64,000 nucleotides of DNA from Thermococcus sp. JdFR-02. Its GTDB lineage: Archaea; Methanobacteriota_B; Thermococci; Thermococcales; Thermococcaceae. Under the pieces are notes generated by a model. That model was not told the origin of the DNA, ran no database searches, and worked only from the letters and a program-made list of their open reading frames with translations. Position 1 is the first letter of the stretch. Every line of letters starts with the position of its first letter. Location of the stretch: positions 62,001-126,000 of the forward strand of contig MTLP01000007.1 of the NCBI GenBank assembly GCA_002009975.1, given 5' to 3'. Below, one piece after another: positions 1 to 64,000 of this stretch. A program made the translations under genes and the position numbers.

Positions 1-185
1 GTAAAGAGGAGTAGAAAATAAGAAAATTCAAAGAAAAACATTGCAAACATCAACATCAGCTAGGTCGTCATCTGAAGAAAGCGAAGCGCATCACAGCTCA
101 GCAATGGGTTTAATTATAATTCAACTCTAACTAAAGCCAAATATTTTTTAAATCTTTTATCGTAATTTTGCTTTGGTGTTGGTGA
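1..185. other. Leading intergenic stretch with a putative TATA box
   Basis: No gene could be supported in the first 185 bases. A T/A-rich element at about 141-153 (tttttaaat) lies at a promoter-like distance from the GTG start at 186 and probably drives the permease gene. Bases 60-105 are more G+C-rich than the flanks and may be the end of a feature outside the window. Confidence 0.4.
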
Positions 186-983
186 GTGAGGGATGAGTTT
201 AAAATTATTGTTGAGTTTTTTAATGTTCAGCGGAGTGTTTTCTTTAGTTATCGTTGGGATGTTGTGAGCTACTTTATTGGGCTTTTGATTCAGATCATGG
301 TCATGGGGATTTTTGCGAGTCTTGTAAGTATAAATGTAAACATTGCAAAATATGGGACCACGAGTTTTCTCCAATTCTTTCTTATTGGTTTTATTGTGCA
401 CAACCTAATTTTCCTTCCAAGGGGGAGTTTGTCAAGATTTATTGTTGGACGGAGTTTTCCAATGCTTTATGCTTCACCCACAAGTATGCTCACAATATTT
501 CTCGGAGTAAACGCATGGAACATTGTATGGAGCTTGCTAATTTTAGCTTTAATAACTACGACTTTTGTCCTCTTTTACAAATTAACACTTCACTTGAACT
601 CTGGAGCAATATTGGTAATTTTGAGCGGTTTTGTTCTAATATTTGCCCTTGATTTGTTCTCTGCGGGATTTAAGGTTGCCACAAAGGCAAGACAAGACCC
701 CTTAAACTGGTTTTTAAACATTACTTCACAACTTGTGAGTGGCTTGTACTTCCCACCTGAAGCTCTCCCTTGGTGGCTTCAACCAATATCAAAAATCCAT
801 CCTGAAAGATATATTCTTGAAATGGCGCGCTTAACAATGGGAGGAGGATACTCCCTAAGCCAGATTTATCCAAGCTTAATCAACTTAACTATAACCACCT
901 TGGCAATGCTCCTTATTGGGTATATAACCTTTAAATGGGGTGTGAAAAAAGCTATGCAACTTGGAACCCTCGGTCACGTTTGA
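186..983 (+). CDS. ABC-2 type transporter permease
   Basis: A 265-residue integral membrane protein with about six hydrophobic segments and the layout of ABC-2 permeases: a cytoplasmic N-terminus, a first helix near residue 28, and a C-terminal helix near 235-255. The GTG start is chosen because the frame opens there just after a GGTGAG-like site. The ATPase gene follows after 9 nt with its ribosome-binding site overlapping this stop codon, so the two form one exporter unit. The substrate is unknown. The adjacent radical-SAM/peptide genes suggest export of a modified peptide or self-protection, but this is inference from position only. Confidence 0.85.
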   Translation: MRDEFKIIVEFFNVQRSVFFSYRWDVVSYFIGLLIQIMVMGIFASLVSINVNIAKYGTTSFLQFFLIGFIVHNLIFLPRGSLSRFIVGRSFPMLYASPTSMLTIFLGVNAWNIVWSLLILALITTTFVLFYKLTLHLNSGAILVILSGFVLIFALDLFSAGFKVATKARQDPLNWFLNITSQLVSGLYFPPEALPWWLQPISKIHPERYILEMARLTMGGGYSLSQIYPSLINLTITTLAMLLIGYITFKWGVKKAMQLGTLGHV

Positions 984-992
984 GGTGATAAA

Positions 993-1985
993 ATGATTGA
1001 AGCAATGAACTTGACAAAGTATTATCCACCACCATTCAAGGGTTTCCTCGATTTAAAGAGTCTTAAAGACTTCTTTGGAGCACCAAGAGAAGAAATCCCG
1101 GCTCTGATTGATTTGAACTTCAAAGTTAAAGAGGGCGAAATTTTTGGACTTTTAGGTCCCAATGGAGCTGGGAAGACCACTTTTTGTAAAATTGCCAATG
1201 GATTATTACTTCCTACTCGAGGGCAATTACTAATTAATGGTTATGATAGCGTCAAAGAGCACAAAAAAGTTGCCAAAGATATGTTTACAGTTTTCACTGG
1301 GGAAAGAGATATGTGGGGAATTTTTCAATGGCGCTTAAGTATTTACAAGAATTTACGCTTTATTGCGCGTTTGTGGAAAGTATCTGAGAGTGAAATTAAT
1401 AAGCGGATAAATTATGCTCTGGATTTGCTGAATTTAAAAGAGAAAAGGAATGAGTGGTATCAAAAGCTTTCGGCAGGGATGAAGCAGAAGGTGTATATTG
1501 CTTCCGCATTAGTAATCCAACCAAAAGTCCTTATTTTAGACGAGCCAACAGTGTTTTTGGACATTATAACTAAGAGTGAGATTCACAATGCGATTTTTGA
1601 ACTTGTGAAAGAATTTGGGACTACTGTTATTCTGACCACGCACGATTTGCATGAAGCTGAGAAGTTAAGTGATAGGGTTCTGCTTTTCAGCAAGAAGCCA
1701 ATTCTTGAAGGAAAGCCTGAAGAAATTAGCAAAAGACTTGAAGTTGAGTTCGATAAAAAGGTTGTTGCTCTTGTTAAGGGGAATGTTAAGTGTGATTTTG
1801 GGTTTAAAGTGCAGTGCTTCTCTAAGGACAATGTTACGAGGATTGTAGCTTACTTACGAGAAAGTGAAGTTGCTCAGTTCTTAGATGGATTATCTAAATA
1901 CAAAATTCTAAGTCTTAAAGTTGAAGAATTAACACTCGAAGATGCATTTCTATTAATTTTCAATCATTCTAAAAAAGTAGAATAG
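993..1985 (+). CDS. ABC transporter ATP-binding protein (partner of upstream permease)
   Basis: A 330-residue ATPase of the DrrA/CcmA-like export class. Walker A GPNGAGKT is at residues 55-62, the signature is LSAGMKQK, Walker B is VLILDEP, and the H-loop is TTHD. The D-loop reads FLD rather than the usual GLD. The first 45 residues carry an insertion (PPPFKGFLDLKSLKDFF) seen in larger exporter ATPases, and a C-terminal domain of about 90 residues follows the ATPase core. GAGGTGAT sits 5 nt before the ATG. It should power the permease encoded at 186-983. Confidence 0.9.
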   Translation: MIEAMNLTKYYPPPFKGFLDLKSLKDFFGAPREEIPALIDLNFKVKEGEIFGLLGPNGAGKTTFCKIANGLLLPTRGQLLINGYDSVKEHKKVAKDMFTVFTGERDMWGIFQWRLSIYKNLRFIARLWKVSESEINKRINYALDLLNLKEKRNEWYQKLSAGMKQKVYIASALVIQPKVLILDEPTVFLDIITKSEIHNAIFELVKEFGTTVILTTHDLHEAEKLSDRVLLFSKKPILEGKPEEISKRLEVEFDKKVVALVKGNVKCDFGFKVQCFSKDNVTRIVAYLRESEVAQFLDGLSKYKILSLKVEELTLEDAFLLIFNHSKKVE

Positions 1986-2022
1986 AGTTAATTACGTAGA
2001 GTATTACTACTAGGCAGAAAAA

Positions 2023-2030
2023 TTTATAAA
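2023..2030 (+). promoter_or_regulatory. TATA box for the radical-SAM gene
   Basis: TTTATAAA lies 35 nt before the ATG at 2065 in an A-rich context. This suggests that the radical-SAM gene has its own promoter with a very short leader, and no strong Shine-Dalgarno site is visible. The two transporter genes before it therefore form a separate transcription unit. Confidence 0.55.
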
Positions 2031-2064
2031 TATGAAGATATATTCCTATATATAGTGAAAATTC

Positions 2065-3522
2065 ATGAAAGCAAATGATAAAAAGCTCGAGATTTATATA
2101 TTTACAGTTGAAGATAAGTATTTTCTCCTTTCTCCTCCAACTGGTATAGTTTTTGAAATTGATAGAAAAACTTACGAGTTTTGTAATACTGTTAGTGTAT
2201 TCGGGTGGAGTAAGAGTAAGGAAGAATTTGTGAGGAAATATTCTGAGAGTGATTGGGATGCTTTAATTAGTGAGATTAAGACTGATGAAACTTTGAACAA
2301 AATCTTTTTTGGAGAAAAACCTAAGCCCAACCTTCCTCTTGGAAGTATTAAACCAAAACTCTCAAGCTTATCTTTGAATGTTATGGAGGATTGCAATTTC
2401 GCTTGTGTTTACTGCTATGGTAACGCAGGCACTTATAACACTCCAAACACTAAGATGGATTTTGAAACTGGGAAGAAAGCCATTGATCTTCTTATAAAGG
2501 AAGGAAAGCAAGTTGTTAATATCAGCTTTTTTGGTGGAGAGCCTTTGCTTAACTTTGCACTTATTCAAAAGCTCGTTGCTTACGCTAAAGAAAAGGCTAA
2601 GGAGCATAATAAAACCATCAACTTCAGCATAACAACAAATGGTTATCTTATTAACGATGAAGTTATTGACTTCTTCCTTGAGAACAACTTCACGGTAACA
2701 TTGAGTTTTGATGGCCCAAAGGAAATTCAGGATTATAACAGATCTCTGAGGAGTGGTGCTGGAACTTTTGATGTTGTTTCAAAGAATGCCAAGAAAATGC
2801 TTGAAAAAGGAGTCAAGGTTAGTGTTAGGACCACAATCTTACCAAGCCAGCTTGAAAAGTACTATGACATCTACCGCTTTTTTGTAGATTTCGGGTTTAG
2901 AAGTGTCCACTTGGAAATGGCAACAATAAACGAAAAGCCCACGGAAGAACACATTGCGATAATCAAGGAGGCTCTGGAAAAAATTGCAAAGGATGAGTTA
3001 GGACACTACAAGGAAAAGGGGATAGTTTACACTAAGTTAAGGGATATAGTGAGGAGCATCTACTCCACGGCAGTCAAACAGTATCCTTGTGGTGCAGCGA
3101 GGACTTACTTTGGAGTCTCTGCTGATGGAACTATCTACCCCTGTCACAGATTTGTTGGAATGAGCAATTTTATTGTTGGAGGTGTTGATGACTTCAAGTG
3201 GGAGAACGAGTTTATTCAAAAGATCCTCCACTTCACTGTGGACAAGAGACCCTACTGTAGGGATTGTCCAATAAGGATGTACTGTGGAGGAGGATGTATT
3301 TACAACAACTTCTACTATAATGGCGACATTTTCAAGCCTGATGCGTTTCATTGTGCGTATATGGAAGAGTTGTTTAAGTGGGGTGTTTGGCTCTACTCAA
3401 ACCTTGATGAGGATTGGTTGAATAAGGCTTTTTCACGCTCACCCCGTGAAGGGGTGAGGGATGAGACACAAGCCGATGAATCCGAACAAAAAAGAAAGGG
3501 AGGTGATGGAAGTGGCGTTTAG
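2065..3522 (+). CDS. Radical SAM/SPASM peptide maturase
   Basis: A 485-residue enzyme. The radical SAM cluster motif is C110-x3-C114-x2-C117 and the SAM-binding motif is GGEP at 157-160. A complete seven-cysteine SPASM domain follows: C342, C360, C398-x2-C401-x5-C407-x3-C411 and C430. Residues 1-95 form a separate N-terminal domain of the size of a peptide-recognition element in RiPP maturases (inference). SPASM enzymes of this layout crosslink cysteines in precursor peptides, and two Cys-rich peptide genes follow directly, the first overlapping this gene by 11 nt. The tail after about residue 456 is low-complexity and is coded by an inverted repeat, so it may not be part of the fold. Relatives include clostridial Cys-rich peptide maturases and thioether-forming enzymes; the exact subfamily is not settled. 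Confidence 0.92.
   Translation: MKANDKKLEIYIFTVEDKYFLLSPPTGIVFEIDRKTYEFCNTVSVFGWSKSKEEFVRKYSESDWDALISEIKTDETLNKIFFGEKPKPNLPLGSIKPKLSSLSLNVMEDCNFACVYCYGNAGTYNTPNTKMDFETGKKAIDLLIKEGKQVVNISFFGGEPLLNFALIQKLVAYAKEKAKEHNKTINFSITTNGYLINDEVIDFFLENNFTVTLSFDGPKEIQDYNRSLRSGAGTFDVVSKNAKKMLEKGVKVSVRTTILPSQLEKYYDIYRFFVDFGFRSVHLEMATINEKPTEEHIAIIKEALEKIAKDELGHYKEKGIVYTKLRDIVRSIYSTAVKQYPCGAARTYFGVSADGTIYPCHRFVGMSNFIVGGVDDFKWENEFIQKILHFTVDKRPYCRDCPIRMYCGGGCIYNNFYYNGDIFKPDAFHCAYMEELFKWGVWLYSNLDEDWLNKAFSRSPREGVRDETQADESEQKRKGGDGSGV
3438..3458 (+). repeat. Perfect 8-bp hairpin at the end of the maturase gene
   Basis: CTCACCCC and GGGGTGAG flank a 5-nt loop (GTGAA). This G+C-rich hairpin sits inside the last 28 codons of the radical-SAM gene, 53 nt ahead of the first precursor start. 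It has no T-run, so it is not a canonical archaeal terminator. It may stabilise or process the mRNA so that precursor is made in excess over enzyme. A diverged copy of the left arm and loop recurs at 6642-6659. Confidence 0.75.
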
Positions 3523-3664
3523 AAAACTGAACAAAGAAAGAGAGACAATATCACCACTATGTGCGTGGGTTGATATCTGCATAGACTACGACTATTGTGT
3601 TTGGGACGATTGTGGAAAGTTTGATGTATGTATATATGACAACTGCCTTGCGGATACTGATTAA
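3512..3664 (+). CDS. Putative Cys/Asp-rich RiPP precursor peptide 1
   Basis: A 50-residue peptide. The GTG start is preferred because GGGAGGTGA lies 5 nt upstream and the resulting N-terminus (VAFRKLN) matches that of the next peptide (MFKKLN); an ATG at 3506 is the alternative. The first 16 residues are a basic, Cys-free leader. The core carries Cys at 17, 23, 29, 34, 40 and 45 at 5-6 residue spacing. Four cysteines are followed by Asp at +4 (C17/D21, C23/D27, C29/D33, C34/D38) and two by Asp at +3 (C40/D43, C45/D48). This layout resembles substrates of Cys-to-Asp thioether-forming SPASM enzymes. The product and activity are unknown. Confidence 0.8.
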   Translation: MAFRKLNKERETISPLCAWVDICIDYDYCVWDDCGKFDVCIYDNCLADTD

Positions 3665-3688
3665 AACTTCATACAGGAGGTGTTACAA

Positions 3689-3862
3689 ATGTTTAAAAAG
3701 CTTAATAATAAAAGCCAAAAGACCCAACCATCTCCTGAATGGTGCATTGACATCTGTATAGGTGGCGATGTATGTGGAGCATGTGATACAGCATGTGATC
3801 AGAATGACAGTTGTATTACAGATGGATGTATATTTGACTGTTATTTAGACATTACACCCTGA
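3689..3862 (+). CDS. Putative Cys/Asp-rich RiPP precursor peptide 2
   Basis: A 57-residue peptide preceded by CAGGAGGTG with 6-nt spacing, which fixes the ATG at 3689. The leader (MFKKLNNKSQ...) resembles that of peptide 1. The core has eight cysteines at 19, 23, 29, 32, 36, 42, 47 and 51. Most have an Asp three or four residues later: C23/D27, C29/D33, C36/D40, C42/D45, C47/D50 and C51/D54. It shares the P-x-W/C-IDIC core entry with peptide 1 but is clearly diverged, so the cluster would encode at least two different products. No leader-cleavage site or protease gene is recognisable nearby. Confidence 0.8.
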   Translation: MFKKLNNKSQKTQPSPEWCIDICIGGDVCGACDTACDQNDSCITDGCIFDCYLDITP

Positions 3863-3875
3863 AGGTCTCGTTGTT

Positions 3876-3890
3876 AATTTTTTATTTTTA
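3876..3890 (+). terminator. T-rich terminator after precursor 2
   Basis: A run of T with two A interruptions starts 14 nt after the stop of the second precursor. T-runs are the usual archaeal termination signal, so this probably ends the maturase-precursor transcript before the next transporter operon. Confidence 0.5.
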
Positions 3891-3917
3891 TAACCTAAAC
3901 AAAATATGGTGAGGAGA

Positions 3918-4793
3918 ATGCTCAGAGTATTCATCAAAAAAGCACTGTATGATAGAACTGTAATTCTTGGTGTTTGTCTTTTTCTCATATTCTACTTTAA
4001 TATCCTTTTGGGAGTGAAGAACTCTACTTATTTTGAAAGCTGGCAATACTCAAAACTTGTTCTTAACTATTTTAGCGACATGCCTTCAATAGTTATTTTA
4101 ATCTTTGCAAGCATTTGGGGTTCAAGAAGCATAAACACCGAGTCTTTGCCATTGATTTTAAGTAAACCCCTTTCTCGATATAATTACTTACTTACAAAAG
4201 CCATGTCCTCTTTTTTATTCTTTTTAGCTTTGTCTCTCTTGTTATATCCAATTTTATTACTTTCTTCTCTTGCTTTTGGGACCTCTATCAGCTTAAACCT
4301 GAGCTTTGTACTAATATTTGCTCTATTTCTCTCTGCTTTCTATTCTATTGGTATGCTCATCTCAACTATAACTTCTCCTAAAAAAGCTCCTGTAGTAGCA
4401 CTCATTATAGTTATCTTATTTGTATACCTAGAATCTACATTTCACCATACAATTGAAAAAGAAGTGCTGAGGATGTACAATATTACCCAATATGATATGG
4501 CAAGATATTTTGCTACTAACGAAAAAATCTTTTGGAAAATTTCAAGTGACATATTTGCTCTTAAAGTCAAGAAAAGCTGGGAACAGTTTTTTAATCCTTT
4601 CACCCACTTTAGAATTTTGTTAACATATATAATGAGCAATGGAAACTTATGGAATTACTACCATTCTCCTGAAATATATTCTATATTCCAAATGCCTATA
4701 AAAGCGTGGAGAGCCTTGGGTTTTCTAATTCTCGATACATTATTACCATTAGTTATAACATTAAAAATCTTTAATCAAAAAGATTTAAGGTGA
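3918..4793 (+). CDS. ABC-2 type permease, first subunit of second exporter
   Basis: A protein of about 291 residues with six predicted membrane helices. The cytoplasmic segment ILSKPLSRYNYLLTK matches the S-K-P-x-S-R-x-x-Y motif of NosY-type ABC-2 permeases. GGTGAG lies 5 nt before the ATG at 3918, so the in-frame ATG at 3906, which has no such site, is less likely. It forms an operon with a second permease and an ATPase, giving a likely heterodimeric exporter next to the peptide genes. A role in exporting the modified peptide or in immunity is inferred from position. Confidence 0.85.
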   Translation: MLRVFIKKALYDRTVILGVCLFLIFYFNILLGVKNSTYFESWQYSKLVLNYFSDMPSIVILIFASIWGSRSINTESLPLILSKPLSRYNYLLTKAMSSFLFFLALSLLLYPILLLSSLAFGTSISLNLSFVLIFALFLSAFYSIGMLISTITSPKKAPVVALIIVILFVYLESTFHHTIEKEVLRMYNITQYDMARYFATNEKIFWKISSDIFALKVKKSWEQFFNPFTHFRILLTYIMSNGNLWNYYHSPEIYSIFQMPIKAWRALGFLILDTLLPLVITLKIFNQKDLR

Positions 4794-4797
4794 TAAC

Positions 4798-5715
4798 ATG
4801 TGGTCGTTCAAGCTTGAAGCAAAGAACAGCTTGAGAACTAAAAAGTTTTGGTTAACAATAGTGCTGATCTCTCTAGTGTACGTTATAGCCTTTAGGGAGA
4901 TAAAGGACAACCTTAAAGCTACTACTAACCTCCAGGGGGTGTTGACTTTCAGTCTAATAGGCTATATACTTGCGAGTGCTTTTTTGTTCATAGGGTTATA
5001 TGTCCTTATTTTAGGAGCTACATCAATCAACGGTGACCTTGAAAATGGAACGGTTCAGATATCCTTAAGCAAGCCTGTTAATAGAATACAGTATCTAATC
5101 GGAAAGTTTCTTGGACAGTTCGTTTCAATCATTGTTGCACTTCTTTTCGCTACACTCCTTTCTCTTGTCATAACAAGATACTACAGCATATCCATAACAG
5201 TCAAAATAATTTCTGATCTTACAATAGCCAATGCTCTCACGCTCCTCTCAATGCTTCAGCTACTCGCACTCGGCTTACTTATCTCAACCTTCATTCGCTC
5301 TCAGAACACTGCTATCAGCGTTGTTCTCATCCTCTTCCTTGTTACCGGATTGGTGGCACCTCAAATAGTCGACAGCATGGCAAAAGACAGAGCTAGAGAA
5401 GAGTTCCACATCAAAACACCTGAAGATGCCATGAAGATGCCTGTTGAGGAACGCAACAAGTATCACCAACGTCAAATAGAACTCCAGAAGGAGTACCACT
5501 TAAGATACCTGTTCTACATTCCTCAAGTGCTCCTTGAGGATATAGTGATAGATATGCAGAGAACCACTTTTATCAAGGGGAAGATCAGAACAGAGTATAT
5601 CAGGGCTTGGGACGCCATCAAGAACAATCCTTTGAGGGTCTCTCTTCTTGTGGGACTAACCTTGGTCTATCTAATCATGGCAGTTTTTCGCTTTGTTAGA
5701 ATGGACCTGAGGTGA
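4798..5715 (+). CDS. ABC-2 type permease, second subunit of second exporter
   Basis: A 305-residue membrane protein. The motif INGDLENGTVQISLSKPVNR near residues 75-95 is characteristic of NosY-like ABC-2 permeases. A charged extracytoplasmic or linker region of about 90 residues (near 190-265) separates the last helix from the rest. AAGGTGAT precedes the ATG, and the gene starts 4 nt after the first permease stop. The gap to the downstream ATPase start is 5 nt, so translation of the three is probably coupled. Confidence 0.87.
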   Translation: MWSFKLEAKNSLRTKKFWLTIVLISLVYVIAFREIKDNLKATTNLQGVLTFSLIGYILASAFLFIGLYVLILGATSINGDLENGTVQISLSKPVNRIQYLIGKFLGQFVSIIVALLFATLLSLVITRYYSISITVKIISDLTIANALTLLSMLQLLALGLLISTFIRSQNTAISVVLILFLVTGLVAPQIVDSMAKDRAREEFHIKTPEDAMKMPVEERNKYHQRQIELQKEYHLRYLFYIPQVLLEDIVIDMQRTTFIKGKIRTEYIRAWDAIKNNPLRVSLLVGLTLVYLIMAVFRFVRMDLR

Positions 5716-5720
5716 CAATT

Positions 5721-6635
5721 GTGTTGAGAATTGAGAATCTAATCAAGATTTACAAGGATATTAGGGCTTTGGATGGCTTGAATTTGGAGGTTAAAGAGGG
5801 GCAGATTTACGGATTTTTAGGACCTAACGGTGCCGGGAAGACAACAACAATCCTGAGCATTCTTGGAATGATATTCCCGCAGAAGGGCAGGATAGAAGTG
5901 CTAGGTGAGGAAGTCTTCAACGGAAAGTTCGATGAAGAGAAGCTCATCAAAGTCAAGTACATGATTGGTTACATGCCTGAGGACGCTACACTCTGGGATT
6001 TTTTAACGCCAATGCAGACGCTTGACATTATTGGTGAAGCTTTTAAAATGTCCAAAGCAGAGAGGCAAAAACGCTCAGAGGAGCTTTTAAAGCTCGTCGG
6101 CTTATGGGACGTCAAAGATAAAAAAGTTGGCAAGCTCTCAAAAGGAATGCGCCAGCGTTTATTGTTGGCACAGGCGCTCATTAATGATCCAGAACTTTTA
6201 ATCTTGGACGAGCCCATGAGCGGATTAGATCCAAAAGGTATTGCTGAATTCAAAGAGTTGATTAGGCAGTTCAACAAGGAAGGAAAAACAGTCTTCTTTT
6301 CATCGCACATCTTAGCTCATGTCGAAGAAATCTGCGACACTGTTGGCGTTATTGTTAAAGGAAAGCTGAGAGCCCAAGACTCTTTGGACAATATTAAAAA
6401 AGAGTTCTTAAGACGGGCTGGCCACACGATACTGATTGAGACAAACAAACCCATCCATATAGATCTTGAGGGAGTCAAAGTTGAGGTTATTGGTACTAAT
6501 AAATACAGGATTATCACAAGCAAAGATGTTAGGGAAGAACTCCACGACTTGATAGCAGTTCAAAACGCAAAAATTCTAACAATGCAGATTAAAGAGCCGA
6601 GCTTGGAAGAAATATTCCTAAAAATGATCGAATAA
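5721..6635 (+). CDS. ABC transporter ATP-binding protein of second exporter
   Basis: A 304-residue ATPase. GPNGAGKT (Walker A) is near residue 35, followed by LSKGMRQR (signature), LLILDEP (Walker B), GLDPKG (D-loop) and SSH (H-loop). The last 90 residues form the extra domain common in NatA-type ATPases. GTG at 5721 is preferred because GAGGTGA is 5 nt upstream; GTG at 5712 would overlap the previous stop. Together with the two permeases it makes a full ABC-2 exporter. Confidence 0.9.
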   Translation: MLRIENLIKIYKDIRALDGLNLEVKEGQIYGFLGPNGAGKTTTILSILGMIFPQKGRIEVLGEEVFNGKFDEEKLIKVKYMIGYMPEDATLWDFLTPMQTLDIIGEAFKMSKAERQKRSEELLKLVGLWDVKDKKVGKLSKGMRQRLLLAQALINDPELLILDEPMSGLDPKGIAEFKELIRQFNKEGKTVFFSSHILAHVEEICDTVGVIVKGKLRAQDSLDNIKKEFLRRAGHTILIETNKPIHIDLEGVKVEVIGTNKYRIITSKDVREELHDLIAVQNAKILTMQIKEPSLEEIFLKMIE

Positions 6636-6641
6636 AGTTTT

Positions 6642-6659
6642 TCATGTTCATCCCGTGAA
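6642..6659 (+). repeat. Diverged copy of the pre-precursor hairpin region
   Basis: These 18 bases match 3433-3450 at 15 positions, and all three differences are C-to-T. In both places the sequence is followed by a gatgagaca segment, AAGGGAGGTG and a small peptide gene. The second arm of the hairpin has decayed. This marks an old duplication of the 3' end of the maturase gene together with a precursor gene. Confidence 0.6.
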
Positions 6660-6704
6660 ATAATGAGGCATATGCTGATGAGACAGATTTAAGGGAGGTG
6701 GGGG

Positions 6705-6829
6705 ATGAAGTTGGAGATTTTAAACAAAGAAGAAACCCTTAAAGGAATGCTACCAAACTCCTGCCTACTCCAGCAGACTGGATTTGTTGGTGGCTAGAGG
6801 ACTACTGTGATCTTCACGAGCCATATTGA
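6705..6829 (+). pseudogene. Frameshifted third precursor peptide
   Basis: An ATG 4 nt after GGGAGGTG opens a peptide whose start (MKLEILNKEETLKG) resembles the leaders of the two intact precursors. That frame stops at 6795-6797 after 30 residues. In the shifted frame the sequence continues as a precursor-like core, LPTPADWICWWLEDYCDLHE, ending at 6827-6829. Both cysteines there have Glu at +4 (CWWLE, CDLHE), and the P-x-D/E-W entry matches precursor 2. A single small indel would explain the break. It could also be a diverged short peptide read only in the first frame. Confidence 0.55.
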
Positions 6830-6855
6830 ATTATGAGCCAATTGTTCCTCCCCAC

Positions 6856-6862
6856 TTTTTTT
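6856..6862 (+). terminator. T-run after the decayed precursor
   Basis: Seven consecutive T residues follow CCCCAC, 27 nt after the last stop of the decayed precursor and about 70 nt before the permease gene. It is a plausible archaeal terminator. Confidence 0.4.
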
Positions 6863-6929
6863 AATTATTTAGGGAGTAGGAGGTGCTACCTTCATAATTC
6901 AAGCACAGGATAATAAAGGAGGGAGTGTA

Positions 6930-7976
6930 TTGAACCAGAGAGTATTTTTAACAAGTGTTAAAAGAATATCAGAGATTGCAATAATCTCTATTTTAATTCT
7001 GCTTATCCTGACATCACTGACTGTTGAAGCCAAGAAGAAAACCCTTATTAACAATAACATGAACCTGCCTCTTTTCTTATGGTACGCTTCAAACAAAACT
7101 GCACAAGAGGAAGCCAAAGTACTTGGAATGAATCAAACAGAGTACTTAGAGTACGTAATCCTTAGAAAATTCGGTTTGAACAAACCGCTCTATGTCTTGA
7201 TTCCCCAACAAATTAAAAGCGCGATAACTTATATTGGGCAGAATAGGGAGTATATACTCATCTCCACTTTTAGAACTGTTCTTCTTCTCCTACTCGTTCA
7301 AGGTTTTATCTTGGTATTTGGTCTGCTCATTGGAGTTCTAGCTGGTTATAAAAGAGACGGCTTTTTGGATAAGCTAGTTTCAACATTGGCGCCTGTGTCA
7401 AACGGAGTTCCCAGCTGGTGGATTGCGGGCATGTTACTCCTTATTCTTTCTCTCAAATTTAATCTATTTCCCGCTTCGGGATATATGTCAATACCTCCAA
7501 AGACGGGTCTTTATTATTATTATCTTGATATTGCTAAGCACTTAGTTCTCCCATTTTTAGCCCTCTTTCTAGCTCGTTTCTGGGAATATGCTTTTATTGT
7601 TAGGAGCTTAATTTTTGAGGAGTTCAAAAGGGATTATATACTCGTTGCTGAAGCTAAAGGTGTTCCAAAAAAGAAAATTTTATGGGGACATGCCCTAAGA
7701 AATATCCTTCCCTCATTCCTTACCTTCACAACATACAACTTTCTCGACCTGCTCACAAGTGTCTTTGTGATTGATATAGTTTTCGATTTAAGAGGACTTG
7801 GGACTTTGTTAAGGATAAGCTTTTTCAGAACACTTGTAAGTGCTAGGGGAATTTTCACAACATTGAGACCAGAGCTTTTCCTTTCTATTTGTATTATTAT
7901 CATGATCCTGTACTTGGTTGTATCCGCAATCTTAGAGACCCTCTACATTTACCTCGATCCAAGAATTGGGGGATAA
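6930..7976 (+). CDS. Oligopeptide/dipeptide-type ABC permease (DppB/OppB family)
   Basis: A 348-residue protein starting at TTG, with GGAGGG 6 nt upstream. One N-terminal helix and an extracytoplasmic region of about 85 residues precede five helices of a binding-protein-dependent permease domain. The EAA-type loop reads EAKGVPKKKILWGHALRNIL. The family normally imports peptides or sugars together with a DppC subunit, a binding protein and ATPases. The DppC partner follows after 4 nt, but no binding protein or ATPase gene is adjacent, so the pair is incomplete locally. Confidence 0.85.
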   Translation: MNQRVFLTSVKRISEIAIISILILLILTSLTVEAKKKTLINNNMNLPLFLWYASNKTAQEEAKVLGMNQTEYLEYVILRKFGLNKPLYVLIPQQIKSAITYIGQNREYILISTFRTVLLLLLVQGFILVFGLLIGVLAGYKRDGFLDKLVSTLAPVSNGVPSWWIAGMLLLILSLKFNLFPASGYMSIPPKTGLYYYYLDIAKHLVLPFLALFLARFWEYAFIVRSLIFEEFKRDYILVAEAKGVPKKKILWGHALRNILPSFLTFTTYNFLDLLTSVFVIDIVFDLRGLGTLLRISFFRTLVSARGIFTTLRPELFLSICIIIMILYLVVSAILETLYIYLDPRIGG

Positions 7977-7980
7977 GTAA

Positions 7981-9306
7981 ATGATTGAAGAAAAATCCAT
8001 TAAATATGGTTTCCTGATCATAACCTCTTTCATCCTTTTATCTCTCCTAACTCCCTTTATAGTTCCTGAGGAAAGGGTTAAGTACTGGAACGATGGTAAT
8101 TACTGGATTAAGAATCCTAAACTTGCGCCACCCAAGTGGTACAACTATTTTACAAGCAAAGACAGAACACCAACTGAGATTCTCACTCCAAAACAAAAGA
8201 AAATTGAGAATTTTAATTCTTTAAGGATGTACAATTTCTCCTTTGAATATGACTACACTTATTATGTTCCTCCTCAAGATATTTGGATAAATCTTAATGT
8301 TAATTCGAGCAATGCACTTTATGAGGTTTCCTTTATCCGTCCAGATAGGATCAATATTCTGCTCCTTCAAGGGGAAGTCCAAAAGGGAGAAATCTCCCTA
8401 AAAACACGTCAAGAAGTCAGAAAAACTGTCATGAACTTTGCAATGGAGAAGCTTGATGTAAAGACATTCAACCAGCTCACCTTCAATCCCTTTGAATACC
8501 TTTTTTCATCCAAAAGCGGAAATCCTCTGAAGGGTGTTTATAGAATTGATGTTGTTATTTACTCTTTTAATCAGAGTGATGTTATTGAAGAGCCGAGCAT
8601 TAGAATTGTGGGAAGTTGCTATGGGATTTTAGGGACTGATAATATGGGAAGAGACTTATTTGTGGGTTTTATATGGGCTATGAGGAATACACTATTTTTA
8701 GCTTTATTTGTCGCTCTCTTCACAGTGTTTTTTGGAACACTCTTTGGTTTAATAACTGGTTACATAGATTCAAGATTAAGTAAAGCTCTTGAATTTGTAA
8801 ACAAAGTTTTCCTTGCTCTTCCTGTTCTTCCAACTGCTTTAATCATAACATATCTCATCTCGGTTCAGAGTGTGGGTAAGAGCGTGGAGCTTTCAACATT
8901 TGAGTTTTCAATTATACTGAGTGCATTACTTTGGGGAAAACCTGCACGGAGTATAAAGGCAATTGTTGAACAAGAAAAGGTTCAAGAATACGTTACTGTT
9001 GCTGAAAGCATTGGTGCAAGCAAATTCTATATTCTAAGAAGACATATATTGAAAAAAGTCCTCCCTTACTCTTTTGCAGTTCTCTCAATAACAGTTCCAA
9101 AGGTCATTGTTCTTATTTCGCTTTTTGGATTTTTTGGTATCGTTCCTGGGATTAATTGGGGCTCTTTCATGGCTGAAGCATTGGAAAGGGGTGGATTTTA
9201 TGGTGGTGTTTGGTGGTGGATAATTCCACCAGGATTAGCAATAGCCTTGATTGGGATTGGCTTCGTCTTGATAAATAAGGGAATAGAAAAATGGTTAGGA
9301 ATATAG
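7981..9306 (+). CDS. Oligopeptide/dipeptide-type ABC permease (DppC/OppC family)
   Basis: A 441-residue protein, longer than a usual DppC (about 300). One N-terminal helix is followed by a hydrophilic insert of about 180 residues (near 35-210), then the permease domain with the EAA-type loop VAESIGASKFYILRRHILKK. The large insert lies where the periplasmic domain would be and may bring its own substrate contact. It starts 4 nt after the DppB-like gene. The operon ends here, head-on against hisS, and the missing ATPases must be supplied from elsewhere. Confidence 0.85.
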   Translation: MIEEKSIKYGFLIITSFILLSLLTPFIVPEERVKYWNDGNYWIKNPKLAPPKWYNYFTSKDRTPTEILTPKQKKIENFNSLRMYNFSFEYDYTYYVPPQDIWINLNVNSSNALYEVSFIRPDRINILLLQGEVQKGEISLKTRQEVRKTVMNFAMEKLDVKTFNQLTFNPFEYLFSSKSGNPLKGVYRIDVVIYSFNQSDVIEEPSIRIVGSCYGILGTDNMGRDLFVGFIWAMRNTLFLALFVALFTVFFGTLFGLITGYIDSRLSKALEFVNKVFLALPVLPTALIITYLISVQSVGKSVELSTFEFSIILSALLWGKPARSIKAIVEQEKVQEYVTVAESIGASKFYILRRHILKKVLPYSFAVLSITVPKVIVLISLFGFFGIVPGINWGSFMAEALERGGFYGGVWWWIIPPGLAIALIGIGFVLINKGIEKWLGI

Positions 9307-10620
9307 CTACGCTAGCATTTCTTTAACTTCCTTAGCTATCTTTTCAATTTCAATGCTCTTCTGTTCTCCGCTTATCATGTCTCTAATAGTTGCTTTTCCT
9401 TCAGCCAAATCTCTCTTTCCAAGTATTATCACGAGAGGTATTTCAACTTTATCTGCATATTCTAAAGCCTTTCTGAGCTTTCTCCCTTGTAACTCATACT
9501 CTGCTTTAATTCTTTCTTTTCTTAGCATTTGGGTTATTTCAATAACTTTCTTTTTAATTTCAAGCTCTTTTCCAATATAAACAACCAAAACGTCAGAGCT
9601 TAATCTAAGGTTAGGTAATAGACCTTTGCTTTCTAAAATTGGGATTAAACGTTCAATTCCAATGGCAAAGCCTGTTGCTGGGGTTGGTTTTCCTCCAAAG
9701 ACCTCAATTAAGTTGTCATATCTTCCACCGCCACCAATTGAACCTATCCCCAAATCGTTTTCTGCAATGGCTTCAAAAACTATGCTTGTGTAATAATCAA
9801 AACCTCTCGCAATTCCAAAGTCAATTAAAGCATAATCATAAACGCCGTAAGCCTTTAAAAGTTCAAAAAGCTCTTCTATTTTCTTCAGCTCTTCTTTAGC
9901 CTCTTTGCTTGTAAAAAGCTCGTAAGCTTTTGGTAAAACTTCATCTGGTTTTCCTTTAAGCTCAATTAGAGAGAACACCTTTTCTATTGCATCATCATTT
10001 AAGCCGAAGTCTTTTAACGCTTCTATAAACTCTTCTCTGCTCATCTTATCTTTCTTATCAATCAAGCGCATTAAGCCAATATCATCTTTAACGCCAAGCA
10101 TTTTAGCGAATTCGTCAAGGAGAATTCTATCGCCAATGTTTAGTGTGAAATCTTTTAGCCCAGTACTCAAATATGATTCAATCATTAAGGCAATAACCTC
10201 AGCATCGGCTTCAATATTTGGTGAACCTATTAACTCTACCCCAGCTTGCCAGAATTCCCTTAAGCGACCGCTTTGTGGTTCCTCATAGCGGAACATGTTC
10301 GTTATATAGTACCACTTTACTGGTTTTGGAGCGTTTTGAAATTTATTTACAAATAAACGAGCAACACTTGAAGTTAAATCTGGTCTTAGAGAGACATCTC
10401 TGCCGCCTTTATCTTTAAATGCATACAGCTGTTTTACGACCTCTTCACCGCTCCTCAATTGGAAAAGCTTCGTATATTCAAAGGTTGGTGTTAGGATTTC
10501 TTTAAAGCCATAAACCTCAAAAACTTCTCTTATTCTCTCAAATACATATCTTCTTTTTACCATATCCTCTGGAAGCAGATCCCTTGTTCCTTTGACTCTC
10601 TCAATTTGTTGCTTTGCCAT
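9307..10620 (-). CDS. hisS: Histidyl-tRNA synthetase
   Basis: A 437-residue class II synthetase that charges tRNA-His. Motif 1 lies near VKGTRDLLPED. The histidine-specific motif reads RGFDYYTSIVFE, the glycine-rich GGGGRYD follows, and motif 3 is GFAIGIERL. A C-terminal anticodon-binding domain occupies the last 90 residues. AGGTGGG lies 4-5 nt before the ATG at 10620; a GTG 9 nt further upstream overlaps that site and is rejected as the start. It is a single-copy essential gene with no unusual features. Confidence 0.95.
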   Translation of the reverse strand: MAKQQIERVKGTRDLLPEDMVKRRYVFERIREVFEVYGFKEILTPTFEYTKLFQLRSGEEVVKQLYAFKDKGGRDVSLRPDLTSSVARLFVNKFQNAPKPVKWYYITNMFRYEEPQSGRLREFWQAGVELIGSPNIEADAEVIALMIESYLSTGLKDFTLNIGDRILLDEFAKMLGVKDDIGLMRLIDKKDKMSREEFIEALKDFGLNDDAIEKVFSLIELKGKPDEVLPKAYELFTSKEAKEELKKIEELFELLKAYGVYDYALIDFGIARGFDYYTSIVFEAIAENDLGIGSIGGGGRYDNLIEVFGGKPTPATGFAIGIERLIPILESKGLLPNLRLSSDVLVVYIGKELEIKKKVIEITQMLRKERIKAEYELQGRKLRKALEYADKVEIPLVIILGKRDLAEGKATIRDMISGEQKSIEIEKIAKEVKEMLA

Positions 10621-10693
10621 TTCTCCCACCTAAAGGCATAAAGCATAGAGCAGTTAAAAATTTTGTTAATACCCTTTTGTCACATTAACAAAG

Positions 10694-11305
10694 CTAACTT
10701 TGAGTACTTAAAAGTTTTAGGAATATTCCACCAACACCCTCTACCATCATCTGTGCCCCTATTGCCATGGTGAACAAACCTATGATCCTTATGAACACTC
10801 CTAAAGTTGTTTTCTTTACATTCTGAGCTAAATATAACGTGACCACCATTATCAACGCTGTTAATCCGATTGCAATTAGGATTGCAGATGTTGAAATTGC
10901 TATTCCATATTCAGCGGTTAAAGTTATTGCCGTTGTTATTGCGGCTGGACCAGCAATTAAAGGAGTAGCAACTGGGACTGCAGCTAAAGCTAATATATTT
11001 TTCTCCTTTTTTAGTGTTACCATTCCACCGCCTTCCAAAGCTTCCAAGCCAATTTTAAAAAGGACAAAACCTCCAGCAACTTTTAGGGCATTTAAATCTA
11101 TGTGGAATATCTCCTGGAGGATTATCTTCCCAGCTAAGGCAAAGACTATTAAGAGCAGAAAACCGATTAGGTTTGCCCTAATAATAAGCTGTTTTATATC
11201 CCTTAGATGGAAATCTTCCTTGAGTAGCGTAATTAACAGGATTTTATCGCTTGGATCAATCATGATGAGCATTAAAAGGGCACTGCTGAGAATTTCTGCA
11301 ATCAT
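10694..11305 (-). CDS. MarC-family integral membrane protein
   Basis: A protein of about 203 residues with six hydrophobic segments, matching the MarC/UPF0056 family. Members are inner-membrane proteins of uncertain transport function; the multiple-antibiotic-resistance link in the name has not held up. GGTGAGG sits 3 nt before the ATG at 11305, which is preferred over upstream TTG/GTG codons. Its ends are separated by short gaps from hisS and from a C/D box sRNA encoded on the opposite strand. Confidence 0.85.
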
Positions 11306-11356
11306 TTTCCTCACCAAAGGGTTTTAAACAGGTGCGCTTTAAAAAACTATGGTTTT

Positions 11357-11410
11357 GCAATGATGAAACCGGCACTGGATGAATGGTGATTAGTGCTCGG
11401 TTGTCTGAGC
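11357..11410 (+). ncRNA. C/D box sRNA (2'-O-methylation guide)
   Basis: All boxes are in register. Box C is ATGATGA at 11360-11366, followed by guide AACCGGCACTGG (12 nt) and D'-like ATGA at 11379-11382. A 3-nt spacer leads to C'-like GTGATTA at 11386-11392, guide GTGCTCGGTTGT (12 nt) and box D CTGA at 11405-11408, with flanking GC. The symmetric 12-nt guides are the hallmark of archaeal C/D sRNAs, which direct fibrillarin to rRNA or tRNA. D' and C' deviate from consensus. Predicted methylation is on the target base paired five nucleotides upstream of each D/D' box. Confidence 0.75.
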
Positions 11411-11439
11411 AGAAAAGCAAATAAAAAAGGGAATAAAAT

Positions 11440-12513
11440 TCATCCCCTTTCCTTAACAATCTCATCTGCACTTTTGCCTTCAACCATAAGCTTTGTCCAT
11501 TCCTCAAGCCATCTTGAATAATTCTTCTCTATCTCTTTTGGATCGAGGGTTACTATCTTATCAGGCTTTACAGCGTATTTGAATACTTCTGGCAGAGGGG
11601 CATTTTTATTTGCAGGGAACATCCAATTGGTTAATGGAATCTCCTTTTGGAATTCCTCGCTTAAAACAAACTCAATGAATTTTTGGGCTAGCTCTTTGTG
11701 CTTTGCTCCCTTTACTAACCCAATGCCTTCAATTTGTGGATATCCACCTTCTTTGAAGATTATTGCTCCAATATTTGGCTCTTTTCCACCTGCGTAAGCT
11801 GAATAGGCTGGATCTGTGGCATAGCTAACAAAGAGAGGAGCTTCTCCTTTGTCCCACATCTCCCATCCAGAATCCCAGCCTTTTGTGATTGTGTATATAT
11901 TTGGCTTTAGCTTTTCCCAGAAGTAGAGATATCCCGGATCTCCATAGACGGCTATGGTCCAAAGCAAGAAGGCTGCTCCAGTTGAGCTTGTCCTTGGATC
12001 TTCGACTATTAAGCTTTTGCTCCATTCTGGTTTCAATAAATCCTCAAAGCTTTGTGGTGGGTTTTTAACCTCATCTTTACGGTAAACCACCGCTATGAAT
12101 CCATAATCAAAGGGGACTACATGATAAGTTGGGTCAAAAATTAACTCTTGAGGAACAACGTCAATATTGCTTGGCTTGAAAGGCTCTAAGACACCAGATT
12201 CTATAGCTTTAGCTATTAAATTGTTATCTATTCCAATAACTACGTCAGCCCTTGGGTTGTCTTTCTCAAGAATTAGCCTGTTTAGAACTTCTCCAGCATC
12301 TCCAAGTGTTATCAACTTGACTTTTACCCCATATTTTTCTTCAAACTTAGGAATTGTTGCATTTGCTAATCCCCAGCTTACAAAGCTGTCGTAAGTATAA
12401 ACTACTAATTCCTGTTCTTTTGGACTCTCTGTCTCTGAAGTTTCTTTTCCAATACACCCAAATACTGGGACAATTAAAAGCATCAGGCTTAAGAGCAATG
12501 CAGCTTTTTTCAT
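11440..12513 (-). CDS. Thiamine-type ABC transporter substrate-binding lipoprotein
   Basis: A 357-residue extracytoplasmic binding protein. The signal peptide ends in a lipobox (VFGC, Cys20) followed by a Ser/Thr/Glu-rich linker. The mature start VVYTYDSFVSWG and the segment FVSYATDPAYSAYAGG match the thiamine-binding TbpA/ThiB family (family 1 binding proteins). GGGGTGAG precedes the ATG. No permease or ATPase is adjacent, so the rest of the transporter lies elsewhere. The ligand could be thiamine, a phosphate ester of it, or another small cation; thiamine is the most likely. No TPP riboswitch is visible upstream. Confidence 0.8.
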   Translation of the reverse strand: MKKAALLLSLMLLIVPVFGCIGKETSETESPKEQELVVYTYDSFVSWGLANATIPKFEEKYGVKVKLITLGDAGEVLNRLILEKDNPRADVVIGIDNNLIAKAIESGVLEPFKPSNIDVVPQELIFDPTYHVVPFDYGFIAVVYRKDEVKNPPQSFEDLLKPEWSKSLIVEDPRTSSTGAAFLLWTIAVYGDPGYLYFWEKLKPNIYTITKGWDSGWEMWDKGEAPLFVSYATDPAYSAYAGGKEPNIGAIIFKEGGYPQIEGIGLVKGAKHKELAQKFIEFVLSEEFQKEIPLTNWMFPANKNAPLPEVFKYAVKPDKIVTLDPKEIEKNYSRWLEEWTKLMVEGKSADEIVKERG

Positions 12514-12593
12514 ACTCTCACCCCTATAACAGATTTTTCAATTTTCAAAAATTGGTAATTAAAGGAGACTTTTAAAGCTTTGCTTACTTTTTG

Positions 12594-13517
12594 TTAATGC
12601 ATGGATTGGGCGTACATGTATATGAAGTAGGAATAAACAAGCATTAAGAACGCTCCAACCTTTCTATCGACTTTATGACCCAAAATAAGGGAGGATGTTA
12701 ATGTTAACATTACTAGCATTGTTATTGGCATAGTGAAGGTTATAACACTTCCATCAACTTGTATTGGTCTTATGATGGCGGCAATACCTATTACCATTAG
12801 AATATCCAAGATATTTGCACCGATGACGTTGCCAACGCTGATATTTGGTAATCTTTTAAATGTAGCCGTTAGAGAGTTTGCAAGCTCAGGTAATGAAGTT
12901 CCCACGGAAACCAAGGTGAGACCTATCACAACTTCCGGGATTCCAAAGGCTCTTGCAAGTGTTACAGCACTATTCACGACCATTTTAGCACCAATCACAA
13001 CAACCATACCGCTTAAAAACATTATAACTGCTTCTCTCTTAGGATTTCCTCTACTTTCATTTACCTCTCCAATGCTGACATGTTTTTTGTAAAGATAATA
13101 CAAAAACCCGAGATAGATTAGTATTAGCGAAAAACCTTCAAGACGTGAGATTACTCCATTATACATCAAAAGCCATGCATAAGCTGTTACAGCAACCATA
13201 AATAAAGAGTTACGCCAAGCTATCTCCTCAACTTTTAGAGGTCTTATTAAAGAACAGATGCCCAAAATTAATGCGATGTTTGCTAAAGCACTTCCAACAG
13301 CATTTCCTATGGCAATTCCGCTCTTCCCTATATATGCCGCCATTGCAGAAACAGTTACCTCTGGTAGGGTCGTTGCTACACTTGCTAAAACTAATGCTAT
13401 CAAGAACTCGCTAACTCCAAAACCTTTAGCAACTCTTGATGCTGATTCTACAAATTTATCACTACCCTTTATCAGGAAGGCTAAACCTACTATGAATATG
13501 ATTATCTCTTTTACCAT
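12594..13517 (-). CDS. Calcium/sodium:proton antiporter (CaCA family, YrbG-like)
   Basis: A membrane protein of about 307 residues with ten helices in two inverted halves. The two alpha-repeats are visible: TTLPEVTVSAMAAYIG...GNAVGSALANIALILG and GTSLPELANSLTATFKR...GNVIGANILDILMVIG. These acidic P-E and G-N motifs bind the cation. The ATG at 13517 opens directly into the first helix; a TTG 18 nt upstream is the only longer start. The function is cation/Ca2+ exchange across the cytoplasmic membrane. The exact ion pair cannot be read from the sequence. Confidence 0.88.
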   Translation of the reverse strand: MVKEIIIFIVGLAFLIKGSDKFVESASRVAKGFGVSEFLIALVLASVATTLPEVTVSAMAAYIGKSGIAIGNAVGSALANIALILGICSLIRPLKVEEIAWRNSLFMVAVTAYAWLLMYNGVISRLEGFSLILIYLGFLYYLYKKHVSIGEVNESRGNPKREAVIMFLSGMVVVIGAKMVVNSAVTLARAFGIPEVVIGLTLVSVGTSLPELANSLTATFKRLPNISVGNVIGANILDILMVIGIAAIIRPIQVDGSVITFTMPITMLVMLTLTSSLILGHKVDRKVGAFLMLVYSYFIYMYAQSMH

Positions 13518-13561
13518 CTTTCTCGTCCCATGCAACTAAAGGAATGCCATGATTTAAAATG

Positions 13562-14080
13562 TTATCCCTCATAGCCTTCAGCTTTCTCTCCTCTGCTTTC
13601 CATTTTTATAACGTAGTCTGCTGCATTTTGTAGAGCTACACTGAATCCCGGCTCAATTCCGATAATCACAGCTTCCTTCCCTTTCCTTTTTGCTTCACTT
13701 ATAATTGGTAAGAAATCGGCATCCCTTGTAGCCAAAGCTAAGACATCAACATCCGAATTATAAATCAACTCCATTGCTTCTATAGCAACTCTAACATCTG
13801 TATCTCCAGCAACAATAATAGGTTCAAAACCTTGGTTCACGATGGCTTCAATCAATCCTTGAGGAGCGTATTGGTTTAAAACAACCTTAGCAACTCTTAT
13901 TTTTCCAAGTCTCTCTAAAGCTTCTTTAATATCTTCAAGGTGAAGTCCAAATTCCTTCCTTAAAATGTTTGGACCATCAATTATCAATCCCACTGACCTT
14001 TTTGTTTCCTCCTTCTTTTTTGGCTTAACCTCTTTAGCTTCCTCACCTTTCCTTAGTATCTTGAAGAGCCTTTTTCTCAT
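13562..14080 (-). CDS. NYN-domain (PIN-like) protein, copy with intact acidic motif
   Basis: A 172-residue protein of the LabA/DUF88-like NYN family (TIGR00288 type). The first acidic motif is [10 protein letters not shown] and the second is [12 protein letters not shown], both typical of the metal-binding PIN/NYN nuclease fold. The basic N-terminus ([11 protein letters not shown]) may bind RNA. It overlaps the end of a second, 60-70% similar NYN gene by 38 nt, so they are a tandem duplication transcribed together. GGGTGAT precedes its ATG. The substrate is unknown; RNA cleavage is inferred from the fold. Confidence 0.82.
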
Positions 14081-14585
14081 CTACATCACCCTTTGGTGTT
14101 AAAACAATAACATAATCTGCTCCATGCTTTAAAGCAGAGCTAAATCCTGGCTCAACACCAATAACAACAGTTTCTTTCCCTTTTTCCTTTGCTTTGAGAA
14201 TTATTGGTAAAAACTCTGCATTTCTTGTGGCTATTGCTATGATGTCTATATTTGGGTTGTAAATCTCACGCATAGCTTCAACTGCTAACTTTACACCAAC
14301 TTCTCCTGGAACAACTATCGGCTCAAAACCTTGATTTGCTATTGCTTCGATTAATCCTTGAGGAGCGTATTGGTTTAGTATCACTTTTGCAACCCTTATA
14401 TTGCCCAACTGTTCAAGGGCTTCAACTATATCCTCGAGATGTATTCCAAATTCCTTTCTAAGGATATTAGGACCATCAATCAAGAGGGCGATTTTTTTAC
14501 CCCTCTGCATCTTTCTTTTCATAGTTGCTATACTCTTAACTCCCTCTTTTGTTATCGAGACGATTCTCTCCCAATTGGTGGGCAT
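14043..14585 (-). CDS. NYN-domain protein, copy with altered acidic motif
   Basis: A 180-residue paralogue of the downstream NYN protein, upstream in the same operon. It keeps [14 protein letters not shown], but the second motif reads [12 protein letters not shown], with Asp-to-Asn and Asp-to-Glu changes at the positions that are Asp in the other copy. It may thus be catalytically weak and act as a partner or RNA-binding subunit (inference). GGTGAT lies 3 nt before the ATG. A 25-residue N-terminal extension ([15 protein letters not shown]) is absent from the other copy. Confidence 0.82.
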
Positions 14586-14670
14586 ACTATCACCACATCG
14601 AAATTATCATCTATACATTGATTTTAGTTTAAATTTTTGTTAGAGAAATATAAAAGGATTAGCTTTGAGG

Positions 14671-17124
14671 TCAATCTTTCAAATTAATCACATGCTTATA
14701 GTAGTACCAGAGACCTCTAACTATATCCCTGACTTCAATCATTGTAAACATTGGACTCCTCTCTATGAGCTTTGCAGTTTCTTCCCATGTGTGTGCCTGT
14801 AGAATGCGATAGATTAGGAGGATAATTTGACGCTCATCTAAATAGGGTTTCATCCATCCATCAAGGAAATAGAGTTTTACTATTGGCTTTACTGCATCTA
14901 AAACAGTATCATAGGTCAAAACTTTGCCAACAAACAGCTCCAATCTCTTCTTTTGAGTCCTTGTTAAGTATATTGGGTAATCCACTGCCTCTTCAAATGG
15001 GCTTTCGAACAACCATCTTGCGATCTCAGGCTCTAAATCTCTATGTGTATCTCCCAGCCACTCTAAAAGCCTAATCCTAAATTCTGCATTTGCTTGCTTA
15101 ACGATTTGCTTTGCCCTTTCACTTATAGGCTTAATCACGATAGCCGTATATTCCCCACTAACGGGATTTCTTGAAGGACTTAAATGGACAACTGCAAATC
15201 CATTTCTTATCCAAAATCTAATTAACTCCTCACTTGCACCAAATCCGCTTCCAACCCAATCTAAATTTTTCTCTTGGGCTTCTTTAATCAAAAGCTCTAA
15301 AGCTTTGCTTCCCAAACCGCGATCCATTGCATCTGGATGTGTTGCAATCCTAACAACCCTATAACCTCTAAGCTTTGCAAACTCTTTTGCATAGTGATGC
15401 TTCACCATCATATCTGGAATGATATTTCCCCTTGGCTTGTAACCTTTAATCATCTTTTCAATTACTCCCTTTGGAATTCCTCCCTCTTTGGCTATTTGTA
15501 CAGCTGTGACTATTTTTCCATTCTTTAAGCGAAGTACTCTAGCTTCATGATGAGGTGCATCTGCTAACAGAGCTACATCGCTTGGTCTATTTTTATAATG
15601 AGCTAAAACATAGATTCCAACGAAATTTCTTAGGTCATCTTCACCTTTTCCTTCAAACCAGTTATCCAAGTTAGGTTCCTCAAAATAAACTTCTTTCTTC
15701 TTAATTAGCTCATAGTCTTCTTCCGTTAGCTGAACAGGTTCTGCATCAAGCAGTAAGACATCAAAGAGCCATTTTTCGATAGGATCATCATCCGCATATC
15801 TAATTGGCGTTGATAGGTGTATCTCTTTAAATCCTCTCTTTTCTCTTGCTTTTTTGAGGAACTTAACTGAGAAACCTCTTCCAGCACCTTCATAACCGTG
15901 AATCGTTGAGGAATAAATTACCTTATCCATAGTTAGATACTTATGCAAAATAGGAACGTGAATTCCAGCGGCTTCATCTAAAACATAAACATCAGCACTC
16001 TTTTTGAAGCCTTGAGCTGGTGGGTAATATCTGAGCCCAATTTCTCTAGCATAGATTTCTTTTATTAACCTTCCTTCGTAGACTACCTTAACTCTGTAGC
16101 CAAGCTTCTCTAAGCTCTTCTTTGCAAACAAGAAAAGACTTTGGACGTTAGCTAATTCTGGAGCTGTGATTACTGCTCTAAATCTCTTTCGCTTAGAGCT
16201 TAAAGCTAAACCAACAACACCAATTCCAACACTAACACTTTTTCCCCTTCCTCTGTCTGCTGTTAAAACAACCATTCCATTCTCATTTGAGAGGGATTCT
16301 AAGGCTTTTAAGACCTCAACTTGACCTTCCGTTAGACATATCTCGTAAAGCTCTTTTGGGAACGTTATTTCACTTGGAATTTCTGGCTTCTCTCTTTCAA
16401 AAAGTCTTGCCTGCTTCTTCTCTTTTTCAGGAGCTTTTAGGATTTTTTGATTTTCAGCGTTCACAATGTAAATTCCTTCATGTTCGTTGAATTTCCTAAT
16501 CAGACGTTTGTTGAATCGCTTTTTTACATCATCGATTGTGTATGGGGGGGTGACTAAATTTTTATGAAAGCCAGTCCACATTTTTTTCCATTTTTCAAAG
16601 GGATTTGTTAGAACAAAGATCAAGCCTCCTCCTCTAACAGTTTCGATTATCCTTCCCAAATCATTAGGGGAGAAGTCATAGCTTAAGTCTAAAACAAGCA
16701 TGTCAAAGGTTCTTCCTAAAATATCTTCGGTGTATTTGAAGGGAATAGCCTCAACTTTAACTTTATCTCCAGCTAAAATATCAAAGTGTTTTCTAAACTC
16801 CTCATATCTCGCCCTTCCAAAAGTATTTTCCCCCAACGCATCGGTTGCATAAAGGAGAACAACATCTTTCTCATTCTCATCTCTGAGCTTCCTCTCGATT
16901 AAATCATCAACTAAAGATGCCAAAACATTAGCAGCCGATCCTCCCAAAATTCCAGCAAGCTTTGCTTTATTTAGAGTTTCACCTTGTAAAATTATCATTC
17001 TCCTTTGAAAGCTTTCTAAAGCTTCAGCTAGAGCTGTTTCGGTGAGCTTTAGAAGTTCGTCTTTCACTCTCTCACTCCTGGCGTATTCTCTCACTTCTTT
17101 ATTAAAACGCACTTTCACGGTCAT
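14671..17124 (-). CDS. tmcA: tRNA(Met) cytidine acetyltransferase TmcA
   Basis: An 817-residue RNA acetyltransferase making N4-acetylcytidine; in Thermococcales this enzyme family (TmcA/NAT10) acetylates tRNA and many rRNA positions. An N-terminal DUF1726-like domain (1-230) is followed by a helicase-like ATPase with P-loop RGRGKS at 291-296 and DEAAGIHVP. A GNAT domain carries the acetyl-CoA loop (ATHPDAMDRGLGSKAL), and a C-terminal tRNA-binding region ends the protein. The length fits the family. The gene is divergent from the S9 peptidase gene. Confidence 0.95.
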   Translation of the reverse strand: MTVKVRFNKEVREYARSERVKDELLKLTETALAEALESFQRRMIILQGETLNKAKLAGILGGSAANVLASLVDDLIERKLRDENEKDVVLLYATDALGENTFGRARYEEFRKHFDILAGDKVKVEAIPFKYTEDILGRTFDMLVLDLSYDFSPNDLGRIIETVRGGGLIFVLTNPFEKWKKMWTGFHKNLVTPPYTIDDVKKRFNKRLIRKFNEHEGIYIVNAENQKILKAPEKEKKQARLFEREKPEIPSEITFPKELYEICLTEGQVEVLKALESLSNENGMVVLTADRGRGKSVSVGIGVVGLALSSKRKRFRAVITAPELANVQSLFLFAKKSLEKLGYRVKVVYEGRLIKEIYAREIGLRYYPPAQGFKKSADVYVLDEAAGIHVPILHKYLTMDKVIYSSTIHGYEGAGRGFSVKFLKKAREKRGFKEIHLSTPIRYADDDPIEKWLFDVLLLDAEPVQLTEEDYELIKKKEVYFEEPNLDNWFEGKGEDDLRNFVGIYVLAHYKNRPSDVALLADAPHHEARVLRLKNGKIVTAVQIAKEGGIPKGVIEKMIKGYKPRGNIIPDMMVKHHYAKEFAKLRGYRVVRIATHPDAMDRGLGSKALELLIKEAQEKNLDWVGSGFGASEELIRFWIRNGFAVVHLSPSRNPVSGEYTAIVIKPISERAKQIVKQANAEFRIRLLEWLGDTHRDLEPEIARWLFESPFEEAVDYPIYLTRTQKKRLELFVGKVLTYDTVLDAVKPIVKLYFLDGWMKPYLDERQIILLIYRILQAHTWEETAKLIERSPMFTMIEVRDIVRGLWYYYKHVINLKD

Positions 17125-17176
17125 GGCTCATCCCTAAGCTTTCTTCTTACGTTGGCTTAATAAGATTTGGGAAAAG

Positions 17177-17184
17177 TTATATAC
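17177..17184 (+). promoter_or_regulatory. TATA box for the S9 peptidase gene
   Basis: TTATATAC lies 56 nt ahead of the ATG at 17233 in the 108-nt divergent gap with tmcA. GAAGGTGG then precedes the start, so the transcript has a short leader with a ribosome-binding site. Confidence 0.45.
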
Positions 17185-17232
17185 TTAAACCATTAAAATC
17201 TTTATCGAAACATTAAGCTGAAGGTGGAAAAC

Positions 17233-19146
17233 ATGAAAAAGCTTGAGATTAATGATTTGGGAAAGTTTAAGCTTGTTCACAACTTGGATGTCTATAAAAA
17301 TAAAGCAATTTTCGTAGTTACAAGTATAGACCTTGAAAAAGATGACTATTTTAGCAGACTTTATCTTTACGATGGAAGGAAAGTCTTTCAGTTTACCTTT
17401 GGACCAAAGGATAACAACCCAAAATTTTCTCCTAATGGAAAACTAATCGCTTTTACATCAAAAAGGAATAAAGAAAGCAAGGAAAGTGAGCTTTACATTA
17501 TTTCAACTAGTGGCGGAGAGGCAAGACTCTTAACAAGGTTCAAGTATGGGATAAACTTCTTTGATTTCTCTCCAGATAGTGAGAAACTCTTAGTTCTAAG
17601 TCCTGTTGAGATTAAAAGGAGAAGAAAAAAAGAGAAAAGCGATGTTCATGTTATTAAAGAAATCCCCTTCTGGTTCAATGGCATTGGTTGGATTTATGGA
17701 AAAAGGTCTCAGATCTTTTTAGTCGATGTTGAAAGTGGCAGAAAGAGGAAAATAACAAGAGGAACTTTGAACATCACCTTCGCTAAGTTTAATTCAAAAG
17801 GGGATAGCATTTTCTTCATTGCTCAAGAGGATAGAGAAAAGAAGCCTTTGATCAGCGATTTGTTTGTTATGGACTTAAAAAGCAAGAGAATTGAAAAGCT
17901 AACAGATTCAACAATGAGCATTAATGCCTTTGAGTTCGTTGATGAGGAACGTTTGGTTTTGAGGGCAAAGAGCTTGGAGAGAGGACTTCCAACAAATACT
18001 CACATTTACTTGTTTAATGTTGAAACAAGAGAAATGAAAAAACTTACGGCTAAGCTTGATAGGAGTGCCTACAACTCATTGAACAGCGATGTTAGAGGAG
18101 CATCAAGAAATCTGCTTATTTACAAGGATGGATGGATTTATTACATTGCAACTGATGGTCCAAAGGCGAATCTATTTAGGGTTAATTTAGAAGGGGACAT
18201 TGAAAAAGTTATCAGCGGAAATAGAAGTGTTGAAACCTTTAGAATTGGCAAAGGGATTTTCTTCATAGCTCAAAATTCTACAACCCCCACGGAGCTTTAT
18301 TTGTTGAGAGATGAAAAAGAGAAGAAGCTAACTAACTTTAATGATTGGATTAAGGAGTATAAGCTTTCAGAACCAGAACATTTTAGAGTTAAAGCGAGTG
18401 ATGGTGTTGAGATAGACGCTTGGATCATGAAGCCTGTTAACTTTGAAGAAGGAAAGAAGTATCCCGCCGTTGTTGAAATCCATGGAGGACCTAAAACGGT
18501 CTATGGCTATGCTTTCATGCATGAATTCCAAGTTTTAGCGGCGAAAGGCTTTGTTGTGATTTTCAGCAATCCAAGAGGAAGCGACGGTTATGGTGAGGAT
18601 TTTGCAGACATAAGGGAGCATTATGGTGAAAGAGACTACCAAGACATCATGGAGGTTGTTGATGAAGCCATTAGAAGATTTGATTTCATTGATGAAGAGA
18701 GAATAGGAGTAACTGGAGGCTCTTATGGCGGTTTCATGACCAATTGGATTGTAACTCATACAAATCGCTTCAAAGCGGCAGTGACTCAAAGATCAATAAC
18801 AAATTGGATTTCTTTCTTTGGAACAACGGATATAGGCTATTACTTTGCTCCAGATCAGATTGGAAAAGATCCCTGGGATAATTTAGAAGGATATTGGGAA
18901 AAGTCACCTTTAAAGCATGCCAAAAATGTTGAAACGCCCCTTTTAATAATCCATTCAATTGAGGACTATAGATGCTGGCTGACTGAAGCACTGCAATTCT
19001 TTACAGCTCTGAAGTATTTAGGCAAGAGAGTTGAGTTAGCTTTATTCCCCGGAGAAAACCACGATTTGTCAAGGAGAGGGAAGCCAAAGCATAGAATAGA
19101 AAGGTTAAAGTTAATTGTCAGCTGGTTTGAGAAATATTTAGCTTAA
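17233..19146 (+). CDS. Acylaminoacyl/prolyl oligopeptidase-type serine peptidase (S9C)
   Basis: A 637-residue cytoplasmic peptidase. Residues 1-370 form a beta-propeller with repeated SPDG-like blades. The C-terminal alpha/beta hydrolase domain carries the nucleophile Ser497 in GGSYGG, Asp578 in IEDYRC and His610 in GENHDLS. It releases acylated amino acids or degrades short peptides. GAAGGTGG precedes the ATG. A second gene of the same family at 47721-49616 is interrupted, so this may be the only working copy in the window. Confidence 0.92.
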   Translation: MKKLEINDLGKFKLVHNLDVYKNKAIFVVTSIDLEKDDYFSRLYLYDGRKVFQFTFGPKDNNPKFSPNGKLIAFTSKRNKESKESELYIISTSGGEARLLTRFKYGINFFDFSPDSEKLLVLSPVEIKRRRKKEKSDVHVIKEIPFWFNGIGWIYGKRSQIFLVDVESGRKRKITRGTLNITFAKFNSKGDSIFFIAQEDREKKPLISDLFVMDLKSKRIEKLTDSTMSINAFEFVDEERLVLRAKSLERGLPTNTHIYLFNVETREMKKLTAKLDRSAYNSLNSDVRGASRNLLIYKDGWIYYIATDGPKANLFRVNLEGDIEKVISGNRSVETFRIGKGIFFIAQNSTTPTELYLLRDEKEKKLTNFNDWIKEYKLSEPEHFRVKASDGVEIDAWIMKPVNFEEGKKYPAVVEIHGGPKTVYGYAFMHEFQVLAAKGFVVIFSNPRGSDGYGEDFADIREHYGERDYQDIMEVVDEAIRRFDFIDEERIGVTGGSYGGFMTNWIVTHTNRFKAAVTQRSITNWISFFGTTDIGYYFAPDQIGKDPWDNLEGYWEKSPLKHAKNVETPLLIIHSIEDYRCWLTEALQFFTALKYLGKRVELALFPGENHDLSRRGKPKHRIERLKLIVSWFEKYLA

Positions 19147-19971
19147 CTACTCTTCCAGCATTTTAAATTCTTTTTTAAGCAAAGCGATTTGTTGGGGAGA
19201 AAAGGCATCTTTTTCTATAATCACCGCTATGAATGATTTTGTGAGCAGGGCATGGTCTTTTAGGGTCGCTAGCATTTTAAACACACTCTCAAAGTCATTT
19301 TCTATAACGAGATATTCTATCCCATCTATCAGTATTACTTTGGGCTTTCTCTCTTTTTTCATGAATTCTACAAGAGAGTGAAGTATAAAAGGCAAACGAG
19401 AAGGGTGAATTGAATTTGGCGCTTCAATTTTTGTTATCCAGTAGATTGGAATATCTTTAAGGAGTGTGTGTTTCTCTTTGATGATTATCGGGGAATCTCT
19501 TGCTAGGATTATCCCAGGGTATTTGTCTATCAGGTTTAAGAAGAAGTTAAAGGCTTTTGATTTACTTGAGAAGAGATAAAGTCCAGGGGAAACATTAACA
19601 TCTCCCAGAAGCATGCCTCTTGCCTTAACTAATGGTATGTCAATATATTTCTCAGCATATTTTGAAAGCCACAGTGTTGTTGAAGTTACAAATATGATAG
19701 CAAAGAGAGTATAGATAAGGAACATCTGCTCTAAGCTGAGATTGATTAAGGGTTTTCCATCAATATAAATATCATTGAAAATGTCTAGTATAAACCCTAT
19801 TATTGCGATAAACAGACCCAGAATAATGCCCTGATGGAAGAGTTTTATTCTAGGATACTCTTTAATTATAACCTCTCTTGTTGCCAAGAGTTTGTAAAAT
19901 AGATAAATTGAACAAATAAGCGCTATTAGGGGAATAGCAAAGCCAGGATTGGTATAATCTATACTTAGCAT
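19147..19971 (-). CDS. DUF835 membrane protein
   Basis: A protein of about 274 residues. Three or four N-terminal helices (first 125 residues) anchor a cytoplasmic DUF835 domain, recognisable by VILIDGIEYLVIENDFESVFKML near residues 215-240 and a following LKDHAL segment. DUF835 proteins are archaeal and of unknown role; some look like sensors. The ATG at 19971 is chosen because a TATA-like attTATTATAc lies 25-30 nt upstream, giving a leaderless mRNA; an ATG 60 nt further out would place that element inside the gene. It lies 61 nt downstream of ppcA in the same direction. Confidence 0.75.
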   Translation of the reverse strand: MLSIDYTNPGFAIPLIALICSIYLFYKLLATREVIIKEYPRIKLFHQGIILGLFIAIIGFILDIFNDIYIDGKPLINLSLEQMFLIYTLFAIIFVTSTTLWLSKYAEKYIDIPLVKARGMLLGDVNVSPGLYLFSSKSKAFNFFLNLIDKYPGIILARDSPIIIKEKHTLLKDIPIYWITKIEAPNSIHPSRLPFILHSLVEFMKKERKPKVILIDGIEYLVIENDFESVFKMLATLKDHALLTKSFIAVIIEKDAFSPQQIALLKKEFKMLEE

Positions 19972-20032
19972 AGTGCGACTAATAGTTTGAAGGAGTATAA
20001 TAAATTTTCTATAAAAGATAAAGAGAAGCACG

Positions 20033-21472
20033 TTATCCTAAAAATCCTCTAAGCATGGCTAGATTTAATATTGTTTCCTTACTTATCTCACCTGTTATCA
20101 CTCTTTCAGTCATCGCTACATACTCTGAATTTTGCTCGATTCCCCATTCTTTAGCAAGTTCTACAATTGGCTTTAGGAATTTAAACTTTTTAGCGGCATT
20201 TGGGTTAAAGTGTGCAAAAGCAAAGCTTAAATCTCTGTAAAGTCCTTTGTAGTACTCGCTAATCAATTCGAATTCTTTTTCACTTAAAGCATTTAATCCC
20301 AAAATCTCGGGTGGTATTCCTAAGGAATAAAGCGAGGCTGTAAACTTTATTGCCCTTGGCAAAGCTGAACCATTAACCTCTCTTGCATAACCAAAAAGTC
20401 CAATATGGAGCTTTCTCTTTCTTCTTGAAGGCACAAAGTTGGCAACTTCCCTAATATAGGGAGCTAGAACCCTAAGCTGCTGTGAATACTCATCTTCGTA
20501 TTTTGTCAGAATTTGGAAAAGCCTCTCATCAATTGGTTCTGCTTTCTTTCTTTTTGTGTTTTTTATCTCCTCTATTGCTTTCATGACCTCTTTTGGAGGG
20601 TTGTCGTATTTGAAAGAACTCTGTATTGTGAAAGTTTGAGTGCTTGGGTATTCTTCCAGTACACCCTTAACATTATCTGGCGTCAAATGCCCTCTAAAAG
20701 GAGCTCCTCCAACGCCAACTATTGGATAAATGTCAATACTTATCTCCTCCTCAAGTTCTTGAAGTTTAAATAGGGCATATTTGTCATAAATAACCGCGCT
20801 AATTAGTCCATAGTTCATCGCAGGATCACTTCTTGCCAAAAAGACACGCTGATACTCAAAATCCTTTCCATCTAAATACTCCTCAACAATTTTGTGTGCA
20901 TTTAAAATTGCTTCTTTTGTCTCAAAAAGCGGAATTATGCTTATTTCAGTTGGATAAAACTCACCGATCCATTCATAAATCTTAATATCAAAAACCCTCT
21001 TGTACTGCTTTCCAGCTATGTATTTGGTGTAAAGCTCATACACCCTTTGAATTTCTTCAAATGAGGTTGTCATTGGTAAAATAACCTCAAAAATGGGGGC
21101 AATCTCGTCATTATAGAAAATTTTAGCATAATCAGCCGAGCGTGGAATACTCTCCAAAGTTTCAAGCAAAAGCTTTGCTTCTGCCTTTTCAACACTTGGG
21201 TTTGGGACTCTTGGGGTTAAGCGAAACTCCTCTCCAAGTTTGTGTTTTTTAAAGAATTCCCCATACTTTTCAAGGAGCTTTTTTATAACAAACTCATCAA
21301 CTTCTTTACCTTCAAAATCCCACATTTGTTCTTCTACTCCCAAAACACTAAAAGCATAGAAAGCTTCGCTTATCTCATCTTCTCCCCCTAAAACAGGCTC
21401 CTTCGCAAAGAAGGGTATAAAAACGTTGTCAGGATGTTGAGTACTCATTGTTCTTGGTATCAAATTTCCCAT
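20033..21472 (-). CDS. ppcA: Archaeal-type phosphoenolpyruvate carboxylase
   Basis: A 479-residue enzyme that carboxylates PEP to oxaloacetate, feeding the partial citric acid cycle. It is the short archaeal form, about half the length of bacterial or plant PEPC. The diagnostic N-terminus IPRTMSTQHPDN, the catalytic stretch GVGGAPFRGHL and the C-terminal MTERVITGE region are all present. The start is uncertain by four codons: ATG at 21472 is used, and an ATG at 21484 is also in frame. No Shine-Dalgarno site is seen, so the transcript is probably leaderless. Confidence 0.93.
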   Translation of the reverse strand: MGNLIPRTMSTQHPDNVFIPFFAKEPVLGGEDEISEAFYAFSVLGVEEQMWDFEGKEVDEFVIKKLLEKYGEFFKKHKLGEEFRLTPRVPNPSVEKAEAKLLLETLESIPRSADYAKIFYNDEIAPIFEVILPMTTSFEEIQRVYELYTKYIAGKQYKRVFDIKIYEWIGEFYPTEISIIPLFETKEAILNAHKIVEEYLDGKDFEYQRVFLARSDPAMNYGLISAVIYDKYALFKLQELEEEISIDIYPIVGVGGAPFRGHLTPDNVKGVLEEYPSTQTFTIQSSFKYDNPPKEVMKAIEEIKNTKRKKAEPIDERLFQILTKYEDEYSQQLRVLAPYIREVANFVPSRRKRKLHIGLFGYAREVNGSALPRAIKFTASLYSLGIPPEILGLNALSEKEFELISEYYKGLYRDLSFAFAHFNPNAAKKFKFLKPIVELAKEWGIEQNSEYVAMTERVITGEISKETILNLAMLRGFLG

Positions 21473-21577
21473 CCAAAAGTACATTTTAAATCTAAATTTA
21501 ATACTTTCGGCAAATTTTTTGGAAAAATGACAAGGTATTTTAAAAAGCTTTTTAAGTGAAACTCCCTATTTCAATCC

Positions 21578-22183
21578 ATGCGCGCTTACATTTTGGCATT
21601 TAAAGAGAGGGCATTTGATAACTATCTCTTGATGATAAATGATGAACCAATAGTTAAAATAGTTGAAGAAAGGCTTTTGATGTGTAAAAGAATTGATGAG
21701 GTTTTCACGATTGTTAGAAAAGATCAGCTGAAACGCTTTTCACTTCATGTTTCAAATCCAATAGGTGTTAAAGCAAAAAACAAAATTGAGGCTTTATATA
21801 AGTTTCTTCCCTCTTCAGGCGAAATATTTTTGATTGAAGGGAACATGCCTTTAGTGATGCCCTTCTTGGTAAACTACCTCTCAACACTCTTTTTAGATAA
21901 TGAAAGCGAAGCACTAATACCTTCTTGGAGCGATAAAACACTTGAAGTAACTCACGCTTTTTATGAAGCAAAGCCCTTAAAGAAAGCATTGGAAACCTGT
22001 TTAGCTGAAAATGAGAAAAAGCTTGGCTGTATGGCGAAGCATTTAGATTATGAAACGATTAGCATTAAAAAGTTAAGCAAAAGAAATGTTAAGGTAACTT
22101 TGAGCTTCTTTAAAGTTAGAAACTCCTTTGATTTGAGGTTTGCTGAGGAAACATTGAAAAAATTAGAAAAGGAGAGTAGTTAG
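21578..22183 (+). CDS. MobA-like nucleotidyltransferase-fold protein, degenerate
   Basis: A 201-residue protein with the strand/helix order of NTP-transferase (MobA/GlmU-like) proteins: RAYILAF at the first strand, INDEPIVKIVEERL for the dimer or primer helix, and FLIEGNMPLVMPFLVNYL in place of the usual G-D-M/Q-P-x-V motif. The N-terminal glycine-rich LAGGxSxRxG loop that binds nucleotide is missing (ILAFKERAFDN instead). It may bind a ligand without transferring a nucleotide. The gene overlaps the bioY stop by 4 nt, tail to tail. The function is unknown. Confidence 0.6.
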   Translation: MRAYILAFKERAFDNYLLMINDEPIVKIVEERLLMCKRIDEVFTIVRKDQLKRFSLHVSNPIGVKAKNKIEALYKFLPSSGEIFLIEGNMPLVMPFLVNYLSTLFLDNESEALIPSWSDKTLEVTHAFYEAKPLKKALETCLAENEKKLGCMAKHLDYETISIKKLSKRNVKVTLSFFKVRNSFDLRFAEETLKKLEKESS

Positions 22184-22695
22184 ATCTTTACAGCCTTCTT
22201 AACTTTGTCCCCTATCACAACGGCAAGGAAGGCTTTAATGACATCAAACACTACGAAAGGAGCAACACCCAGTTTAAATGCCTTTACAAAGTCTCCACCC
22301 ATATAAAAACCAAGTCTAAGCCAGCCGAGGAGGTAAATTACCGTTAAGCCCAGCAAGCATGCAGTCAAATGCCACACTAAGCCTTCTCTTTTCTCGGCAA
22401 TGAAGCCTATTAAAAATGCCGCTATTGGAAATGCTATAATATATCCCCCAGTTGGACCGTAAATATGGACAAAACCTCCACTAAACCTTGCAAACACTGG
22501 GAGTCCTATAGCACCCATAAGTACATATATGAATTGACTTAAAAAGCCTAGTCTTGCTCCTAAAATCAGAGCACTCAGGAATATGACTAAAACCTGAAGT
22601 GTAAATGGTACTGGACCTAATGGAATGGCTATTTGAGCACCTACTGCTGTTAAGGCGGCAAATAAAGCTGAGAATGCTACATCTCGAGCCTTCAT
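22180..22695 (-). CDS. bioY: Biotin transporter substrate-binding subunit BioY
   Basis: A 171-residue protein with six helices. The glycine-rich segment FARFSGGFVHIYGPTGGYII and the N-terminal FTLQVLVIFLSALILG match the biotin-specific S-component BioY of ECF transporters. It captures biotin at the membrane and works with an ECF ATPase and T-subunit, which are encoded at 25089-26632. It diverges from bioB across a BirA-like operator, so both are probably repressed when biotin is plentiful. Confidence 0.93.
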   Translation of the reverse strand: MKARDVAFSALFAALTAVGAQIAIPLGPVPFTLQVLVIFLSALILGARLGFLSQFIYVLMGAIGLPVFARFSGGFVHIYGPTGGYIIAFPIAAFLIGFIAEKREGLVWHLTACLLGLTVIYLLGWLRLGFYMGGDFVKAFKLGVAPFVVFDVIKAFLAVVIGDKVKKAVKI

Positions 22696-22719
22696 TTTAT
22701 CACCTCAAAGTTAGAGCAT

Positions 22720-22750
22720 TCGTTAACTTTAAAAATTTTATGGTTAACAA
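22720..22750. promoter_or_regulatory. Putative BirA (biotin repressor) operator
   Basis: Two GTTAAC half-sites at 22722-22727 and 22743-22748 are separated by exactly 15 nt. The right half reads GGTTAACAA, which fits the known BirA consensus (TTGTwAACC-N14/15-GGTTwACAA); the left half is weaker. The site sits between the divergent bioY and bioB genes, and a BirA-like regulator with an N-terminal winged helix is encoded 1.5 kb downstream. Confidence 0.7.
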
Positions 22751-22766
22751 TATTTAGTGCTAGGTC

Positions 22767-23741
22767 ATGAGAGAGAAGATACACAAGCTTGCGGATAAGG
22801 TCATGAATCATGAAACATTAAACCCTGATGAGAAAAGGTTTCTCTTTAGTGTTCCCAATGAGTACATACTTGACCTAATAAGCGCTGCTTATAAAATAAA
22901 GCTTAAATTTCGTGGGCAAAGAATCTCGACTTGTAGCATAGTAAGTGCCAAAACTGGTTTTTGCTCGGAAGACTGTGCATTTTGTGCTCAATCAATTAGA
23001 AGCACCTCAAAGATTCAAAGGCATTCACTCATCCATCCAGAGGAAATTTTGGAGGCTGCAATAGATGCTGAGGAAAGCGGTGCCGAGAGGTTTAGCATAG
23101 TAACGAGTGGAAGAGGATACAGCGGCGAAGAGAAGGAATTTGAGAGAATTTTAGATGTAGTAAAGCTTATTTTAGACAACACAAATCTAAATGTGGACGT
23201 TTCATTAGGCTCACTCAGCAGAAAAGCTGTCGAAAAGCTTGCAAAAGCTGGTGTTAAAAGAATTCATCACAATATTGAAACTTCAAAAAGCTACTTTAAA
23301 AATATCGTTTCTACACACAGTTTCGATGAAAAAATTGAAACTATAAAAACAATAAAAGAGCTTGGATTGGAGGTTTGTTCGGGATTCATAATTGGAATGG
23401 GCGAGGATGTTGAAGACAGAATAGAAATAGCTGAAATTTTAAATTCGCTAAATGTTGATTCTGTTCCAATAAATATACTGATACCAATAAAGGGAACTCC
23501 TCTAGGAAATCTAGTACCCATAACGCCCCTAGAAGCTTTGAAGAACATAGCAGCATTTAGATTTCTTATGCCCGATAAAGAACTAAGACTCTGTGGTGGA
23601 AGGGTTCAAAATCTCAGAGACCTGCAGATATTAAGCTTGTTTATAGTTGATGGAATACTCATCGGTAGAAAGGCTTTGACAACAGGAATAAGAGATCCAG
23701 AATTAGATATTACAATGATAAAGGACTTGGAATTTTATTAA
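22767..23741 (+). CDS. bioB: Biotin synthase
   Basis: A 324-residue radical SAM enzyme that inserts sulfur into dethiobiotin. The cluster motif is GFCSEDCAFCAQS (C-x3-C-x2-C). Further typical segments are FSIVTSGRGYSGEE, RIHHNIETSKSYFKNIV, CSGFIIGMGE, and NILIPIKGTPLG. The C-terminal LCGGRVQNLRD region supplies the family's auxiliary-cluster Arg/Cys environment. No bioA, bioD or bioF is nearby, so the cell may scavenge dethiobiotin or carry those genes elsewhere. A short leader and the operator precede the ATG. Confidence 0.95.
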   Translation: MREKIHKLADKVMNHETLNPDEKRFLFSVPNEYILDLISAAYKIKLKFRGQRISTCSIVSAKTGFCSEDCAFCAQSIRSTSKIQRHSLIHPEEILEAAIDAEESGAERFSIVTSGRGYSGEEKEFERILDVVKLILDNTNLNVDVSLGSLSRKAVEKLAKAGVKRIHHNIETSKSYFKNIVSTHSFDEKIETIKTIKELGLEVCSGFIIGMGEDVEDRIEIAEILNSLNVDSVPINILIPIKGTPLGNLVPITPLEALKNIAAFRFLMPDKELRLCGGRVQNLRDLQILSLFIVDGILIGRKALTTGIRDPELDITMIKDLEFY

Positions 23742-23760
23742 CTTCTAATTCCCCTTCACG

Positions 23761-23781
23761 GAGGAGATTTGTTCCTCTCTT
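23761..23781 (+). terminator. Hairpin plus T-run after bioB
   Basis: GAGGA (23761-23765) pairs with TCCTC (23773-23777) and is followed by a T-rich stretch. A 12-nt perfect palindrome TTACATATGTAA follows at 23782-23793. The hairpin probably ends bioB transcription; the palindrome could be a regulator site for the next gene. Confidence 0.4.
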
Positions 23782-23892
23782 TTACATATGTAAGAAATAT
23801 AATCAGAAATCTCAAAAGTTGACATATTAACAACTAAGTTAGCATAATCAGAAGAGGAATTATTATAAAGAGCTTCTTTCTAACAGTTAGAC

Positions 23893-24300
23893 ATGTCAAT
23901 GAAAATTAGAGCTCATCATCTTCTGTGTATGCAGGGATTTCAAGGATATGGGTATAGCAAAGAATTCGTAGAGAATATGACTAACATACTTGAGAGATTA
24001 AGTTCAAATCCAGTATTGGAGATAGTCGATGAATGTGATGAAATTTGCTCTCATTGCCCATACAATATAAATGGTGAATGCAGAAAAACATCAACTTCTT
24101 CTCAGACGGTCAAAAGCATGGATATTAAAGTTTTGAGAAAGTTAAGCTTAAGAAAAGGAGATAAAATTAGAGCAAAAGATGCTCTTTCTCTTGTGAATGA
24201 AAAGCTTGATTATGCGTCTCTCCAAGAAATATGTGGTGATTGTGAATGGAAGGAAAAATGCCTGTTTTTCATAAGAAAATGCTCAAAGACAGCAAAGTAA
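23893..24300 (+). CDS. DUF1284 cysteine-rich protein
   Basis: A 135-residue protein. The N-terminus IRAHHLLCMQGFQGYGYSKE is the hallmark of DUF1284. The Cys pattern CDEICSHCPYNINGEC in the middle and CGDCEWKEKC near the end suggests two metal or Fe-S binding clusters. A TATA-like ttATTATAAA 25-30 nt upstream implies a leaderless transcript. It lies between bioB and the BirA-like gene and overlaps the latter, so it is cotranscribed with biotin regulation and uptake genes; a role near iron-sulfur-dependent biotin synthesis is only a guess. Confidence 0.8.
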   Translation: MSMKIRAHHLLCMQGFQGYGYSKEFVENMTNILERLSSNPVLEIVDECDEICSHCPYNINGECRKTSTSSQTVKSMDIKVLRKLSLRKGDKIRAKDALSLVNEKLDYASLQEICGDCEWKEKCLFFIRKCSKTAK

Positions 24301-25064
24301 AGCGTGAACTCTTAAAGGCTCTTCATGAAAGAGAAGTGGTTTCAGGTGATGCAATAGCATCAAAGTTAAATATATCACGAGTTGCTGTGTGGAAGCATGT
24401 GAAAGAACTTATTGAGCTTGGCTACGAGATAGAATCGACACCAAAGGGCTATAAACTTTTAAAAGAACCAAACAAACCCTATCCATGGGAGCTAAATGTT
24501 AAGGCTTACTATTTCTTAAAAATTGACTCCACAATGAACGTTGCTAAAGAGCTTGCTGAAAAAGGAGAGGAAGAGTGGACTTTTATAATTGCGGAAGAGC
24601 AGACACAAGGGAGAGGAAGATTGAAACGGTCTTGGGAGTCTCAAAAAGGTGGCTTGTACTTTTCCGTAATTTTGAGACCAAAAATAAAGCTTACAGAAAT
24701 TGAAAAAATTTTAATTCCATCATCGCTTGTAGTTGCTAAAACAATTGAAGGATATGGACTAAAACCTCAAGTTGGTTCAGCTGGAGATGTTTTTATCAAT
24801 GGAAAAAAAGTTGCTGGAATATTGGTTGAGGCTGAGGGAGAACTCGACATGGTTGATTTTCTCATACTTGGAATAGGTGTTAATGTGAACAACGATGTTC
24901 CAAAAGAGCTTAACGCAACATCCCTAAAAGAAGAGTTAAGGGAAGAGATAAATCTGCTTAGGTTTTCTGAAAAGCTGTTTGAAAATCTTAAGAAAGAAGT
25001 CGAACGGTTTAAAAATAATCCCAAAGAGGTTATTGTGGAGCAAAAGAAAAGCACAAATTTTTAA
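24246..25064 (+). CDS. birA: BirA-like biotin operon repressor, ligase site degenerate
   Basis: A 272-residue protein with an N-terminal winged helix (about 18-72, GDAIASKLNISRVAVWKHVK) fused to a biotin protein ligase domain (80-255). The biotinyl-AMP loop GRGRLKRSW is kept at 122-130. The near-invariant KWPND motif is replaced by GSAGD at 177-181, losing the catalytic Lys. The C-terminal SH3-like domain is absent: the protein stops 10 residues after FKNNPKE, and the next gene begins at once. It probably senses biotin or biotinyl-AMP and represses bioY/bioB rather than attaching biotin (inference). Start 24246 has GGTGAT 5 nt upstream; ATG at 24258 or 24279 is possible. Confidence 0.85.
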   Translation: MEGKMPVFHKKMLKDSKVKRELLKALHEREVVSGDAIASKLNISRVAVWKHVKELIELGYEIESTPKGYKLLKEPNKPYPWELNVKAYYFLKIDSTMNVAKELAEKGEEEWTFIIAEEQTQGRGRLKRSWESQKGGLYFSVILRPKIKLTEIEKILIPSSLVVAKTIEGYGLKPQVGSAGDVFINGKKVAGILVEAEGELDMVDFLILGIGVNVNNDVPKELNATSLKEELREEINLLRFSEKLFENLKKEVERFKNNPKEVIVEQKKSTNF

Positions 25065-25088
25065 AGTCTAAACTTGAAATTCAAAGCG

Positions 25089-25877
25089 ATGATTGAGGTA
25101 AGGAACCTTTGGCATATCTATGAAGGTAGAAAAATAGCTCTGAGGGATGTTAGCTTAGCCTTTGAAAATGAGATAGTTGCGTTAGTTGGTCCAAATGGTT
25201 CTGGAAAGACAACTTTAGCAAAGCATTTGAACGGTTTGTTAAAACCTACAAAAGGTGAGGTAATTGTTGATGGGCTGAACACAAGAGAGCACAGTGTTGC
25301 AGAGCTTTCTAGGATAGTAGGTTACGTCTTCCAAAACCCAGAAAATATGTTCTTTGAGGAAAACGTTTTTAAAGAGGTTGCTTTTGGTCCAAAAAATCTT
25401 GGATTGAGCGAGGAGGAGATAGAGGAGAGGGTTAAGTGGGTTTTGAAGCAAGTAAACCTTGAAGGATATGAAGAGAGACATCCCTATGGATTAAGTGGTG
25501 GTGAAAAGCAGCGCTTAGCCATAGCCTGTATCCTTGCTATGAATCCGAAATATCTAATTTTAGACGAGCCAACAACAGGTTTAGATGAAAAAAGTGCTGA
25601 GAGTGTTAAGACTGTCATCAAAAAGCTATATAGGGAAGGACATGGAATTCTGTTAATTACCCATGAGATGGAACTTGTTTTGGAGTTAGCGGAAAGGGTT
25701 GTTTTACTTTATGAGGGACAAAAGCTTTTTGATGGTAGTGTTGGTGAGTTCTTTGCTCTAAATTTGAGAGATTACTATCTAGACAAGCCAGAAATACTGA
25801 AAATTAGTGAAAACTTAAATTTGGGTTTCATAAGAAGTGTGGGTGACTTTTTAACCAAGCTGGAGGAATTGCTATGA
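25089..25877 (+). CDS. ECF transporter ATPase (EcfA/CbiO family)
   Basis: A protein of about 262 residues. Walker A GPNGSGKT, Q-loop GYVFQNPENMFFEENVFKEV (typical of ECF ATPases, which bind the T-subunit through this region), signature LSGGEKQR, Walker B YLILDEP and H-loop ITHE are all present. The ATG at 25089 opens MIEVRNLWHIY; a TTG 15 nt upstream is the alternative. It follows the BirA-like gene and overlaps the T-component by 4 nt. It probably energises BioY and possibly other S-components. Confidence 0.9.
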   Translation: MIEVRNLWHIYEGRKIALRDVSLAFENEIVALVGPNGSGKTTLAKHLNGLLKPTKGEVIVDGLNTREHSVAELSRIVGYVFQNPENMFFEENVFKEVAFGPKNLGLSEEEIEERVKWVLKQVNLEGYEERHPYGLSGGEKQRLAIACILAMNPKYLILDEPTTGLDEKSAESVKTVIKKLYREGHGILLITHEMELVLELAERVVLLYEGQKLFDGSVGEFFALNLRDYYLDKPEILKISENLNLGFIRSVGDFLTKLEELL

Positions 25878-26632
25878 TGTATAACTTCTACGTGGAGAGA
25901 GATTCGATCCTGCACCGTTTAGATCCTCGGGTTAAAATAATTGCTTCAATTCTCGGAATAGCATCCATGATTCTTTTTAACAGCCCAACGATGCTTTTCC
26001 TACTTTTTGTAAGCATCTCCCTGAGCTTAGCATTTTTAGGAAAAATAACTTTTAGAGAACAGTTAAGAGTTTTAAAGCCACTCTTTCCTTTAATGATCAT
26101 AACCATTGCAATATGGCCCTTTATATTAGAACCAGCCAGCTTCGGACTTTTCATTGGCTTTGGATATGCTTTAAGGTTAGCCTCTATGGCAATGATAACC
26201 TTTGGACTCTTAATAACAACGTCTCAAAGGGAGCTTATTTTAGGATTTATAAAGCTAAAAATGCCCTATGAGATTGGTTTAACACTAACAATCGCTTTGA
26301 GATACATTCCTACTCTCTTTGGCTTAGCTCAAAAAATAACCGATGCACAAAAATCAAGGGGATTAGAATTGGAGAAAGGTAGCTTTCTCACCAGACTCAA
26401 AAATACAATCCCAATTTTGATCCCCTTAATAATTTCGGCAATTAAAACTGCTCATGAGCTAAGCATAGCCTTAGAGAGCAGAGCATTTGGAGCTAATAAA
26501 AGGAGAACTTTCCTCTACACGATAAAAATGAAATCAAGGGATTATTTTGCTCTGATTGTTGTGCTTTTCTTGTTTGGCTTAGCCCTTTATCTACGCTATC
26601 AGCTTAACATTGGCTACATTAAGCTTTATTAG
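25874..26632 (+). CDS. ECF transporter T component (EcfT/BioN-like)
   Basis: A 252-residue membrane protein with about five to six helices. The start DSILHRLDPRVKII is the usual EcfT/CbiQ opening. The cytoplasmic coupling motif reads AQKSRGLELEKG, and a second, Ala/Arg-containing helix follows (IALESRAFGANKRR). These grip the ECF ATPase and convert ATP hydrolysis into tilting of the S-component. GGAGG is 7 nt before the ATG, which overlaps the ATPase stop as ATGA. It converges on the next gene with a 4-nt overlap. Confidence 0.9.
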   Translation: MMYNFYVERDSILHRLDPRVKIIASILGIASMILFNSPTMLFLLFVSISLSLAFLGKITFREQLRVLKPLFPLMIITIAIWPFILEPASFGLFIGFGYALRLASMAMITFGLLITTSQRELILGFIKLKMPYEIGLTLTIALRYIPTLFGLAQKITDAQKSRGLELEKGSFLTRLKNTIPILIPLIISAIKTAHELSIALESRAFGANKRRTFLYTIKMKSRDYFALIVVLFLFGLALYLRYQLNIGYIKLY

Positions 26633-27282
26633 ACCATTATCAGCTTGACTTTTTTATCTATGGGAACGCTGTGCTCTCCAATGTTCTTTATAAACTTTGG
26701 TGGTGTCTTTAAGATGCTTATGTTCATTCTGTAATGTCCTCTATACCCCGAGGTTCTTAAAACGAGAAGATACTCAAAGAGTTCGGGCGTTAAGAATAAC
26801 CTCCTAAACTCAGCATTTAGATTTAGTTCGTTTATCTCCAAGGTATTGTGGGAAATGATCATGAACAACCCCTTTTTATCCACGATTTTTCTCAAGTCAA
26901 TCAGCTTTTCCTTAGCTATCCCCTCTAAAATTCCAAAGTTTGACACAAAGATGAATGAATCTTCTTCAACCAACTCTAAAGCAGAAATCAATTCATCCAA
27001 TGTATATATCTTCCCCAAGAAAATGTTATCATTAGTGGGGGAGAATTTTTCCAAAAGTTCGAAGGAAAAACCATTTGTCGGTTCCAAATGATATGCTGTC
27101 TTATTTGCATTTAGTGCATTTGAAAGGGAGGAATATTGCAAAACAGCATGAGAAATAGCATCTGTGGTTATTACACCAGCTATGCTGCTCTCTTCTATAA
27201 AACCAACTAAGGGGGAGATTTCTTCTATTAATGCAACCCCGCTCTCTTTTTTAGTAGTTGGTTTATAGAACATGACCCTCAA
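26629..27282 (-). CDS. Uncharacterised Thermococcales protein
   Basis: A 217-residue soluble protein with an alternating strand/helix pattern (GVALIEEIS, AGVITTDAIS, DNIFLGKIYTLDELISALEL, SFIFVSNFGILE, GLFMIISHNTLEI). This could be a RecA/KaiC-like fold without a P-loop, as in some DUF257 or DUF835 relatives, but no family is certain. No membrane segments or Cys clusters are seen. It is a single gene converging with the ECF genes, and the function is unknown. Confidence 0.7.
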   Translation of the reverse strand: MRVMFYKPTTKKESGVALIEEISPLVGFIEESSIAGVITTDAISHAVLQYSSLSNALNANKTAYHLEPTNGFSFELLEKFSPTNDNIFLGKIYTLDELISALELVEEDSFIFVSNFGILEGIAKEKLIDLRKIVDKKGLFMIISHNTLEINELNLNAEFRRLFLTPELFEYLLVLRTSGYRGHYRMNISILKTPPKFIKNIGEHSVPIDKKVKLIMV

Positions 27283-27335
27283 AAATTATCCTCTACTTTG
27301 GGATATTTATACTTTACCGAAAATAAAACTGAAAG

Positions 27336-27710
27336 TCAAAGGGCAGCTATTAAGGAAAGTCCAACGATTATACCCACGATTATCATTAGCACGAATGCTA
27401 CTACTATTGCAAAAAGCCAAGCAATCACTGCTTTTCCCCAGTTGGTATTGAAAACTGTTTTTACAACCCAAAGAAAAGCTATTAGTCCTATTAATCCTCC
27501 AATTACTGGAATTATATTACCCAATATCCCTGAAAGAAGCATGCCAACTAATGTTGCGATAAATGCTTTTCCAAAGCTTGCATCCTCGATTTTGGCGAAT
27601 CTTGCACCTATCCAGAGGAACACTGAATCTATTGCTATCATTACCAAAAATACGATAACTGCCATAGCACCTAAGGCACTCATCATTGCTCCAAACCCAT
27701 AGGGTGGCAT
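27336..27710 (-). CDS. Small integral membrane protein, unknown function
   Basis: A 124-residue protein with four hydrophobic segments and few charged residues. Glycine-rich helices (GMLLSGILGNIIPVIGGLIG) dominate. TAGGTGATGCT precedes the ATG. Upstream, an inverted repeat centred on a TATA sequence (27737-27757) lies at promoter distance, so the gene may be controlled by a repressor at its TATA box. No assigned family was recognised. Confidence 0.7.
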   Translation of the reverse strand: MPPYGFGAMMSALGAMAVIVFLVMIAIDSVFLWIGARFAKIEDASFGKAFIATLVGMLLSGILGNIIPVIGGLIGLIAFLWVVKTVFNTNWGKAVIAWLFAIVVAFVLMIIVGIIVGLSLIAAL

Positions 27711-27736
27711 AGCATCACCTAAGTTCTCTCATATTT

Positions 27737-27757
27737 GCAAAGGCTATATAGCTTTGC
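27737..27757. promoter_or_regulatory. Inverted repeat enclosing a TATA box
   Basis: GCAAAG (27737-27742) and CTTTGC (27752-27757) flank GCTATATAG. The arrangement places a dyad operator over the likely TATA box of the minus-strand membrane-protein gene, within the 105-nt divergent gap shared with the PfkB kinase gene. Confidence 0.5.
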
Positions 27758-27815
27758 CCTATGTGACAAAGGATAAAACTAATAAATGCTCCTTCACAAC
27801 TTTTGGAGGGCTTAA

Positions 27816-28640
27816 ATGGAATTGGTGGTTATAGGGCATGTTTCAATTGATCACATTAGGTTTCCAAAGAAAGAGGAAATACTTTTACCGGGAGGAGCAG
27901 CGGCAGCTGTTGCAACTTCTGCAGCTTTGAGCGGTGCAAAGGTTGGCTTAGTAACTAAAGTTGGAAGAGATTTCCCAGAGGAATGGATGGAGAAGCTAAG
28001 AACTGTTTTAGATATAAAAGGGATTCACATTCTCGAGGGAAAAACGATTAACATTTACATGATTTATCACGAAGATGGCACGGTTGATGCTCCAGTTGAT
28101 ATGGGTGTGGCTCAAAAGATGGGGGAAACAGAGATCCCAGAGGAATATTTGAATGCAAAGATGTTTCATATTGCCCCAATTCCACCAGAAGAGCAATTAA
28201 AATTAGTTAAGCGTTTAAAGGGGAAAAGAATAAGCATCGATTTTAATCCAACTTATATGGAAGATTACAAAACTAAAAAAGAGCTTCTGAGAGAAATAAT
28301 ATCAAAAGTTGAAGTTGCTTTCCCAAATGAGAGGGAAGCTTTGACAATAACTGGAAAGCGAAACTTAGAAGATGCGGCAAGAGAACTTCACAAGTGGGGA
28401 GCTAAGCTTATCATAATAACTCGTGGAGAAAAAGGAGTTCTCGTTTATGATGGGGAAAAGTTTGAGCACTTCAATTCCTTGCCTATAGATGAGATAGTTG
28501 ATCCAACTGGAGCTGGGGATGCATTTGCGGGTGGATTTTTAGCATATTACGTTAAAAATAAGCCATTAAAGGAATGCATAACTCAGGGGCTTTTTAGAGC
28601 TAAAGAAGTCTTGAGGAAATGGGGAAGCTGGAGCGTTTAG
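27816..28640 (+). CDS. PfkB-family carbohydrate/nucleoside kinase
   Basis: A 274-residue kinase of the ribokinase superfamily. The N-terminal signature LLPGGAAAAVATSAALSGAK, the catalytic motif DPTGAGDAFAGGFLAY (Asp is the base) and the nucleotide segment FPNEREALTITG are present. It should phosphorylate a sugar, sugar acid or nucleoside; the substrate cannot be read from sequence. Archaeal members include 2-keto-3-deoxygluconate, nucleoside and inositol kinases. CTTTTGGAGGGC precedes the ATG. It is a single-gene unit. Confidence 0.85.
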   Translation: MELVVIGHVSIDHIRFPKKEEILLPGGAAAAVATSAALSGAKVGLVTKVGRDFPEEWMEKLRTVLDIKGIHILEGKTINIYMIYHEDGTVDAPVDMGVAQKMGETEIPEEYLNAKMFHIAPIPPEEQLKLVKRLKGKRISIDFNPTYMEDYKTKKELLREIISKVEVAFPNEREALTITGKRNLEDAARELHKWGAKLIIITRGEKGVLVYDGEKFEHFNSLPIDEIVDPTGAGDAFAGGFLAYYVKNKPLKECITQGLFRAKEVLRKWGSWSV

Positions 28641-28737
28641 CTTTTCTCTATTTTTACGCTAAGGAAAATTTGAAAGTTGCTCGTTTAGAAGAATGTAACA
28701 AAAAAGCTTTTAAAATTCGCCTTCAGATGTTCTAAAC

Positions 28738-29523
28738 ATGTCCGTAATTGATTCAATCAGAGAATTTTTGTGGGAATACTTCATAAGACCCATGTACACG
28801 AGAGAAGGTTATAATGCTTACAATACTCTTGTCTATGGCTTCCTCTTAGGTGTTGGCATAATCTACTCCTATAAAATTGTTGAAAGGCTTAAAATTAAAA
28901 TCGATGAAAGGCTCATCTATTCGGTTGCTCCTATGATAGTTTTTGGCTCAACAACGAGGGCTTTGGTTGATGCTGGAGTTTTGCCCAAAAATCCTCTAAT
29001 TTTAACTCCCGGAATATTTTTCACAGCATTTTTCCTAATACTCCCTGCTTTAGTCATCGATTCAAAAACAAAGAAATATCCCAAAATAACGGTTGCTTGG
29101 GGTTCCTTGCTAAGTCTAATAGCTCTTTATTTATTTGTAACCAATGTTGAATATCCAAAAGCCCTTTATCTGACAATAATATACACTCTAATCTTTTCAA
29201 TTCCCTTACTTCCATTCTACAAGAAAATTGATAGGATATTTTTCTATGCTCTCTTAGCTCACATGCTCGATATTGCTTCGACTTTGGTTGCAATTGTTTA
29301 TCTTGGCTACTATGAAGTGCATTGGATTGAAGGCTGGCTTTCAAAAACTTTTGACCCTTTTGTCCTCTATCCTTGGAAATTGTTCATCTTGGCAGTTATT
29401 TATTATGGCTTAAAGTATTTAGTACCTAATGAAGAAGAGAGGAGATTTTGGTACGTTGCAGTGTTTATCTTGGGCTTTGCTCCCGGAGTTAGAGATACCG
29501 TGCAAATGGTTTTAATGGGTTGA
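28738..29523 (+). CDS. DUF63 integral membrane protein
   Basis: A 261-residue protein with seven to eight hydrophobic segments. The conserved stretches YNAYNTLVYG near residue 25, FGSTTRALVDAG near 62-73 and LAHMLDIASTLVA near 170 match the archaeal DUF63 family of unknown function. A TATA-like TTTTAAAAT lies about 25-30 nt before the ATG, so it is likely leaderless. Its end overlaps the convergent helicase gene by 12 nt. Confidence 0.82.
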   Translation: MSVIDSIREFLWEYFIRPMYTREGYNAYNTLVYGFLLGVGIIYSYKIVERLKIKIDERLIYSVAPMIVFGSTTRALVDAGVLPKNPLILTPGIFFTAFFLILPALVIDSKTKKYPKITVAWGSLLSLIALYLFVTNVEYPKALYLTIIYTLIFSIPLLPFYKKIDRIFFYALLAHMLDIASTLVAIVYLGYYEVHWIEGWLSKTFDPFVLYPWKLFILAVIYYGLKYLVPNEEERRFWYVAVFILGFAPGVRDTVQMVLMG

Positions 29524-32025
29524 GTTTTTAATTCTTCTTCCCTCTTCAAGCTCCCTCTTCAAAATCTTGGCGTTTTCTTCAACATCTCTTAATCTAAAGA
29601 CCTTTGCAATTCTCTCTATAGCTTCAAGCTTCCTTATTATCCCATCAAGCCAAGTGAAAACGTCTCCGGGATAGAGGATTAAAGAATACTGCCTTCTAAA
29701 GTACTCGGCAATTTGTGTTGGATGTTTGCCATTCCTTCTAAGCTCAATTATGAGTTTGCTCACTCTTTCCATTGCATATTCTGTGCATTCTTTTTCTTCA
29801 CACATGAAAAAGTCCTGATAAATTAGGAAAAGCTTATCTTGAATGTTTGCACTAACTTCTGGCAAAACTTTATCCAGCTCATCTAAAATTGAGGCAAAGC
29901 TTGGTGAGAAGATATTACTCGAGAGCTTCCCCCTAACGGCACTCTCTAATTCTCTCTGCAAAACACCTGTTAAGAAAACGTTTTCAAATGGCAACAGTTT
30001 TATGGCTATCTCCTCAACCTTCCTCTTTCTTAGGTTCTCTCTAATAAACTGGGCTTCATTTGGGAGTAAAAAGCTCATAGACACAGCTCTTCCATAGGGA
30101 GTGACATTAATTAGCTTTCCTCTTAAACGAACGAAATCGAATTCCTCAAGCTTCTTCAAAACTGCTTCAGCGTTTTGGTTTGCACCTAGGCATTTGCTCT
30201 GCAGTTCTTCCACATCATCTAAGTGAGAGAACAAACAGCTATGGGCTAAAACTTGGTCTTGCTCAAGCTCATCACTCCATTCCACAATAACAGGCTCAAT
30301 TGGTGAACTTAATAGTTTAAAGGCTATTTCATCTTCACTTTGCTCCATTTGAGCCGAATATTTCTTACCTGGCTCAACTATGAGGTAAACTTTCCCTTTC
30401 TCATGAAATGTAGGCCTTCCAGCTCTTCCAAGCATTTGGTAGAACTCTCTAACGCTAAGCCACTTATTTCCCATTGCCAAGCTTTCAAAGATGACTTGAG
30501 ACGCAGGAAAATCAACACCAGCTCCTAAAGCTGCTGTAGTTACTACCACATCAAGCATTTGAGCTTGAAACTCCATTTCAGTTATCTTTCTTTGTGCGTA
30601 AGGTAAACCGCTGTGGTATGGCTTAGCTTTAAGTCCTCTACTTGTCAAAAAGGCTGAAAGCTCATGACAACGCTTCCTTGAAAAAGTGAAAACAATACTT
30701 TGTCCTTTAAACCCTTGAGGTGATTTCCTAAGGCTTTCCGCTTTACAAAGCTCCGCTATATAACGCCATTTATCGCTCTCGTTTCTTGCAATAATTATAT
30801 GCCTCTCTAAAGCTACAGGTCTTTCATCGTAGGGGACTAACTTAAGGTTAAGCTCTTTTGCAAGATCTTGAGGGTTTCCAATCGTTGCACTTAAGCCTAT
30901 GAACTGGGCTCTCGGATAGAGTTTTCTCAATCTTGCGATTAATCCATCTAAGCGAGGTCCCCTCTCTTCGTCATCAACCATATGAATTTCATCAATAACT
31001 ATTGTTCCAATTTTTCCCAATTTTCGCCCAGCCCTTAAAAGGAAATCAACACCTTCGTAAGTTCCAACGATTATTTCAGCATCTATTCCAGTATCAACAA
31101 CTACAAGCTCATCTCTCGTCTTAATTCTGCTCATCCCAACTCTAATGGCAACTCTTAATCCAAGCTTGCTATAGCGACGCTTAAAGTCTTCATACTTTTG
31201 ATTAGCTAAAGCAACAAGAGGAACTAAAAAGAGCATTTTTTCTCCTTTTAAAGCTCTTGGAATTCCTGCTAATTCACCAATGAGGGTTTTTCCACTTGCC
31301 GTTGCAGAGACTATTAAAAGGTTCTCCCCATCTAAAAGCCCATTTTGGATTGCTAAACTTTGAACTGGTAAAAGCTCATTGATTCCTTCTTCTTTCAAAA
31401 CCTCTTTAAATTTCTCTGGAATGTTGATTTCATCAATGCTGAGTCTTTTAATTTTCAAGCGCTTTGGCTTAAGCTCATCCCATTTTGTTATTTCTGGATT
31501 TTTTATGGGGTCAAAGCGGGGATCAAAAACGGCCAAAACTTTATCTAAATCTTTAAATCGGTTCAAAAGTTTTTTTGCTTGGTCAAACATTGCTATGCTT
31601 CTAAATCTAAAGCGGAGCTCATTTTTTAGCTCTTCCTCAGCACAGCTTTGGCAGATATATTCTCTATGAAACCTTATTTTATTCCCTTCTGTTAGGACTG
31701 TGATATGACCATTTAAGAGGCAAAACCTGCAAAGATTCGCCTTCTCAACTTGCTTATTTTGGAGTCTCTCTTTAAAATAGCGCTCTATTTCATCATCAAC
31801 TTCCACTAAAACAATTCTCGCTTTTTTTAAAGCCTTTTCAATCTCCTTTGGATTTTTATACTCACTCTTCTCAAGAACTTTAAATAACCTATTCTCTCGC
31901 ATTATAAAGCGATAAATCTTATCTGCTTTTAACTTTTGCATTTGAGACAGCTTTTCAGGTTCTTTTTCAATGTAATACGCTTCAAGTTCATTTTTCTTTC
32001 TGCCCTTTCTCACCACAAAAAGCAT
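29512..32025 (-). CDS. Ski2-like DEAD/DEAH helicase (ASH-Ski2 type)
   Basis: An 837-residue helicase. An N-terminal DUF5814-like domain (about 1-140) ends in a zinc-finger-like CRFC...CQSC. The helicase core follows: SATASGKT (motif I), DEIH (II), SATIGN (III), TAALGAGVDFPA (V) and QMLGRAGRP (VI), then a C-terminal helical region with four further Cys/acidic residues (FMCEEKECTEY). This layout fits the archaeal ASH-Ski2 group, known in Thermococcales to work with the RNA-decay enzyme aRNase J. GGTGAG is 4 nt before the ATG at 32025. A DNA-repair Hel308 role is less likely because of the N-terminal domain. Confidence 0.82.
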   Translation of the reverse strand: MLFVVRKGRKKNELEAYYIEKEPEKLSQMQKLKADKIYRFIMRENRLFKVLEKSEYKNPKEIEKALKKARIVLVEVDDEIERYFKERLQNKQVEKANLCRFCLLNGHITVLTEGNKIRFHREYICQSCAEEELKNELRFRFRSIAMFDQAKKLLNRFKDLDKVLAVFDPRFDPIKNPEITKWDELKPKRLKIKRLSIDEINIPEKFKEVLKEEGINELLPVQSLAIQNGLLDGENLLIVSATASGKTLIGELAGIPRALKGEKMLFLVPLVALANQKYEDFKRRYSKLGLRVAIRVGMSRIKTRDELVVVDTGIDAEIIVGTYEGVDFLLRAGRKLGKIGTIVIDEIHMVDDEERGPRLDGLIARLRKLYPRAQFIGLSATIGNPQDLAKELNLKLVPYDERPVALERHIIIARNESDKWRYIAELCKAESLRKSPQGFKGQSIVFTFSRKRCHELSAFLTSRGLKAKPYHSGLPYAQRKITEMEFQAQMLDVVVTTAALGAGVDFPASQVIFESLAMGNKWLSVREFYQMLGRAGRPTFHEKGKVYLIVEPGKKYSAQMEQSEDEIAFKLLSSPIEPVIVEWSDELEQDQVLAHSCLFSHLDDVEELQSKCLGANQNAEAVLKKLEEFDFVRLRGKLINVTPYGRAVSMSFLLPNEAQFIRENLRKRKVEEIAIKLLPFENVFLTGVLQRELESAVRGKLSSNIFSPSFASILDELDKVLPEVSANIQDKLFLIYQDFFMCEEKECTEYAMERVSKLIIELRRNGKHPTQIAEYFRRQYSLILYPGDVFTWLDGIIRKLEAIERIAKVFRLRDVEENAKILKRELEEGRRIKNSTH

Positions 32026-32077
32026 TTCTCTCACCGCTGAAAAGCTCGCAAGTTTGGTTTATAAGCTTTTAAGTTGA

Positions 32078-32569
32078 TCATCTACGGCGAGGACTTTTTC
32101 TCTTTTCAAAAGTTACCCCGTTCTCTTTGATTGTATCGAGGATCACGGTAACCTTATACTTTTTTAAATTCGCCTTTAATACGGTGTTCATTAGATATTC
32201 AACGAACTTATTAAGCTCACTCATATCTTTGAAGTTTGCCCTTATCATTATCGGGAACTCTCCAGTTTTTCTGTAAATTCCTAAAACATTTTCAAGTCTT
32301 CCAATTGCGTAAAGCTGTGTATTAACATGGGGACCATCCCTAATGACCTCTATTTCTATAATCGCTTGAATAAATTCGTTAAGAAAAGTCGGTTCGACTA
32401 CTGCAGTGTAACCTTTAATTGCTCCCAATTTTTCAAGCTTATCAATCCTGTTTTTTATGCTTGCGGGACTTAATCCCAATTTAAAACCTAACTCAGTTAG
32501 AGTTATTTTTCCATTTTTTCTAAGTTCTCTTAAAATAGCCTCATCCTTTTCATCGAATGCCATTTTCAT
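32078..32569 (-). CDS. Lrp/AsnC-family transcriptional regulator
   Basis: A 163-residue regulator with an N-terminal winged helix (DEAILRELRKNGKITLTELGFKLGLSPASIKNRIDKL) and a C-terminal RAM effector domain (GRLENVLGIYRKTGEFPIMIRA). Such proteins bind DNA as dimers or octamers and sense amino acids. The start is either ATG 32569 or 32563. It is 34 nt downstream of upp in the same direction and may be cotranscribed with it; the target genes are unknown. Confidence 0.9.
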   Translation of the reverse strand: MKMAFDEKDEAILRELRKNGKITLTELGFKLGLSPASIKNRIDKLEKLGAIKGYTAVVEPTFLNEFIQAIIEIEVIRDGPHVNTQLYAIGRLENVLGIYRKTGEFPIMIRANFKDMSELNKFVEYLMNTVLKANLKKYKVTVILDTIKENGVTFEKRKSPRRR

Positions 32570-32603
32570 CAAAGAAAAAATTAGAGGTTAGAGGTTAATA
32601 AGT

Positions 32604-33302
32604 TTATTCAATTGTGTGTAGTTGAGGTAGAGTTGAAACTTTTATTGGTTCTCCAAATGCTCTATCTCCTGCATCTCCTAAACCTGGTAAGATATATCCT
32701 TTGGCATTTAACTCTCTGTCAATCTTTGTTACAAACACTTCAACCTCTGGAAACTCTTTTTTAATTCTTTCAATTCCTTCTGGTGCTGCTAGGACTCCTA
32801 AAACTATTATCCTCTTTGGAGTTCCGTATTTTTTAACCTCTTGTATCACTTTGATTAAAGTTGAGCCTGTTGCAATCATTGGATCTGCAACAATCACCGT
32901 ATCCTCTGGTCTTATATGTGGAATCTTGACATATTTCATCTCTATTTCAAATTTTGGTGGCTTTCCTCTGGAAGCTGAGATAATTCCTACCCTTGCATGC
33001 TCCAAAACTTTAATTAGCCCTTCCATTAAAGGAATTGCTGCTCTAAGGACGGTTATGATGACAACGTTTTTCCTATCTTTGGCAATAACTCCCTCCGTTT
33101 CTTCCAGTGGTGTTTCAACTTTAATTTTCTCAAACTCCATAGTTTTTGTTAGCTCATAACCCATGTATCTTCCAAGCTTAACTAATCCTTTCCTAAATGC
33201 TATACTGTCTGTGTTTTTGTCTCTAAGCTCTGTTAAAACTTCCATCAAAAATGGGGAATCCTCAAAGGAATATACACCTTTCCAACGCTTATCTTTCCTC
33301 AT
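32604..33302 (-). CDS. upp: Uracil phosphoribosyltransferase
   Basis: A 232-residue enzyme converting uracil and PRPP to UMP. The PRPP-binding loop [14 protein letters not shown] and the uracil-binding C-terminal [11 protein letters not shown] are present, along with the [11 protein letters not shown] flexible-loop motif. GAGGTGAGG is a good ribosome-binding site for ATG 33302, so a GTG 9 nt upstream is not used. The uracil permease gene lies 5 nt upstream in the same direction, forming a pyrimidine-salvage operon. Confidence 0.95.
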
Positions 33303-33307
33303 TTCCC

Positions 33308-34591
33308 TCACCTCAAGAGTTGATCTAAAATTATAGCGGTCAAAGCTCCAACAGCCATTCCAGATTCTAAAATGCTCCCAATTATTTTAGGAAAATGCTC
33401 TAAAAACTCTGATGGAAGTTGTGGAGAGCCTAAACCAACTATTAAAGCACTTGCAATTATCAGCATGTTCCTATCGTTAAGCTCTACTTTTTCCTTTATT
33501 AGCCTAAGCCCTGTAACGCTTATCATTCCATAAAGTGCTATAGTTAAGCCGCCCAAGACTGGAGCTGGAATTGAAGCCAATATCCCAGAGAATTTTGGAA
33601 TTAGTGAGAACAGGATTAAGATTACTCCGCCTATTTGAACAACTTGTCTGCTTGCAACTTTTGTTAGAGCTACTAGTCCTATGTTTTCTGAGTAGCTTGT
33701 CGTTCCACATGCTCCCAAAAGTCCTGCAATTGAACATGCCAAACCTTCACTCATTATTCCCCTGTTTATGTTTGTGTTCGTTATCTTTGCTTCACTTATT
33801 GCCGAAATAGCATGATAATCACCAACACTCTCGATTATACTCACCATAAAGGCAAATAGGAGTGTAATTATTGCTGTAATTTCAAAGATTGGCACTCCCC
33901 ATGGCAAGGGCTTTGGAATGCTAAATGCTGGCAATTCTTTAACTAAGCTTAAGTCTACCATACCAAGGACTAAGCTAATGAGATAACCAACGAAAGCTCC
34001 AACAATTACGGGCATAGCCCTTAATGAGCCTTTACCCTTTAGAGCTACGTATATTGTGGTTGCAAATGTTGTCAAAGCTATAAATGAAGCCTTTGGAATT
34101 GAAGCTCCAGAAGGATCAGCAAAAAAGTTGAAGGTGTATTTCACGGCTACATGGGCTAAGCTAAAGCCTATGAGCATTATTGTAACTCCTGTAACTAGTG
34201 GGGAGAATAGCTTTTTAACTTTCCCCACAATTCCAAATCCTCCAATCAAAGCTTCAAAGATTCCGCCAGCAATTAGAGCGCCTTCAACCGCTGCCAACCC
34301 TAAGCCTTTGCCAATGCTTATTAACCCTGGAATAAATGCAAAACTCGATCCTTGAACTATTGGATATCTCGACCCTATGGTGGTTTGCAAAAGCGTCGCT
34401 ATTCCCATTGCTAAAAGTACCACTTGAATCATAAGAGCTATATCGCTACTTTTAAGTCCTATCGCTGTTCCGACTACCAAAGGAACAGTTACTGTTGCTC
34501 CGAACATTGCAAGAACATGTTGAAGACCAAGAAGAACGGCTTTTTTATATTCAACTTTGTCCTCGATTCCAAATCTTATTCCATCGCTCAT
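33308..34591 (-). CDS. Uracil/xanthine permease (NCS2 family)
   Basis: A transporter of about 427 residues with 12-14 helices. The N-terminal [20 protein letters not shown] and the [10 protein letters not shown] substrate helix are typical of UraA/PyrP proteins, and [13 protein letters not shown] is the second substrate-site motif. The ATG at 34591 is chosen because it opens the conserved N-terminus; an upstream ATG at 34675 would overlap the cupin gene and adds an unrelated 28 residues. It takes up uracil for Upp, encoded directly downstream. Confidence 0.92.
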
Positions 34592-34664
34592 TAAAAGCCC
34601 GCTCAAGCTGTGAGAAATTTTGCTTAAAAAGTTTTCGGAAAAGGTAAAAATTAACAAAGATATG

Positions 34665-35036
34665 TTAATCTCCAACTTCTGATGGAGGAATGTTATCTTC
34701 CCTTATTGGAATTAAGCAAAGAAATTCGAAGGTCTCTGAATCTTCATTTACAAATTGATGAAGTTCATTAGGCTTTATGAATGCGAAACTCCCAGGAACG
34801 AGCTTTATCTTTTTTCTTCCATCGGTTAAGTATCCTTCACCTTTAATCACGAATACCTCATGCTCCCATTCGTGTTGGTGTAGGGGGCTATGACCGCCTT
34901 TTCTAATAACAAAATAACGCATAGCAAAGGTTTTAGCACCAATTTTTGGAGCTATGAGCCACCTGATTGTTGTATTTTTGACGCCTTCCATTTCAACTTC
35001 TTTCTCTTCAATATCTTTGTAGTGGGACACAAACAT
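34665..35036 (-). CDS. Single-domain cupin protein
   Basis: A 123-residue beta-barrel protein. The first cupin motif reads HSPLHQHEWEHEVFVIKGEG, with H-x-H plus E and H metal ligands, and the second motif is PNELHQF with a final His. Members are metal-binding and range from isomerases to dioxygenases and storage proteins. The product is cytoplasmic, and its substrate cannot be deduced. It sits 73 nt upstream of the uracil permease start. Confidence 0.85.
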   Translation of the reverse strand: MFVSHYKDIEEKEVEMEGVKNTTIRWLIAPKIGAKTFAMRYFVIRKGGHSPLHQHEWEHEVFVIKGEGYLTDGRKKIKLVPGSFAFIKPNELHQFVNEDSETFEFLCLIPIREDNIPPSEVGD

Positions 35037-35154
35037 AATATCACCATAAAGAATAGCCTTTAATACTTTTTAAAATTTCTAAAGTGAAGTTTGGCTTTCG
35101 CTCCATAACAGCTTTAAAAAATGAAGAACAATAGTTTTTCTTAGGTGGAGCTTA

Positions 35155-36846
35155 ATGAAAAAACTATTGGTGTTGTTTTTAATAGGTTTGGTGTTGTTTT
35201 CAGCTGGATGTGCTCAAAAACAAGAAACACAAACTTCAGCTGCTTCATCCCCAACTCCAACTCAAACTCTGACAGAAACCGTAAAACCTACAGAGAGTGA
35301 AACAATTACAGAAACCCAAACAACAATTGCGAAAATAAAGAAGGAGATCAATTTTAAGGAGTATAAGAGAGGAGAAATAATTGCCAACTGGGATAAACTT
35401 TTTGATACTAGTGTTATTTATGTTAGCGAAGGTTATGAGGACCTGGTTAGGTACTATTTCCCAAATGCAAAGATAAAACCTGCCAGTGAGTTCCAAGAGG
35501 GGATAGCTATTCTCTCCCCAAAAGATGCAAGGGAATTGCTAAGAGGAAAACCAATGCTAATAACGATAAATGATTACTTTGGCTACGTAACTTACAAGGT
35601 TGGCTACAAGTTCATTGGCGAGGATATTGGAATGATGATTGCTTACAAAGAAGATGGTAAAGACAGGCTCATTTTCACAGGAAATGGAAAAGCTGGCATA
35701 GGATCTTCCATTAGATATGCAATGGAGCTTAAAGAGGGTAAAAGACAGCCCAACCCAACCTATACCCTAAGAAGGGGAGAATTTGAAGGAGTTGTCGTTA
35801 AGGAAATTGGAGACAATGATTGGGATGGAATAGCGGATGAAGATGAGTACTGGGTTCTAAAGGAGATTTATTTCAAAGAGCCTTTTATTTATAATTGGCG
35901 TATTGTAAAAGGAGAAAATGTGACGGTAAAAGGAGGATTTATACGGCTTGTCAATGGTTCTACCGTCTATATAAGAGCATTAGGGTTCAATATAAGCGTG
36001 GAGATTAAAGGATCTAAAAACGCCGCCATAGCATATGTAATTGAGAACATCAATCCGAAGATCATGGAATTGCCCCAGGGCATTGAAGTTGGGGAGACGT
36101 GGATTAAGTTTACAACAAATAAGGAGGAGTTTAACATCTATGCTAAGGACATTGATGATTACACCTTCATTGCATTTGGTGATAACAGACCCGGAAGTGG
36201 TAAAAAGCAGCCGGAAGTTTTCTTAAAGCTCATGGATATGATGAACAATGAAAACGCATTATTTATTGTGAGCGGTGGAGACTTGGTTTATTCTGGAAGG
36301 GTGGATGAATGGGGCGAGCTAATGAAAGTTTGGAACTTTAACAAGCCAGTTTTCATTGCTCCAGGTAATCACGAATATCAGGGAGAAGGTGTTAATGTTT
36401 ATCATAAACTCTTTGGACCCGGAGATTACTCGTTTATTCTGGGCAATTACTACTTCATCTTTATAAACAACGTTGAAAATGGGTATAAGCTGAGCAAATC
36501 CCAATGGCAATGGTTTGAAGGTGAGCTTGAAAGAGCTAAAGTTCTTAACAAAACACCAGTAATCATTATGCATGCTCCCCCAGTTGATCCAAGACCAGGA
36601 GGAAAGCATTCAATGGACGAAAAAGAGGGTAAAAAAGTTCTAGAGTTGATGAAGCAGTACAATGCCTTTGGAATTTTCAGTCATATTCATATTTACTGGT
36701 ATGGAGAAATTGATGGTGTAAAATTCCTAGTTACTGGAGGTGGAGGAGCTCCACTGTATGCAAAAGAAGAGGAAGGAGGCTTTTACCATTACGTGAAGAT
36801 TAATGTAAACGACAAAATACAGGTGGAACCAGTTAAAGTTAGCTAA
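35155..36846 (+). CDS. Lipoprotein with calcineurin-like phosphoesterase domain
   Basis: A 563-residue exported protein. The lipobox LFSAGC (Cys20) is followed by a 40-residue Ser/Thr/Pro-rich stalk. The middle part (about 60-330) is a mostly beta, unassigned region. The C-terminal metallophosphoesterase domain shows FGDNRPG, GGDLVYSG, GNHEY, MHAPP and FSHIH, the five metal-binding blocks. It acts on the cell surface, perhaps releasing phosphate from organic esters. GGTGGAG lies 4 nt before the ATG. A phosphate permease operon follows nearby, which supports a phosphate-scavenging role (inference). Confidence 0.88.
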   Translation: MKKLLVLFLIGLVLFSAGCAQKQETQTSAASSPTPTQTLTETVKPTESETITETQTTIAKIKKEINFKEYKRGEIIANWDKLFDTSVIYVSEGYEDLVRYYFPNAKIKPASEFQEGIAILSPKDARELLRGKPMLITINDYFGYVTYKVGYKFIGEDIGMMIAYKEDGKDRLIFTGNGKAGIGSSIRYAMELKEGKRQPNPTYTLRRGEFEGVVVKEIGDNDWDGIADEDEYWVLKEIYFKEPFIYNWRIVKGENVTVKGGFIRLVNGSTVYIRALGFNISVEIKGSKNAAIAYVIENINPKIMELPQGIEVGETWIKFTTNKEEFNIYAKDIDDYTFIAFGDNRPGSGKKQPEVFLKLMDMMNNENALFIVSGGDLVYSGRVDEWGELMKVWNFNKPVFIAPGNHEYQGEGVNVYHKLFGPGDYSFILGNYYFIFINNVENGYKLSKSQWQWFEGELERAKVLNKTPVIIMHAPPVDPRPGGKHSMDEKEGKKVLELMKQYNAFGIFSHIHIYWYGEIDGVKFLVTGGGGAPLYAKEEEGGFYHYVKINVNDKIQVEPVKVS

Positions 36847-36943
36847 CCTCTCTTTTATGTTCTTTTTTGTTCTTTAATGCCTCAAGTTGGTTAGAAAGGT
36901 TATTAAACTCTTAATGCATGAAAGAGCAATTGGAGGTGATATT

Positions 36944-37114
36944 ATGCAGCCTCCTAAAAAGAAGAGACCTCTTGAGGAGGAAGAGTTTGAAGAGGAGTTT
37001 TTTGAAGAAGAGGAAGTGGAATTTGAAGAGTGGGATGAGGATTGGGAAGAGGAAGAATTTGAAGAAGATTGGGAGGAAGACTGGGAAGAGGAGTGGGACG
37101 AGGACGAGTGGTAG
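36944..37114 (+). CDS. Small hyperacidic protein
   Basis: A 56-residue protein: a short basic start (MQPPKKKRPL) followed by a tail made almost entirely of Glu, Asp, Trp and Phe, with WEED/WDED repeats. GGAGGTGAT lies 3 nt before the ATG, so translation is likely efficient. Such tails can mimic nucleic acid or bind basic proteins. No family was recognised; the repeats make homology hard to judge. It stands alone between the phosphoesterase and phosphate permease genes. Confidence 0.7.
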   Translation: MQPPKKKRPLEEEEFEEEFFEEEEVEFEEWDEDWEEEEFEEDWEEDWEEEWDEDEW

Positions 37115-37233
37115 TTTCTTTTTGTTAAGGTCTGTTTGACTTTTGATATATATTCTATATAGTAATTTCTGGATGTCTATATTCTATTGCGGAAAACTAT
37201 TTATTTATCCCCTCTTAGCGGTATTTGGTGGTG

Positions 37234-38466
37234 ATGATGATCGATATAGCTCTGTTAACTAATCCCTGGTTTTTAATCACGATAGTTGTTGGTCTTTCTA
37301 TGGCTTGGGCAATAGGAGCTAATGATGCTGCAAATTCAATGAGTACCGCTGTTGGTGCAAGGGCAATAACTCCAAAGCAAGCGGTTTTAATCGCTGCAGT
37401 TTTAGAGTTTACTGGAGCCTATTTCTTTGGAAAAAGCGTTACTGAGACCATAAGGAAAGGTATAATCGATCCATCTATGATAAGCGAACCAAATGTATTA
37501 ATTTATGGTTCAATAGCCGCTCTTTTAGCGGCAACCCTTTGGTTGCTCATAGCAACGAAGTTCGGTTTGCCAGTTTCAACAACTCACTCAATTATAGGTG
37601 GAATAGTTGGTTATGGTATCGTTTATGCTGGATTTGGAATAGTAAATTGGGGCAAAATGACTCAGGTAGTCTTGAGCTGGTTCCTTTCACCGGTTTTTGG
37701 TGCAATAATGGCATATGTTGTATTTAGGACGATTAGAAAAAGTATTCTAATGTCTAAAGATCCAATTAAGAGTGCTAAGCGTTATGCTCCAGTTTGGATT
37801 GGGTTAGCCTTTGTTGTTATTGGAACTATGTTTTACATTAAAACCCTGCATGGAAAGGATATAATAACAGCTTTAAAGTATGGAGTTTTAGCTGGATTCT
37901 CAGCTTTCTTGATAAGCTTCTTCTTATTGAGGAATCATGTTCTAACAAAAGATCCCTATTTAGCAGTTGAGGGAATATTTAAGAAGGTTCAAGTCTTAAC
38001 TTCTTGTTATGTGGCTTTATCACATGGGGCAAATGATGTTGCAAATGCCATAGGTCCAGTTGCGGCAGTTTATGCGGTTGCCACAATGGGTTTAGCTGGA
38101 ATGAAAGTTCCCGTTCCAAAGTGGATTTTGGCAATGGGTGGATTAGGAATTGCAGTGGGTGTTGCAACATGGGGTTACAAGGTTATGGAGACCGTTGGAA
38201 AGAGGATCACAGAGCTTACAAATACGAGAGGATTTAGCATAGACTTTGCCGCTGCAACGACTGTATTAATTGCTTCACGCCTGGGTATGCCAATTTCAAC
38301 AACACATACTGTAGTAGGTGCTGTTATTGGTGTTGGATTAGCCAGAGGAGTAAAAGCAATAAACAAGAACGTCGTTAGGGATATTATAATCTCATGGTTC
38401 ATTACAGTTCCTATAGCGGCAATAATTTCGGCGATTATATTCAAGATTTTAATGTTTATGGGGTGA
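37234..38466 (+). CDS. Inorganic phosphate transporter (PiT family)
   Basis: A transporter of about 410 residues with ten helices in two homologous halves. The signature repeats are GANDAANSMSTAVGARAIT near the start and HGANDVANAIGPVAAV near 265, with STTHSIIGGIVGYG and STTHTVVGAVIGVG after them. It cotransports phosphate with Na+ or H+. The start is ATG 37234 or 37237; GTG and TTG codons just upstream belong to the GGTGGTGAT ribosome-binding site. It is followed after 4 nt by a DUF47 regulator gene. Confidence 0.93.
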   Translation: MMIDIALLTNPWFLITIVVGLSMAWAIGANDAANSMSTAVGARAITPKQAVLIAAVLEFTGAYFFGKSVTETIRKGIIDPSMISEPNVLIYGSIAALLAATLWLLIATKFGLPVSTTHSIIGGIVGYGIVYAGFGIVNWGKMTQVVLSWFLSPVFGAIMAYVVFRTIRKSILMSKDPIKSAKRYAPVWIGLAFVVIGTMFYIKTLHGKDIITALKYGVLAGFSAFLISFFLLRNHVLTKDPYLAVEGIFKKVQVLTSCYVALSHGANDVANAIGPVAAVYAVATMGLAGMKVPVPKWILAMGGLGIAVGVATWGYKVMETVGKRITELTNTRGFSIDFAAATTVLIASRLGMPISTTHTVVGAVIGVGLARGVKAINKNVVRDIIISWFITVPIAAIISAIIFKILMFMG

Positions 38467-38470
38467 GAAA

Positions 38471-39145
38471 ATGCAGGTTTGGAAAAAACTCTTTGCGAAA
38501 AGTCCTTTTAAACCTATGATAAAGCATGCAGAGGTTGTTTTAGAAACGGTTGAAACCTTAGAGAAGGCTTTGGAGTTGTGGGATCAAGGTAATTATGATG
38601 AAATGGAAAAAGTAGCGGTTGAGGTTGATCACTTAGAGGATATTGCGGATAGAATAAAAGAGGAGATTAGGGATAGCTTAAGCTCAAAACTTTTCATGCC
38701 GGTCAACAGGGGAGACATTTTGAGATATCTTCACATGCAAGATAAAATTGCTGATGCTGCAGAAGATGTTGCAAAATGGCTCTTAGTGAAAAGACCCGAT
38801 GGAGTTCCAGAGGAAATTAAGGGAATTCTAATAAAGATGGGAAAGGAGAGTATAACTGCTGCAAAGCTCGTTTATAATGCCATAGTTCAGTTAGATACAG
38901 TATTGGAGAGTGGGTTCAATGAAAGAGAAATAGCTAAGGAGTACGAGCTTATAAAACAAATTGAAAGTGTCGAAAACAAAATCGATGGATTGGACACAAA
39001 GCTTATGCAACTTGTCTTTGAAAGAGCCAATGAGCTTAGCTGGGGAGAAGGGATTTACATTTTAAACATCGCAAGATGTTTGAGCAGTATCTCTGATAAA
39101 GCAAAGGATTCCGCAGAAAGAATAAGGTTGATGATGTCAAAATGA
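38471..39145 (+). CDS. PhoU-like DUF47 phosphate transport regulator
   Basis: A 224-residue, mostly alpha-helical protein of the DUF47/TIGR00153 family, distantly related to PhoU. Repeated acidic helices (VEVDHLEDIADRIKEEIRDSL, KYAD-like DKIADAAEDVAKWL) bind metal clusters in PhoU homologues. It is routinely encoded beside Pit transporters and is thought to modulate them. GGGGTGAG precedes the ATG 4 nt after the pit stop, so the two are cotranscribed. Confidence 0.92.
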   Translation: MQVWKKLFAKSPFKPMIKHAEVVLETVETLEKALELWDQGNYDEMEKVAVEVDHLEDIADRIKEEIRDSLSSKLFMPVNRGDILRYLHMQDKIADAAEDVAKWLLVKRPDGVPEEIKGILIKMGKESITAAKLVYNAIVQLDTVLESGFNEREIAKEYELIKQIESVENKIDGLDTKLMQLVFERANELSWGEGIYILNIARCLSSISDKAKDSAERIRLMMSK

Positions 39146-39985
39146 CTACATAACACAGCACTGCTCTATTATCTCCACTTCTCTAATTTTCATCGCCCAT
39201 TCTATAATTTTTCTTGGAGGATTTGTTATTCTATCAACGCCTATCAAAATTGCCCCTTTATCGAATTCTAAACGCCATTTGCCAAGGGGTCTCATGCATC
39301 CTATACTTAGCTCACCATTAAACTTTTCTCTTGCATATTTGACAACTTCCAAGCTTTCTTTCACGCTTGGTTTTTCTGCATTTTCCATCTCGGTACCTTT
39401 AGTTGGGATTAAAACATCTAAAACAAGGACATCAATTGGATATTTCAAGAGCATGTCTATAGCTTCGTATTCCCACCAAATTTTTCCAAAATCTAAGCCT
39501 ATCGTTATGTGAGGAGCAACTTTAACTCCATTAGAGGTTAGGATATCTAAAATCTTAATGTAGTCCTTAACTGTTTTGTTGATCTTATAAACCCGCTTTA
39601 TAACATCGTTATTTCCAACAAAGTCTAAAGAAACAGCGTCTACATATTTAACCCATTCTAAATCATTTTCGTCAATAAAGCCAACGTGAGCATTTAACTT
39701 TAAACTCGTCTCTTTTTTTATAAGCTTTATTTCATCGGCAAACTTGTCTAAGGGAACTTTTAAGCGTTCATCAAGTCCTCCACTCAAGAGACAGCCAACA
39801 TAACCTTCGCGTTCTAAGTGTTTACAATATTCTACCAGATTAAAACGCGTAACTTTCCTCATACCCTCTAAATAGTGCCTATTGCAGTGAGCACAGTTTA
39901 AAGAGCAATAAGCACCTGTTAAAGAAATAGAAGGAAACTTAGAGCCAGGAATGTAAATTTTGAGCTTTTTTCGTAAAGAGTTCAT
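39146..39985 (-). CDS. Radical SAM protein, LipS-like (lipoyl synthase candidate)
   Basis: A 279-residue radical SAM enzyme with C27-x3-C31-x2-C34 (YCSLNCAHC), GLDFGK and LIPTKGTEM segments resembling the biotin-synthase-like group. A CysCys pair lies near the C-terminus (EQCCVM). It follows a lipoate-protein ligase gene with 11 nt spacing. In Thermococcus, lipoate is made by two radical SAM proteins, LipS1 and LipS2, and this gene is a good candidate for one of them; which one is not decidable here. GGGTGA precedes the ATG at 39985. Confidence 0.75.
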   Translation of the reverse strand: MNSLRKKLKIYIPGSKFPSISLTGAYCSLNCAHCNRHYLEGMRKVTRFNLVEYCKHLEREGYVGCLLSGGLDERLKVPLDKFADEIKLIKKETSLKLNAHVGFIDENDLEWVKYVDAVSLDFVGNNDVIKRVYKINKTVKDYIKILDILTSNGVKVAPHITIGLDFGKIWWEYEAIDMLLKYPIDVLVLDVLIPTKGTEMENAEKPSVKESLEVVKYAREKFNGELSIGCMRPLGKWRLEFDKGAILIGVDRITNPPRKIIEWAMKIREVEIIEQCCVM

Positions 39986-39996
39986 TTTTTCACCCG

Positions 39997-40746
39997 TCAC
40001 TTCATAAAATTCCACTTTTCGTTTCCATAGCGCTCCTCTATGAGTTTTTCTGCTAATTCAAGTTCATAATCGGTCAATTTGCCTTCTTCAAGAGGGAACT
40101 CTTCAAAGAACTTGCTTTTCAAGAGCTCATAAACTTCTCTGCTACTCATTTTAATGCCCTCTTTTTCTAAGGTGGTCACCCTCTGCCAGATGCTTTTTAT
40201 TCCCTTGTCTTGGAGCTTCTTCTGTGAAACCTTAAGAACCGATACCAACGTTTCCAAACGTGTTGCATACATAAAAGTCCCATGCTGTAGAATGACTCCT
40301 TTCCTTCTCGTTTGTGCTGAACCACTTATCTTTTTGCCATTAGCTATTATATCATTTAGTCCGGAGAACTGTGCATTAATACCGAGTGCTTTTAGTGCTT
40401 CAACCAAAGGAGAAGCTAAAATGCGGTAACTCTTTTCTATGTTTTTCAAGTCTGGGTGAGAGTCTTCTTTAATAATCACGCTGTACGTTATTTCTCCATA
40501 TTCATCGTGGAAAACGCTTCCGCCACCTGTAATCCTCCTAACAACTGGAATATTGAGCTCTTTGCATTTTTCTAAGTTAACATCGTGCTCGATACTTTGA
40601 AATCTCCCCATAGTTATCGATGAAGGCTTGAAGATGTACAATCTAACTGTGTCCTCAACTTTTCCTTCGCTTCTAGCAATTAGTATTGCCTCATCAATAG
40701 CCATCTGAACCTCTGGGCGAGCGATTATCAATGGAACAAAACGCAT
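39997..40746 (-). CDS. lplA: Lipoate-protein ligase family protein
   Basis: A 249-residue ligase/transferase. The lipoate-binding motif RRITGGGSVFHD and the catalytic Lys motif DIIANGKKISGSAQ are present, followed by GTFMYA. It attaches lipoate or octanoate to E2 or glycine-cleavage H proteins. AGGTGA lies 5 nt before the ATG at 40746. It is cotranscribed with the LipS-like gene downstream and an acidic-tailed protein gene upstream, suggesting a small lipoate operon. It may be the main LplA subunit or an octanoyltransferase. Confidence 0.85.
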   Translation of the reverse strand: MRFVPLIIARPEVQMAIDEAILIARSEGKVEDTVRLYIFKPSSITMGRFQSIEHDVNLEKCKELNIPVVRRITGGGSVFHDEYGEITYSVIIKEDSHPDLKNIEKSYRILASPLVEALKALGINAQFSGLNDIIANGKKISGSAQTRRKGVILQHGTFMYATRLETLVSVLKVSQKKLQDKGIKSIWQRVTTLEKEGIKMSSREVYELLKSKFFEEFPLEEGKLTDYELELAEKLIEERYGNEKWNFMK

Positions 40747-40755
40747 GACTTTCAC

Positions 40756-41106
40756 CTATTCAATATTTGGTTTTATCTCCTCAACCTCTTCTAAAATTTC
40801 CTCCTCTTCCTCTTCAAGTAAAAATTGTTCTTCTAATCTTTCCTCAATAGCAACCTTCTTTCTCTCCTTCATTGTTAGCTTTTCAGCTTCAGCAACCATG
40901 TTCAATAAGACAGCAGCAACTCTTGCAGCAGTTTCAGTTCTTAAGGAAGCCTTGGATTCAATTCCTTCGTTGTGGATTATCATGCTTACGTTTGCAGGTC
41001 TAAAATTACCGTTGGAGTCAATATGAGGCTCCCACAAACTTAAAGCTATGTACTTATCCTTTGCTCCCATGTAAATCCTAATAGTATATCTCGGTTTGTT
41101 AACCAT
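40756..41106 (-). CDS. Acidic-tailed Thermococcales protein of unknown function
   Basis: A 116-residue protein. The first 75 residues look like a small folded domain with a basic, strand-forming start (RYTIRIYMGAKDKYIALSLWEP). The C-terminus is a run of Glu-rich sequence (EEEEEEILEEVEEI). It heads the operon with lplA and the LipS-like gene, and its stop codon overlaps the lplA ribosome-binding site. No family was recognised. A chaperone-like or regulatory role toward the lipoate enzymes is only a positional guess. Confidence 0.7.
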   Translation of the reverse strand: MVNKPRYTIRIYMGAKDKYIALSLWEPHIDSNGNFRPANVSMIIHNEGIESKASLRTETAARVAAVLLNMVAEAEKLTMKERKKVAIEERLEEQFLLEEEEEEILEEVEEIKPNIE

Positions 41107-41221
41107 AATATCACCGCTTTTTAATTATTCATTATCAATTAAAAATCCTTTCTTGGGCATGTCAAGTTACTATGGAAAGACATAAATAGTTTTCAGAATA
41201 ATATTGATTAAGGTGTTTGAA

Positions 41222-42511
41222 ATGAATTTAGCTTTTGTAAGATATGAAGAGCTTATGAATATTGAAAAGACTGGTCGTTTGATTGTTATGGAGTATGATC
41301 CGCTATGGAATTTGGAAAAGCAGTTTTTTAAGGTTGTAGAATTCATGGTAAATTCTGGATATGAGATTGTTGTAACTGACATCTTGGACGAACTAGCCAT
41401 TTATTCGTACCAAGCTGATGTAAAAGGGCTTGATTATTCGATCATCAAAAAGATTCCCGTTGTTAAGGTGGGTGGTCATAAAGATATTGGAAAGGTGATT
41501 GGGAAAGTACCTTTAGAAAGCTATTCAATGATAAAAAAGAAGTTGGCTGAGTCATTTTCTTCATATTTTAAAAATGAAGGAGTGGTAGTTAACATACTTC
41601 TTGGAATTGAGAAATATCTCTTGCTTTTAGAGACACATGAAGCGGTTTCTATGATACATGACATGGTTCTTACATCTGCATTAAACAAAAACTTCGTGAA
41701 TTTGCTACTCATAAACAAGGATGTGCTTGCTGGTATAAATGAGGGAGTAAGAGCTATGCTTGAAGAAGCCGCCTCTATGTTGCTCATTCCAAGAAAAAAT
41801 AGGCTTAAGATAATTAAGTCTCCTGATCCAGCATTAGTTGGAAAACATCTTTTGCTAAAGGAAGAGAGAATGGCTGAGATAGCCCTTGAGCAATTTTTGA
41901 ATTATTTACTGCCAAAAGAAACTGTTATTATTAACTTCAGATCAGTCGATACTCCCTATGAACTTGTGAGAGGAATACTGGAATGGGCTAAGGGCTATGA
42001 CGTAATAATAACAGACACCTTGGATAATCTTGAGATTTACAAACATTTCTTGGATGCTAAAGGGTATGGAGATTTGTTAAAGCGTGTAAATATAATAAAA
42101 ATTGGTGGAGTTTCAGAGAAAGGCAATATCATAAAAAGAGTTAACCTAAGCATAAGTCTCTCGGGAAGAGATGAGTATATGAAAGCCATTAGTAGTGTGA
42201 CTCACAAAAACAAGAAGGCTCTTAATTTAGTTATAGGTTTAGAAAAAGCTGCCCTGCTTTTTGATAGAAGAGGTGTGCTCAATTTACTAGACCATTTAGA
42301 ATATGTGCTCTTGGAAAAGCCTAGGAGTGTCTTTGATATTGCACTTGTGAACTTGGATATAATAGAAAAAGCTAGGATTGAAGTAAAAGGAATGGCAAAT
42401 GCTCTAGCAACAACCATATGTGTTGTGGAAAGGGAGAATGGGAATCTATACCTAAAAGTCTTAAAATGTCCAAAGGAAGAGTTAATAGGAGTAAGGGTAA
42501 TAACATCTTGA
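41222..42511 (+). CDS. Tandem DUF257 protein
   Basis: A protein of about 429 residues made of two similar halves (about 1-215 and 225-429). Each starts with a hydrophobic strand (RLIVMEYD, TVIINFRS) and then a GYEIVVTDILD/GYDVIITDTLD motif, an IPVVKVGG/VNIIKIGG segment, and a VVVNILLGIEK/ALNLVIGLEKA strand. This matches the Pyrococcus/Thermococcus DUF257 family, normally single-domain, with a RecA/KaiC-like pattern but no P-loop. ATG 41222 follows GGTGTTTG; a TTG at 41204 is less likely. The stop codon abuts a C/D box sRNA. Confidence 0.7.
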   Translation: MNLAFVRYEELMNIEKTGRLIVMEYDPLWNLEKQFFKVVEFMVNSGYEIVVTDILDELAIYSYQADVKGLDYSIIKKIPVVKVGGHKDIGKVIGKVPLESYSMIKKKLAESFSSYFKNEGVVVNILLGIEKYLLLLETHEAVSMIHDMVLTSALNKNFVNLLLINKDVLAGINEGVRAMLEEAASMLLIPRKNRLKIIKSPDPALVGKHLLLKEERMAEIALEQFLNYLLPKETVIINFRSVDTPYELVRGILEWAKGYDVIITDTLDNLEIYKHFLDAKGYGDLLKRVNIIKIGGVSEKGNIIKRVNLSISLSGRDEYMKAISSVTHKNKKALNLVIGLEKAALLFDRRGVLNLLDHLEYVLLEKPRSVFDIALVNLDIIEKARIEVKGMANALATTICVVERENGNLYLKVLKCPKEELIGVRVITS

Positions 42512-42565
42512 GCGATGATGAGATGTCACCGGGCGGAGAAATGAAGAAAGTAGCCACCACTGAGC
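42512..42565 (+). ncRNA. C/D box sRNA, plus strand
   Basis: Box C ATGATGA (42515-42521) is followed by guide GATGTCACCGGG (12 nt) and D'-like CGGA (42534-42537). After the 3-nt spacer GAA come C'-like ATGAAGA (42541-42547), guide AAGTAGCCACCA (12 nt) and box D CTGA (42560-42563), with flanking GC at both ends. The two 12-nt guides are perfectly symmetric. The RNA begins immediately after the TGA of the DUF257 gene, a common position for Thermococcales sRNAs. Both predicted target bases are G. Confidence 0.85.
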
Positions 42566-42619
42566 GGTCAGACGCCGATTAGTTCATCACCTTTCAGCAA
42601 CCTACCCTTAACATCATCC
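42566..42619 (-). ncRNA. C/D box sRNA, minus strand, convergent with the previous one
   Basis: Read on the minus strand: box C ATGATGT (42617-42611), guide TAAGGGTAGGTTG (13 nt), D' CTGA (42597-42594), spacer AAG, C' GTGATGA (42590-42584), guide ACTAATCGGCGT (12 nt), box D CTGA (42571-42568). D', C' and D are perfect consensus; box C differs at the last base. It begins directly after the stop of the signal peptidase gene. Its 3' end meets the 3' end of the plus-strand sRNA, the D boxes being only 4 nt apart. Confidence 0.88.
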
Positions 42620-43084
42620 CTACGCTAACCCAAGCTTTTCTTTTATAATCATTGGAATGTAGCCTATTTTGGGGAACACAACTAGAGCTTTAGCTTTTAT
42701 AGCATCTTGAGGAATGCAATCTATCATGCCATTTTTAGTTGGATAGAAATCTGGGAAAGGGTTATTATCTCCCCAAGTGACAAAGCAAAGCTTTCCATTA
42801 TACTCTTTTATCTTCCTAACCCTATGAATTATTGGGTATTTTGTATAAGGTCTCTCATACACAACTACATCTCCGATTTTTATTTCTTCTGGATTTACTC
42901 CCTTTAAAAGAACCACATCCCCTCTATAAAAAACAGGTTCCATTGAACCGCTAACTACAATAACTAGAGGCGCATCGGTATGAAGAGCTATTTTGAGTCC
43001 ACTGTGAAGTGCAAAAACGAGTATTATTGAAATAACAAAAAATACAGCGGTTTCTTTTATCTCCTTGACAGTTCTTTCTTCCAT
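42620..43084 (-). CDS. Signal peptidase I (archaeal/ER type)
   Basis: A 154-residue membrane protease that removes signal peptides from exported proteins. One N-terminal helix is followed by box B VSGSMEPVFYRGD with the nucleophile Ser, box D IIHRV with His in place of the bacterial Lys, and box E WGDNN with the catalytic Asp. This Ser-His-Asp arrangement is the archaeal/eukaryotic type. GGAGG lies 7 nt before the ATG, inside the end of the DUF531 gene, which it overlaps by 28 nt. Confidence 0.92.
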   Translation of the reverse strand: MEERTVKEIKETAVFFVISIILVFALHSGLKIALHTDAPLVIVVSGSMEPVFYRGDVVLLKGVNPEEIKIGDVVVYERPYTKYPIIHRVRKIKEYNGKLCFVTWGDNNPFPDFYPTKNGMIDCIPQDAIKAKALVVFPKIGYIPMIIKEKLGLA

Positions 43085-43614
43085 TTTATGGCCTCCATTA
43101 AAGTCTTAATCTTCGTGGGAATTGAACCAATTGCAGTACAGGTTTCCAAACTTACTCTCTTACCATCTGTTATATCGAGATGATACTCAGCTAAGCTAAA
43201 TATCTCTTTTGGTAATCCATGTCTCCCGAGTCCCACTATTAAGAGAAAGCTCTCTCCTTTTAAAGCTCTTTCTGCAACTTCCACTGCTCTTATCTCCTTT
43301 TCACTTTTTGGTTTTCTCGTTGTAGCAACTGTTTTTCCAAACTGTGGTGGAAAACCTCTTTTTGGAAATTCTAAAAGATGAAATTTGTTTCTTTTTGCCA
43401 ATTCTAGAAGATAGCTACCGCTTTCACCTATTGTTGTATGCTCACTAATCTTTTCAGCTAAATCGAGCGCTTTTTTCTCTTTAAATGGAAAGCCAATTAA
43501 AGCTAGGTGAAAGTCAAAAGCATAACAAATCGGTGCTGCTCTTGCTATAGCCCTTAGATGAGCCTCATGTATTCTGTTAGGATCATAGGAGTTATATAGT
43601 GCTAAGGTTAGCAT
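43057..43614 (-). CDS. DUF531 protein (putative SPOUT-like)
   Basis: A 185-residue archaeal protein. The start LTLALYNSYDPNRIHEAHLRAIARAAPICY is the DUF531 signature, and the C-terminal LIVGLGRHGLPKEIFS...SLETCTAIGSIPTKI resembles the SAM-binding knot of SPOUT methyltransferases (inference). The ATG at 43614 follows GGTGGTAG. It overlaps the signal peptidase gene by 28 nt. The substrate is unknown; RNA modification is plausible. Confidence 0.78.
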   Translation of the reverse strand: MLTLALYNSYDPNRIHEAHLRAIARAAPICYAFDFHLALIGFPFKEKKALDLAEKISEHTTIGESGSYLLELAKRNKFHLLEFPKRGFPPQFGKTVATTRKPKSEKEIRAVEVAERALKGESFLLIVGLGRHGLPKEIFSLAEYHLDITDGKRVSLETCTAIGSIPTKIKTLMEAIKWKKELSRR

Positions 43615-43749
43615 AACTACCACCGTTTATCAAATTTTGACCAATTTAAAGTTTCAATGGAGTGTTTATAAGTGTTTAGCTGCTTTGTTATGATAGTTAC
43701 GGAAACGGTTAAATATTTATTTAACAATCCTTTTTTGGTGGTTCTTGTG

Positions 43750-44688
43750 ATGATTTTCGATGCCCACTCTGATTTACCTACATACATTTATGATGAAAGG
43801 AGAGAAGGAAAGAGAAGGGTTTTGGAAAAGCGATATAATGAATTTTTTGGGAAGGGCAGTATCTGGAGCAGAGTCATGGCAATATGGACCAGACCAGATA
43901 AAAGATCCTCCGCTTTGAGATACAACCTAGAGGTTCTTAATGTGCTTTATAAAGATGTCTTAGAAAGTGACAGTTTTGTGATAGTGACTTCAGTTGATGA
44001 GATGAGGAAAGCGATAAAAAACGGCAGGGTAGCTCTGTGGGTTGGCTTAGAGGGTGGAGAGCCAATAGAAGACAGCTTAGATCTGTTGGAAATATTCTAT
44101 GAACTCGGCTTGAGGGTTTTAACCTTAACATGGAGCCTTAGGAATGCAATAGGTGATGGAGTTTTTGAAAGAACGAATGGTGGCTTAACTAACTTTGGAG
44201 TTGAGGTTCTTGGAAAAGCTGAGGAATTGGGAGTTTTAGTTGATTTAAGTCATATAAATGAAAGGGGCTTTTGGGATGCCTTAGAAACTACGAGCTTTCC
44301 AGTTATAGCTTCTCATTCAAATGCTTACTCTCTTTGTAATAATTCGAGGAATCTTAAAGATGAACAGATTAAGGCTATTGCCGAGAGAGATGGCGTAATA
44401 GGCATAAACGCAATCCCGAGCTTTATTGATAAAGAAAAGCCAACTTTGGAGAAAATGATCGAACATATCGTTTATACTGTGGATTTGACTGGTTATAAGC
44501 ATGTGGGCTTTGGATTTGATTTTGTTTACTACTTGAAAGGATGGAGCGGAAAGAGTGTTGAGGACTTTGAGAATGAAGCAAAAATACCTACCTTAATTGA
44601 AAAGCTCAGAGAGAGGCTTAGTGAGAAAGAAATTGAAGCTATAGCTTTTGAAAACTTTGAAAGGGTTTTCGAAAGAGTTATTGGTTAG
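43750..44688 (+). CDS. Membrane-dipeptidase family peptidase (M19)
   Basis: A 312-residue metallopeptidase. The start FDAHSDLPTYI carries the first metal-binding H-x-D; further ligands are in GLEGGEPI (Glu), VDLSHINERG (His) and SHSNAYSL (His), ending with GFGFDFVYYL (Asp). It hydrolyses dipeptides, including D-amino acid forms in some members. GGTGG lies 7 nt before the ATG at 43750. A longer frame back to 43672 lacks a ribosome-binding site and would cover the TATA-like aaatATTTATTTAA, so it is rejected. No signal peptide is present. Confidence 0.88.
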   Translation: MIFDAHSDLPTYIYDERREGKRRVLEKRYNEFFGKGSIWSRVMAIWTRPDKRSSALRYNLEVLNVLYKDVLESDSFVIVTSVDEMRKAIKNGRVALWVGLEGGEPIEDSLDLLEIFYELGLRVLTLTWSLRNAIGDGVFERTNGGLTNFGVEVLGKAEELGVLVDLSHINERGFWDALETTSFPVIASHSNAYSLCNNSRNLKDEQIKAIAERDGVIGINAIPSFIDKEKPTLEKMIEHIVYTVDLTGYKHVGFGFDFVYYLKGWSGKSVEDFENEAKIPTLIEKLRERLSEKEIEAIAFENFERVFERVIG

Positions 44689-44733
44689 CAAACTTTTTAA
44701 CATCTCCTTCTTTAGTCTCTTTAAGGTGAGGGA

Positions 44734-45594
44734 ATGAAAGTTGAATTCAGTGCTTACTTCTTAACGTTCAGAGAAGCGAGACGGTTATTGTTAGCGAGGG
44801 GAGAAGTAAAGCTAAATCTAGATTTGGGGAAAACAAGGAAGAAATACCCTCTTATTGTAGAGGAAGATAAAGTTATCTTTCCAGATGGAAGTGAAGTTGA
44901 GAAGGAGATTTTGGAGAGAATAGCCAAAGATGAAGGTACAGTTTATTTTGTTAAAGGAGGGGGAGTTTTTAAAGCTGCAATTGCGAAAGAGGGATTTTAC
45001 AAGCTTGTTCCAACAATTCCACCAACTATAGAAATTAACGGCATTAGAATGCACCGCACTAAAGATATTACTCCCTTAGAAGACACGTTAAATAAAGTGA
45101 ATACAATAAAGCCAAAGGAAGGCGAGATGATTTTGGATACCTGTATGGGTCTCGGGTATACTGCAATAGAAAGTGCGAGGAGGGGAGCGTTTGTAATAAC
45201 TATTGAGAAAGACCCAAATGTGATTGAGCTTGCAAAGCTTAATCCTTGGAGCTATGAGGCCTTTCACTCACAAAAAATCCAATTGATACAGGGAGATGCA
45301 TTTGAGATAATAAAACGCTTTAAGGATGAAACCTTTGATGCTATAATCCATGATCCACCAAGATTTTCTTTAGCAGGTGAGCTTTACAGCAAAGATTTTT
45401 ATGAAGAGCTTTTTAGAGTTTTAAAAAGAGGTGGCAGGCTTTTCCATTATGTTGGGACTCCCGGTAAAAAATACAGAAGAAAAGATCTTCAAAGGGGAGT
45501 AATGGAGAGATTAAGAAAAGTTGGCTTTAAGAACGTGAGGAGAGTGGAAGAGGCTTTGGGAGTTGTTGCTTGGAAAACTTGGGAAGAACCTTGA
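44734..45594 (+). CDS. Predicted SAM-dependent methyltransferase (COG2521-like)
   Basis: A 286-residue protein. An N-terminal region of about 130 residues with mixed strands, possibly substrate-binding, precedes a Rossmann methyltransferase fold: motif I LDTCMGLGYTAIESA, motif II ITIEKDP and motif IV HDPPRFSLA. The DPPR tetrad suggests N-methylation of a base or an amino group. It matches the archaeal COG2521 group, of unknown substrate. AAGGTGAGGG precedes the ATG. Confidence 0.83.
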   Translation: MKVEFSAYFLTFREARRLLLARGEVKLNLDLGKTRKKYPLIVEEDKVIFPDGSEVEKEILERIAKDEGTVYFVKGGGVFKAAIAKEGFYKLVPTIPPTIEINGIRMHRTKDITPLEDTLNKVNTIKPKEGEMILDTCMGLGYTAIESARRGAFVITIEKDPNVIELAKLNPWSYEAFHSQKIQLIQGDAFEIIKRFKDETFDAIIHDPPRFSLAGELYSKDFYEELFRVLKRGGRLFHYVGTPGKKYRRKDLQRGVMERLRKVGFKNVRRVEEALGVVAWKTWEEP

Positions 45595-45896
45595 TATCGA
45601 GATTTTTGGAAGTATTTAATCAATGGTCTAATATCTTCTTCTCCTTAAAGAGCGAGGCTTTTTACAATGTAATAGTTAGATCACGATGTTATTGGCTACA
45701 CTAATTACTATGTCTGGTTGTTTTATTTTAACATTTTTAAAACTAACTTGGGTTATCCGATTAAGCCTTAAGTAATCAATTTTTACTTCTCATTTTATTA
45801 TTTAAAAAGAAAAAATTTAATTAATACAAGTTAGAAAAATTTATAAAATTTGGACGTATAATCTTTAATGTAAAAATTTGTTAGAGGTGATAACAA
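45595..45896. other. AT-rich intergenic region
   Basis: This 302-nt gap has no supported gene. It is very A+T-rich in its last 120 nt, which contain a clear TATA box (45840-45847) for the secreted-protein operon. Its first half holds no boxes C/D and no significant open frame. The T-rich stretch (ctttttac) near 45660 may terminate the methyltransferase transcript. Confidence 0.6.
45840..45847 (+). promoter_or_regulatory. Strong TATA box for the secreted-protein operon
   Basis: TTTATAAA preceded by GAAAAA (BRE-like) lies 50 nt ahead of the GTG start at 45897. GAGGTGATAACAA then provides the ribosome-binding site. Confidence 0.6.
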
Positions 45897-46889
45897 GTGA
45901 AGTGGAAACCAATATTAGCATTGTTATTTGGGTTGTTAGTGTTAGGAACAATTGCAGGAACAGTGAGTGCAGGATCAGGATACTGGAAACAAAAGGGAAA
46001 TGTTGGGCATGGATTCTATGAAGATCCTCTTATGGGATCTGTGGATGTGTATAATAGTGTTGCACTCGAGTACTATACAACTGCAGACTATATTGAATCG
46101 TTTGGAAAATGGTTATACTCTTTTAGAGAAGTCTCAGTGGGGGCAACCAGAGCTGGTGGTGAACCTTGGGGAGGAATAGTAAAGCAGAGTTTAGAGCTTA
46201 GAAAAGTTGGCGGTAGTGAATACTTTTCCTTCATGACTAATTTTGCAGATGGAAGAGTAGCAGCGGCGTGGCCATATTCTGGAATTAGCAATTACTTTGA
46301 GGATATAGCTCTTAGCGCAGCTGAACTGGCTATTGGGCAAATTTCGTATGTAGGATTTGCATTATCAGCTATGGATTTTGTAAACGCTCTGAAGGAGGGA
46401 TATGACCAACTTAATAATCCGGGGAACTTATATGTGGAATGGACAACATACGGTTCTGATGTAGGGCATTTTGCAAGGTGGTATGTTGAGGCAGATCCAA
46501 GTAGTCTTATAGAATTTTCGGTGATATCCAAGATGTACTATAATCCTTGGGACAGTGTGAATGTAGGATTTTACGTCATGATTGATGTTCCAGATTCTCC
46601 AGAAGTTTTCTTGGCAAGTTCTGTGAATAAGGCAACATTAGTAAATAATGCAGATGGAATCGAAGAATATTCAGTATATTTTGGAGATCATAAGACAAAA
46701 ATATACAAAATACCACCAAGTAAGCTTGAAGAATATGGGAGAAAACTCAATATTCCTAAAGAAATAATAGAAAAAGCCATAAGCTCTAAGAGTTATGTGT
46801 ATCATGTTGAGGGTATTCCAGGAGTTAAGATAGTGCGCTCTTTCAGCTATGTGGAAAGAAATCAGGGAGATAATGCGTTTAAGCCTTGA
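45897..46889 (+). CDS. Secreted protein of unknown family
   Basis: A 330-residue protein starting with GTG, with GAGGTGAT 7 nt upstream. A typical signal peptide (ILALLFGLLVLGTIAGTVSA, cleavage near residue 25) exports it. The mature part is rich in Tyr, Trp, Gly and Ser (GSGYWKQKGNVGHGFYEDPL) with no Cys, and has one amphipathic or hydrophobic stretch near 135-165 (ALSAAELAIGQISYVGFALS). The C-terminus is charged. No known domain was recognised. It heads a three-gene operon with two small membrane-linked proteins, a layout seen in secreted toxin/bacteriocin or surface-layer modules. Confidence 0.75.
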   Translation: MKWKPILALLFGLLVLGTIAGTVSAGSGYWKQKGNVGHGFYEDPLMGSVDVYNSVALEYYTTADYIESFGKWLYSFREVSVGATRAGGEPWGGIVKQSLELRKVGGSEYFSFMTNFADGRVAAAWPYSGISNYFEDIALSAAELAIGQISYVGFALSAMDFVNALKEGYDQLNNPGNLYVEWTTYGSDVGHFARWYVEADPSSLIEFSVISKMYYNPWDSVNVGFYVMIDVPDSPEVFLASSVNKATLVNNADGIEEYSVYFGDHKTKIYKIPPSKLEEYGRKLNIPKEIIEKAISSKSYVYHVEGIPGVKIVRSFSYVERNQGDNAFKP

Positions 46890-46915
46890 ACCTATAGTAA
46901 AAGCGAGGGAGTTGT

Positions 46916-47416
46916 ATGAATAGGAAGCTCTCTTTAGTTTTGCTTTTTTTAGTTTTAGTTTCTGCATTGTCAGTTTACTATTCTTATCCTAGAAAGAAGC
47001 AAGAAGTAAATAGATCTAGCATACCAATACCCCCAGCAGACTACCTTCAAGATCTTTTTGTTCAGTCTTCAGAAGGTAGGGAACTTATTGAGGGGAAGGA
47101 GTTTGATCTTGATCATAGAGTCATCTATTGGGTGAAGGGAGATTACCCAAACTACACTGTTGTAAGAGCTAAGGCAATATTTTGGGTAGGAGGCGAGTGG
47201 ATAACTACCCCAGTCTCTTCGTCAGAGTATATAAGAAGATACACTGGAGGAGATCCCTACATAGTTGAATTTGACATGATTAACAAAAAGATACTCTCAA
47301 TAGAGAAAGCAGATGAGAAAAAATTGCAAGAATATTGGGCTATATACTACAAACACTGTCAGGTTTGCGAAAATCTCACTGGTTACAATGTAATAGTCAT
47401 AATAGAAGAAAACTAA
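46916..47416 (+). CDS. Membrane-anchored extracytoplasmic protein, unknown function
   Basis: A 166-residue protein with an N-terminal helix (SLVLLFLVLVSALSVYY) serving as signal anchor and a soluble outer domain with a C-x2-C near the end (HCQVCENL). GAGGGAG precedes the ATG, 26 nt after the secreted-protein gene. No family was recognised. Cotranscription suggests it handles or tethers the secreted protein. Confidence 0.7.
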   Translation: MNRKLSLVLLFLVLVSALSVYYSYPRKKQEVNRSSIPIPPADYLQDLFVQSSEGRELIEGKEFDLDHRVIYWVKGDYPNYTVVRAKAIFWVGGEWITTPVSSSEYIRRYTGGDPYIVEFDMINKKILSIEKADEKKLQEYWAIYYKHCQVCENLTGYNVIVIIEEN

Positions 47417-47436
47417 GAGGGGGTGATAATGTTATC

Positions 47437-47718
47437 ATGTGGGAATCGTTTATAAACAAATTGCTAGCTGTTTCGTTCTCTTTAATCTTCGTACTTATCT
47501 CATATAAAGAGGCTAAAAAATACTATCACTCCCCTATTAATGCTATCATAGCCGTTTTATTGATATTAATCATCCCCAGCACTATAATTGCTACTTTATG
47601 GAACCTTAAATTGGTTAAAAATGAGAATATATTACCACCAGCCTATGCGATCTTAGCCGCTATTGGAGTAATGGTTAGTGAAAAACTATTTGCAAAACAC
47701 AAAAATGAGAAAGGGTAA
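47437..47718 (+). CDS. Small three-helix membrane protein, unknown function
   Basis: A 93-residue protein with three hydrophobic segments and a Lys-rich C-terminus. GGGGGTGAT lies about 10 nt before the ATG at 47437; a longer frame begins inside the preceding gene and lacks a site. Small multi-helix proteins at the end of secreted-toxin operons often confer immunity, but nothing in the sequence proves that here. It ends 2 nt from the convergent peptidase pseudogene. Confidence 0.65.
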   Translation: MWESFINKLLAVSFSLIFVLISYKEAKKYYHSPINAIIAVLLILIIPSTIIATLWNLKLVKNENILPPAYAILAAIGVMVSEKLFAKHKNEKG

Positions 47719-47720
47719 TG

Positions 47721-49616
47721 TCATGCCTCTTTTTTCTCCAGAATCTCCTCAATTGGGAATCCTTTTTCTCCTTTAACAAGCTTTCTAATGAAGAATTCAA
47801 GGATTAGTTTGTGTCTCTTTGCCCTGTGCCTTGGAGAACCCCTTATGCTATGCCCATGGGCACCTTTTTTGAATATCGCGATGTAAGCTTCCTTCCCATA
47901 GTCCTTAAGAACATGATAGAACATTACCGATTGATCCAATGGACAGCGGTAATCCTCTAGGCTGTGAATTATTAAAATTGGTGCTTTGACATTTTTTGCA
48001 TAAAAGAGTGGGCTTAGCTTTCTATAGTTTTCATTTTCGAGTGGATTATCTCCAATTTCCTCCTTTTCAAACCATAAGCCTATATCTGAAAAAGCATAAC
48101 TTGTAAGCCAGTAGCTTATGCCATTCTCGCTTACAGCAGCTTTAAAGAGTTCACTTTGTGTAACTGCCCAGTTGGTCATAAAGCCACCATAACTAATCCC
48201 GGTTATTCCGATCTTTTCCCCATCGGCATTTGGTTCGAGCTTAAGAAACTCTTTGATTCCCCTAAGAATGTCTTAAAAATCCTCCAAGCCAGTTCTTTCT
48301 AAAACTTTTAGTGCAAAATCTTCATCATAGCCATTGCTTCCCCTTGGGTTTACAAAAACTATGTAAAATCCCTTATCGGCTAAAAGCTGCATCATGTAGT
48401 GGAAGTAATAGCCATACATCCCTTTAGGTCCACCGTGGACGAAGACAATCACTGGAGCTTTTTCTCCCTCTTTGATATCAGGCTTTAAGTACCATCCATC
48501 AAGCTCCAATCCATCAAAGCTTTTGTACCTAAAGTGGTTTACTGCCCTAACCTTTACGCGCTTTAGAATTTCACCGTTATAATCAGTCATCTGCTTTAAT
48601 CCCCCATCCCAGAGGAAAACTTCGCTTAACCTTGTATCGGTTTGTTTTAACAGAACAACTTTTCCATCATCACTCACATCAAAATCAACAATCCATGCGT
48701 TTTCATCAACTACTGGGATTTTTTCTTCCCCTTTAAGGACTTCAAGAGTTACTTTTCCTTCCTTGGCACTTATGAAATAAACGTCTCCTTGAGCATCAAG
48801 CTTTCCACGCCAGTTGTTATAGATAAAGCGCTCTGTTAAAGGCTTAACTTCCTTGCCATCCCATATATAAAGATAGTCATGCTCGCTAATCTTTTCCTTC
48901 TTTGGCTTTCCTATCAAGAGCAAGAGCTTTCCATTTGAATCAATAGCCTCAAAAGAAACCTTTTCAAAGAGCTTTTCGCTGTTTCCATCTTTGTATGCAT
49001 AGATGTCGTAAAATTTAAACAATTGTAGATTACCATCCTCGCGATGCGGCACATTATAAATTACTTCATCACCATGCCATATTCCAAAGGAGAACTTGTC
49101 TGTTGTAAATTCCTCTAAGACCTCCTCACCCTCGGTGTCGTAAATCCAAAAAGTGGTCTTCTCCCCATCAAAGAAACCCTTGTTATCAAACCAAACTGGT
49201 ACATCATCTTCAAAAATGAAGTCTTCGTCCTCCCTTCTCTTAAATCCCGTTATCAAAACTCTCCTATCATCTTTATTCCAGCTCACGTTGAGGATGTTTT
49301 TCACTTCCATAAGCTTTTTAGCACTCATTGATCTTAAATCTACGAGCCAGAGTTCGTTTGTCTTTTTCTCTTCATTTGGTCTAACAAAAGTCAGCTTATG
49401 GACACTTGGGGAAAATCTTGGCATCGTTGCATTCTCAACATATTTCCTTTCTCCGCTATTAATCTCCTCGATGACGATTGTATTTTCATATTTGTTATCT
49501 CTCATGTTTGCTTTTGTCAAGACGTAAGCTATTTTCTTTCCATCTTTTGAAATCTTAACATCACCTAAGTAGGCAAACTTTGCAAAAGTGTTTTCATCCC
49601 ATTCGAATTTTGTCAT
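47721..49616 (-). pseudogene. Acylaminoacyl peptidase (S9C) gene broken by an in-frame stop
   Basis: The two reading frames 49616-48273 and 48272-47721 are in phase and together encode a 631-residue S9 peptidase with one internal TAA at 48275-48273. The surrounding sequence reads GLEDF-stop-DILRGIKEF; the intact paralogue at 17233 has YQDI at this point, so a CAA-to-TAA change is the simplest cause. The N-terminal beta-propeller and, after the stop, nucleophile motif GISYGG, Asp in LEDYRC and His in GAHGHS are all otherwise intact. The truncated product lacks the whole catalytic triad. A recent mutation or a sequencing error are the main options. Confidence 0.85.
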
Positions 49617-49685
49617 AACGTTATCACCTAAATGTTCAAGAAGTTTTTAAAGTATTTAATCCTTAAGGTTATGGAAGGGGAAGAA

Positions 49686-49997
49686 ATGAAGGAAGAGCAT
49701 GTTGTTATTGTAATCTTAGCTGTTGGTATTCTCATTTCATTGATAACGAGGAGGTATATAGGAATAGTGCTTTCAGCTATTGGGATACCTTTGTATTTGG
49801 CATATATTTCAAGAGAGCAGAATATTTTAGCAAAATCAAGGCTTTTTGAGAGGGATTTGTTTTTGATGATGACCGTAACGATTTTTATAGTATTAGCCTT
49901 TGAGTACTTTTCTGATCCAAGGTTAGGACTGGTTGGAATGGCTCTCTTTATACCCATCGTTTTTTATGTCCTTGATAAATTAAAGACTAGAGAGTAA
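49686..49997 (+). CDS. Small membrane protein, unknown function
   Basis: A 103-residue protein with three to four hydrophobic segments (VVIVILAVGILISLI, GIVLSAIGIPLYLAY, LFLMMTVTIFIVLAF, GLVGMALFIPIVFYVL). GGGGAAG precedes the ATG at 49686; ATG 49671 is another option, 25 nt after a TATA-like tTTTTAAAG, in which case the mRNA is leaderless. It is divergent from the broken peptidase gene and convergent with a kinase gene, overlapping its end by 18 nt. Confidence 0.65.
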   Translation: MKEEHVVIVILAVGILISLITRRYIGIVLSAIGIPLYLAYISREQNILAKSRLFERDLFLMMTVTIFIVLAFEYFSDPRLGLVGMALFIPIVFYVLDKLKTRE

Positions 49998-50633
49998 TTT
50001 AAGAATTTCCTTGGTATTTTTCTCCTTTTTGTAAATTGTCAGTGCCTTTCTCATATCTTTTAGGAAGCTTTCATCTATCTTAAATCTCTCCCTCACTCTC
50101 CTAGAAATCGCATTTTCAGAGAGGAATACCACAGATATAGCCGCGGTTAGATTCTTTGGCTTCCTTCTTAGACTCGCCTTTTCAAAGTCTATTATCCAAA
50201 CATCGCTCTTTCCTATGATTATATGCTTTCCTCCCTGAATCTGTCCATGATCAATGTTTAACCCATCAAGTGCAAGTGTTTTTTCAAAAATCTTCAACAA
50301 ATGATGCTTTTTAACATCTGCATAGAGAATTGGAATTCCTTCTGCAAATTTTCTAACTAAATAATCCAATCCTTCAAACTTTCCTGTAAAAAGGAGTTCT
50401 GGAATGATATTTGTCCCTTGTAGAATTTCAAGGATTTTTGCCTCTTTTTCTATGGTTTTTCTTGGGGAATCTTTCCTCTGGAGTTTTATGAGAATTTTTT
50501 CATTTTTAAGCTCTCCAGTGAAAACTAAGCTTGTATTACCCTTAGAAAAGGGAGTGATATTCTTTATTCCCCTTTCTTTTAAATGTTTGTAAAACCTCTC
50601 TAAGGTTTCTTCATCGATTAAATGACCTATCAT
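49980..50633 (-). CDS. Predicted archaeal Ser/Thr protein kinase-like protein (COG2112)
   Basis: A 217-residue short kinase-fold protein. The glycine-rich loop reads SKGNTSLVF and the ATP-binding Lys lies in ILIKLQRK. The catalytic loop is IDHGQIQGGKHIII (an H-G-Q form instead of HRD) and the metal motif IIDFEKAS has DFE in place of DFG. These variants are those of the archaeal COG2112 group, related to RIO and lipopolysaccharide kinases. The substrate is unknown. It ends inside the convergent small membrane gene. Confidence 0.8.
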   Translation of the reverse strand: MIGHLIDEETLERFYKHLKERGIKNITPFSKGNTSLVFTGELKNEKILIKLQRKDSPRKTIEKEAKILEILQGTNIIPELLFTGKFEGLDYLVRKFAEGIPILYADVKKHHLLKIFEKTLALDGLNIDHGQIQGGKHIIIGKSDVWIIDFEKASLRRKPKNLTAAISVVFLSENAISRRVRERFKIDESFLKDMRKALTIYKKEKNTKEILKLLSSL

Positions 50634-50688
50634 GGCATTTCGATAACCTTAAATACCTTGCAAGTTAAAATTATTTTGGTGGTAAACT

Positions 50689-50916
50689 ATGGTGACTGCA
50701 TTTATTTTGATGGTTACAGCAGCAGGGAAGGAAAGGGAAGTTATGGAGAAGTTATTAGCTATGCCAGAGGTTAAGGAAGCTTATGTAGTTTATGGGGAAT
50801 ATGACTTAATAGTCAAAGTTGAAACAGATACACTAAAAGATTTGGATCAATTCATAACAGAAAAGATAAGAAAAATGCCAGAGATACAGATGACATCAAC
50901 AATGATAGCCATCTGA
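50689..50916 (+). CDS. Stand-alone RAM-domain protein (Lrp/AsnC ligand-binding)
   Basis: A 75-residue protein equal to the C-terminal RAM domain of Lrp/AsnC regulators (VKEAYVVYGEYDLIVKVET) without a DNA-binding helix. Pyrococcus has such stand-alone proteins, described as DM1-type, that bind amino acids and can pair with full-length regulators. TTGGTGG lies close to the ATG. It may tune an Lrp-type regulator such as that at 32078, which is an inference. Confidence 0.88.
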   Translation: MVTAFILMVTAAGKEREVMEKLLAMPEVKEAYVVYGEYDLIVKVETDTLKDLDQFITEKIRKMPEIQMTSTMIAI

Positions 50917-50967
50917 TGAACTTCCCACTCCTAAATCCTTTCTTTTCTATAGGCTATTTGTGAATCC

Positions 50968-50986
50968 TTAAGTTTTTAAAACTTAA
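50968..50986. repeat. Perfect 9-bp-arm palindrome over a TATA region
   Basis: TTAAGTTTTTAAAACTTAA is a perfect palindrome with a central T, 28 nt before the start at 51014. Its core TTTTTAAAA is the likely TATA box of the SPOUT methyltransferase gene, so it may be either a symmetric promoter or an operator. Confidence 0.55.
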
Positions 50987-51013
50987 ACAACCAGCTCTTT
51001 TAGGTGGGTTGAA

Positions 51014-51640
51014 ATGCCGTACCTAGTTATTGAGCATCTTGAGGAGATAAGTGAGTGGCTCTGGCTTGAATATTCTCATGTAGCTAAATGGTGGAAAGAT
51101 AAGCTCATTTTTACAAATGTTAGAGAAGATGAAAGGGAAAAATTAGCTAAACTTGGGAGCGTTATAAGTGAAAGTGTCACGAAATTTCCTTTTGATAGGT
51201 CAAAGATCATCGTTTTAGATCTGCAAGCAAAGGAAGAGCTGAAGCCTGAAGACATAAGCGAAGACACCATAATCGTCGTTGGCGGAATTTTAGGAGATGC
51301 TATTCCAAAAGGGAGAACGAAAGAGTTCATAACCTCAAAGATGGAAGGAGTAAAAGTTAGGCACATAGGAAAGCCGCAATATTCGATTGATGGTGCTTCA
51401 ATCGTGGCAAAGCTTATTGCAGATGGAAAAAGACTTGATGAAATAGGATATGAAGAAAATCCCACGATAAAGCTTGATGAATTCAGTGAAATAACTTTGC
51501 ATTATGCAGTTCCAAAGTTGAATGGAAAGCTTTTGTTAACGCCGGGGTTAATAGAGTTGCAGAAGAGGGAGCTTGGGTTTGATGAAGATATAGATGATGA
51601 AGAGATTGAGGAGTTCTTTGAAGGAAATAGAGAACTCTGA
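51014..51640 (+). CDS. SFM1-like SPOUT methyltransferase
   Basis: A 208-residue protein. The start YLVIEHLEEISEWLWLEYSH and the knot motif VVGGILGDAIPKGRTKEF closely resemble yeast Sfm1, a SPOUT enzyme that methylates an arginine of ribosomal protein uS3, in the RNA_Me_trans (DUF431) family. The C-terminal IDDEEIEEFF tail is acidic. It likely methylates a ribosomal protein or RNA. GGTGGG precedes the ATG. Confidence 0.83.
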   Translation: MPYLVIEHLEEISEWLWLEYSHVAKWWKDKLIFTNVREDEREKLAKLGSVISESVTKFPFDRSKIIVLDLQAKEELKPEDISEDTIIVVGGILGDAIPKGRTKEFITSKMEGVKVRHIGKPQYSIDGASIVAKLIADGKRLDEIGYEENPTIKLDEFSEITLHYAVPKLNGKLLLTPGLIELQKRELGFDEDIDDEEIEEFFEGNREL

Positions 51641-51650
51641 GGTGAGTTGA

Positions 51651-52187
51651 ATGGTTAAAAACTTTGAGCTTCCAGAAGAGTTGATTGAGATTCTCCAGAT
51701 ACTTGAGTCTTTGAATGCAAAGGCTTATCTAATAGGTGCAAGAGCCCTACTAATGCACGGTGCATTGGCAAGGACCACAAGAGATATAGACATTATGATA
51801 AACGTGGAGGATCTGAAAATCCTGCGCAGTGAATTAACAGAAAAGTTAAGGGAGAAAGGTTTTCTTGTTCAATGGCGTTCATGGGGATTGCTCGTGAAAA
51901 GCAAAAGTGGACTAGAAATAGACATAAATACCCCAATGCTTATTCTCGATGAAGAATTTCAGAAAAGGGCTATTCGAATATGGAGAAACTTCTACCTTCC
52001 TTCTGTGGAGGATTTAATTGTCACAAAGCTCATGTCACTGGAAAGAAAAGACTACGCCGATATTAAAGAAGTATTCAGATTAGCTAAGAACATTGACTTT
52101 GAATACCTGTGCAAAAGGATAAGCCAAGCAAATCTTAAGAGGGAGTTCAACAGAATAGCCAGCAGGATAGGTGTAAGAAAATGCTGA
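51651..52187 (+). CDS. Nucleotidyltransferase-fold protein (toxin/antitoxin-like)
   Basis: A 178-residue protein. The motif YLIGARALLMHG...TRDIDIMI is the G-x-x-A...HG-x-x-R-x-T-x-D-I-D-I pattern of DUF6036/AbiEii-type nucleotidyltransferases, with both metal Asp residues kept. The C-terminal part (PSVEDLIVTKLMSLERKDYADI) is typical too. GAGGTGAG precedes the ATG, and the downstream gene overlaps by 7 nt. Such pairs often act as toxin-antitoxin or RNA-modifying modules, which is an inference here. Confidence 0.8.
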   Translation: MVKNFELPEELIEILQILESLNAKAYLIGARALLMHGALARTTRDIDIMINVEDLKILRSELTEKLREKGFLVQWRSWGLLVKSKSGLEIDINTPMLILDEEFQKRAIRIWRNFYLPSVEDLIVTKLMSLERKDYADIKEVFRLAKNIDFEYLCKRISQANLKREFNRIASRIGVRKC

Positions 52188-52450
52188 AGCTATACCATAT
52201 ATTACCACGTGAAATTCTCAGAATTTTGGCTAAATATAATTTCCGTCTTGTTGGTCCCTGGAAAGAGTATTATCTGGCAAAAGGGAATGTTTTCTTGATA
52301 CGTGAGCTACCTCTCAAAATTGCCTTCAAAGGGGAGGATAAGAGAATAATAGATGAATTGGAACCTTATGCCGAAAGGATAATCAGGAGCAAGAATAAGG
52401 TCTCATTTAAAATAGGAAGGCACTGGGTTATCCTGGAATTTGAGGATTAA
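52181..52450 (+). CDS. Small partner protein of the nucleotidyltransferase
   Basis: An 89-residue soluble protein, basic in its first half and ending in WVILEFED. The frame starts inside the last codons of the nucleotidyltransferase gene (ATG overlap), implying coupled translation and a stoichiometric partner. No family was recognised. It may be the antitoxin, or the substrate or target of the enzyme. Confidence 0.65.
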   Translation: MLKLYHILPREILRILAKYNFRLVGPWKEYYLAKGNVFLIRELPLKIAFKGEDKRIIDELEPYAERIIRSKNKVSFKIGRHWVILEFED

Positions 52451-52529
52451 ATTTATTCAAGATGAAAAGGCATTTTTCACATTCCAGAGAGTTCTTTAAA
52501 ACAATTTAAAACAAAAGAAAGGGATAAAA

Positions 52530-53117
52530 TCAACGTTTCTTTCTTCTCAAAACACCCAAAGGCAAAAGGGCGAGTGCAATTAGGGAAGCTGGACCACAGA
52601 TTGCCTGAACACTGAGGCCTTTGTTTTCTTTGGGTGGGACGTAGAAAGTTATCTCCGAGCCATCTTCAAAGACAATTTTCCAGTAGCCGGGACGGCTTCT
52701 GTCTGGGCAGGGGACTGCTGGGAGGTGATAATAATATTCTCTTCCTGAACTTTTCAGCTTTCCTTCTGCATAGAATCCCTTCCCATATAGAACTCCATTG
52801 GGGTCATAAATTCCTACAGTTTTTGGTTTCATCCAATACTCGCCTGTATCACCATAGTTATAATACTTGTGCTTTGTAGTCTTAAAGGCAATAGCTTTAT
52901 CGAGGTCGCATTTTTCCTCGACAAGTTTTTGCAGATCTGACGCTATTGTTTGGTTGCTTGTATCCATGAACTTTAGCATGTTAACTTTATACCTTCCACT
53001 ACTATCCTTTTCGCCAATACCAATCTCATAGAAACTCCAAGCATTTGCAACTGGGAAACTCAGAGCCAAAACAATCAGTAGAAGCACTAGCGAACTTTCT
53101 AAACTCTTAAGTCCCAT
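52530..53117 (-). CDS. CGP-CTERM surface protein
   Basis: A 195-residue exported protein. An N-terminal signal peptide (SLVLLLIVLALSFPVANA) and a C-terminal CGPASLIALALLPLGVLRRKKR-type sorting tail (Cys-Gly-Pro, hydrophobic helix, basic end) identify a Thermococcales CGP-CTERM protein, presumably processed at the Cys and lipid-anchored. The mature domain (about 26-170) contains Cys pairs and many Tyr, and is not assigned. GGAGG lies 10 nt before the ATG. Confidence 0.85.
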   Translation of the reverse strand: MGLKSLESSLVLLLIVLALSFPVANAWSFYEIGIGEKDSSGRYKVNMLKFMDTSNQTIASDLQKLVEEKCDLDKAIAFKTTKHKYYNYGDTGEYWMKPKTVGIYDPNGVLYGKGFYAEGKLKSSGREYYYHLPAVPCPDRSRPGYWKIVFEDGSEITFYVPPKENKGLSVQAICGPASLIALALLPLGVLRRKKR

Positions 53118-53214
53118 TCCCTTCTACCTCCGGGTATTTATGTATTTCCCTTCTACCGAAGGGTTAAATATATACAAAAGTGACACACAGCAACATTATT
53201 GTTAAAATCCAAAT

Positions 53215-53248
53215 TTTACATAGGGTGTAAATTACATGGTTATGTAAA
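53215..53248. repeat. Nested inverted repeats, operator-like
   Basis: Outer arms TTTACATA (53215-53222) and TATGTAAA (53241-53248) enclose the palindrome TGTAAATTACA (53226-53236). They lie in a 208-nt gene-free gap between the CGP-CTERM gene start and the MNT gene end, so a regulator of the CGP-CTERM gene is possible. The same gap has an 11-nt direct repeat TCCCTTCTACC at 53118 and 53147. Confidence 0.45.
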
Positions 53249-53325
53249 AATGTAAGATCATCTAGGGAAACTTGATGGAAGACCCAGTGCTGAGAGTTGT
53301 TGCAGGGGAATTAGATTCATAAAAT

Positions 53326-53640
53326 TCAAACAACAATGCCTTCTCTCAGAGCTTCCCTAACAATTCCAAGGCTTCTCTTCTTCCGTTCAAACTCCTCCGG
53401 AGTGTAGCACAGAATCTCAAAATCTCCAACAATGCCAGCGTTCCACAAAGCCTTCAAAACATCGCTTGACCTTTCGGTGAAGTGCTTTCCTTTAAAAGTC
53501 TTGGAAACGACAATAATGTCGTAGTCGCTGTCCTTGAGATAATCTCCTCTAATCCGAGAGCCAAAGAATATAATTTTTGCATCGGGATAGTGTTGCCTTA
53601 TAACCTTTGCAATCCTTAAAGTCCAAGTTTTTGCCTGCAA
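53326..53640 (-). CDS. MNT-type nucleotidyltransferase (antitoxin of HEPN/MNT pair)
   Basis: A 104-residue minimal nucleotidyltransferase. GSRIRGDYLKDSDYD carries the G-S and D-x-D catalytic residues intact. In HEPN/MNT toxin-antitoxin systems the MNT protein inactivates the HEPN RNase by adding AMP to it. The HEPN gene lies 7 nt upstream in the same direction, but is frameshifted. It may be a relic or still act on another HEPN protein. Confidence 0.85.
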   Translation of the reverse strand: MQAKTWTLRIAKVIRQHYPDAKIIFFGSRIRGDYLKDSDYDIIVVSKTFKGKHFTERSSDVLKALWNAGIVGDFEILCYTPEEFERKKRSLGIVREALREGIVV

Positions 53641-53647
53641 AATTCAA

Positions 53648-54000
53648 TCACCTTCTTGGCTTTTCGAGATGTTCAATCGCCATTCGCTCATTGTAAATCT
53701 TTGCCGGAACTTCATTTGCAGCATCAGGATACCTTGTAACGATGTACTCTGGATTCAAATCAAGAACACCATCAATTATCTCCTCGTCTTTAATTCCAAG
53801 TTCATTTGAAAGTCTTAACAAACTGTGAGTTTTCGGAGGGGATTCCCTTTTAACCTCAATATACAAAGCTTTCAAAGCTTTTTCAGCAGCTTGTTGAGAA
53901 AAAACACGCTGGCGTAATATCTTTTAACCTCAACTAATGCCTCAGCAGTTTTTAAATCTTCCAATGCCTGTTCCCATAAAAGTTTCGCTTCGTTTCTCAT
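53648..54000 (-). pseudogene. HEPN-domain protein (toxin) with a one-base frameshift
   Basis: Reading from ATG 54000 gives RNEAKLLWEQALEDLKTAEALVEVKRYYASVFF, after which the frame shifts at a run of six T (minus strand; 53904-53899) and continues as SQQAAEKALKALYIEVKRES...H-S-L-L-R. Adding one T restores a normal 117-residue HEPN protein; the motif YYASVFFSQQAAEKALKAL is diagnostic. The C-terminal Arg-x4-6-His RNase motif region (RYPDAANE) remains. The break may be real inactivation of a toxin, phase variation in the T-run, or a sequencing slip. Confidence 0.82.
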
Positions 54001-54094
54001 GTTTATCACAACAACTCTGCATGAGTGGATTTAACTCTTTCTCCACTTCTCACTAATCTCTTCTATTTTCTCACTGACCTCCTTTCTGTCTTTC

Positions 54095-54352
54095 TTAATC
54101 AACAACTAGGAAAATTTCCTGAACACTGCCATTACTTTTTGCTAAAAGCTTTAATCCGGTTAGAGTTTCCCTAACAACTTTAATCTCAGAGCCCCGTGAA
54201 TCGCTTGCATAAGTCCTTCCGGGAATTACTTTCTTGACTCCTCCTATTTCAGCAATCTCTTCAAGAATCGATAAAATGCCCTTGAGGAGATGATGTTCAA
54301 GCTTGACGCCTTTTTTGATGTGCTTGGGCATCTCTAAGCCATCTCCACCCAT
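54095..54352 (-). CDS. DUF2103-like protein
   Basis: A protein of about 85 residues. KLEHHLLKGILSILEEIAEIG, VKKVIPGRTYASDSRGSE and the ending QEIFLVV match the small archaeal DUF2103 family, predicted metal-binding through the HH pair. The function is unknown. The start is uncertain: ATG 54352 or 54331. It lies between the HEPN pseudogene and the ABC permease gene in the same direction. Confidence 0.72.
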   Translation of the reverse strand: MGGDGLEMPKHIKKGVKLEHHLLKGILSILEEIAEIGGVKKVIPGRTYASDSRGSEIKVVRETLTGLKLLAKSNGSVQEIFLVVD

Positions 54353-54375
54353 TATCAAGTTTAAAATCCGTTATT

Positions 54376-55473
54376 TTATCCTAAATCTGCATTTATAAAC
54401 TTGATGTAGCCTACTATAAACATGCATAAGAAAGAACTCAACATAAGAATTAGATACTGCCACACAAAACTTAGAGCCTCCCAAAGAGAACCTTCCCACC
54501 CCATTGTGTAATCTGATAGGACAATGTCTCCGTTGGCGTTAATTCTCATGCCTGAACTCTCGGGCATAGTGTTACAATTCCCAACGCACACTTTTCTAAC
54601 GGCCATTTTTGAGATGATTCTTTTATACCATTCTCCCGGCACAAAGAGTGTGAGCTTTCTGTATATGTAGTCTGAGTTTTCACGGTACCGGATAATCATA
54701 TCATACATGTCTATTTTTTCATTAAGTGTACCGCTGATTTTTATTCTCTCTTCAAGTGAAGTTAAACCACCCGTACGCTCAATGTTTACTCCATAGGGTT
54801 CAAGTTCTTCCTGTAGTTCTTTGAAAGCAATGTTGCTAGCAGCTTTGAACACAAAGAATGGATATACCATCTCAACAAGTATTACAAGGAGTAAACCAAG
54901 AATCAGTGTGTTTTTCGGGTTCTTAATTAAAATCGAGATAAATATGCCGGTGCTCAGATAAATGAGGGTATAAAGAAAGGTTATAGGAAAAAGCACGCTC
55001 AAAACTTTTAAATCAAAGAGCGTTACGGGAATGCCTTTAACTAAAGCCAAACCAATGCCTGTTATGTAGAAGATTAAAAGACCGATAAATACTGTGGCTA
55101 ATGCTCCCAAAAACTTACCGATATAAAACTGATCTCTATAAAGAGGATGGCTTAAAGTTACCCTAATAGTCCCCTTTTGGATTTCTTGGTTTATTAAGTC
55201 AGCACCAAGAAGAATGCCTAGGAAAGGTACCACTTTTACAAGAACTTGGTGAAAGGGAAGGAAAATCCTTGTAAAGGGTGAAATCATGCTTCTGAGCTTG
55301 CCTGCGAGCTGTAGGAGCTGAGGATCATCAAAAGCATAGCTCCCAGAGGAAACATTGTAAATTGCTAAAACCGCAAATCCAACGAAAATCAAAAGTATCC
55401 CTGTAAATCTCTTCGTTTTTATGTTTGTTTGGATATCCTTTAGTGCTATATTAACTATTGGACTTAAGTTCAT
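54376..55473 (-). CDS. ABC-2 type permease (lone)
   Basis: A protein of about 365 residues with six helices. The motif QEIQKGTIRVTLSHPLYRDQFYIGKF near residues 110-135 is typical of NosY/ABC-2 permeases. An extracytoplasmic segment of about 120 residues with a C-x4-C pair (CVGNC) lies before the last helix. The longer frame to 55671 would run into the divergent operon, so ATG 55473 is used. No ATPase gene is in its own transcription unit; the one at 59096 is the nearest candidate. Confidence 0.83.
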   Translation of the reverse strand: MNLSPIVNIALKDIQTNIKTKRFTGILLIFVGFAVLAIYNVSSGSYAFDDPQLLQLAGKLRSMISPFTRIFLPFHQVLVKVVPFLGILLGADLINQEIQKGTIRVTLSHPLYRDQFYIGKFLGALATVFIGLLIFYITGIGLALVKGIPVTLFDLKVLSVLFPITFLYTLIYLSTGIFISILIKNPKNTLILGLLLVILVEMVYPFFVFKAASNIAFKELQEELEPYGVNIERTGGLTSLEERIKISGTLNEKIDMYDMIIRYRENSDYIYRKLTLFVPGEWYKRIISKMAVRKVCVGNCNTMPESSGMRINANGDIVLSDYTMGWEGSLWEALSFVWQYLILMLSSFLCMFIVGYIKFINADLG

Positions 55474-55517
55474 AGTTGTTAATTTGAGTTTTAAATTTAA
55501 AAATTTATTGACAAAAA

Positions 55518-55525
55518 TTTTATAT
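55518..55525 (+). promoter_or_regulatory. TATA box of the secretion operon
   Basis: TTTATATA preceded by AAAA lies 47 nt ahead of ATG 55572 in the divergent gap with the lone permease gene. GGAGGTGATGAG follows as ribosome-binding site. Confidence 0.6.
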
Positions 55526-55571
55526 ACTAGCAAGCCGAAATAATAAACGAACCTCCCTTGGAGGTGATGAG

Positions 55572-55934
55572 ATGAGGAGGTTGCTCGCAGGAATGCTCCT
55601 CCTCGGGAGCCTCTTTTTGAGCTTAGCGGCGGCCGCAAATGGAATATCTCTACTGAGCTGTTGGTACCCATGGGACTACGACACTGATGTTCGCCAGTGG
55701 AATGATAATGAGTGGGTCTGGGCAGGAGTTCGCGGACAGGTTGAGATCTGTGATGGACAATTTCAGAGAATCCTTACAGACACCGTGAAGCATACTGCAT
55801 ACTGGAAAGGAGTAAACGTCATTGATGTGGTTAAATATAAGTCTCCTGAACGTGCAATAACCCAAATCCATTACAGAAGAACAAATGGCAATGAGGGATA
55901 CGCAACGGCATACATACCAAACTTCTACCGTTAG
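55572..55934 (+). CDS. Small secreted protein, first gene of the export operon
   Basis: A 120-residue protein. A signal peptide (LLAGMLLLGSLFLSLAAAANG, cleavage near residue 22) leads a mature part of about 98 residues, rich in Trp and Tyr, with two Cys (CWYPWDYD, EICDGQ). The C-terminus has a strand-like pattern (ITQIHYRRTNGNEGYATAYI). GGAGGTGA precedes the start. The mature size and the company of an ABC transporter and membrane proteins recall small secreted bacteriocins, but no family match is certain. Confidence 0.72.
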   Translation: MRRLLAGMLLLGSLFLSLAAAANGISLLSCWYPWDYDTDVRQWNDNEWVWAGVRGQVEICDGQFQRILTDTVKHTAYWKGVNVIDVVKYKSPERAITQIHYRRTNGNEGYATAYIPNFYR

Positions 55935-55945
55935 GGGGCAAATGT

Positions 55946-56971
55946 ATGAAAAAACTTTTCATCTTTATTTTTTCCTTTCTGCTCCTTTCTCCTGCTTATG
56001 CTCTTCCTTCATGGTTTAAGGAAGGGGTTTATGTGAAATATGCCCTTCTGATGCCCAATGATAGGAATTCAAAAGAATTTCACCTGTTCTTCCTCCATCC
56101 AGCTTTAATCAGTCACGACGTTTATCAAAAGCTTTTACAGGTTAATGAAAGGTGGAAGGATGCCCCAGAGGTTAGCAAAGTGCGGGAAGATAAGCTCATT
56201 GGTCTTTCTGTTTATGGGAATGTTTTTCTGACTTTTAAGGTCATTAATGTTACTGAGGAGAGTGCACTGATTAATGTAACTCTTGAACTTTACAACATCA
56301 GCGTAAACTTCTGGCGTCCTCTGGATGCCTTGAATATTTCCACGCTTTTAGTTCTTAATTTGACGGATTTAACTTACAGGGATGAGAATGGAAGTGTAAT
56401 TGGAAGACCATCATTCTTCATCGATCCCCAAAATCCACCAAAGACAGGGGATTTATTTGCCAAGCTTGATATACCCGGCGTGTATGTTGAGGATGACCTT
56501 AAAATAGGGAACATCTCCTATACTACACACATGAATCAAACCCTTCTGACTTACGCCAGAAACTTCACCCCACCCTACATAACTGTAACTGCTAAACCCG
56601 TCTCAATGGCTTGGATAACTAAGGATAGCAGTTTGTCAGGGAGATACAGGTTTAGAGCAACTTATGACTTCATGAGTGGCGTAATGGTAGGGTCTCTTTT
56701 TACAATCTCCCCAGAGTTCTTGGAGATGGGTGTTGTTTTTACTACCTTCATTGACTATACTGCCACAAGGAATCTTGAGGAGCTTCAAAAGAACGGAGAG
56801 GATAAGGTTAAATGGTGGCTTCAAGGGTTTAATCTTTATGAAACTAATATAGAGTTCTGGGAGCCTAAAAAGGTTGAAGCTCCAGAAAGCAGCATGAAGT
56901 ACTTCTTTATCGTCGGGCTTTTCTTGTTGATCATAATACTTGTAAAAAGACTTATGGGGGAAAGAAAATGA
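55946..56971 (+). CDS. Membrane-anchored extracytoplasmic protein (paralogue 1)
   Basis: A 341-residue protein. It has a signal peptide (FIFIFSFLLLSPAYA), a large outer domain and one C-terminal helix (FFIVGLFLLIIILV) with a basic tail. The mature start LPSWFKEGVYVKYALLMPNDR is nearly repeated in the next gene, so the two are paralogues. Many N-x-T/S sites in the outer domain suggest glycosylation. No assigned domain. It follows the small secreted-protein gene after 11 nt. Confidence 0.72.
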   Translation: MKKLFIFIFSFLLLSPAYALPSWFKEGVYVKYALLMPNDRNSKEFHLFFLHPALISHDVYQKLLQVNERWKDAPEVSKVREDKLIGLSVYGNVFLTFKVINVTEESALINVTLELYNISVNFWRPLDALNISTLLVLNLTDLTYRDENGSVIGRPSFFIDPQNPPKTGDLFAKLDIPGVYVEDDLKIGNISYTTHMNQTLLTYARNFTPPYITVTAKPVSMAWITKDSSLSGRYRFRATYDFMSGVMVGSLFTISPEFLEMGVVFTTFIDYTATRNLEELQKNGEDKVKWWLQGFNLYETNIEFWEPKKVEAPESSMKYFFIVGLFLLIIILVKRLMGERK

Positions 56972-57891
56972 AGAAAACATGCGTTATCTTACTCACGATG
57001 CTCCTTCCTTCCGTTTACGCTCTTCCTTCATGGTTTAAGGAGGGAGCTTACGTAACTTATGCAGCATTCCCTTATAGGGATAGACCATTTCCCACGGCAA
57101 TAATGCTGACAGAGAACGATGCCATTCTGGAAGCCCATGGAAACGTCACCTTAACATTCAATATAACCAAGATATCCGGGAGCATCGCATATATAAACGT
57201 AACTCTCAAGCTTCTTGATGTTGAGATAAAACCCGAAGGAGAGCGCTTTGGAGAGATGGTATTCTCTGAGGTTTTAACCCTTGATCTGAAAAACCTAATG
57301 TACGTAGAGAATGGAACTCCCGCTGGAAAGCCTATCTTTTTTATTGACCCAAAAAATCCTCCTCAATTGAATGAAACAATCTTCGGAACCGGTATGAGAG
57401 TTGAAAATGTGACTCCCTCATTCCTTGCCCCAATAGTTTACGCTGGCAAAGTGAAAAGCGGTGTTGAACTGGAACTTAGGGGATACAACGCAACTGCGGA
57501 AGTTTCGAGAATCCTCGGCATTGAGGTTAAGGGAACATTCTACGACATGATGGATGGCGTAGAGAGGAGCACATATGATAACTCAACGGGTTTGCTTCTC
57601 TGCAATTTTCCTCCCGTTACCTATGAAATAAAGAAAATGGGCTTTAGATATGCCAACTTTTATGACCAGCTTGCAATGCACCGTTTCCTCGTGCAGCTGA
57701 AGCGCCATGAAGTGGTAAAGGAGAACCATGCCTACTGCGGCAGGGGGATGAACCTCTACAAAACGAACATTCCCGTGCCCTTTGAAGAGTACGTGTGGGT
57801 TGAGAGTGAGCGGAATTGGAAGGGCATGCTTATTGGAGCGGCGATAGGGATATTGGCGATCATTATCGTGCTCATAAAAATCCGGAGGTGA
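56968..57891 (+). CDS. Membrane-anchored extracytoplasmic protein (paralogue 2)
   Basis: A 307-residue protein. Signal peptide, mature start LPSWFKEGAYVTYAAFPYRDR, shared GKPIFFIDPKNPPQ motif (GRPSFFIDPQNPPK in paralogue 1) and a C-terminal helix show that it arose by duplication of the preceding gene. Paralogues of one operon often recognise different partners. It overlaps paralogue 1 by 4 nt (ATGA). Confidence 0.72.
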   Translation: MKKTCVILLTMLLPSVYALPSWFKEGAYVTYAAFPYRDRPFPTAIMLTENDAILEAHGNVTLTFNITKISGSIAYINVTLKLLDVEIKPEGERFGEMVFSEVLTLDLKNLMYVENGTPAGKPIFFIDPKNPPQLNETIFGTGMRVENVTPSFLAPIVYAGKVKSGVELELRGYNATAEVSRILGIEVKGTFYDMMDGVERSTYDNSTGLLLCNFPPVTYEIKKMGFRYANFYDQLAMHRFLVQLKRHEVVKENHAYCGRGMNLYKTNIPVPFEEYVWVESERNWKGMLIGAAIGILAIIIVLIKIRR

Positions 57892-57895
57892 TAAC

Positions 57896-58669
57896 TTGAA
57901 GACGCAATTGAATTGGGAGCTAAATGATCACCTGAATCTGCTTGTCTTTATATTTGGTTCCGTACTTACGGGAATAACCTTCCATATTCACCTCCTTGAA
58001 GGGGGAATAAACTTCTCGGTTAATCCCCCAACTACCTCGCAGATATTTCTCGAATCGATGAAAGCGCTTGGATTAAGCTTCCCACGACTGGCAGAGGATA
58101 TCTACACGATCTTGGTAATTACAGGAGTTCTGCTTTCTTCACTTACACTTCGCTACGATAAGGACACTCGGTTGGCTATGAGCATCTACAGCCTTCCTGT
58201 AAAGAACTACAAGCTGGTGCTGGCCAAGTTCATTGCATCCTTTATCCTCCTATTTTTGTCCGTGATTATTCCTTTCTTTCTGACGTTATTCTATACCTAC
58301 GGGGACGCTCCGAATCTGCTTAAAGGAGCATTGTTTGGAGAAGGGTTTTTCATTAGTTACTTCATATTTTGGTTGCTGGCGTGCGTATACGTGATATCTC
58401 TCTCAAGCCTGATAGCGGAGCTCTCGCCCAATCTGTTTGCATCGCTCCTTGGAGGTATAACTCTGCTGTATCTCCCAAAAATACTTAATACAACCTATCT
58501 ACCTCCAGCAGTGCTCAATTCGGCATTTCTAACTTCACAAACTGCCTTTGATAGTGTGGCTCAAAAAGTTCTCATGCTGGTGGATAAAGCCTTCGTTTCG
58601 TGCATTCTAATACCCTTGGTGTTGCTGGGGATGACACTCTTAATAAGTGAATGGAGGGATGTGGTGTGA
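57896..58669 (+). CDS. ABC-2 type permease of the export operon
   Basis: A 257-residue membrane protein with six helices, starting at TTG with AGGTGAT 4 nt upstream. The cytoplasmic loop LRYDKDTRLAMSIYSLPVKN, like the L-S-x-P-V motif of ABC-2 permeases, fits this family. The downstream ATPase (59096) is its likely partner, with a small membrane protein gene in between. Confidence 0.78.
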   Translation: MKTQLNWELNDHLNLLVFIFGSVLTGITFHIHLLEGGINFSVNPPTTSQIFLESMKALGLSFPRLAEDIYTILVITGVLLSSLTLRYDKDTRLAMSIYSLPVKNYKLVLAKFIASFILLFLSVIIPFFLTLFYTYGDAPNLLKGALFGEGFFISYFIFWLLACVYVISLSSLIAELSPNLFASLLGGITLLYLPKILNTTYLPPAVLNSAFLTSQTAFDSVAQKVLMLVDKAFVSCILIPLVLLGMTLLISEWRDVV

Positions 58670-59109
58670 GGCTGTTAAAGGCTATCTTGATTTCGATTCT
58701 TATCATCACAGTCTTTTCACTTGCTACCCAAGAGAAAATCCTTCAGAAGCCCTATTCACAGGTTATCTTAACGGGAAGAGGGTTCGTTGTTCCTTCTGCA
58801 AGGGTTATTCTCCTAAACACGAATCCCAAGGGGGGCGAGTATATGATTGCAATCTTTGACCCCGAAGCGAATAAAACGATATTCTCAAGACGGACTGATA
58901 GACCGATTAACGAAGAGGTAACGCTTCCACATTCTGGACCTTACTACGTTCTTATAGATTCCGAACTCCCCGTCGTCTGTGCTCTTAAAGGCGTGGCAAG
59001 CTATCCATCAAAAGAGATTTTGAACGTTGAATACGGCATGGGTGGAGTTTCTGCACTTTTATTGGCTGGTATAATTCTCTTGGAGGGAAAAAGAAATGAT
59101 AAAAGCTGA
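58666..59109 (+). CDS. Small membrane protein between permease and ATPase
   Basis: A 147-residue protein starting at GTG 58666, which overlaps the permease stop as GTGA; GGAGGG precedes it. One N-terminal helix (LLKAILISILIITVFSLA), an outer domain of about 90 residues and a C-terminal helix (VSALLLAGIILLEG) are visible. The protein may be an accessory subunit of the transporter. No family was recognised. It overlaps the ATPase gene by 14 nt. Confidence 0.68.
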   Translation: MRLLKAILISILIITVFSLATQEKILQKPYSQVILTGRGFVVPSARVILLNTNPKGGEYMIAIFDPEANKTIFSRRTDRPINEEVTLPHSGPYYVLIDSELPVVCALKGVASYPSKEILNVEYGMGGVSALLLAGIILLEGKRNDKS

Positions 59110-59758
59110 AAATTTAACTAAAAGGTTTGGAAAGCTCACTGCTTTGAATTCCATAAATCTCGAAATAGAGGAAGGCTTCACCCTTATACTTGGTCCTAAT
59201 GGAGGTGGAAAATCAACGTTCCTCAACCTGTGTGCCGGTATTTATAAACCCACAGAAGGGAGAATTGAGGTTTTTGGAGAAGAACCGTGGAGCAACGAAA
59301 AAGTCAAGAAACAGATTGGTGTTTCTTTTGATCCTCCTGCTTTACCGAAGCACCGCACAGGCTTGGAGTGGCTTTCATATATTGCCGAGTTCAAGGGAAT
59401 TGAGAAAAGCGAGATAATAAGTGTTGCCAAGCTGTTTTCAGTGAAACCTTTCTTAAACAGAAAAATTGGGGAATACTCTGCTGGAATGCTTAAAAGACTA
59501 AGCCTTTCTCAAGCTTTTCTTGGCAATCCAGACCTTATCTTACTTGATGAGCCATTGGCAAACCTTGACTTCAAAGGGATTAAAGAGATAACGGAGGTTC
59601 TAAAGAGGATTATTGAAGATGGGACAAACATGATTGTAGTTTCCCACATATGGCGACCTCTCATAGACGTAGCCAACAGGGTCGTTGTAATTGCTGCAGG
59701 AAAGGTAGTTTTTGATGGCGAGCCTGAGGATATTCTGCCGAAAATTGGAGAAATTTAG
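59096..59758 (+). CDS. ABC transporter ATP-binding protein of the export operon
   Basis: A 220-residue ATPase. Walker A GPNGGGKS, signature YSAGMLKR (a variant of LSGGQ), Walker B LILLDEP, D-loop NLDFKG and H-loop VSH are present. It is a minimal single-domain ATPase and should power the permease at 57896, possibly also the divergent permease at 54376. Direction (export) follows from the ABC-2 partner. Confidence 0.9.
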   Translation: MIKAENLTKRFGKLTALNSINLEIEEGFTLILGPNGGGKSTFLNLCAGIYKPTEGRIEVFGEEPWSNEKVKKQIGVSFDPPALPKHRTGLEWLSYIAEFKGIEKSEIISVAKLFSVKPFLNRKIGEYSAGMLKRLSLSQAFLGNPDLILLDEPLANLDFKGIKEITEVLKRIIEDGTNMIVVSHIWRPLIDVANRVVVIAAGKVVFDGEPEDILPKIGEI

Positions 59759-59769
59759 GAGGTGGTAAT

Positions 59770-61503
59770 GTGAGATGGTTGAGAGCTGTTATGATTCTAA
59801 TCATGTTCCTTGCACATGTTCCCCTTGGGTTATCTGGAAACGATGTAATGCTTAAAATTGATTCGGTTCCGGTAGGGGCTGAGGTTAGCATTGAAGGTAT
59901 GAATAACACTTTTCGCACTCCAGTTATTTTAAGCATGTCAGAGGGAAAGAGGATAATAAAAATTTCCAAAGGAGCATATACGGTTCTTTACAACCTCTCC
60001 ATTAGCGAAGGGGAAATTCTAACGCTCTTGGTGGACTTTAGAAAGATAGAAAAAGCCATTGGAAAGGCTTTCATAAATGTCACAATAAAATACGGCTTCA
60101 ACATAACGGTGCCAACAAAGGAAAAGGAATATGAACCTCCAATGGCTACTCCAACTTGGGAGGGCTGTGGAGGAATAACAATGGAAGGATCGAGGAACCC
60201 ACCAATGGTAATCTACCAGTTCGATCCAGAAGACCCTTATTACCAGCTTGTCCTCAACAACACTCCCATAAGACTGCAGTATAAGAATATAGTGGGATGT
60301 ATCGTCGTTGAGAAAATTTTCTACCATGGGGAAGGTTATACAGTGATTGGAGGCGGAGGCTGGGATAACGCAACATACATAGCCCCGACAGCATTGTTAA
60401 CCATAAACTCAACGCCCCAAAATGCCACGGTTTACATCTTCGACTTTCACAGATTCGGAGAGTGGTTTACACCGATGGAGTTGAGAGTTCCCGTGATAAC
60501 AGAACCTCAAATGAACGTTAGGGTGTACACAAAATATTCCAACCTTACAATCCCGTATATCCCAGAACTCCATGCATACAAGATTTCCATAGGTCATAAT
60601 GGTTATCCCTTCTTTGAAGGATGGGTGGATTTGAAACCTAATGAAACACTCACCCTTAACGTTGATCTCGGGCTTCTTAAGGAAGCCGTGACCGTTAAAA
60701 AAGAAGAGGGTGTATTAGAAGTGGTCAGCCAGCCAGAGAATGCAAGTATAACGGTGAAAGACGCTCAAGGGAGAGTCTTGGGAAGCGGGACTTCTCCCTT
60801 AAGGATTGAACTGCCTCCAGGATTTTATGTTATCTCGGCTTTTATGGACGGTTATGGTAGCGCTGTAAAAAATGCAACGGTGTTTTCCAATAAAACCATT
60901 AGAGTATATGTGGAGCTTAACCCTACTCCCGCTAAGCTTTCTATAGAAAGCTCTCCAAGTGGTGCAGTAGTGTTGGTGGAAAATAAGAAATGCACAACTC
61001 CGTGCAATCTAACAATCCATGCAGGTGATTACAATATCACAATTAGAAAGGAAGGGTTTATTGACGAGAGCAAAAGGGTCATTTTAAATCCGGGAGAAGA
61101 GGTTAACTTAACTTTCAATCTAACCCCCAAGCCAAGAGTTATAATAAAGACAACACCTTCTGGAGCAGTTGTAACTGCAGATGAAACTAAAGCATGCACA
61201 ACTCCATGCAACATAACACTTGATCCCGGAAAGCACATCTTAAAGCTTGATCTTGACGGATATGAAAGTGAGATAGTGGTTCTTCAACTGAATAAAGGTG
61301 ATGTTGTACCGATAAACATTAAGTTACGCCCAGAGCAAGATGCATTCAATAACTTTAAAGGAAAACAGAATACCAATTTAACTACCACTCAAAAAGATAT
61401 AACAAAAACTCAACCAACAAATCTAGAAACCTCAAACTATGGGAAGCTTTTGTTCATAGTAGGGATACTAGCACTATTAATAGCAATTGGCATTAGGAGG
61501 TGA
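59770..61503 (+). CDS. PEGA-repeat surface protein
   Basis: A 577-residue protein starting at GTG with GGAGGTGG upstream. An N-terminal signal peptide is followed by five PEGA-like beta modules; the clearest are near 385-450 (SSPSGAVVLVENKKCTTPCNLTIHAG) and 455-520 (TTPSGAVVTADETKACTTPCNIT), each with a CTTPCN disulfide-prone motif. A Thr/Asn-rich stalk and C-terminal helix (LLFIVGILALLIAIGI) anchor it. PEGA modules bind surface polymers or proteins. It closes the operon and may act as receptor or scaffold. Confidence 0.8.
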   Translation: MRWLRAVMILIMFLAHVPLGLSGNDVMLKIDSVPVGAEVSIEGMNNTFRTPVILSMSEGKRIIKISKGAYTVLYNLSISEGEILTLLVDFRKIEKAIGKAFINVTIKYGFNITVPTKEKEYEPPMATPTWEGCGGITMEGSRNPPMVIYQFDPEDPYYQLVLNNTPIRLQYKNIVGCIVVEKIFYHGEGYTVIGGGGWDNATYIAPTALLTINSTPQNATVYIFDFHRFGEWFTPMELRVPVITEPQMNVRVYTKYSNLTIPYIPELHAYKISIGHNGYPFFEGWVDLKPNETLTLNVDLGLLKEAVTVKKEEGVLEVVSQPENASITVKDAQGRVLGSGTSPLRIELPPGFYVISAFMDGYGSAVKNATVFSNKTIRVYVELNPTPAKLSIESSPSGAVVLVENKKCTTPCNLTIHAGDYNITIRKEGFIDESKRVILNPGEEVNLTFNLTPKPRVIIKTTPSGAVVTADETKACTTPCNITLDPGKHILKLDLDGYESEIVVLQLNKGDVVPINIKLRPEQDAFNNFKGKQNTNLTTTQKDITKTQPTNLETSNYGKLLFIVGILALLIAIGIRR

Positions 61504-61507
61504 AAGA

Positions 61508-61567
61508 TTGCCCAAGATTGATTCTTTCAAGCTCCTGATTTTATTCCCAGAAAAAGTAAATAGTTAG
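61508..61567 (+). CDS. Possible 19-residue leader-like or remnant peptide
   Basis: TTG 61508 has GGAGGTGA 5 nt upstream (overlapping the PEGA stop) and opens PKIDSFKLLILFPEKVNS before TAG. The good ribosome-binding site argues for translation; the length and lack of relatives argue for a truncated remnant. A 7-bp stem TGAAAGA/TCTTTCA (61501-61507, 61523-61529) covers the start. Confidence 0.3.
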   Translation: MPKIDSFKLLILFPEKVNS

Positions 61568-63279
61568 ACTTTTTTCCTAACCTTCACGGCTATTCCTCTT
61601 CTCGCTTTAATCATCTCTTCTCCATTTAGAACAGCTTTCCCAACTCCAACAACTTTTTCATCTCTAACCACGCCTACAATATCATCTGGTCTAATTTGAG
61701 GATCAGCTTCATTAACACCAACAGCGAAGACATCTCCCTTCAAATCGAAATCAATCTTAACGTAATAACTCCTTAGCTTATCATAAATTCTCTGCATTCC
61801 AAAAGGAGTTATGCTTATTCTTCCCTCTTCAAAAGTTCCTGTCTGCTTATTTTCAACAAATATTCTAAGCATCTTCGAACCTTTAATGTTGGCATTTTCA
61901 GGTAAAATAGCTTCACCTGCACCTAAGCCAAAATAGAAGTCAAAGACTTTCCTAATGTTTTCTTGGAAGCGGTAAGTTCTCTCTTCTTTTCCAGCAACTA
62001 AGTCAAGGTTTGGTTCTCTAATGGTCTCTTTTAAAGCGTTTAAGCTCTCTTTACTTGTTGTCCCCTCTTTAATGGGCACAAAGGTTATTTCTCTTCCGCT
62101 CATCTCACTCGCTCTCTTCGCAACTTCAACGTAGGCTTCATCTAAATGAGCAATGATTGGAATTTCTTTTGGATACTTTTCTAAGGCTTTTGCAAGCAAA
62201 TTGGCAGCAGAGCTTATCTCCTCCTCGCTCCAATGCCCCGTAACGACTATATCATATTTTGCTAACCACTCCCACTCTCTTGGAACGACACCGAAAGGTG
62301 AAGTTAAGATCAGCTCGTGCATGAGATAGATACCATTCCCTAATGCTTCTTTTAGGGCTTGTCTGTAAAGCATGTGACTTCTTGATCTTGAATAAGGCTT
62401 CTTAGCCGAGCATGGAAAAAGCAAGAGCAATTTGACATTTTTTGGTGGTTCAAAGCGCTCTACAACTCTTTGATGCCACCTCTTTACCTCTGGTCTGTTT
62501 TGGGATGCATCGCTTATGAAATAGACAGTTTCCTTTTGGATTGGAGTGTACTTTTCTAAGTATTCTCCATACTCCTTATCCGCGATCCTCAAAATTCCCG
62601 CATTGCTTTGTGTATAGAAGAAGTTCTCAACTAAATATCTCAGTTTTCCTTCTTTAAGGGCTTTTTTTACTAAGTTTATAATCTTCTGAGCCCAATCTAA
62701 AGAGTTTTCCCCATCTTCCCAGAGTATTGGGGCAAACGGAGTAAAAGCTTTTTTTCTAAAATCGTAAAGCTTTAAGCTTTTTGTGTCAAAAGCATCGACA
62801 CCAAGATAAACGGCTAAGGGATAAAAGAATGGCTCTAAATCAGTTATTATCATTAAGTTTGGATCCTTTTCTCTTATTAAAGCCAAAGTTGCAACGAATC
62901 TTCGATAATCTTTAACTAAAACTTTTGAATTGCCCAAATAAATCGCTTCAAATTGATATTGACTCAAAATTTTATTGAGGAACTCCTCCAGCAAATCTAA
63001 ATACCTAATTGCGGGGAGATAAAGGGCATTAAACTTCGAGTAATCAACGTTGTATAACCTGCTGAATGCTTTTTCAACAATTTCAAATGGGGCATAAAAG
63101 CTAACGTTTATTGATGGAGCTAAATTTACATCAAACTCATTAAATTCCTTAGGATAGAAATAGGAGTTAAAGGGTGATAAGGTAAAGTCTAACCCTGCTA
63201 AAGCAGGAGTTTTGATTTTTCTTTCTCCAAACTTAACTAACCCAAGCCTTGCAGGACCTTCGTGCTTCAGTATTTCCAT
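61564..63279 (-). CDS. arcS: Archaeosine synthase ArcS (TgtA2)
   Basis: A 571-residue enzyme making archaeosine at tRNA position 15 from preQ0. An N-terminal TGT-like domain (about 1-270) lacks the transglycosylase Asp pair, and the ArcS-specific motif PCSAKKPYSRSRSH at 289-302 fits PC-x3-KPY-x2-S-x2-H. A DUF5591-like core and a C-terminal PUA domain (about 495-571, ending in ARRGIAVKVRK) follow. In many Euryarchaeota ArcS transfers Lys to preQ0, with a RaSEA partner. Confidence 0.93.
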   Translation of the reverse strand: MEILKHEGPARLGLVKFGERKIKTPALAGLDFTLSPFNSYFYPKEFNEFDVNLAPSINVSFYAPFEIVEKAFSRLYNVDYSKFNALYLPAIRYLDLLEEFLNKILSQYQFEAIYLGNSKVLVKDYRRFVATLALIREKDPNLMIITDLEPFFYPLAVYLGVDAFDTKSLKLYDFRKKAFTPFAPILWEDGENSLDWAQKIINLVKKALKEGKLRYLVENFFYTQSNAGILRIADKEYGEYLEKYTPIQKETVYFISDASQNRPEVKRWHQRVVERFEPPKNVKLLLLFPCSAKKPYSRSRSHMLYRQALKEALGNGIYLMHELILTSPFGVVPREWEWLAKYDIVVTGHWSEEEISSAANLLAKALEKYPKEIPIIAHLDEAYVEVAKRASEMSGREITFVPIKEGTTSKESLNALKETIREPNLDLVAGKEERTYRFQENIRKVFDFYFGLGAGEAILPENANIKGSKMLRIFVENKQTGTFEEGRISITPFGMQRIYDKLRSYYVKIDFDLKGDVFAVGVNEADPQIRPDDIVGVVRDEKVVGVGKAVLNGEEMIKARRGIAVKVRKKV

Positions 63280-63285
63280 ATTAAA

Positions 63286-64000
63286 TCACACTAAGTTATA
63301 ACGTTGCAACAGCAATATTTCATCCAAAGTTAGTTTTTCTCCGCGCTTGAACTTTTCTAAAGCTTCTACTGCTTTTTCGAAGGTTGCATCTCTCTTTGCT
63401 CTCATTCTTGCAACAAGCTTGTAAGCTATTAGCTCCTTGTGTTTCTCGTCATACTCCATTATTCTCTTCTCTACATCCCTCAATTGTCTTCTTATGTCTC
63501 TGATCTTCTCTCTTAGCTCCAAAACTTTCTTGTGGTATTCATCTGCCTCTTTCTTTACTTCATCTGCCCTTTGGAATGTCTTTATCATTTCTTCATGGAA
63601 CTGCTGGCTTTGATTTGCTAACTTTTGTATTTCCAAACTTATTGCTCTCCTTGCTTTCTTTAAACTCTCAATCTTCTTCCTCGTCTCTTGAAGTTTTTGA
63701 TGGAATCTATCTGATTGTTGAATTATTTCAAGCTCAGTTGCTAAAACCTGGATTTGATCAACTATTTGTTTTTCCCTTTCAGAGGTTATATTTGGATTTG
63801 TCTGTAATTCCCATTCGAGCTTTTCAATTCTCTCTTCTATTTTCTCCTTAGGCATTTTTAACCTTCTAAGCTGATTGTATTCATCTCTCTTTGTTCTATA
63901 CTCAACAACCTCTTGATATAGGAGGTCGAGCTTTGCGTTTATCTCCTCTCTGTTTTTCTTCAGCTCCTGTATCTGTTTATTAACATTATCTCTCTTCTCT
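63286..64000 (-). CDS. Coiled-coil protein (COG1340-like), 5' end outside window
   Basis: At least 237 residues are visible; the frame remains open to the window edge, so the true start lies beyond it and an internal ATG at 63855 is not the start. Nearly the whole sequence is charged heptad repeats (IQELKKNREEINAKLDLL...), with a folded-looking C-terminus (ATFEKAVEALEKFKRGEKLTLDEILLLQRYNLV). This matches archaeal COG1340 proteins of unknown function. It lies 6 nt upstream of arcS in the same direction. Confidence 0.8.
   Translation of the reverse strand, partial: EKRDNVNKQIQELKKNREEINAKLDLLYQEVVEYRTKRDEYNQLRRLKMPKEKIEERIEKLEWELQTNPNITSEREKQIVDQIQVLATELEIIQQSDRFHQKLQETRKKIESLKKARRAISLEIQKLANQSQQFHEEMIKTFQRADEVKKEADEYHKKVLELREKIRDIRRQLRDVEKRIMEYDEKHKELIAYKLVARMRAKRDATFEKAVEALEKFKRGEKLTLDEILLLQRYNLV

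Follow-up and report, generated by a model that had tools for sequence, protein, structure and literature searches.

The stretch of DNA analyzed here (64,000 nucleotides; hereafter the window) carries, on its forward strand, a run of genes in the order permease, ATPase, radical SAM enzyme, peptide 1, peptide 2, permease, permease and ATPase. The radical SAM/SPASM gene (2065–3522) is complete and overlaps by 11 nt the first of two tiny genes with strong ribosome-binding sites (3512–3664 and 3689–3862), and an ABC-2 exporter lies on either side (upstream 186–1985, downstream 3906–6635), as the first-pass annotation had described. The upstream exporter consists of an ABC-2 type permease (186–983; PF01061 at 25.7 bits, just under the 26.9 cut-off) and an ABC ATPase syntenic with it (993–1985; PF00005). 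The downstream exporter comprises two ABC-2 permeases (3906–4793, PF12679 at 56 bits, with a 58% identical counterpart in genome G086; and 4798–5715, PF12679 at 156 bits) and an ABC ATPase (5712–6635; PF00005 and DrrA1-3_C). A TATA-like promoter element, TTTATAAATA (2023–2032, forward strand), precedes the radical SAM gene, and a similar A/T element is present upstream of that gene at the other eight orthologous loci described below.

The enzyme is a 485-residue protein with the motif CX3CX2C (C110, C114 and C117; PF04055) and a full set of seven SPASM cysteines (C342, C360, C398, C401, C407, C411 and C430). Its best match among the NCBIfam models was rSAM_PapB (NF047865; 279.9–281.1 bits, E = 2.8 × 10−83), followed by the nif11-like model TIGR04064 (276.7 bits), the QhpD model TIGR03906 (254.8 bits) and the SCIFF maturase model TIGR03974 (254.8 bits), each below its own cut-off (340, 518.7, 453 and 425 bits, respectively). 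These best-scoring families all consist of SPASM enzymes acting on peptides or small proteins. The earlier description of the gene as a RiPP maturase is supported, with PapB as the closest family; as the score lies under the cut-off, we do not file the enzyme as a PapB equivalog but as a new family beside PapB.

The maturase CteB has an N-terminal leader-binding domain. Residues 17–443 of the window enzyme align with CteB (PDB 5wgg), its nearest solved structure by sequence, which has the same domain layout. The predicted structure of the enzyme is poor (mean pLDDT 44, built from two sequences only), and the first 80 residues of the model form three strands followed by three helices, with block pLDDT values mostly of 50–75; as modeled, the N-terminal region is compatible with an RRE. 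R362, the arginine of the PCHRF motif, is kept across all Thermococcaceae copies aligned and in QhpD and NlpM, whereas CteB has glutamine at this position. PapB requires Arg372 for activity with Asp/Glu acceptors (PMC9413430), and we infer that R362 is the counterpart of this residue.

Both peptides combine a Cys-free leader with a Cys-filled core, in agreement with what had been noted earlier. Precursor 1 (50 aa) comprises the leader MAFRKLNKERETISPL (3512–3559) and the core CAWVDICIDYDYCVWDDCGKFDVCIYDNCLADTD, which contains six Cys and is 59% identical to its G086 counterpart; the peptide matches family model A1 (E = 2.3 × 10−12), being itself a member of that alignment. Its GTG start (3512) lies 11 nt inside the radical SAM gene, and its ribosome-binding site GGAGGTGAT (3499–3507), kept in most orthologues, is encoded within radical SAM codons. 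Precursor 2 (57 aa), also of family A1 and with a 74% identical homologue in G086 (E = 4.4 × 10−17), starts at ATG 3689 behind the ribosome-binding site GGAGGTG (3676–3682) and comprises the leader MFKKLNNKSQKTQPSPEW (3689–3742) and the core CIDICIGGDVCGACDTACDQNDSCITDGCIFDCYLDITP with eight Cys. A mechanical ORF listing gives longer forms of the peptides, from 3461 and 3680; we take 3512 and 3689 as the true starts, as indicated by the ribosome-binding sites and the relatives. At least five Cys occur in 8 of the 356 window ORFs of 30–90 aa, and at least four C-X2/3-D motifs in precursors 1 and 2 only. Chance ORFs were ruled out, given the presence of such peptides at all nine orthologous loci and the lack of any other window ORF of 30–90 aa that fits.

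Orthologues of the enzyme (67–87% identity) were found in nine of 94 Thermococcaceae genomes, the window's own counted. The closest, at 87% identity, belongs to the MAG Thermococcus sp. AUK126, the nearest named relative, which supports the earlier placement of the DNA in a hyperthermophilic archaeon. The first-pass annotation had held that its reading would fail if the peptides were not conserved beside the enzyme; across Thermococcaceae, one to three small Cys/Asp peptides follow the enzyme at every one of the nine loci, as a rule between the conserved ABC-2 exporters. Their common leader is of the MFKKLN...P type, with Asn after KL in most family members and Thr or Gly in others. The peptide family model matched ten genomes, namely the nine with the enzyme and G040, all of which hold the locus or its remains. 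Syntenic orthologues of the upstream permease adjoin the enzyme in six other loci; an insertion separates the two in G043, and the contig ends in G086. The second downstream permease has orthologues in G040 and in six of the other eight orthologous loci, and the downstream ATPase has 71–83% identical orthologues in the same place. The enzyme was present in 8 of 13 genomes with the upstream permease and in 1 of 102 without it (Fisher p ~ 2 × 10−8, a guide only, the genomes being related and their kinship uncorrected).

Elsewhere, decay or deletion has affected the gene set. In G040 (L085:4306–6932), an intact precursor and the flanking exporters remain, but OppB/OppC-like genes occupy the place of the radical SAM gene, of which a remnant of 21 residues is left. 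On contig 46 of G055 (L090:427–703) the cluster is present a second time in degenerate form, with a C-terminal radical SAM remnant and a frameshifted precursor. In G070, the first permease is joined by a deletion to the terminal part of the last ATPase. In G018 and G064 the first permease and ATPase persist, and another gene island takes the place of the enzyme. The system is therefore patchy and prone to loss. That some genomes keep the upstream permease but lack the enzyme would be consistent with retained protection, and also with an independent function. Downstream of the cluster in the window lies a pair of OppB/OppC-like permease genes (6930–7976 and 7981–9306, forward strand; PF00528 in both) that is not directly flanked by a binding protein or ATPase; similar pairs come after the cluster in four other genomes, OppC-like relatives (~34% identical) occur on the same side of the cluster in G016, G017, G023 and G043, and the pair is a possible extension of the cluster.

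Two additional neighbors were seen at other loci. A gene for a small putative lipoprotein (131 aa; no Pfam match), not seen in the window, adjoins the end of the second precursor in L026 (6641–7033) and also in L028 and L030; its product is a candidate self-protection protein. Parts of a different island stand beside the first permease–ATPase pair in L086, L087, L089 and L027 (G052, G018, G064 and G043, respectively), with a FAD/GGR-like oxidoreductase, a different radical SAM/SPASM enzyme, a PqqD-domain protein (L089:7064–7399), FtsX-type ABC genes and what may be an actin-like ATPase; the island resembles an alternative cluster for peptide or cofactor modification at a common hot spot.

The cores, which hold 5–8 Cys each, are built around one motif. 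C-X2/3-[DE], counted with two or three residues between Cys and Asp/Glu, none of them Cys, Asp or Glu, was found at 80 of the 108 Cys in 17 cores, compared to 15.9 ± 3.6 (maximum 29) in shuffled cores. Relative to Cys, Asp is overrepresented at +3, +4 and −2, with other positions at or below expectation; the cores are related and the z-scores overstate their independence, yet the motif is common to cores without other shared sequence. The spacing is mixed (C-X2-D 42, C-X3-D 33), and strict n = 3 applies to 35 Cys.

The cores also differ from the rest of the locus in how they vary. In the seven loci of genus g4, the enzymes are 86–93% identical and the leader DNA is 77–94% identical, G043 excepted. 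The core DNA of the first peptide is 91–95% identical among G016, G017 and G055 and 49–60% identical in all other genus-g4 pairs, about chance for such alignments, so that similarity ends where leader meets core, the enzyme staying conserved. We read this sequence pattern as an apparent replacement of core cassettes; very fast divergence of the cores under selection may also account for it.

Together, these observations suggest that the locus is probably a ranthipeptide-type RiPP operon, with a PapB-like enzyme, Cys–Asp links and membership of a new archaeal family. The first-pass annotation had named both sactipeptides and ranthipeptides; its assignment to thioether RiPPs is supported and, judging from sequence, would narrow to a PapB/QhpD-like Cys–Asp ranthipeptide type. 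By analogy with PapB and QhpD, the RRE-like N-terminal domain would bind the MFKKLN...P leader of each precursor, and the enzyme would generate a 5′-deoxyadenosyl radical, take hydrogen from the Asp beta carbon (the gamma carbon in the case of Glu) and bond this carbon to the Cys sulfur three or four residues upstream. Links would form most likely once per Cys, giving up to six in precursor 1 and eight in precursor 2. The computed monoisotopic masses, with Met at position 1, are 5885.60 for unmodified precursor 1 and 5873.51 for six links, and 6234.69 for unmodified precursor 2 and 6218.57 for eight. Cleavage near the conserved Pro that ends the leader would fall to a protease, the gene for which probably lies elsewhere, and the flanking ABC-2 systems may export the product, protect the producer, or both.

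The likeness to PapA/PapB, the freyrasin system, lies in a radical SAM/SPASM maturase adjoining a Cys/Asp precursor with C-Xn-D motifs, and leader-directed formation of Cys–Asp thioethers would be expected here too. The window system differs in its mixture of C-X2-D and C-X3-D, compared to six C-X3-D in freyrasin, in the sub-cut-off enzyme, in the one to three precursors per locus, in the first precursor start inside the enzyme gene, and in its flanking ABC-2 exporters, archaeal host and core swapping. PapB acts on CXnD with n = 0–6 and needs the leader (PMC9413430), contrary to an earlier study, reviewed in PMC8172795, in which it was poor on C-X2-D. Given the latter report, the mixed spacing counts against a PapB-like reading, as does the score of 280 bits against a cut-off of 340. 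The low confidence of the structure model and the lack of an obvious protease or immunity protein in the cluster also weigh against the ranthipeptide interpretation.

Regiochemistry is not fixed by the SPASM sequence alone, and the same operon logic could serve sactionine formation (Cys to alpha carbon) or other radical SAM chemistry, such as Cys–Thr links of the SCIFF type, whose maturase model scores 255 bits. We regard this as unlikely in view of the strong enrichment of Asp/Glu at +3/+4 from Cys, the far lower scores of sactipeptide maturase models (RumMC, 101 against a cut-off of 720) and the absence from CteB of the arginine at the R362 position. Membership of the SCIFF system itself was rejected on the enzyme score and on the cores, which vary and hold 5–8 Cys, in contrast to the conserved six-Cys SCIFF precursor family. 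QhpD (PeaB) is a related enzyme that shares the Arg of C[HQ]RF and an adjacent substrate gene; QhpD joins Cys to Asp/Glu methylene carbons, and its model also reaches 255 bits. A QhpD-like role, in which the window enzyme would cross-link some enzyme's small structural subunit and the product would not be secreted, nevertheless seems very improbable: the QhpD substrate is a subunit of quinohemoprotein amine dehydrogenase, whereas the window has no amine dehydrogenase genes, no other catalytic subunit is encoded nearby, and up to three peptides per locus, swapped cores and exporters on both sides all argue otherwise. QhpD-system membership was rejected on the score and on the neighbors, which are ABC transporters. 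The enzyme also resembles NlpM (TIGR04064) in its SPASM region at 277 bits, but Nif11-like peptide membership was rejected on the score and because the precursors match no Nif11 leader family in NCBIfam or Pfam.

A different proposal, in which the peptides bind metal through thiols and carboxylates in the manner of a metallothionein or metallophore and the enzyme modifies them partly or has another target, would draw on the Cys/Asp-rich cores and the precursor pI of ~4. It is hard to reconcile with hypervariable cores of fixed C-X2-3-D spacing that are strictly paired with the enzyme, the cores have no conserved CXXC-type metal site and no metal gene was seen within the cluster, and we give it little credence.

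Returning to the ranthipeptide reading, core swapping together with decay and deletion of the gene set points to conflict or signaling rather than housekeeping. Because of the patchiness and core exchange, we place antagonism between related archaea first, with about an even chance if that reading holds, and signaling second. A more far-reaching model, which we offer tentatively and consider rather doubtful, is that Thermococcaceae exchange core cassettes: maturase, leader and exporter would stay fixed while entire cores are exchanged at their border with the leader, yielding strain-specific Cys–Asp cross-linked toxins with matching self-protection, and parallel systems of the same superfamily would operate on chromosomes and plasmids.

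The claim that such RiPPs are little described in hyperthermophilic archaea holds for the literature searched, in which no Thermococcus ranthipeptide was found. Surveys have nevertheless predicted ranthipeptide clusters in archaea (PMC12144867), and we therefore do not claim their general presence there as new. Characterized archaeal RiPP products are few; before the 2025 study (PMC12144867) they comprised two haloarchaeal lanthipeptides. While the ranthipeptide-like class is known, the archaeal family, the mixed spacing, the overlapping gene layout and the core-cassette exchange appear new. The locus and its relatives provide a defined enzyme–substrate set from hyperthermophiles, with an enzyme that is likely heat-stable and natural core diversity that allows direct tests of Cys–Asp chemistry, of how leaders are recognized and of which cores are tolerated. 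Should the products act on other cells, the system would make peptide antagonism in Thermococcaceae accessible to study.

Two further groups of related enzymes, 35–40% identical, fall into clades of their own in the tree, each with its own peptides. In the second system (L033–L036; G017, G023, G016 and G018), the enzyme (37–41% identical) is directly followed by a conserved peptide of 48–50 aa, MEFEVVNPGDKTKIWIGPCGVLDQGGCPFPEDWECWWPEDICYRPEPI, which has no NCBIfam match and carries four C-X3-[DE] motifs, a spacing closer to freyrasin than that of the window's peptides. The third (L037–L042) has one or more MRALVK...C..I.D..CE peptides of ~30–40 aa with two Cys after the enzyme. Such a peptide is also encoded on the Thermococcus nautili plasmid NZ_OX281346.1 (L095:8522) behind a strong ribosome-binding site, and is absent among the genes listed there (an incomplete table). 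Searches of plasmids with the window enzyme returned distant relatives only, the best at 38.5% on a T. nautili plasmid, and viral contigs searched yielded none. G113, a genome from another family of the class, has a 37% identical enzyme that precedes a peptide of this Cys/Asp kind ending in RLNGTSEPQPPTCPDDYICPWVDICTIDFDPCAFIDICGIDYH, which speaks for the ranthipeptide reading; this peptide was not among the matches of the peptide family model and was found by reading downstream of its enzyme. Finally, an Anaerococcus prevotii plasmid (L099:2686–2838) encodes a small Cys-rich peptide upstream of a related radical SAM gene; its leader, MFEKINLGNN, resembles MFKKLNAGGN, and the peptide may link archaeal and bacterial leaders.
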